32,046 nucleotides of DNA from Rhizobiaceae bacterium. Lineage in GTDB: Bacteria; Pseudomonadota; Alphaproteobacteria; Rhizobiales; Rhizobiaceae. Shown piece by piece: positions 1 through 32,046 of the stretch. The position numbers and the translations under genes are program-made. The stretch covers positions 1 through 32,046 of the forward strand of contig JABSRX010000087.1 of NCBI GenBank assembly GCA_013214695.1, read 5' to 3'. The notes beneath the pieces are model-generated. The model saw nothing but the letters and a program-made list of their open reading frames with translations. It did no database searches and was not told the origin of the DNA. The first letter of the stretch is position 1. Every line of letters starts with the position of its first letter.

Positions 1-30
1 GTGGAGCTCGACGAATTGGTGCTCAACATC

Positions 31-546
31 TCAGGAAATGCCGATCGGTTCGATGATGGCAGCGCAGGAACTGGCCTTGCAGTTGAAGGTCAGGCGGGCA
101 CGATTTTCTTCGTCGGGCTCCACCGCAATGATTTGAGTGGATTTACCGGCAGCGCGGGCGGCTGCGTCGACAAACAGGCTGTACAGGCCGACATTCGCGC
201 CCACGTCCAGGAAAACGAAAGGCCGATCCGCCTGATGCGCCTCGACCGCCTGCATCAGGCTGTTGCGCTCCTCTGAGTCCCAAATATGGACGCCGGCATA
301 GGCGCGTTTTTCACAGCGATTGGAGGCGGGAAACAATCTGGCTTTGACGCCGTCCGCGACGTGGATATCAAGCGGTCCGGCCATGCCGGATTTGTGACCT
401 GCAAGACTGGCTTTGCGCAGCAGCGAGATCATCCATGCGCCGAGTTTACCCGAAGGCGCCCGGTTGGCACTGACGCGAAGCCGTTCCCGCCAAGGGGGCA
501 GCGCAAATGTGCCGAAAGGAGCGGAAGTTTGGGCCATTGTGGTCAA
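31..546 (-). CDS. FkbM-family SAM-dependent methyltransferase, N-terminal part; ORF stops early at a TGA (possible pseudogene)
   Basis: Translation contains FVFLDVGANVGLYSLFVDAAA (SAM motif I) and IIAVEPDEENRARL, typical of the FkbM fold. The ORF is only 171 aa and stops after EPIGIS; the same frame stays open beyond the stop (DVEHQFVELH). Confidence 0.7.
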   Translation of the reverse strand: MTTMAQTSAPFGTFALPPWRERLRVSANRAPSGKLGAWMISLLRKASLAGHKSGMAGPLDIHVADGVKARLFPASNRCEKRAYAGVHIWDSEERNSLMQAVEAHQADRPFVFLDVGANVGLYSLFVDAAARAAGKSTQIIAVEPDEENRARLTFNCKASSCAAIIEPIGIS

Positions 547-585
547 CTCATACGCACAGGTTTGCTTGGGCTCAAGACAATGCCC

Positions 586-609
586 CGTCCGCTCGGTTTG
601 GAGCGGGCG
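586..609 (-). terminator. Possible hairpin terminator downstream of dnaK
   Basis: CGTCCGCTC (586-594) pairs with GAGCGGGCG (601-609), 9 bp with one G:T, 6-nt loop. No clear U-tract. Confidence 0.35.
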
Positions 610-650
610 AGGCGTATGTCACGTTGAGCCGAAGCTGAAAGCCGGCCGGA

Positions 651-2573
651 TTAGGCAGACTTCTTTTCGTCTTCGTCGTCGATTTCTTCGAAATCGGCGT
701 CGACAACATTTTCGTCAGCCGCAGCGTGGGCTGCAGCGTCGGCTGCAGCGGCAGCTTCTTCTTCCGACTGCTGAGCTTCGTAAATGGCCTGACCCATTTT
801 CATCGAAGCTTCTGCCAGTGCCTGAGACTTGTCTTTGATCTCATCTGCATCGTCGGTCTCAAGCGCAGCTTTCAAATCGCCGATGGCGTTTTCGATCGCT
901 TCTTTGTCTTCCGCGCTGACCTTGTCGGCATGCTCTTCCAGAGACTTCTCTGTGGAATCGATCAGTGTCTCAGCAGAGTTTTTCGCTTCAACTGCTTCAC
1001 GGCGGGCCTTATCGCTTTCAGCATTGGCTTCAGCGTCCTTGACCATCTGTTCGATGTCGGCGTCGGACAGACCACCGGAAGCCTGAATGCGGATTTCCTG
1101 CGACTTGCCGGTGCCTTTGTCTTTGGCGGACACGTTGACGATACCGTTGGCGTCAATGTCGAAGGTTACTTCAACCTGAGGCACGCCGCGTGGCGCTGGT
1201 GGAATGCCAACGAGGTCGAACTGACCCAGCATTTTGTTGTCGGCAGCCATTTCGCGCTCACCCTGGGAAACCCGGATGGTCACAGCGTTCTGGTTGTCTT
1301 CGGCAGTCGAGAAAGTCTGAGACTTTTTCGTTGGGATCGTTGTGTTGCGGTCGATCAGACGGGTGAACACGCCGCCCAGGGTTTCGATACCCAGCGACAA
1401 TGGTGTCACGTCGAGCAGCAGAACATCGGTAACGTCACCCTGCAGAACGCCAGCCTGAATGGCGGCGCCCATGGCAACCACTTCATCAGGGTTCACACCC
1501 TTGTTTGGCTCCTTGCCGAAGAAGTCTTTTACGGTTTCCTGAACTTTCGGCATGCGGGTCATACCGCCAACCAGGAGGACTTCGTCGATTTCACCGGCCG
1601 ACAGTCCAGCGTCTTTCAACGCGTCCTGCATTGGCTTGACGGTGCGCTTGACCAGGTCAGAAACCAGCGATTCAAACTTCGCACGGGTCAGCTTCATGGT
1701 CAGGTGTTTTGGACCGGAGGCATCGGCGGTGATGAACGGCAGGTTGACTTCGGTCTGAGCGGAAGAGGACAGCTCAATCTTGGCTTTTTCAGCGGCTTCT
1801 TTCAGACGCTGCAGAGCCAGTTTGTCGTTCTTCAGATCAACGCCCTGGTCTTTCTTGAACTCGTCGGCCAGATAGTCGACCAGTTTCATGTCAAAGTCTT
1901 CACCACCGAGGAAGGTGTCACCGTTGGTGGACTTCACTTCAAATACGCCGTCACCGATTTCGAGGATGGACACATCGAAAGTACCACCACCGAGGTCGTA
2001 AACCGCAATGGTCTTACCGTCGTTCTTTTCCATGCCGTATGACAGGGCAGCTGCGGTTGGCTCGTTGATGATGCGCAGGACTTCCAGACCGGCGATCTTA
2101 CCGGCGTCTTTGGTGGCCTGACGCTGTGCATCGTTAAAGTAAGCTGGAACCGTGATGACGGCCTGCTCAACTTTTTCGCCGAGATAGGCTTCCGCGGTTT
2201 CCTTCATTTTCTGCAGGATCATCGCTGAAATCTGAGACGGCGAATATTTGTCGTCGTTGACCTTCACCCACGCATCGCCATTGTCGCCGTTGACGATCGA
2301 ATAAGGCACCAGCTCCTGGTCTTTTTTGACGGCATTGTCGTCGTACCGGCGACCGATCAGACGCTTAACCGCAAACAGCGTGTTTTCCGGGTTGGTCACT
2401 GCCTGACGCTTGGCTGGCTGGCCTACAAGGCGCTCACCGTCGTCCGTGAATGCAACCATTGATGGCGTGGTGCGCGCGCCTTCTGCGTTTTCAATGACCT
2501 TGGCGGTCTTGCCATCCATGACGGCGACGCAGGAATTTGTAGTACCTAGATCGATACCAATTACTTTTGCCAT
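651..2573 (-). CDS. dnaK: Chaperone DnaK (Hsp70)
   Basis: [22 protein letters not shown]-terminus, [41 protein letters not shown]-terminal acidic tail [18 protein letters not shown]. Start trimmed from the longer ORF to MAKVIG. Confidence 0.99.
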
Positions 2574-2758
2574 TTCTATTCTCCAGTTTATGCGAACCAG
2601 CTGAACCCATCCGCAAGCGGACTTTCGGCGTTCCGGCCAATGAAAAGCGGCAGGCGCAAGCCTGATACCCCATTTTTCATTTTCCCCGCTAGTCCCATTA
2701 AGGACTTGTCTACCAAACAACGACCGCGCGGTTTTGCGCAGTGGCCGTCGCGTTGGCC

Positions 2759-2790
2759 GCTATATAAGAAGATGCCAAACAGGCTGCAAG
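2759..2790 (-). promoter_or_regulatory. Candidate RpoH (sigma-32) heat-shock promoter for dnaK
   Basis: On the minus strand: CTTG (2790-2787), 18-nt spacer, CTTATATAGC (2768-2759). Matches the alphaproteobacterial heat-shock consensus CTTG-N17/18-CYTATNTNNG at all but the last position (consensus recalled, not looked up). Confidence 0.6.
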
Positions 2791-2861
2791 GGGCATTTCC
2801 TTTGTAAAATGCGGCAATTTTCGACAAAATTGGCAGGAAATTGGGCCATTTGGAGCGAAGT

Positions 2862-3488
2862 ATGAATCCGACGGTTGAGATCATTCGCGACGGTGTGAAA
2901 CTGTGGCCCGGATACTTTGATTTGCCGGCTCAGCAATCGCTTTTGCAAGCGATTCGTTCAGGTACCGAGTCGGCTCCGCTGTTTACGCCCAAAATGCCCC
3001 GTACCGGCAAGGAAATGTCGGTGCGGATGACCAATTTCGGATCGCTTGGCTGGGTAACCGACAAGGAGAATGGCTACCGCTATCAGGCAATGCATCCAGT
3101 CAGCGGGGAACCCTGGCCAGAAATACCGGATCTGCTGCTCAATTTGTGGTCTGATCTGGCTGACTATCCACATCCGCCCGAAGCGTGTTTGGTCAACTAC
3201 TATGATGACGCTGCCAAGATGGGCCTGCATCAGGACCGTGACGAAGAGCAGTTTGAGGCGCCGGTGCTGTCGGTTTCTCTTGGCAATGACTGTCTGTTCC
3301 GCGTCGGTGGAACCAGCCGCGGTGGCAAGACCCAGTCCTTCCGCCTGCGCAGTGGCGACGTGATGATGCTGACCAACGAAGCGCGGCTGGCTTTTCACGG
3401 GGTGGACCGCATTTATCCCGATACGTCGCCGCTCTTGAAGCAGGGCGGGCGCGTTAATCTGACACTGCGCCGGGTGACGGCAGGTTAG
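2862..3488 (+). CDS. alkB: AlkB-family 2OG-Fe(II) oxygenase (alkylated DNA repair)
   Basis: MNPTVEIIRDGVKLWPGYFDL..., CLVNYYDDAAKMGLHQDRDEEQFEAPVLSVSLGNDCLFRVGG (HxD motif), LRSGDVMMLTNEARLAFHGVDRI. Start chosen at the second ATG of the ORF. Confidence 0.92.
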   Translation: MNPTVEIIRDGVKLWPGYFDLPAQQSLLQAIRSGTESAPLFTPKMPRTGKEMSVRMTNFGSLGWVTDKENGYRYQAMHPVSGEPWPEIPDLLLNLWSDLADYPHPPEACLVNYYDDAAKMGLHQDRDEEQFEAPVLSVSLGNDCLFRVGGTSRGGKTQSFRLRSGDVMMLTNEARLAFHGVDRIYPDTSPLLKQGGRVNLTLRRVTAG

Positions 3489-4192
3489 GCGAGTTGTGAG
3501 AAATCGGTGATCACGTAGTCCCAATCACTGGAGGGTTCGAGATCGATTGTCTGGCCCGCACCATGTTCGGTTGGCCGGGCGATGAAGGCCGTTTGCAAAC
3601 CGGTTTCGCGGGCAGCGTCCAGATCATTATTGTGCGCCGCTACCATGACGACTTGATCAACGGGCAACCGCAGGGCACGGCAACAGGCGAGATAGACCTC
3701 CGGCTCTGGTTTGTAGTTTTGGGCAATGTCTGCTCCCAAGATACAATCCCAGGGCAATCCACCGTATTTGGCCAATCGGGTCATCAGCGCGATCGAGCCG
3801 TTGGAGCAGGGGGCGATGATCGCGTGCTGTTTCAAAGCGGTCAGACCAGCGACCACATCGGGCCAAGGGTCGAGTTGCTCCCAGGCTGAATTGAGATGCC
3901 ATTTTTCCTGTTCGTTGAGCAGGTCCTGAAGGCCAAACTCCTCCAGCGTTGATTCCAGGTTTTCATAATGCAGTTGGTCAAGGGCCACATAGCCGCGGCT
4001 GCCGCTGCGGATCTTGGCCATCGCGGGAACATATTCCCCGCGCCAGAAATCGGCAAAAGCAATCCAATCCAGATCAACGCCCTTGTCGGCGAGATGGTGT
4101 TGGGACACCCGGGCAACGGAATTGCGCCAGTCAACAACCGTTCCAAAGACATCAAAAATACAGGCCTTGAACTTGGCAGATGGATTGCTCAT
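3485..4192 (-). CDS. Haloacid dehalogenase type II (HAD superfamily)
   Basis: KACIFDVFGTVVDWRNSV, PCSNGSIALMTRLAKYGGLPWDCILGADIAQNYKPEPEVYL, VMVAAHNNDLDAARETGLQTAFIARP. Confidence 0.93.
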   Translation of the reverse strand: MSNPSAKFKACIFDVFGTVVDWRNSVARVSQHHLADKGVDLDWIAFADFWRGEYVPAMAKIRSGSRGYVALDQLHYENLESTLEEFGLQDLLNEQEKWHLNSAWEQLDPWPDVVAGLTALKQHAIIAPCSNGSIALMTRLAKYGGLPWDCILGADIAQNYKPEPEVYLACCRALRLPVDQVVMVAAHNNDLDAARETGLQTAFIARPTEHGAGQTIDLEPSSDWDYVITDFSQLA

Positions 4193-4935
4193 CAGGTCGC
4201 CTTCCGTTTGTAGGAGATGGTTTCGAAGCGCAGATAGAGACCGTCCACCATCAGCAGTTTGCCGACCAACCCGCTGCCTGCGCCGGTAATCTGTTTGATT
4301 GCCTCAAGTGCCTGCAGAGTGCCCATCAGGCCGGTCATGGCGCCCATAACACCGGCTTCGGCGCAGCTTGGCAACAAGTCATCATCAGGCTGGTTCGGAA
4401 ACAGATCGCGATAGGATGGGTTGTCATCAAGCCAGGGCATCAAGGTCGTAATCGAGCCGTCGAACCGATTGACCGCGGCGGTCACGAGGGGAATCTGTGC
4501 CGCGGCACAGGTATCGGCGACCAGGTATCGTGTCGCAAAGTTGTCGCTGCCGTCCAAGGCCAAAGTGTGTCCGTCAAAGAGAGCGGCAGCATTGCTGGCT
4601 GTCAGGCGTTCATTGTGCAGGGTGAGGTCAACGTGGGGGTTTATTTTGCCGATGGCTTCCGCGGCGCTTTCCACCTTCGATCGACCAACAGCTTCGCTGT
4701 TATGGATGACCTGGCGCTGCAGGTTCGACAGGCTGACGTGATCGTCATCGACAATGGTCAAATGCCCCACGCCGGCGGCGGCGAGATATTGCAGTGCCGG
4801 GGCACCAAGACCGCCAGCCCCGATCACAATGACCCGGGCTGCCTTGAGCCGTTGCTGTCCGGCCCCCCCGATCTCGGGCAACACGAGATGGCGGGCATAG
4901 CGTTCGGTTTCGCTCGAAGAAAGTGGTTTGGACAT
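4192..4935 (-). CDS. HesA/MoeB/ThiF-family adenylyltransferase
   Basis: ERYARHLVLPEIGGAGQQRLKAARVIVIGAGGLGAPALQYLAAAGVGHLTIVDDDHVSLSNLQRQVIH; start trimmed to MSKPLSSSETERY. Confidence 0.93.
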   Translation of the reverse strand: MSKPLSSSETERYARHLVLPEIGGAGQQRLKAARVIVIGAGGLGAPALQYLAAAGVGHLTIVDDDHVSLSNLQRQVIHNSEAVGRSKVESAAEAIGKINPHVDLTLHNERLTASNAAALFDGHTLALDGSDNFATRYLVADTCAAAQIPLVTAAVNRFDGSITTLMPWLDDNPSYRDLFPNQPDDDLLPSCAEAGVMGAMTGLMGTLQALEAIKQITGAGSGLVGKLLMVDGLYLRFETISYKRKAT

Positions 4936-4939
4936 AACT

Positions 4940-6166
4940 TTAACCTGCCTCTTCAACCTGCCCGGAGGCAACCTGGAAAAAACGCGCCCGTTCACCAAGA
5001 CTGTTGAACATTGGACGGTCGGTACCGGTCATCCAGGCCTGGCAGCCAATGGTATCGATCAGGTCAAACAGGGCGCTGCGGCGGTGTTCATCCAGGTGGG
5101 CAGCAATTTCGTCGAGCAACAGGATTGGCGTCATGCCCGACACGTCACCCACCAGTTGTGCATGGGCCAGAACCAAACCGGTGAGCAACGCTTTTTGCTC
5201 GCCGGTGGAGCACAGGGCAGCTTCCATGTTCTTGGGCCCATGCCGAACCGCCAGATTGCTTCTGTGAGGGCCTTCCAAGGTCCGCCCCGCGGCGCGGTCG
5301 CGCGGACGGCTGCGGGCCAACAGGGCGCGGTAATTGTCTTCCAAATCTGCCGCTGCACCCTGCAACAGCAAATCTTCCAAAGTGCCTTCCAGGGTGATGT
5401 CGGCATTGGGAAACGGCGCATCCGGTCCGGCCGGCCCCTTGGCAATAATGCCGCGCAGCAGGGCCACCAGTTCACCGCGCGCGAAGGCGACGGCAACGCC
5501 GGTCTCCGCCATCTGGCCCTCAATTGCATCGAGCCAGGAGGCGTTGGCACCGGAATCCTCCAGCAGCTTGTTGCGGCTGCGCATGGCCTTCTCGAAATCG
5601 TTGACGCGGCGTCCATGAGAGGGGTCAATGGCCAACACCATGCGGTCGAGGAATCGGCGGCGATCGCCTGCGGCACCTGTGAACAGACCATCCATGGCAG
5701 GTGTCAGCCACAGAATGCGCGAGTGTTCCAAAAGCGCATCCGAACTGCGGGCCTGGGCGCCGTTGATGTGAACCTTGCGCTGGGTGTCGGGTGCGCCATG
5801 ACCATTTACGCCTTGCAGGCCGGTGCCGATCTCGACGGGGCCTTCCGCGCCTTGCATCTCGACATGAACCGCCCAACTGCCGGCCAGGGGATCGCTGCGA
5901 TCATTGCCGTTGGCGGCGCGTTGTTGGGCGACTTTGTCGTAGGATGTGCGGCGCAATCCCCGTCCCGGTGACAAAAAGGAAACGGCTTCCAAAAGATTGG
6001 TTTTGCCAGCACCATTTTCGCCGGTCAGCACAACATGGCGCTGATCAGTCAGCATTTTGAGGCTGGCGTAATTGCGAAAATGGCTGAGCTTGAGTTGCTC
6101 GATCCAGATGGGGGTGGCTTTACCGTTTCGATCCACGGGTCTCTTGTTGCCCAGTCCTTGCGTCAA
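4940..6166 (-). CDS. recF: DNA replication/repair protein RecF
   Basis: IEQLKLSHFRNYASLKM, VVLTGENGAGKTNLLEAVSFLSPGRGLR (Walker A), STGEQKALLTGLVLAHAQL, PILLLDEIAAHLDEHRR (Walker B). Confidence 0.97.
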   Translation of the reverse strand: MTQGLGNKRPVDRNGKATPIWIEQLKLSHFRNYASLKMLTDQRHVVLTGENGAGKTNLLEAVSFLSPGRGLRRTSYDKVAQQRAANGNDRSDPLAGSWAVHVEMQGAEGPVEIGTGLQGVNGHGAPDTQRKVHINGAQARSSDALLEHSRILWLTPAMDGLFTGAAGDRRRFLDRMVLAIDPSHGRRVNDFEKAMRSRNKLLEDSGANASWLDAIEGQMAETGVAVAFARGELVALLRGIIAKGPAGPDAPFPNADITLEGTLEDLLLQGAAADLEDNYRALLARSRPRDRAAGRTLEGPHRSNLAVRHGPKNMEAALCSTGEQKALLTGLVLAHAQLVGDVSGMTPILLLDEIAAHLDEHRRSALFDLIDTIGCQAWMTGTDRPMFNSLGERARFFQVASGQVEEAG

Positions 6167-7278
6167 ACGCGCATGGGCATCAGCACGTAGAGCGCACCCG
6201 CTTCACCCTTTTCCTGGATCAGGGTTGGTGATCCAGGATCCGCCAACATGAAGGTGGTTTCATCGGCACTCAGCTGATTGGTGATATCCAGCAGGTAGCG
6301 GGAATTGAAACCAATATCGAGCGGATCGGAACCGTAGCCCACGGCGATCTCTTCTTCAGCGGAGCCCGAGTCCGGGTTGTTCACCGAAAGCACCAACTGA
6401 CTGTCGGTGAGTGACAGTTTCACGGCGCGGCCGCGGTCAGAAGAGATGGTGGAGACGCGGTCGACGGCGGATGCAAAGGTCGCACGGTCGAGCACCAGTT
6501 CCTTGTCATTGCCGGACGGAATAACGCGGTTGTAATCGGGGAATGTGCCATCGATCAGTTTCGAGGTCATGACAACCTGATTGACGGTGAAGCGAATCTT
6601 CGTATCCGACAGTTCAACGGTCACCGAAGCGTCAGGCTCTTCCAGCAGTTTCTGCACTTCGGCAACAGCCTTGCGCGGGACAATGATGCCGGGCATGCCG
6701 GCTGAGCCGTCGGGCGCTGTCGTCTGCGCCTGAGCCAGACGATGGCCGTCAGTTGCCACAGCGCGCAACTTCATTTCGCCAGCGTCTTCCACGGTGTGGA
6801 AGTAGATGCCGTTGAGATAATAGCGGGTTTCTTCGGTCGAAATGGCAAACTGCGTACGATCGATCAGGGTTTTGAAATCGTCGCAGGCCATGCGGAATGT
6901 ATGGCTGAATTCACCAGCGGTGAGATCCGGGAAATCGCTTTCCGGCAGCATTTGCAAGCGGAACTGGGAACGGCCCGAAATCAGCGAAAGGCCATTGTCA
7001 TCGCTGACCGCCATCATCACTTCCGACCCATCCGGCAATTTGCGCACGATGTCGTAGAGCATGTGGGCCGACACCGTTGTGGCACCGGACTGTTCGATGG
7101 AGGCAGGGGTCGTTTCCGTGACCTCAATGTCCAGATCGGTGGCTTTCAATGTCAGCACACCGTCGTCAGCTTTCAGCAGCACGTTGGACAGGATTGGTAT
7201 GGTGTTGCGGCGTTCGACCACGCGTTGCACGTGATTGAGGGATTTCAGAAGGTTGGATCTTTCAAGTGTAACCCGCAT
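6163..7278 (-). CDS. dnaN: DNA polymerase III beta subunit (sliding clamp)
   Basis: MRVTLERSNLLKSLNHVQRVVERRNTIPILSNVLL; C-terminus ALYVLMPMRV; 4-bp overlap with recF. Start trimmed from 7296. Confidence 0.98.
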   Translation of the reverse strand: MRVTLERSNLLKSLNHVQRVVERRNTIPILSNVLLKADDGVLTLKATDLDIEVTETTPASIEQSGATTVSAHMLYDIVRKLPDGSEVMMAVSDDNGLSLISGRSQFRLQMLPESDFPDLTAGEFSHTFRMACDDFKTLIDRTQFAISTEETRYYLNGIYFHTVEDAGEMKLRAVATDGHRLAQAQTTAPDGSAGMPGIIVPRKAVAEVQKLLEEPDASVTVELSDTKIRFTVNQVVMTSKLIDGTFPDYNRVIPSGNDKELVLDRATFASAVDRVSTISSDRGRAVKLSLTDSQLVLSVNNPDSGSAEEEIAVGYGSDPLDIGFNSRYLLDITNQLSADETTFMLADPGSPTLIQEKGEAGALYVLMPMRV

Positions 7279-7425
7279 GGCCTCATTTTTCCGCAAATGT
7301 CGCCGGTTTATCGCAATCGATCGTCGGCAGAATAGATATCAAAGTGGTTCGCGATAGGACACTCTAACCAAGGTTTTTGCAAGTCTTATCGGTCACTCAA
7401 AATGGCGGATGACTCATCGCCTTTC

Positions 7426-7453
7426 AAGGGGTGGGCCGCATGGCCCACACCTT
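7426..7453 (-). terminator. Hairpin terminator downstream of dnaA
   Basis: AAGGGGTGGGCC (7426-7437), loop GCAT, GGCCCACACCTT (7442-7453), one mismatch. Confidence 0.55.
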
Positions 7454-7519
7454 TTGACGGTCCGGAGATCGGTCGATGATTGCCGTCGGCCTGTACCGAT
7501 GGCCGTGTCCGTCAAACCG

Positions 7520-9313
7520 CTACTGACCCATTTCGTGAATCAGACGTTTCAGCAGCTCGATCTCATGTGCCAGCTTGTCATCTTCCTTCAGCAGGCTCTC
7601 GATCTTGCGCACTGCATGCAGCACTGTCGTGTGATCCCTGCCACCGAAACGACGGCCGATTTCGGGCAGTGAACGCGGGGTCAGAATCTTCGACAGATAC
7701 ATGGCAATCTGGCGCGGCCGCACGATTACGCGGGTGCGACGGTTGGACAGAAGATCGTTCTTCGACACGTTGTAGTGCCGTGCCGCGACTTTCTGAATGT
7801 CTTCGATGCGAACCCGCTTTTGCTCACCGGACTGAACCAGATGGCCGAGCATCTTCTCAATGGCTTCGATATCAACCGGACCTTCAGAGAAGCGATGTTG
7901 GATCAGCAACTGATTGAACGCCCCTTCAAGATCGCGGCCCGATGAGGCCACTTTCCCTGCGACGAAATTCAAAATGTCGGTCGGGATGTCCAGATTTGGG
8001 TCTTCCTGTTGGGCGTATTTGTACCGCAGTTCCAACATCTCCTGGCGCATTTCCAGATCGGGCGCCTTGATTTCGAGAGCCACACCCCCCTGCAGCCGCG
8101 AGCGAACGCGGGCATCCAGCGATTCCAGCTGCGATGGTGGTCGGTCTGCAGCGACGACAACCTGTTTGGCGCTGTCAATCAGCGCGTTCAACAGGTGGCA
8201 GAATTCCTGCTGGATCGATTTGCCTTGCAGGAACTGCATATCGTCGATCAACAGCAGATCGATGTCGCGCAGCGATTCCTTGAACGACAGGGCGTTGGAA
8301 TCGCGGATTGCGGAGGCAAAGCGCCACATAAAATATTCAGCCGTCAGATACAGGATTTTGGTACCGCTGTTACGGGCGCTGGCGGCCCAGGCAATGGCCT
8401 GCAGCAAATGGGTTTTGCCCAAGCCGACATTGGCGTGAATGAACAGAGGGTTGAATCGCGCAGCCGCGCCATCGGCTTCGGCAACGGCGCGTGCGGCCGC
8501 GCAAGCCATGCGGTTGGAACTGCCTTCGATCAGCGTGGCAAAGGTAAAGCTCGGGTCAAGCGGCGAGCCCGCAAAACCAACCGCAGCGTCACGCTGCGTA
8601 CCCAGGCGGGCGCCAGCGGATGGCTGCATGTTTGCGGCATAGCCCATTCTGTGATGGGCATTGCTGCCAGCGCCGGCGCTGGTTCCCATTCCCGGAAGTG
8701 GCGAAGTCGGTGTGCGTCCGTCGGCGGCATCAGGGTCGCCATTGCTGTCGACATTTCCGTTGGTGTTAGGTGCAGCAGCCTCGCCATTCTCCATGTTGGC
8801 GGAGCGCACGGCACTGCGCACGACCACGTCAACCCGCAGAATTTCGGCAACCTGTTTCTGCCACAGCTCCAGCAGCAGATCGTTGTAATGGGTCTTGATC
8901 CAACTCTTCAAAAAGGTGGTTGGTACCGAGATGGTCAGCTGGCTCTTCGACACAGTTTCCAAGCGGCAGCGACCAAACCAACTGGCAAAGGCTTCTGGCC
9001 CAAGACGGGCTTTCAACTGCGCCAGAACTCTTTCCCATTTCTGGCTGTCGCGGGCATTGATTGTCGGACCAACCTGCTTGGCGGTTATTGTGCGAACCGG
9101 TTTCGATCCAGTCGAGGTGTCCTGGATAGGCGTGCGGGCCGTGGACTTAGCAGCGGATCCAGAAAGGGCATTGCGGTCAGCTTTGGTTGCAAGGTCATCT
9201 TGATTTCGGCTGCGCCCGGTGGCGTTGCCGTCGCCGCGTTTGGCATTGGATATTGGCATGATAATTCCGTACATCGATTTTCTGCGTTGCATGCGCTCGA
9301 ACTGCCGTCGCAT
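7520..9313 (-). CDS. dnaA: Chromosomal replication initiator DnaA
   Basis: [22 protein letters not shown] (Walker A), [15 protein letters not shown] (Walker B), [22 protein letters not shown] (domain IV signature). Start uncertain; in-frame ATGs also at 9292, 9274 and 9259. Confidence 0.97.
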
Positions 9314-9530
9314 GCGTGAACCCGAAAGGGTCTGTCGACCTGTGCCGACCAGGAAATGGATGCGGAATTATTCGTGTGCAGGGTTGCGTCGTTTACTCCC
9401 GTCCAACGTCTTTCTCATAGCCCTCGGTTTCCCCATAATATTCATTCGTCTGCCTCCATGCTGGCCTTTGGCCTATTTTATCCGAACGGCTATGGACCTA
9501 ACCGATGGGTTTGTTTTTTTGATTGCTGAT

Positions 9531-9959
9531 CTAGCGTTGCTGCCAGGGCAATCCTTCTGCTTTCCAGCCGTTTCTTCCGCCCCGGTGACCATCACTGTCC
9601 AAGTCACCTTCGAAACCACCAGAAATATTAAAACTGTTTGCAAAGCCGGCTGCCGACATCGCCTCGGCTGCCGCCAGACTGCGAACACCCGAACGGCACA
9701 AAAAGCACAGCTTTGATTCCGTATTTGCACCTGCAGCCTGCAGCTTGTCCTGAAGTTGGGCGACGAAATTGCCGTCCACCGCCATCTCAGGAAAAACCTG
9801 CCATTGCTGCAGAAGGATCGGTTGCATGTTGCCGGTCAGCTGCGGCAGGCCAACATAAGCCCACTCGGCCATGGTCCGCACATCAATGATGAACGCGTCG
9901 GCGTCTTGATCCAGCAGATCCCAGCATTGTTGGACCGTAAGGTCCCCGGCATAACTCAT
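9531..9959 (-). CDS. Rhodanese-like sulfurtransferase domain protein
   Basis: CWDLLDQDADAFIIDVRTMAEWAYVGLP and active-site loop LCFLCRSGVRSLAAAEAM, FNISGGFEGDLD. Start trimmed to MSYAGDL. Confidence 0.9.
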   Translation of the reverse strand: MSYAGDLTVQQCWDLLDQDADAFIIDVRTMAEWAYVGLPQLTGNMQPILLQQWQVFPEMAVDGNFVAQLQDKLQAAGANTESKLCFLCRSGVRSLAAAEAMSAAGFANSFNISGGFEGDLDSDGHRGGRNGWKAEGLPWQQR

Positions 9960-10040
9960 CACACAACTACCCTGTGGCGACATTTGATCAATGCAGCCCA
10001 ACCCAACTAAATTCTCTATTCCTAATGTTCCCCAGTTACT

Positions 10041-10180
10041 CGGTGTCTTAGGAAAACAAAAACACCGTCTGCCTGAAGTTTGCGAAATCCCAAGTATATC
10101 CGCAAACTTTTCAAGTTTAATTTCCCCAAATTAAACTTGAAACTGATTGTTGGACCAGGGGCCAACTAATCAATCAGTTT
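10041..10180. repeat. Cluster of four consecutive inverted repeats in the rpsT-rhodanese/dnaA intergenic region
   Basis: CGGTGT/ACACCG (10041-10046/10062-10067); AAGTTTGCG/CGCAAACTT (10076-10084/10101-10109); TCAAGTTTAATTT-CCCC-AAATTAAACTTGA (10111-10140, perfect 13-bp arms); AAACTGATTG/CAATCAGTTT (10140-10149/10171-10180). Confidence 0.85.
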
Positions 10181-10290
10181 AAATCGTATTCAAAACTTAC
10201 TTTACCAAACTCACCTACCAAAGCCAGCATATACGCGGGGTTTGGGGTGTTCAAGACGACTCGTCGGTGAATCTTTATCGGCGGCGTCGC

Positions 10291-10306
10291 GCAAAAATAT
10301 TTTTGC
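10291..10306. repeat. Perfect 16-bp palindrome GCAAAAATATTTTTGC
   Basis: Read directly; self reverse-complementary. Confidence 0.85.
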
Positions 10307-10389
10307 TGTGTCACCAAAAAACCGACTTTGAAAAATGCTTATGAATCAATCCGACTCAGTTTTCGTTTCCCGGAAATTTCTCGAATCCT

Positions 10390-10410
10390 GCAAGAATAAT
10401 TTTTTCTTGC
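10390..10410. repeat. 7-bp perfect inverted repeat GCAAGAA-TAATTTT-TTCTTGC
   Basis: Read directly; arms 10390-10396 and 10404-10410. Confidence 0.8.
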
Positions 10411-10654
10411 CATTTCCCCCCTTGACTCGAATTTACTCAATGAACCTGGCAGGTGCTCTAAGGTAAGAAAATGCTACCTCTCAGAACATATTGAAATTGT
10501 TGGATAATTCTTGACACAAAACTGTAGCGTTCAAATTCGGAGATTCTGATAGGAATTTGCGATTTTGGGATACGGCTGACAACTTTCGGCGGCAGCGGCG
10601 GTTATCACCTGAAATTTGGTGAAGGCAAATTAGCTGAATTTGGCGCCAAAAATA

Positions 10655-10683
10655 AAAGCCCGCCTCGGGTAAAGGCGGGCTTT
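10655..10683. terminator. Rho-independent terminator, symmetric; serves rpsT on the minus strand
   Basis: AAAGCCCGCC (10655-10664) / GGCGGGCTTT (10674-10683) with 9-nt loop, downstream of the rpsT stop. Confidence 0.85.
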
Positions 10684-10745
10684 GATTAGATTCCAATGTC
10701 GACTTGGCAGCGCGCCAGGTGACTATTGTATAAACGCGAAATTAA

Positions 10746-11012
10746 TTAGGCGCCGAGTGCTTTTACACGTGCAGAAAGACGTGAAATCTTTCTAGAAGCG
10801 GCATTTTTATGAATAATACCTTTGGAAGCCGATTTCATTACAACTGGCTGCACCAGCTTCAGCTGGTTCTGAGCTGCTTCCTTGTCGCCAGCGGCGATGG
10901 CTTCTTCCATTTTGCGGAGCTGACCGCGCATATGGGTGCGGCGTGATTTGTTGATCGCCGTCTTGCGGGCGATTTTACGTGTGGCTTTCTTTGCCGAAGT
11001 CGTATTGGCCAT
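10746..11012 (-). CDS. rpsT: 30S ribosomal protein S20
   Basis: [39 protein letters not shown]...[23 protein letters not shown], 88 aa. Confidence 0.98.
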
Positions 11013-11161
11013 GAAAAGCCCTTTCCGTTTCGAAATTCAATGTGCTTGTCTGTTTGTGTTTCGGACACAAACCAAGGGACCGGCTCTCGAAGGAGGCCGA
11101 TTTTTGCGGTGGTATAGTGCCGCTTCCTCCGGGCGTCAACCTTTAGTTGCTGGGCGTTTGC

Positions 11162-11935
11162 TTAACGGTTTCTGAATTGCGGCTGGCGCTTTTCGATAAA
11201 TGCTGCCATGCCCTCGTCCTGATCGTCTGTCGCGAACAGAGAGTGGAACAGGCGGCGTTCAAACAAGACACCTTCTGCCAAGGTCGATTCATAAGCTCGA
11301 TTGACGCTGGCTTTGGTCATGGCGACCGAAGGTTGGGAGAATTCGGCGATCTTGCCCGCTGCCTGCAACGCTGTTTCCAGCAGGTCGTTGACCGCAACCA
11401 CACGAGAAACCAATCCACTGCGTTCGGCTTCCTCGGCATCCATCATCCGGCCGGTGAGGCACATGTCCATGCTTTTCGACTTGCCGACAAAGCGGGTCAG
11501 TCGTTGTGAGCCGCCCATGCCAGGCATCACACCCAGGGTGATCTCCGGCTGCCCGAACTTGGCGTTGTCGGCGGCGATGATGAAGTCGCACATCATTGCC
11601 AGCTCGCACCCGCCACCCAGCGCATAGCCTGCGACGGCGGCAATGATCGGCTTGCGGAGACGGGTCAAGCCGTCCCAATGGGCAAAGAAGTCCTGCTCAA
11701 AGGCATCGACATAAGAAAGGGGTTGCATTTCTTTGATGTCGGCGCCTGCTGCAAATGCTTTTTCGGACCCCGTCAGCACAATACAACCGATCTTCGGATT
11801 TGCGTCGTACTCCTGCGCGGCTGCGACCACTTCTCTCATCAACGTGGTGTTCAGCGCGTTGAGCGCCTTGGGACGGTGCAGCGTGATGACACCCACCTTG
11901 CCGTTGGTTTCCACTTTGATGGTTTCATAGGCCAT
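11162..11935 (-). CDS. Enoyl-CoA hydratase
   Basis: [88 protein letters not shown]. Confidence 0.96.
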
Positions 11936-11949
11936 GTCGTACTCCCGGA

Positions 11950-12207
11950 TCAGATTGGTAACTCGGCTTCCAGCCAAGCCACACTACCCATAGCGTCAGA
12001 TTTGGCCTGATCAAGTGTTTCAAATCGCCGACCGCTGTGAAAGCCGATCGGAAACCAGCCCTCGCCCGTTTCTACATCGCGGCGGTATTCTTCAAACCCA
12101 TAGCTGCCGTCTAGGCGCAGAAAGAAGTCAACGCAAATCGCCTCACCGGTTGCGTTGATGGATAGCAGGACGACGCCGAGGTCTTTTGAGCGATGGTGGG
12201 TGACCAT
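11950..12207 (-). CDS. Small hypothetical protein (about 85 aa)
   Basis: [85 protein letters not shown]; fits tightly between mutM and the enoyl-CoA hydratase gene. Confidence 0.75.
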
Positions 12208-12212
12208 ATGAG

Positions 12213-13097
12213 TCAGCCTTGGCAGGATGGGCAATAAAAGGTACTGCGCCCAGACTGAACGATGCGCCGGATGGTGCCAATGCAATCCGGCTTCTGACAG
12301 GCATTGCCCTCCTGATCATAGACGGCAAAGGAGTGCTGAAAATAGCCCAGCGATCCGTCCGTCTGGGTGTGATCGCGCAATGATGATCCCCCGGCAGCGA
12401 TGGCCTCGTTGATCACGTCTTTGACATTGTCGACCAAAGCCAGGGCGCGGGCTGTGGGCTTGCCGGATTTGAGCACCAAGGTGCGCGCCTTGCGCTTGGG
12501 CGACAGGCCGGTTCGCCACAGCGCTTCGCACACATATATATTGCCGAGCCCGGCAATGATGCTTTGGTCGAGCAGCGCGGCTTTCAGAGGCGCGGCCTTG
12601 TTGGCAAACTTTTGCGCCAGGTGATCGCCGTCAAGCGCGTTGCCAACCGGTTCAACACCAAGATCGCGGATCATTTTGTGCTGGTCGAGTTCCGCGCGCG
12701 GTGTCATCAACATGAAGCCGAACCGACGCGGGTCATTGTAAATCACCTGCGCCTGTTCGCCATCGGGGCGGCGCAGATGGAAGATCACATGATCATGGGC
12801 TTCGAGCTTTCCCCGTTCATGATGGAAATTGCCCGGTGCCTTTTCGTCCAAAGTGCGGAAGGACCCGGACATGCCCAAATGCATGATGATGACCTGACCG
12901 TTGGACAGATCCATCAGCAGGTATTTTGCCCTTCGTCCAAGCGAAGTGATCCGCTGACCCTCGACCAATTCGTGGAAATTGTCGGCAAAGGGAAAGCGCA
13001 AATTGGGCCGGTTCAGAACAAGTTCTTCAACGACAGCATCTTCCATCACCGGCGCCAAACCGCGCCGCACCGTCTCAACTTCGGGCAGTTCAGGCAT
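12213..13097 (-). CDS. mutM: Formamidopyrimidine-DNA glycosylase
   Basis: [19 protein letters not shown]-terminus, [12 protein letters not shown]-terminal zinc finger [36 protein letters not shown]. Confidence 0.98.
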
Positions 13098-13855
13098 CAG
13101 ACATGCTGGCCGCCATTGACGTGCACCTCGGCGCCATTGACGTAGCTGGCAGCGTCCGAACACAGATAATAGATCGTATCCGCGACCTCCTTGGTGTCGC
13201 CCAACCGACGCAGGGGAATGTCCTTGATCATGCCTTCCGTCCCTGGCGACAGAATGGAAGTCTCGATTTCCCCAGGCGCGATGGCGTTGACCCGAATGCC
13301 GTGAGGACCAAAATCGGCGGCCATTTCCCGTGTCAAAGAGGCAAGCGCCGCCTTTGATGTGGCATAGGCACTGCCAGCAAAGGGATGGACCCGAACACCG
13401 GCAATCGAGGTGACATTGACGATGGCGCCCTGGGCTGCGTTCAACTCTTCAAACAGGCCGCGGGCCAGCAGCAGCGGGGCAAAGAAGTTGACCTGAAATA
13501 CTTGTCGCCAGACCTGCATGGGAGTGTCGATGGAATTCGGTCGTCGCCCGCCGTCAAGTTTGGGCGAAATGCCTGCATTGTTCACCAGGGCATGAAGATA
13601 GCCTCCGTCTTCCTCCAATCGGGCGCGAATGTCGGCCACGGCGAGGCCCAGGCTGTCGGCATCGCCGAGATCCACCTGGACGTGGTTGGCAGCGCCCTCC
13701 GGCCAGGGACAATTGTCGTCGAATGGCTGCCGTGAAAGTGTCAGCACGCGCCAGCCTTCGCTGGAAAAACGCCGCACGGCAGCATGACCAATGCCGCGGC
13801 TGGCGCCGGTGAGAACCAAAGTTTTGCGACCGTCGGGTTTCGATTGTTTTTCCAT
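13097..13855 (-). CDS. Short-chain dehydrogenase/reductase (SDR)
   Basis: [18 protein letters not shown] (TGxxxGxG), [21 protein letters not shown] (YxxxK), [20 protein letters not shown] junction with mutM. Confidence 0.95.
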
Positions 13856-13919
13856 GAATCATCTCTAGGCGAATGAAGATGCTTTGCCTATGGTGCGGCG
13901 CAATTAATGGGAGATCAAT

Positions 13920-15440
13920 ATGGCAAATTCATCTTCGTCCGCTGGCATCGTTATGGCGATTGATCAGGGCACCACTTCCTCGCGCGCAATTCTGTTTGGT
14001 GCCGATCAGACGATTGTCGCTGTGGCCCAGCAGGAGTTCACGCAGCATTTTCCAAAGTCTGGCTGGGTCGAACATGATTGCGAAGAAATCTGGGAGAGTG
14101 TTGTCGCTGTTTGCACCGAAGCGCTGAAAAAGGCGGGGCTGACCGCTGCTGATATTGCGGCAATCGGCATTACCAATCAGCGTGAAACCACGCTTATTTG
14201 GGATCGGCAGACCGGCAAAGTGGTGCACAACGCCATCGTCTGGCAGGACCGGCGTACCGCTGACTTCTGCAATGAACTGAAACAGGCTGGCCATGAAGCA
14301 GAAGTGACAGAACGCTCTGGTCTCCTGCTCGATCCCTATTTTTCCGGCACCAAGGTTCGTTGGTTGCTGGATAATGTCGACGGTGTGCGGGAGCGTGCCG
14401 AAGCGGGCGAGCTGGCCTTTGGGACGGTCGATTCTTTCCTGATCTGGCGCTTGACCGGTGGGCAGCGTCACGTCACGGACGCGACGAATGCGGCGCGCAC
14501 GCTGATGTATAATATCGGTGAAAACCGGTGGGATGAGCGTTTGCTGGAAATTCTGGGTGTGCCGATGGCACTTTTGCCGGAGGTTCTGGACTGTGCGGCT
14601 GACTTTGGCACCGTTCAAGCCGACATATTGGGTGCCGAGATCCCCATCTATGGTGTGGCGGGCGATCAACAGGCTGCAACGATTGGCAATGCCTGTTTTG
14701 AACCCGGCATGTTCAAATCTACCTATGGCACCGGTTGTTTTGCCTTGCTGAACACGGGCGCCGACAAGGTGACGTCAAAGAACCGCATGCTGACGACAAT
14801 CGCGTACCGGCTGAACGGCGAAACGACGTATGCCTTGGAAGGCTCCATTTTCATGGCTGGTGCGACCGTGCAGTGGCTGCGCGATGGCTTGAAAATCATC
14901 GACAACGCCGCCCAGACCGGGGCCATGGCCGATGAAGCGGACGATGAGCAAAACGTGTACCTGGTGCCTGCCTTTACCGGACTTGGCGCGCCCTATTGGG
15001 ATGCCGATGCCCGCGGTGCTGTGTTTGGCATGACCCGCAATACGGGCCCCAATGAATTGGCGCGTGCGGCGCTGCAGGCCGTTTGTTATCAGACCCGCGA
15101 TCTGCTCGATGCGATGCATGCGGACTGGCCGGCGGCCCAATCCGGCGATGGGCAGACAGTTCTGCGCGTCGACGGAGGCATGGTGGCTTCCGACTGGACC
15201 ATGCAATATCTTGCTGACACGCTGGATGCGCCGGTGGATCGGCCGATCATTTTGGAGACAACGGCACTTGGTGTTGCCTGGTTGGCCGGTGCACGCGCTG
15301 GGGTCTGGCCGGACCAGGCCGGTTTCTCGGAGACCTGGGCCCGCGACCGCCGATTTGAGCCGACAATGGATGCCGCCCAGCGCGAAAGCCGTTATGCGGG
15401 CTGGAAAGATGCCGTATCCCGGACCCTGTCGTCGCAATAG
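13920..15440 (+). CDS. glpK: Glycerol kinase
   Basis: [76 protein letters not shown]. Confidence 0.97.
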
Positions 15441-15566
15441 TGTTGACCGGCACCCGTGTGGACAAGTGATTGTGAGAGTTTGCCAGTTGCACGTGACCGG
15501 GCTTATCCATATGGGATGCAAGACGAAATATTCTGGGTGCAATCAAAGCGCTCTTGGGAGAATGAC

Positions 15567-16799
15567 ATGAAAAAAACACTCACCATCTGGGCAGCCAGCA
15601 CAATTCTTGGCCTGAGCGCCTTGACCGGTTCGTATGCGGCAGACCCGAACCCAAGCGATTGGGACGCCGTGAAGGCTGAGGCCAGGGGCCAGACCGTCTT
15701 TTTCAACGCCTGGGGCGGATCGCAGAACATCAACGACTATATCACCTGGGCCGGCGATCAGCTGAAAGAGCGCTATGGTGTGACCGTCAATCACGTGAAG
15801 CTCGACGATACCGCCAATGCGGTTGCAACAGTTGTCGCGGAGAAGACGGCAGGCAAGGATGAAGGTGGACGCGTTGATCTAATCTGGATCAACGGCGAAA
15901 ACTTTGCCTCGATGAAACGTCAGGGCCTGCTGATGTCGCCTGGCTGGGCCGACAAACTGCCGAACTGGGCCTATGTGGACGTCGAGAACAAACCAACGAT
16001 CACGGTTGATTTCACAATCCCGACCGACGGCATGGAATCCCCCTGGGGTGGTGCCAAGCTGGTTTTCTTCCACGACACCGCACGCGAAAAATCTGGCCCA
16101 TTGCCGGACTCGATTTCGGGCCTGGTGACCTGGGCGGCTGCCAACAAAGGCCGCTTCTCTTATCCCGCGCCACCGGATTTCATCGGTTCAAGCTTTCTGA
16201 AGCAGGCCTTGTCTGAGGTCATCGCCGATCCGGCCAAACTGTTGCAGCCGGTCAATCAGGAAAGCTTCCAGAAGGACACGCAGCCGCTGTTTGATCTGCT
16301 CGACAAGCTGCATCCGAATATGTGGCGCAGTGGCCGCGCCTTTCCAAAGAACTATCCCGACATGAGCCAGATGCTGGCCGATGGGGAATTGGACATCATT
16401 TTCGCCTTCAATCCGGCAGAAGCCTCCAGCGCCATCGCCCAGAACAAAATGCCGGACACCGTGCGTTCGTTCACCTTCTCCGGCGGCACGCTGGGCAACA
16501 CCCACTTCGTGGCAATTCCCTACAATGCGACCTCGAAAGCCGGCGCGCTGTTGCTGGCCAATTTCCTGATTTCGCCGGAAGCCCAGGCCCGCAAGCAGGA
16601 TCCAAATATCTGGGGCGATCCAACCGTGCTGAACGTTACCAAGCTGAATGCCGATGATCAGGCCGCCTTTGCTGCACTGGATCTGGGCATCGCAACGCTG
16701 AAGCCCGAGGAGCTTGGCCCCATGCTGCCGGAGCCGCATCCGACCTGGATGACGGAAATCGAAAAAGAGTGGACCCGCCGCTACGGGGCAGGCAACTAA
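15567..16799 (+). CDS. ynjB: ABC transporter substrate-binding protein, YnjB-type
   Basis: Signal peptide MKKTLTIWAASTILGLSALTGSYA, then DWDAVKAEARGQTVFFNAWGGSQNINDYITWAGDQLKERYGVTV; followed by permease and ATPase genes. Confidence 0.85.
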   Translation: MKKTLTIWAASTILGLSALTGSYAADPNPSDWDAVKAEARGQTVFFNAWGGSQNINDYITWAGDQLKERYGVTVNHVKLDDTANAVATVVAEKTAGKDEGGRVDLIWINGENFASMKRQGLLMSPGWADKLPNWAYVDVENKPTITVDFTIPTDGMESPWGGAKLVFFHDTAREKSGPLPDSISGLVTWAAANKGRFSYPAPPDFIGSSFLKQALSEVIADPAKLLQPVNQESFQKDTQPLFDLLDKLHPNMWRSGRAFPKNYPDMSQMLADGELDIIFAFNPAEASSAIAQNKMPDTVRSFTFSGGTLGNTHFVAIPYNATSKAGALLLANFLISPEAQARKQDPNIWGDPTVLNVTKLNADDQAAFAALDLGIATLKPEELGPMLPEPHPTWMTEIEKEWTRRYGAGN

Positions 16800-16805
16800 A
16801 CCTCT

Positions 16806-18488
16806 ATGCTCAGACTGGCACCGGCATTGGCAATTGGCGTCCTGCTGGCGCCAGTTGCATGTGGCGTGTTGGCCACTTTGCTGCCGGCGCTCGGTTATCT
16901 GCCAGCGCTTGGCGGCCATGGGATCACCTTTTCCCACATTGAAGGTCTGCTGGCCTTTCCCGGCATCGGTCGCTCGGTCCTGCTTTCCCTGGCGACGGGC
17001 CTGATCACCACTTTTGTGGCGCTGCTGATCGTCATTGCCTTTATCAGCGGCTGGTATGGCACGAGGGCCTTTGCCCGTGTCCAGCACATCATTTCACCGC
17101 TGCTTTCGGTGCCTCACGCGGCAGCGGCCTTTGGTTTGGCGCTGCTGATTGCACCTTCGGGGTTCTTCTTTCGTCTGATTTCTCCAACTTTTACGGGCAG
17201 CGACCGGCCGCTTGATCTTTTCATTTTGAACGATCCGCTCGGCCTGGCCATGATGGCCGGCCTGGTGGCCAAGGAGATCCCGTTTCTGCTGCTGGTGGCA
17301 CTTGCTGCCTTGCCGCAGACCAACGCGCGGCTTGCTGGGCAGATCGCGCAAGGTATGGGCTACGGGCGTATCGGCGGTTTCATCTTTGTGACCTGGCCAC
17401 TGGTCTATCGGCAGATCCGGTTGGCGGTGTTTGCCGTCATCGCCTATGCCACGTCTGTCGTGGATGTGGCGGTGATCCTGGGGCCGCTGACACCTCCCAC
17501 ATTGTCGGTGCGGCTGACGCAATGGATGGCAGACCCCGACATCACCATGCGGTTTGTGGCGTCTGCGGGGGCGTTGCTGCAATTGCTGGTGACTGTTGGC
17601 GCGATTGCAATCTGGATCCTGGGCGAAAAGATATTGGCGCGCCTGCTGCGTCGACGCCGCAATGCGGGATTGCGCTATCAAGGCGATCGCTGGCTGCGAT
17701 CCTTGGGCTTGGGCATGATCGTGGCTGCCGCGGGTGTCATCTTTTTGGGCCTGGCCCTGCTGGCGCTGTGGTCGTTTGCTGGATTTTGGGCGTTCCCCGA
17801 CATGCTCCCGCGTGGGTTCACATTGGGGAATTGGAACCGGGTATTGCCATCTTTGACGTCGCCTCTGGCCACCACTTTGGTCACCGGACTGGTCGCAACC
17901 TTGATAGCTGTTGCCCTGGCGCTCGGTTGTCTTGAGAGAGAAGCCCGCACTGGACGCACCGGTGGATCGCGCGCCTTGCTGTTCGTCTATCTGCCGCTGA
18001 TCGTGCCGCAGGTCAGTTTTGTCTTCGGACTTCAGCTGTTTTTCTTAGGATTGGGTGTTGATGCGACCTGGGGGGCTTTGGTTCTGGTGCATCTGGTGTT
18101 TGTGTTGCCTTATGTCTTCCTGTCGCTTTCCGATCCGTGGCGGGCCTGGGATACCCGCTATGCGTCGATTTCCCATGGTTTGGGTGCCAGCCCCAACCGG
18201 ACGTTCTGGCGGGTGCGGCTGCCGATGCTGTTGAAGCCGGCGCTGGTTGCCAGCGCTGTGGGTTTCGCGGTTTCCGTTGGCCAGTATCTGCCAACCCTGT
18301 TGATCGGTGGCGGGCGCTGGCCGACGATCACCACCGAAGCGGTGGCGCTGGCATCGGGTGGTGACCGGCGGGTCATCGGTGTATATGCGTTCGTGCAGAT
18401 GGTGCTGCCCTTTGTCGGCTTCGCGCTGGCAACATTGGTACCGGCATTTCTGTTCCGCAATCGTAAAGACATGAAGGCGACGGCATGA
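16806..18488 (+). CDS. ynjC: ABC transporter permease, fused double-permease YnjC-type
   Basis: 560 aa, many transmembrane segments, two permease-like halves; directly after the ynjB-like gene. Confidence 0.85.
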   Translation: MLRLAPALAIGVLLAPVACGVLATLLPALGYLPALGGHGITFSHIEGLLAFPGIGRSVLLSLATGLITTFVALLIVIAFISGWYGTRAFARVQHIISPLLSVPHAAAAFGLALLIAPSGFFFRLISPTFTGSDRPLDLFILNDPLGLAMMAGLVAKEIPFLLLVALAALPQTNARLAGQIAQGMGYGRIGGFIFVTWPLVYRQIRLAVFAVIAYATSVVDVAVILGPLTPPTLSVRLTQWMADPDITMRFVASAGALLQLLVTVGAIAIWILGEKILARLLRRRRNAGLRYQGDRWLRSLGLGMIVAAAGVIFLGLALLALWSFAGFWAFPDMLPRGFTLGNWNRVLPSLTSPLATTLVTGLVATLIAVALALGCLEREARTGRTGGSRALLFVYLPLIVPQVSFVFGLQLFFLGLGVDATWGALVLVHLVFVLPYVFLSLSDPWRAWDTRYASISHGLGASPNRTFWRVRLPMLLKPALVASAVGFAVSVGQYLPTLLIGGGRWPTITTEAVALASGGDRRVIGVYAFVQMVLPFVGFALATLVPAFLFRNRKDMKATA

Positions 18489-19117
18489 CCGGGCTGAGAC
18501 TTGATGATGTTCGCATTCGCCTGAATGGGGTTGAATTGCTGCACCTGTCAGAAACCATCGAGCCGGGCGATATCCTGGCGGTCATGGGGCCATCAGGGTC
18601 GGGCAAATCCTCGCTGCTCGCCTATGTCGGCGGATTTCTGGATGCGAATTTTGAGGCCAGTGGCGACGTCTCGCTTGGCGGTCAAAAGCTGACCGGTCTG
18701 CCCGCGCATGAACGCCACACCGGCATCTTGTTTCAGGATCCGCTGCTCTATCCCCACATGTCGGTGGGGGAAAACCTGCTCTTTGCAATCCCGGCGAAAG
18801 TCACCGGCAATCAGCGCAAGGAGACCGCGCTCAATGCACTGGCTCAAGCTGGGCTGGAAGGGTTCTTTGATCGTGACCCCGCGACCCTGTCCGGTGGTCA
18901 GAAGGCGCGGGTCGCGTTGATGCGGGTGCTGGTTTCGCAGCCACGGGCCCTGTTGTTGGACGAACCTTTCAGCAAGTTGGACGCCAGCCGACGCGATCAC
19001 ATCCGCCAATTCGTCTTTGATGAGGCCAAAAGTCAGAACCTGCCCACACTACTGGTCACGCATGACGAGGCGGACGCAAAAGCAGCCGGTGGCAAGATCA
19101 TTGACTTGGACGGTTAG
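18485..19117 (+). CDS. ynjD: ABC transporter ATP-binding protein, YnjD-type
   Basis: ILAVMGPSGSGKSSLLAYVGG (Walker A), TLSGGQKARVALMRVLVSQPRALLLDEPFSKLD (signature and Walker B). 4-bp overlap with the permease. Confidence 0.92.
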   Translation: MTGLRLDDVRIRLNGVELLHLSETIEPGDILAVMGPSGSGKSSLLAYVGGFLDANFEASGDVSLGGQKLTGLPAHERHTGILFQDPLLYPHMSVGENLLFAIPAKVTGNQRKETALNALAQAGLEGFFDRDPATLSGGQKARVALMRVLVSQPRALLLDEPFSKLDASRRDHIRQFVFDEAKSQNLPTLLVTHDEADAKAAGGKIIDLDG

Positions 19118-19126
19118 AGCCATTGC

Positions 19127-21640
19127 GTGATGCCTCTGTCTTTGCCTGAATTGCCCGTCAGCGAAGTTCTCGACCAGATCGTCGAGACACTCGCCAAGCA
19201 ATCCAATCTCGTCCTGGTGGCACCGCCGGGGGCGGGCAAAACGACGCTGGTTCCCCTTGCTCTATTGCAAGGTGGGGATGATCGCTGGCTTGAGGGTCGC
19301 AAGATCATTGTGCTCGAGCCGCGCCGCCTGGCAGCCCGCGCTGCCGCGAAGCGCATGGCGCAACTGCTCGGCGAGGAGGTCGGGCAAACTGTTGGATACC
19401 GGGTTCGGTTCGACAATCGCGTCAGCGCAAAAACCCGCATTGAAGTTGTCACCGAAGGTGTGTTTGGCCGCATGTTGGTCGAGGATCCGGGACTGGAGAC
19501 GGTCGCTGCTGTCCTGTTTGATGAGTTTCACGAACGCAGTCTCGATGGCGATTTGGCCTTGGCCCTGTGCCTGGATCTTCAACAGGGTTTGCGGGAAGAT
19601 CTGCGATTGCTGCCCATGTCGGCGACATTGGAAAGCGATGCGGTGGCCAATCTGCTGGATGCGCCGGTGATCCAGTCGCAAGGCCGCAGCTATCCGGTTG
19701 ACATCATCAACCGGGATCGGCCGCCTCAGGTGCCCATCGAGAAGGTAACGGCCGATGCCATTTGCGAGGAAATTGCCCATCCGGACTCTGGCAGCATCCT
19801 GACCTTTCTGCCCGGACAGCGGGAAATTGAGCGCACCGCCCAATTGCTGGAGAATCGGCTACCGGCCAATGTTGAACTGCACAAGCTTTATGGTTCGTTG
19901 CCCCAGGGCGTGCAGGATGCTGCGATAGCGGCACCTAAAGGTGGGGTCCGCAAGGTGGTTCTGTCGAGCGCCATTGCCGAAACCTCGTTGACAATCGAGG
20001 GTGTGACCTCAGTGATCGACAGCGGCCTTGCCCGTCAGCCGGTTTTTGAGCCGGCTACGGGATTGACCCGTCTGCAGACGGTGCGGGCCTCTCAGGCGTC
20101 AGTAACCCAACGGGCTGGCCGTGCAGGACGGCTGGGTCCCGGCCGGGCGATACAGTTGTGGCGGGCGGAGCAAACCGCGGCCTTGCCGCCGCGCACACCA
20201 CCGGAGATCCTCAACGCGGATCTGACGCCCTTGCTTCTGGCGCTGGCGGATTGGGGGGTCAGCGATCCTGATCAACTCGCCTGGATGGATCCGCCACCGG
20301 CTCCGGCCTTGGCGGAGGCGCGCAGTCTTCTGCAGCAATTGGGGGCTTTGACGTCAGAGGGGCAGTTGACGCCTCACGGCAGAATTCTGTCCAAGCTCGC
20401 TCTGCCGCCGCGCTATGCCCACATGGTTGCTGTGGCTGCTCAAGATTCTGCACAGGCTGCGGAACAGGCTGTCCAATTGGCCTTGCTGGTTCAGGAGCGC
20501 GGGGCGGGGGGCTTTTCGATTGATCTTGATGAGCGTCTCACCAAACTGCGCCAGGCTCGGAATAGGAGAAGCCAGCAGTTGTTGAAACTATCAGGCTCCT
20601 TAGCAAAGGCTGTTGCCGGGCAAAGCCAGGACGCAGATCATCTACCTGACCCATCTTCTGGCCTGTTGTTGGCGCGGGGGCTTGCTGATCGCATTGCCCA
20701 AAGGCGTGGTACGGGGCCAGGCGGCATGGTGCGGTTTCGGCTTGCCAATGGGCGCGGTGCGGAGATTGAGACCAGTGAACGATTGGCGTCTGAGGATTTT
20801 CTGGTGGTTGTGGACATGGTCGGACGCGCTGGTGCTGCTCGAATATTGTCGGCTGCGGCGATTTCGAAATCCGAACTGCTGACCCAATTTGCGGACCAGA
20901 TCGAGACAAAAATTGAAACGTCATTTGATCCTCGAAGCGGCGCCCTGTCGGCGATGAAGGTGTCGAAGCTTGGTGGGCTTGCCCTGACCAAGCCGACACC
21001 GATGAAAATCAGCGGCGATGAGGCCCTGCCGGCCTTGCTGGCGGCTGTGCGAGATCATGGGTTGGAGATATTGCCCTGGCGGGATACGGATCAGGAACTG
21101 CGTCAACGGCTGGCGCTGCTGCATCATCACGCGGAAGATGACGGCCATGTCACCTGGCCGGACATGAGCGATGCGGCGCTGTTGGCCCGTTTGGACGACT
21201 GGCTCGCGCCGTTCCTTGTCGGCGCCGCTTCGTTGAGCGGTTTGGCCGATGGTTCCCTGTCAAACGGCCTGATGTTGTTGGCCGGGCATCCGTCGAAGGC
21301 GCAGTTGGACCAATTGGTGCCCAGTCATTTTGAAACACCCAGCGGGTCGCGCGTGCGGTTGGGGTATGCTGACAACAAGGTGGTGCTGCGTGTGCGTCCG
21401 CAAGAACTGTTTGGGCTGGATCGGCATCCTGCCGTTCTGCAGGGCCGATTGCCAATGGAAGTTGAACTGGTGTCCCCGGCGGGGCGTCCGATCCAGATCA
21501 CCCGGGACCTTCCCGGCTTCTGGCGGGGCAGCTGGCGTGACGTGCGGGCCGATCTGCGTGGCCGCTATCCAAAACATCCTTGGCCAGAGGATCCATTGAC
21601 TGCAGAGCCAACGACACGCGCCAAGCCGCGCAAGACCTAG
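19127..21640 (+). CDS. hrpB: ATP-dependent helicase HrpB
   Basis: NLVLVAPPGAGKTTLVPLALL, VLFDEFHERSLDGDLALAL, LPMSATLESDAV, TQRAGRAGRLGPGRAIQLW; C-terminus LRGRYPKHPWPEDPLTAEPT is typical of HrpB. Start may be 19130. Confidence 0.96.
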   Translation: MMPLSLPELPVSEVLDQIVETLAKQSNLVLVAPPGAGKTTLVPLALLQGGDDRWLEGRKIIVLEPRRLAARAAAKRMAQLLGEEVGQTVGYRVRFDNRVSAKTRIEVVTEGVFGRMLVEDPGLETVAAVLFDEFHERSLDGDLALALCLDLQQGLREDLRLLPMSATLESDAVANLLDAPVIQSQGRSYPVDIINRDRPPQVPIEKVTADAICEEIAHPDSGSILTFLPGQREIERTAQLLENRLPANVELHKLYGSLPQGVQDAAIAAPKGGVRKVVLSSAIAETSLTIEGVTSVIDSGLARQPVFEPATGLTRLQTVRASQASVTQRAGRAGRLGPGRAIQLWRAEQTAALPPRTPPEILNADLTPLLLALADWGVSDPDQLAWMDPPPAPALAEARSLLQQLGALTSEGQLTPHGRILSKLALPPRYAHMVAVAAQDSAQAAEQAVQLALLVQERGAGGFSIDLDERLTKLRQARNRRSQQLLKLSGSLAKAVAGQSQDADHLPDPSSGLLLARGLADRIAQRRGTGPGGMVRFRLANGRGAEIETSERLASEDFLVVVDMVGRAGAARILSAAAISKSELLTQFADQIETKIETSFDPRSGALSAMKVSKLGGLALTKPTPMKISGDEALPALLAAVRDHGLEILPWRDTDQELRQRLALLHHHAEDDGHVTWPDMSDAALLARLDDWLAPFLVGAASLSGLADGSLSNGLMLLAGHPSKAQLDQLVPSHFETPSGSRVRLGYADNKVVLRVRPQELFGLDRHPAVLQGRLPMEVELVSPAGRPIQITRDLPGFWRGSWRDVRADLRGRYPKHPWPEDPLTAEPTTRAKPRKT

Positions 21641-21749
21641 CGGCGGTGGCCGCTGCCGTCGCCGCCGCCGCCTTCGCCGCCGCTGCGTCAAATTTTCCCG
21701 CACTTGGGGGCCGAGATGTGATTAAAGTGCGGCTGAAACAGGAGAACCC

Positions 21750-23057
21750 ATGCCAGGCGAGAATTTTCAACCTGTAGCGCGTGAGCGGATTTTGGTGCGG
21801 TTGGATACGTTCATCCGCCTGCGCTGGTATGCGATTGCCGGTCAGGCCGGAGCGATCCTGCTGGTGGCCTTTGGTTTCGGGTATCCATTTGAGTGGGAGA
21901 TCTGCGTTGCGCTGATAGCAATCTCAGCCGCTCTCAACCTGATGTTGAACCGGTTGTACAAGGCCAATCACCGGCTGCCGGCCACGGGTGCATTGATGCT
22001 GCTGTCGTTTGACGTGCTGCATCTGGGCCTGCTGCTGTTCCTGACAGGTGGTTTGCAAAACCCATTTGCGATCCTGTTGTTGGCACCCGTGGTGGTTGCG
22101 GCGACATCTCTGCATCACACCCATATCTTGACGATTGGCTTTCTCACCCTCGTGGTGATCACCATGTTGGCCTATCTGCATTTGCCGTTGCCTTGGGAGC
22201 ATCCCGAGCCGCTGCAGATTCCATTCCTCTATAACATTGCGGTTTGGGTGGCGATTGTTTGCACCGTGGCGTTCACAGCGATCTATGCCTATCGGGTGGC
22301 GGAGGAATCACGACGCTTGGCCGATGCGCTAGCCGCAACCGAGCTGGTGCTGCAGCGCGAACAATATATCTCGGACCTGGATGGGCTGGCCGCCGCGGCG
22401 GCGCATGAACTTGGCACGCCGCTAGCGACCATCGCGCTGGTGTCCAAGGAAATGGTCCACGCCTTGGGTGAGGAAAGCCCGCTGCATGAAGATGCCCTGT
22501 TGTTGCGGGCCCAGGCGCGCCGTTGTCGCGACATCCTGCAGAAACTGCGATCGCTGACAAGCGAAGGTGAGAACGTCATCGGCACGCAACCGCTCAATGC
22601 GCTGGTGGAAGAGGAGGTCGCACCGCTTCGGGACTTTGGGATCGAGATTGACGTCCATTGTTCAGGCGACAAGTCCGATATGCCCGTCATGGGCAGAAGC
22701 CCAGGCATTCACTATGGCCTCGGCAATCTGATCGACAACGCCGTCGACTTCGCGGTTGAGAAAGTCGTTGTTGTGATGTGCTGGGATGCCGATGTGGTGC
22801 GTGTCGAGATCAGCGATGATGGTCCTGGATTTCCGTCTTCTTTGTTGGACCGATTGGGCGAACCATTTGTCACGGCGCGCCCTGACAAGAACACGGAACG
22901 GCAGCGCGGTCTGGGGCTCGGCGTGTTCATTGCCAAAACACTGTTGGAGCGCAGCGGCGCCGAATTGAGCTTCCTGAACCGAGTTGGTCGTCCGCATCAT
23001 GGATCGGGGGCTTTCGTCGAAATCGTTTGGCCGCGCGAAAAGCTCCAAAACTCCTGA
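21750..23057 (+). CDS. regB: Sensor histidine kinase, RegB/PrrB/ActS family (redox sensing)
   Basis: GGLQNPF heptapeptide, AAAAHELGTPLATIALVSKEM (H-box), RRCRDILQKL (conserved Cys), catalytic domain EISDDGPGFP and GLGLGVFIAKTLLERSGAEL. Confidence 0.93.
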   Translation: MPGENFQPVARERILVRLDTFIRLRWYAIAGQAGAILLVAFGFGYPFEWEICVALIAISAALNLMLNRLYKANHRLPATGALMLLSFDVLHLGLLLFLTGGLQNPFAILLLAPVVVAATSLHHTHILTIGFLTLVVITMLAYLHLPLPWEHPEPLQIPFLYNIAVWVAIVCTVAFTAIYAYRVAEESRRLADALAATELVLQREQYISDLDGLAAAAAHELGTPLATIALVSKEMVHALGEESPLHEDALLLRAQARRCRDILQKLRSLTSEGENVIGTQPLNALVEEEVAPLRDFGIEIDVHCSGDKSDMPVMGRSPGIHYGLGNLIDNAVDFAVEKVVVVMCWDADVVRVEISDDGPGFPSSLLDRLGEPFVTARPDKNTERQRGLGLGVFIAKTLLERSGAELSFLNRVGRPHHGSGAFVEIVWPREKLQNS

Positions 23058-23175
23058 TTTTTGCTCTGAAATTGCGCTTTTTTGGGGTGCGACATTAGGT
23101 CAGAACAGAAAACTCGTGGTTTTTGTGCTAGTCTCTATATTGAGGGGACCTCAGAACTGTTGATTGGATCTGGTT

Positions 23176-23736
23176 ATGAATACCGAAACCGCCATTGGTG
23201 ACGCTGAAATGCCGACCCCCAGCCTGCTGCTGGTGGACGACGACAGGCCCTTTTTGCAACGTCTTGGCAGAGCCATGGAAAGCCGTGGCTTTGACGTCAC
23301 GACGGCAGAAACCGTGCGCGAAGGCATCAGCCATGTGGGTCAGAAGCCACCGGATTATTGCGTCGTCGATATGCGGTTGGACGATGGCAATGGTCTTGAT
23401 GTCGTCAGCGCGTTGCAGGACAAAGGCGCAGACACGAGGGTCGTGGTTCTGACCGGTTATGGCAACATCGCCACTGCCGTTACCGCTGTTAAGCTCGGTG
23501 CAATTGATTACCTGGCCAAGCCAGCGGATGCTGACGACGTCTACGCTGCCTTGATGCAGAGCCCGTCGGACAAGGCCGATCCGCCAGAAAACCCGATGTC
23601 TGCCGACCGCGTTCGCTGGGAGCATATCCAGCGGGTCTATGAATTGTGCGATCGAAATGTCTCGGAGACAGCACGCCGCCTCAACATGCACCGCCGTACG
23701 TTGCAACGCATTCTGGCCAAACGGGCGCCGCGGTAA
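23176..23736 (+). CDS. regA: Response regulator, RegA/PrrA/ActR family
   Basis: LLLVDDDRPFLQRLGRAMESRGFDV receiver, VVDMRLDDGNGLDVV, C-terminal Fis-type HTH NVSETARRLNMHRRTLQRILAKRAPR. Confidence 0.95.
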   Translation: MNTETAIGDAEMPTPSLLLVDDDRPFLQRLGRAMESRGFDVTTAETVREGISHVGQKPPDYCVVDMRLDDGNGLDVVSALQDKGADTRVVVLTGYGNIATAVTAVKLGAIDYLAKPADADDVYAALMQSPSDKADPPENPMSADRVRWEHIQRVYELCDRNVSETARRLNMHRRTLQRILAKRAPR

Positions 23737-23744
23737 GACCGGCT

Positions 23745-24248
23745 CTAGGCCTCGCCTTCATTGAAAATCGAACTGTCGAGGCCCGCATGCGCACAGCAGC
23801 GGGCCAAGCGTTGTGCGCTGGCGCGGGCAAAGGCGAGGTGAACGGTTTTGCGCCTGGCTGCAGCCATTTTTTCGATTTCCGGTGGTCGAAGCATGTCGGC
23901 ACCATGGGCATCGGCGACCATGAATCCGGCATCTTCTGGAAAAATATCAGCCGGCACATCGGCCAGCGTCGCAAAAACCAGTTCATCGCAATAGGGTCGA
24001 TATTCGGGCCATTTGTTGTCAGCTTTCAAGTCGGCAATTGATGACTTGATCTCGACGATGCAAATCTGCCCCTTTGCCGACAGCGCAACCAGATCGGCGC
24101 GACGCCCGGTCGGCAGGGTCAGTTCCGGCAAAGTGGCCCAACCGGCTTCCCCGAAATAGCGCTCCACCCCGGTGCGGATGGTCATGGCCCGTTCGGACTG
24201 GCGACCGTCGACGAACGGATTGGATGTATCGAGCGAAATAATGGGCAT
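23745..24248 (-). CDS. mmcB: MmcB-family DNA repair protein
   Basis: TLPTGRRADLVALSAKGQICIVEIKSSIADLKADNKWPEYRPYCDELVFAT: nuclease-like core as in MmcB homologues. Confidence 0.8.
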   Translation of the reverse strand: MPIISLDTSNPFVDGRQSERAMTIRTGVERYFGEAGWATLPELTLPTGRRADLVALSAKGQICIVEIKSSIADLKADNKWPEYRPYCDELVFATLADVPADIFPEDAGFMVADAHGADMLRPPEIEKMAAARRKTVHLAFARASAQRLARCCAHAGLDSSIFNEGEA

Positions 24249-24535
24249 CTTCTGGCCACCAGGTTCACGATTTGTTTCCTAACCAACCACCGCTCGTACG
24301 CCCTGTCAAACGGTGCATAATTATCACAGTGATTGCAAAAGTTTAGCGCAACCGCGTCAGAGTACAAACGGTCGTTGAGCGATCAACAACACGCTGCTAG
24401 CAAATGGTTAACGTGGCGGGCCCGGGATATTTGATTCGATAAGGAATCGGGTATTTGTGGTGTGCGTTGCGGCCTTGTTTAGCAGTTGTTCACCATAATG
24501 CGTTTTTGTTTGAGTTTTTCGCCGGGACTATTGGA

Positions 24536-25684
24536 ATGCGCCGCACATCTAGATTGATCGCACCTGTATTGGTGCTGCTGCTTGGTTTGATTGTTGCGGG
24601 ATGCTCGTCGACAACCAGTCAGACATCTGGATATTTCGGTCCTTCGGTGGAAAGTGTCACCGAAAAGAAGAAAGCGGCGACGCAGGAACTCAAAGACACC
24701 AAAAAAGATCTGCGCAAGCTGCGGCGCCAGTTGAACAAGCTGGAAAAGCTGGAAGCCCGCGATGAACGGCGCCTGAAACGCAAGCGTTTGTCCAAGAGAA
24801 GCAAGGCCAAAATCGAGGCACGCATGGCCAAACGCGCGCCCCAGATCGAGGATCTGCAGGACGGCGTGAAGAAGGCGCAGAAGGCATTCGATCGTGCGGT
24901 GCGCAATGAGCGTCGTGCACAGCGTCGTCTTGAGTCTGCGCAAAAGCGTAAGGAGGCAGCCGATCGTCGTATCGCTGCGGCCAAGAAGCGCAAGGCAGAA
25001 CGCTTGGCGGCGGCCGAGAAGAAGAAAAAAGAGCGGGAAGCTGCTAAAATCGCAGCAGCCAAAGCAAAGAAGGCCAGTGGGTCTTCGTCGACCTCTGCCT
25101 TTGGCGGTGGCTTGTTCGCCAGAAAAGACCCTGCACTGAAATACGTCGACGATTACAAGGGCCGCAAAGACGGAGAGTTTGCGCTGGCGGCGATTCCGAC
25201 CGACAAGATTGACAAACGTCTTCTGCGCCAACAGGTCCGCTACCGCACGCGCCACCCCGCCGGCACTCTGGTGGTCGATACAAAGGCAAAATATCTGTAT
25301 CTGGTACAGTATGGTGGTCGGGCCATGCGCTATGGCATTGGCGTCGGCAAGGCTGGTTTTGAATGGTCGGGTTCGGCCCGGGTTGGCTGGAAACGTGAAT
25401 GGCCGACTTGGACACCGCCTTCTGAAATGATCGCCCGCAAGCCAAGATTGCGCAAATGGAGCGCTGCAAATGGCGGCATGCCGGGTGGTCCGAAGAACCC
25501 ACTGGGTGCCCGGGCGCTGTATTTGACCCAGGGCGGCGTTGATACGCTGTACCGCCTGCACGGTACACCGGAGTGGAAATCCATTGGAACCGCAGCATCG
25601 TCCGGTTGCATCCGTTTGATGAATCAGGACGTCATCGACCTGTTCAAGCGGGTTCCCAATGGCGCCAAAGTGGTGGTGCTCTAG
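24536..25684 (+). CDS. L,D-transpeptidase (YkuD) lipoprotein with basic coiled-coil N-terminal domain
   Basis: Lipobox LIVAGC; K/R/E-rich heptad-like region about residues 35-180; YkuD catalytic HGTPEWKSIGTAASSGCIRLMNQDVIDLF (HGT...SSGCIRL). Confidence 0.93.
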   Translation: MRRTSRLIAPVLVLLLGLIVAGCSSTTSQTSGYFGPSVESVTEKKKAATQELKDTKKDLRKLRRQLNKLEKLEARDERRLKRKRLSKRSKAKIEARMAKRAPQIEDLQDGVKKAQKAFDRAVRNERRAQRRLESAQKRKEAADRRIAAAKKRKAERLAAAEKKKKEREAAKIAAAKAKKASGSSSTSAFGGGLFARKDPALKYVDDYKGRKDGEFALAAIPTDKIDKRLLRQQVRYRTRHPAGTLVVDTKAKYLYLVQYGGRAMRYGIGVGKAGFEWSGSARVGWKREWPTWTPPSEMIARKPRLRKWSAANGGMPGGPKNPLGARALYLTQGGVDTLYRLHGTPEWKSIGTAASSGCIRLMNQDVIDLFKRVPNGAKVVVL

Positions 25685-25800
25685 GTTCAATTGGGCCTGG
25701 TCGCTGCAAACCTGCAATATTGGTGTAAAACCGGCTTGCAATTCCGTTGACGACTCTATACCACAGCGCTGTTGCGGCGACACAGAACGCCGACGGCGAT

Positions 25801-25877
25801 GCACCCGTAGCTCAGCTGGATAGAGCACCAGACTACGAATCTGGGGGTCAGAGGTTCGAATCCTTTCGGGTGCGCCA
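25801..25877 (+). tRNA. tRNA-Arg (anticodon ACG)
   Basis: Acceptor GCACCCG/CGGGTGC, D-arm AGCTCAGCTGGATAGAGC, anticodon arm CCAGA-CTACGAA-TCTGG, T-arm GGTTCGAATCC, encoded CCA. Confidence 0.97.
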
Positions 25878-26090
25878 TTTTCTTTCTTCACATGACTGAT
25901 GTCCTGATTGGCGCGGCAAGCCTGCGCGGCGATTGACAGTCCTAGTATTTTCCCAGAAGCTCGCTTCATGGAGAACGTGACCGGACGCAAAAGCGAACGC
26001 ATTTTTCTTTCCTGCCGCTCAACCTGCAGGAGAGCGACGGGCTGCGATCTGGTTGTCAGGTTGGCCGGCTAAATCATTCGCCGCCCGGCG

Positions 26091-26108
26091 CGATTGGCAA
26101 GCCAATCG
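26091..26108. promoter_or_regulatory. 8-bp dyad CGATTGGC-AA-GCCAATCG, candidate operator upstream of hyuA
   Basis: Perfect arms around a 2-nt centre, 35 bp before the hyuA start codon. Confidence 0.45.
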
Positions 26109-26143
26109 TTGCAGCCACCTCTCTCCTTAGAATGCCCCCATAA

Positions 26144-28246
26144 ATGACCAACCAGTCCCAGCTCCGCATTGCCGTCGACGTTGGCGGTACGTTCACCGAC
26201 ACCGTTGTGATGGATGCCGCCAATTCTGTCATCGCCTCGGCGAAGACCCCGACCACGCCGGCAAATCCGACCCTTGGGGCCAAACTCGGCGTCGAACAGG
26301 CTTTGGCACAAACCGAGCACACGCTCAGCGAGGTCACCGGCTTCGTGCATGGAACGACCTTGGCAACAAATGCGCTCATTGAACGGCGCGGCGCGGCGGT
26401 GGCTTGCGTCACGACCGAGGGGTTTCGCGATATTTTGGAAATCGCCTATGAGCGCCGCTACAGTCAGTATGACATCAATATCTCAAAGCCCGACCTGATC
26501 GTTCCCCGCCGCCACTGTTTCACGGTGCCGGAACGCATCCTGGCGGATGGCAGCGTGCATCAAGCTCTGGACGAGAGCTGCATTGACGGATTGGTCGCCT
26601 CGCTGGATGCCGCCAATATCGAAGCGGTTGCGATCTGCCTGCTGCATTCCTACGCCAATCCGGTGCACGAACAGCGGTTGCGGGACCTGCTGCTGGCACG
26701 TCGACCGGATCTTGCTGTGTCGCTTTCCTGTGAGGTCAGCCCCGAGGCGCGCGAATTCGAGCGGCTTTGCACCACCGTGGCCAACGCGTATATCCAGCCG
26801 CTGATGGCCGGCTATCTGGCCAGTTTTGCCAGCAGTTTTGCGTCAGACGGATTGCAATGTCCCATCCTGATGATGACGTCTGGCGGTGGCATGACAACCA
26901 TCGATACGGCCGCCCGCTATCCGATCCGGCTGGTTGAATCCGGGCCGGCTGGGGGCGCTATTCTTGCTGGCCAAGTAGCCCAGAAACTGGCGGAACCAGA
27001 GGTTCTTTCCTTCGACATGGGGGGCACGACGGCGAAACTCTGCCTGATCGACGCCTATCGCCCCCAGACATCCCGTAAGTTCGAAATTGCCCGCGCTGAA
27101 CGCTTTATCAAGGGAAGTGGCATGCCGGTGCGGATCCCGGTGATCGAAATGATCGAAATCGGCGCCGGTGGCGGATCGATTGCCTCGGTGGACCGGTTGG
27201 GCCGCATTCAGGTTGGGCCGCAATCGGCAGGCAGCGAACCGGGACCGGCTGCCTTCGGCAAGGGAGGCGATCAACCCACCGTCACCGACGCCGATGTGGC
27301 GCTGGGCTTAATCGATCCGGGCAACTTCGCGGAAGGACGCTTGCAAATCAACGAAGCCGCTTCGCATGCAGCCTTGTCGGAGCAGGTTGGGCAACCCTTG
27401 CAACTGAGTGCCGTTGGAGCAGCGGAAGGGGTCAGTCAGATTGTCGACGAAAGCATGGCGAGTGCCGGGCGCATGCACGCCGTGGAGGCGGGGAAAGATC
27501 TGTCCAATCGTACGATGATCGCTTTTGGCGGAAATGGTCCGCTGCATGCCACACGGGTTGCGCGCCGCTGCGGGGTGAACCGCATTGTCATCCCCACTGA
27601 GCCGGGTGTCGGATCGGCGGTTGGGTTTCTCCATGCGCCGGTATCGTTTGAGATCGTCAAAAGTCAGTATGCGACGCTTGACGGGTTGGATGTAGGCGCC
27701 TTGAACACATTGTTCGACAGTCTCATCGCCGAGGCCACAGAAGTGGTGAGGGCCGGATCACCACAGGCAGAACTGACCTGCCGTCGCATTGCCTTCATGC
27801 GCTATCGCGGCCAGGGCCATGAAATCGAAACGCCGTTGCCGGACCGGCCGTTGGAGACGCGGGATATCGACGCTCTGCGCCGGGCATTTGAAGAAGAGTA
27901 CAGTCGGCAGTTCTCGCGCGCCGTACCCGGCATGATCATCGAAATCCTGAACTGGGCGGTGACGGTTTCAACCCCGCCGCCGGACATTGACCCGCCGACG
28001 GGTGCGGTCGACACACAGGGAGTTGAGCCGGTCGGTCGTCGCTCGATACGGTGTGAGGTCCGGGGTGAAACCGTGGACGCGGATGTTTATCAGCGCCAAC
28101 TGTTGAAATCGGGCGCACATTTGACCGGACCGGCATTGATTGTCGAACCGCAGACGACGACCTTTGTCAGCAGCGATTTCAATGCAGAGGTTCTGGGCAG
28201 CGGTGCCTTGCTGCTCACCCGCCATTCTGGAGGACTGACGCAATGA
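26144..28246 (+). CDS. hyuA: Hydantoinase/oxoprolinase family protein, HyuA-type subunit
   Basis: LRIAVDVGGTFTDTVVMD, GFVHGTTLATNALIERRGA, VLSFDMGGTTAKLCLI, MIAFGGNGPLHATRVARRCG. Confidence 0.95.
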   Translation: MTNQSQLRIAVDVGGTFTDTVVMDAANSVIASAKTPTTPANPTLGAKLGVEQALAQTEHTLSEVTGFVHGTTLATNALIERRGAAVACVTTEGFRDILEIAYERRYSQYDINISKPDLIVPRRHCFTVPERILADGSVHQALDESCIDGLVASLDAANIEAVAICLLHSYANPVHEQRLRDLLLARRPDLAVSLSCEVSPEAREFERLCTTVANAYIQPLMAGYLASFASSFASDGLQCPILMMTSGGGMTTIDTAARYPIRLVESGPAGGAILAGQVAQKLAEPEVLSFDMGGTTAKLCLIDAYRPQTSRKFEIARAERFIKGSGMPVRIPVIEMIEIGAGGGSIASVDRLGRIQVGPQSAGSEPGPAAFGKGGDQPTVTDADVALGLIDPGNFAEGRLQINEAASHAALSEQVGQPLQLSAVGAAEGVSQIVDESMASAGRMHAVEAGKDLSNRTMIAFGGNGPLHATRVARRCGVNRIVIPTEPGVGSAVGFLHAPVSFEIVKSQYATLDGLDVGALNTLFDSLIAEATEVVRAGSPQAELTCRRIAFMRYRGQGHEIETPLPDRPLETRDIDALRRAFEEEYSRQFSRAVPGMIIEILNWAVTVSTPPPDIDPPTGAVDTQGVEPVGRRSIRCEVRGETVDADVYQRQLLKSGAHLTGPALIVEPQTTTFVSSDFNAEVLGSGALLLTRHSGGLTQ

Positions 28247-29907
28247 CGCAGGCATCCAATACCAGCAATCAAGTCATGTGGAACCGCCTTCTCGCCGTGG
28301 TTGAACAGCAGGGGCAGGCGCTGATCCGCGCCGCCTTCAGTCCGATTGTGCGCGAGTGCGGTGACATATCGGCCGGCATCTTTGATGTGCGTGGTCGCAT
28401 GATGGCACAGGCTGTGACGGGCACGCCGGGACACATCAACACGATGGCTGAAGCCGTTGTTGAGCTGCGCGACCGTTTCCCCATCCAGACCATGAAGCCA
28501 GGCGATATTTACGTCACCAATGACCCTTGGATTGCCTCCGGCCATCTCAATGACTTCCTGCTGCTGATGCCGGTTTTTTATCGCGATCAGGTGATCGGCT
28601 TCACCTCATGCACCTCCCATCTTGTAGATCTGGGCGGACAGGGCATGGGGCCGGAAGGCTCGGACATTTTCGATGAGGGATTGCGGGTGCCGCCCTGCAA
28701 ACTGCTTGATGAAGGCGAGGTCAACGGTCTGTTGCTCGACATCGTCAAGGCCAATTCCCGTGAGCCGATTGCCAATGAGGGCGACATCTACGCGCTCATT
28801 GCCTGTTGTGAAACTGGTGCCCAGCGGCTGGTCGAAATGATGGATGAATTCGGCATCAGCGATCTGGAAGATTTGTCAAACTACATCATCGAAACGTCGC
28901 GCCAGGGCACTTTGGCGGCCATTGCTGAGGTGCCGGAAGGGATTTACGACTACGCCCTGAAAGTCGATGGCTATGAGCAGGAGATCATGCTCAAGGCGAG
29001 ACTGACGGTGGAGCGAAAACAGGTGCTGCTCGATTTCTCCGGTACATCCGGGTGTTCGCAAAAAGGCATCAATGTTCCGTTGAACTATGCGACGGCCTAT
29101 TCGGTATTTGCGCTGCGCTGCATCATTGGGCCCGACATTCCCAACAATGCCGGATCACTGGAGCCTTTCGTTGTGTCCGGCCCCGAAGGATGCATCCTGA
29201 ATGCCCAACCGCCGGCACCCGTCGCCATGCGTCACACACTGGGGCAAATGACACCGGATCTGGTTTATGGTTGCCTTTGCCAGGCGCTGCCGGACCTGGT
29301 TCCGGCCGAAGGAGCGTCCTGCATGTACGATCTGCCCATGCGCAGCGCACCTGAAGTGGCACAAAGGGGCGGTCGGGTGTTCGCCCTAGAACCGGCACAC
29401 AATGGGGGCACCGGCGCACGCCCGGGCAAGGATGGCCTGTCGGCCACGGCTTTCCCAAGCGGCGTTTGGGGCAGCCAGGTGGAGATCACCGAAGCCATGG
29501 CGCCGGTCCTCATAACGCGACGCGAGCTTCGGACCGACAGCGGTGGGGCCGGACAATATCGGGGTGGGCTTGGTCAACGCATCGAATTGCAGTCAGCTAA
29601 TGGCGAACCGTTTGATGTGTTCCTATCGGTTGAGCGGATCAAGAATCCGGCGCTCGGGCGCAACGGTGGTTCGCCGGGTACAGCTGGCCGCATTCGCCTG
29701 CAGGACGGGCCTGACTTGCCCGGCAAAGGGGAAGTGAGGGTGAATGCCGGGGACACGTTGATATTTGAAACACCGGGCGGCGGGGGATACGGAGACCCGG
29801 CCCAACGGGATCAAAGCAGCGTGGCCCAGGACATTGCCGACGGGCTGGTCAGCAGCGAAGCCGCCAGCAAAGATTATCAGCAGATGGAGGGGCAGGACGA
29901 TGTCTGA
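28243..29907 (+). CDS. hyuB: Hydantoinase B/oxoprolinase family protein, HyuB-type subunit
   Basis: MWNRLLAVVEQQGQALIRAAFSPIVRECGDISAGIFDVRGRMMAQAVTGTPGHINTM, GDIYVTNDPWIASGHLND, TPGGGGYGDPAQRD. Confidence 0.96.
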   Translation: MTQASNTSNQVMWNRLLAVVEQQGQALIRAAFSPIVRECGDISAGIFDVRGRMMAQAVTGTPGHINTMAEAVVELRDRFPIQTMKPGDIYVTNDPWIASGHLNDFLLLMPVFYRDQVIGFTSCTSHLVDLGGQGMGPEGSDIFDEGLRVPPCKLLDEGEVNGLLLDIVKANSREPIANEGDIYALIACCETGAQRLVEMMDEFGISDLEDLSNYIIETSRQGTLAAIAEVPEGIYDYALKVDGYEQEIMLKARLTVERKQVLLDFSGTSGCSQKGINVPLNYATAYSVFALRCIIGPDIPNNAGSLEPFVVSGPEGCILNAQPPAPVAMRHTLGQMTPDLVYGCLCQALPDLVPAEGASCMYDLPMRSAPEVAQRGGRVFALEPAHNGGTGARPGKDGLSATAFPSGVWGSQVEITEAMAPVLITRRELRTDSGGAGQYRGGLGQRIELQSANGEPFDVFLSVERIKNPALGRNGGSPGTAGRIRLQDGPDLPGKGEVRVNAGDTLIFETPGGGGYGDPAQRDQSSVAQDIADGLVSSEAASKDYQQMEGQDDV

Positions 29908-30988
29908 ATCGCTCGCAAATGATCACATCGCCGCCATGGCGCCCTATGCCGTGGCCAATCTTTCTGTTCGGGAAGGGCTGCCGCTCATTTCTCTGGCGCA
30001 GAATGAAAGTCTGCGTCCACCTTCCCCACGGGCCATCGCTGCCGGGCAGCAGGCCTTGAAGACCGGTGCCCTCTATCCCGACCCCGACTATCCCGAGCTG
30101 CGGGCGGCCATCGCCGCGCAGCATGGCGTCGACGAAGAGCTCATTCTTTGTGGCGCCGGATCGATGGAATTGATCACCTGCATCACCCAGGCATTTGCCG
30201 GTCCGGGACGGCGTGTTTTGAGCAGCCAGTACGGCTACGCCTTGTTTTCAAATTCAGCCGAAAAGGTGATGGCGCCCTATGATGCGGCAGAAGAAGAAAA
30301 CTTGACGGTCTCGGTTGATCGCTTGCTTGAAGCGGTGACCCCTGAGACAGCGCTGCTGTTCGTCGCCAATCCGGGCAATCCGACAGGAACCCGTCTGCCG
30401 AATGCGGAATTGGTGCGGTTGCGGGCGGAATTGCCCGAGCATGTCATTTTGATCGTTGATGAAGCCTATGGGGAGTTTGCGGACGGAGATGACGCGCGGC
30501 TGATACCGCTTGTTGAACAGGGGCGTACGATCATCCTGCGCACCTTTTCCAAAGCCTATGGTCTGGCCGCCGCCCGGGCCGGCTGGGGCCTGTTTCCGCC
30601 CGAGCTTGGCAGCGAAGTGCGCAAGCTGATCATTCCCAGCAGCATCAGCAGCGTCAGCGCGGCCATGGCCCAGGCGGCGATGGAAGACCAAAAATACATG
30701 CGTGAAACCTGCGATCTGACGGTTCAGCTTTTGAATGAATTTTGCCGGCGCGTGTCCTCCAACGGATTGCGATGCACCGACAGCCGAACAAATTTCGTGC
30801 TGAATGAATTTTCGTCCGTGGAAGACGCACAAAGTGCCGATCAGGCTTTACGCGAAGTTGGCATCGTGATGCGCGGCATGGGCGGCTATGGTTTGCCCCA
30901 TTGCCTGCGGGCAACGGTTGCCGACGCGCCGATCATGCAATTGGCGGCGGCGACACTGGAAGCCTGGGCGAAGGGAGATTTGACATGA
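29900..30988 (+). CDS. PLP-dependent aminotransferase class I/II (HisC-like)
   Basis: ISLAQNESLRPPSP, FVANPGNPTGTRLPNAEL, VDEAYGEFAD, ILRTFSKAYGLAAARAGWG (PLP lysine). Start trimmed to MSESLAN. Confidence 0.93.
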   Translation: MSESLANDHIAAMAPYAVANLSVREGLPLISLAQNESLRPPSPRAIAAGQQALKTGALYPDPDYPELRAAIAAQHGVDEELILCGAGSMELITCITQAFAGPGRRVLSSQYGYALFSNSAEKVMAPYDAAEEENLTVSVDRLLEAVTPETALLFVANPGNPTGTRLPNAELVRLRAELPEHVILIVDEAYGEFADGDDARLIPLVEQGRTIILRTFSKAYGLAAARAGWGLFPPELGSEVRKLIIPSSISSVSAAMAQAAMEDQKYMRETCDLTVQLLNEFCRRVSSNGLRCTDSRTNFVLNEFSSVEDAQSADQALREVGIVMRGMGGYGLPHCLRATVADAPIMQLAAATLEAWAKGDLT

Positions 30989-31737
30989 CCTATTCTGCCT
31001 CCCGGGGCCGGGCCCGCATTGGCGTCCTGGTGCCCTACACGAACGTCAATATGGAGTCGGATCTGGCGATGATGCGCCCCGAAGGCGTGTCCTTTCATTT
31101 CACCCGCATGGGTGGCTATGACGTAGATGCCGTGCCGGATGCCAGTCAGATGGCGGGACTTGGCGCGGCACCGCTCGATGAACCGCTGGCTTTGCTCAGC
31201 GGCGCGCGCCCGGATTTGGTGATGTATGGATGCACGTCGGCGACCTTGACCCACGGTACGGCGTTTGATCGGGACCTGGCCGTTCAAATCAACCAGCTCT
31301 CCGGGGCCAAGACGGTCACGGCAGCCGGGGCATTGGTCTTTTCCCTGCAAGCGCTTGGTGTGAAGTCCATTGGCTTCGGCACCCCCTATACGGCGGATAT
31401 CAACGAGGAGGCGATCCAGTTTTTGACACACAGCGGTTTTGATGTTGTCACCACGGCGGGCGTCGACGAAGATCTTGGCAACTATGGGCAAGGGGAAATG
31501 GCCCCCGACGAGGTATTTGAGCTGGGCCTGCGTGCCAACAGCGATGCGGCTGAAGCCGTCGTTTTGTCCTGTACGGAAATGCGCAGTGTTGAAGTCATCA
31601 CCCGCCTGGAGGCAGCTCTGAAAAAACCGGTTGTTACGTCCAACCAGGCGATGATGTTCGAAGCCTGTCGTCTGCTTGATCTACCGACCGGGGAAATAAA
31701 TTTTGGCAGTTTGTTTGGTGCGGAGTCGTCTCAATGA
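30985..31737 (+). CDS. Asp/Glu racemase or maleate cis-trans isomerase family protein
   Basis: RIGVLVPYTNVNMESDLAMM, VMYGCTSATLTHG and VVLSCTEMRSVEVI (two catalytic-type Cys motifs). Start trimmed to MTYSASRG. Confidence 0.88.
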   Translation: MTYSASRGRARIGVLVPYTNVNMESDLAMMRPEGVSFHFTRMGGYDVDAVPDASQMAGLGAAPLDEPLALLSGARPDLVMYGCTSATLTHGTAFDRDLAVQINQLSGAKTVTAAGALVFSLQALGVKSIGFGTPYTADINEEAIQFLTHSGFDVVTTAGVDEDLGNYGQGEMAPDEVFELGLRANSDAAEAVVLSCTEMRSVEVITRLEAALKKPVVTSNQAMMFEACRLLDLPTGEINFGSLFGAESSQ

Positions 31738-32046
31738 CGTTTGATTCAATCGCCGCGTTTGTGCTCGCGCCAAACCCACCTATTCCCGAGAGCGCCCTTG
31801 AAATGGCAGCACTGTTGTTGCTCGACACGACAGGTGTCGGTGCGAGTGCCGCCAACATGCAGGCGGGCCAAATTGCCCGCGATCTTGCAGCTGACATGTA
31901 TGGCGGAACGGCCGAAAACCGAGTGCCCATGCTGTTTGACGGCAGGATGGTCAGTCCAGCAGGCATGGCCTTTGCCGCAGCCACGCAGATCGACAATCTC
32001 GATGCCCATGACGGCTACAACCCAACCAAAGGCCATATCGGCTGCG
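31734..32046 (+). CDS. MmgE/PrpD family protein, N-terminal part (truncated by window end)
   Basis: MTFDSIAAFVLAPNPPIPESALEMAALLLLDTTGVGASAANMQAGQIARDLA...AAATQIDNLDAHDGYNPTKGHIGC; open to the window edge. Absent from the ORF track because no stop is reached. Confidence 0.85.
   Translation, partial: MTFDSIAAFVLAPNPPIPESALEMAALLLLDTTGVGASAANMQAGQIARDLAADMYGGTAENRVPMLFDGRMVSPAGMAFAAATQIDNLDAHDGYNPTKGHIGC

Follow-up and report, generated by a model that had tools for sequence, protein, structure and literature searches.

Four closely packed hairpins upstream of rhodanese and dnaA in an uncultured Rhizobiaceae genus: a putative fast-evolving mRNA leader

Four inverted repeats lying between the rpsT and rhodanese genes of an uncultured Rhizobiaceae genus are, with a probability that we put at about two in three, hairpins of a putative fast-evolving, structured 5' leader of a rhodanese-dnaA mRNA. 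The element most likely represents a lineage-specific version of the long dnaA leader known from related rhizobia, a placement suggested by where it lies and by the strand bias that its relatives show in folding. The window, that is, the whole stretch of 32,046 nucleotides that was analysed, contains the following features at this locus:

7520..9313, minus strand: dnaA (Pfam Bac_DnaA, E 1e-61), given as the longest ORF; the true start may be further in
9531..9959, minus strand: single-domain rhodanese (Pfam PF00581, E 8e-8), probable start ATG at 9959, longest ORF to 10001
9960..10220, minus strand: putative leader RNA at the 5' end of the rhodanese-dnaA transcript, with a predicted start site
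10041..10067, minus strand: H1, dyad CGGTGTTTT...AAGACACCG of 9 pairs, read on the sense (minus) strand
10076..10109, minus strand: H2, AAGTTTGCG...CGCAAACTT, 9 perfect pairs, or 11 when G-U pairs on the minus strand are counted
10109..10142, minus strand: H3, perfect inverted repeat of 15 bp with a 4-nt CCCC loop
10137..10183, minus strand: H4, dyad AAACTGATTG...CAATCAGTTT with an inner GTTGG/CCAAC stem
10223..10254, minus strand: promoter-like element TTGAAC-N17-TATGCT, directed at rhodanese-dnaA
10258..10428, no strand assigned: cluster upstream of the promoter, made up of six GANTC (CcrM-type) sites within 170 bp and including conserved GAATCA-N4-GANTC and CTTGACTC blocks
10655..10683, minus strand: rpsT terminator, setting the leader apart from rpsT transcription
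10746-11012, minus strand: rpsT

Along the minus strand the order is thus rpsT, its terminator, the remainder of the 744-bp intergenic region, rhodanese, dnaA and dnaN. Rhodaneses of relatives align with the long ORF from about its residue 12-15 onwards. Neither the leader nor the interval between rhodanese and dnaA yielded a terminator, and the longest minus-strand ORF in the leader of the window encodes only 47 aa. In the relative G005 the rhodanese gene abuts dnaA, an arrangement suggestive of a rhodanese-dnaA operon in that genome. Alternatively, dnaA could be driven by a promoter of its own in 9313-9530. Most of the other Rhizobiaceae examined have no rhodanese at dnaA; a few neighbours (L060, L061, L063, L066, L068 and L069) do have the two genes linked.

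The four dyads, together with five copies of the motif AAGTTT/AAACTT, were found at the places given in the sequence-only reading. Its perfect hairpin with a CCCC loop was also recovered, with arms of 15 bp at 10109-10142 instead of 13 bp at 10111-10140. Base 10109 is common to H2 and H3, and H3 overlaps H4 by about 6 bases. Shuffled sequences with equal structure, named beforehand as evidence against the dyads, did not turn up: none of 200 dinucleotide shuffles folded as well as the 145-nt dyad region, whose z-score was -5.63 for the minus and -5.87 for the plus strand. The region also had the lowest z-score among 426 tiled windows of 150 nt covering both strands of the whole 32 kb. Since the two strands of the source genome are about equally unusual in their folding, the choice of strand rests on the relatives. 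Apart from H3, the window has no perfect inverted repeat with arms of at least 13 bp and a loop of at most 30. Perfect repeats of the size of H3 are rare, two (arms of at least 13, loop of at most 10) being found in 400 kb sampled from the relative G007. A search of the source genome with H3 or with a 351-bp region found only the query itself, H3 being single-copy, and a dispersed repeat was rejected.

When the whole leader was folded, H2 and H3 had pair probabilities near 1. H1 forms locally, with a pair probability of about 0.8-0.99, and meets competing pairings in the whole-leader fold. There, the dyad register of H4 also competes with other pairings, and the source genome prefers a shifted register. 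In this fold a large part of the probable rhodanese ribosome-binding region is paired and the ATG is largely open. Searches against Rfam at gathering and permissive thresholds returned nothing over the dyads beyond chance-level matches, and the loci of 14 relatives gave no Rfam match at gathering score.

The window belongs to an uncultured genus for which 15 genomes were collected, 13 of them (the source included) being aligned over the intergenic region. Conservation in this region is located at 10210-10500, in the promoter-like element and the GANTC cluster with its invariant GAATC and CTTGACTC, and not at the dyads. The promoter-like element is recognisable in 9 of the 13 aligned genomes, and the 4 others have no recognisable promoter anchor. 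At the same position and within the same order of blocks, other Rhizobiaceae carry TTGATC-N17-CTAAAT. A simple sigma-70 scan misses the element of the window because its -10 differs from TATAAT. The GAATCA-N4-GANTC and CTTGACTC blocks are kept throughout the genus and occur in similar form in 54 other Rhizobiaceae; the GANTC block likely serves the methylation-linked control of dnaA. Among the rhizobia examined, the conserved promoter-like block stands 490-620 nt before dnaA, which exceeds the 369 nt published for A. tumefaciens, a species outside this set and known here from that published figure alone. The dyads of the window start about 40 nt downstream of the predicted transcription start, within the rhodanese 5' leader. 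The NtrX motif CAAAACCCTTG belongs to the dnaA promoter of S. meliloti, and in the genus member G007 (locus L049), about 520 nt past rpsT, an exact CAAAACCCTTG overlaps the promoter-like element. The source genome has CAAACCCCGCG instead and the Sinorhizobium context differs, so that this match was set aside as a probable coincidence.

Folding at the leader position was then compared between strands. Over the 220 nt before rhodanese, the genus gave a mean z-score of -1.87 on the sense strand vs -1.13 on the antisense strand, the sense strand being more negative in 10 of 13 genomes, a count that is not made of independent observations because the relatives share ancestry. For the adjacent conserved block of the genus the mean was about 0. 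Several members (G003, G013, G009, G005 and G012) show no folding excess. In 55 other Rhizobiaceae lacking the rhodanese, tiles 200-600 nt before dnaA had z-scores of -2.0 and -1.7 on the sense strand vs -1.1 and -0.6 on the antisense strand. Aligned leaders from two clusters, of 10 and 5 species, yielded consensus energies of -157 and -200 on the sense strand vs -96 and -116 on the antisense strand; the column shuffles behind these energies do not keep dinucleotides, and their informative part is the strand contrast only. No conserved ORF was seen among the family leaders listed. Folding at the leader position thus recurs among relatives, and the individual helices change quickly between species.

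This turnover is apparent already in the nearest species, G002 and G004, whose leaders are 51-54% identical. Conservation in close relatives had been set beforehand as a test of the dyads, and H1, H2 and H3 failed it, with no in-register pairing in either species. H4 fared better in part: both species have a hairpin at the same place with compatible changes, a correspondence that holds only with a 1-nt gap in the loop and in a register that the source genome does not prefer. The conservation and covariation of H4 are therefore at most suggestive, and we dropped it as a clean case of covariation. The null probability of 0.0004 obtained for H4 counts G002 and G004 as independent and cannot serve as a p-value. 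A sister trio (G008, G011 and G013) has a consensus fold of its own with 73 pairs, 7 of them with compensatory changes, even though G013 taken alone shows no folding excess.

The sequence-only reading had spoken of a leader, and this part of it has held: a conserved promoter-like element on the minus strand precedes the dyads, rhodanese-dnaA follows them, and the relatives are folded there on the dnaA-sense strand. Like the long dnaA leader of rhizobia, the element is placed between rpsT and dnaA, below a promoter that is recognised by sequence only and points towards dnaA. An excess of structure on the sense strand is found at genus and family level, the two strands of the source genome being about equal. 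As we picture it, leftward transcription would begin at the promoter near 10223-10254 and run along the minus strand into rhodanese, probably on into dnaA. The hairpins would fold as separate, successive stem-loops; judging from the fold, they would most likely govern how stable the message is and how well it is translated, and present targets to RNases and small RNAs, as described for the long dnaA leaders of rhizobia and Caulobacter. Between species the set of helices would turn over fast, with foldedness kept at the position.

Several long dnaA leaders or neighbouring transcripts are known from related bacteria. In S. meliloti, the transcript sra10 of 383 nt lies between rpsT and dnaA in the direction of dnaA (PMC2245857). 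It occupies the same syntenic interval, in the same direction, as the leader of the window, for which a length of about 260 nt is predicted, and the two are likened by position, direction and size, not by their helices. It was set aside by its authors for a possible ORF of 101 aa, and no rhodanese is present there (PMC2245857). The A. tumefaciens RNA C3, originally described as an sRNA, was later reinterpreted as a possible portion of the 369-nt 5' UTR of dnaA (PMC3738593). C3 is thus a case of a long dnaA leader in the same kind of neighbourhood that was first seen as a small RNA; it leads directly into dnaA, whereas in the window the rhodanese gene is interposed, and the likeness is drawn without sequence comparison. 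The dnaA 5' leader of Caulobacter crescentus controls translation and is needed for the nutrient and starvation control of DnaA synthesis (PMC4489657). It is also a long alphaproteobacterial leader, of 155 nt and hence shorter than that of the window, and is likened to it by description, not by homology. Finally, the sRNA EcpR1 controls the S. meliloti dnaA mRNA, which carries a long putative 5' UTR (PMC4414408). This is a long 5' UTR under RNA control, as in the reading proposed for the window, but the effective sites of EcpR1 are the ribosome-binding site and the start codon of dnaA, not distal leader hairpins.

Other explanations of the dyads were weighed against the leader. According to the sequence-only reading, H2 and H3 could yield to a hairpin at 10104-10118, making the site a switching leader of the attenuator or riboswitch kind. 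The six-base arms of this hairpin are complementary as described, and the site is a probable leader. Forcing the alternative nevertheless raises the energy of the fold from -50.9 to -36.4 kcal/mol, a cost of about 14.5 kcal/mol, and its pair probability in the full leader is below 1e-8; the mutually exclusive pairing exists on paper and is energetically negligible, and the leader fold contains no two mutually exclusive folds of comparable stability. Moreover, no U run follows any of the hairpins, hence no terminator arm, on the minus strand the 5' arm of H3 is made ahead of its competitor, the two nearest species do not share H2 and H3, and no Rfam family reaches threshold. The label "switchable" was accordingly given up, and we regard a switch as highly improbable. 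The same reading had also proposed a replication-control element, and one may imagine cruciform or protein-binding dyads recognised by DnaA, IHF or CtrA for the control of replication or of the nucleoid. H3 is a long perfect palindrome that could extrude, the conserved GANTC cluster adjoins the dyads, and a CtrA-like TTAA-N7-TTAA with one mismatch is present at 10179. DnaA boxes, however, are absent from 9314-10746, where neither TTATCCACA with at most 1 mismatch nor TTWTNCACA was found. The IHF-like site claimed in H4 (WATCAANNNNTTR with one mismatch) does not exceed chance, with 7 such matches in the window vs 14.7 expected. The gene hemE is the usual marker of the rhizobial origin, and it lies 245 kb from dnaA in the relative G007, in which the GC skew, measured coarsely on 20 noisy points, has no clean change at dnaA. 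An origin thus fails on the absence of DnaA boxes and is disfavoured by the position of hemE. Besides, the dyads are unconserved while the neighbouring GANTC block is conserved, and a DNA element does not need the sense-strand folding bias of the relatives. We consider a DNA element quite unlikely.

The dyads might otherwise belong to a separate small RNA, made from the same promoter and acting apart from rhodanese-dnaA. The discrete 383-nt band by which sra10 was seen and the initial naming of C3 as an sRNA would fit such a product; yet no terminator lies between the hairpins and rhodanese, the later study suggested that C3 is within the dnaA 5' UTR, and the sequence conservation typical of a trans-acting RNA is not seen, which makes a separate small RNA very unlikely. 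The dyads could also be functionless, arising by chance or left as a relic of a palindromic mobile element. The absence of H1-H3 from the nearest species and the fast evolution of the region speak in favour of this. Set against them, the dyad region is the best-folding segment of the window, the source genome holds no other copy, and folding at this position recurs in relatives. Chance or a relic is accordingly an unlikely explanation.

The leader of a rhodanese-dnaA mRNA thus remains the preferred explanation, and the locus is probably a known kind of leader RNA in a new gene setting. Long dnaA leaders of Alphaproteobacteria act in the nutrient and stress control of DnaA, and the structure and function of those of rhizobia are poorly defined. 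The sense-strand signal seen in more than 50 Rhizobiaceae dnaA leaders, outside Rfam, offers a concrete place at which leader control of replication initiation could be tested. A broader proposal, which we advance tentatively and hold to be doubtful, is that an undescribed class of dnaA leaders, structured, fast-evolving and absent from Rfam, is common to the Rhizobiaceae, and that in the present genus, where rhodanese lies between such a leader and dnaA, a sulfur-transfer enzyme and the replication initiator would be produced under a single folded leader. It is unusual that, in one genus, a rhodanese gene is interposed between the leader and dnaA.

Two of the genomes assigned to the genus depart from the others. 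G006 (locus L041) is the only member in which rpsT is present without a linked rhodanese or dnaA in the stretch that was fetched. G014 (locus L046), a genome of 0.9 Mb assigned to the same genus, has a rhodanese-rpsT interval of 291 bp with 23% GC and without the conserved blocks; its rpsT is only about 67% identical, so that the genus assignment looks odd.
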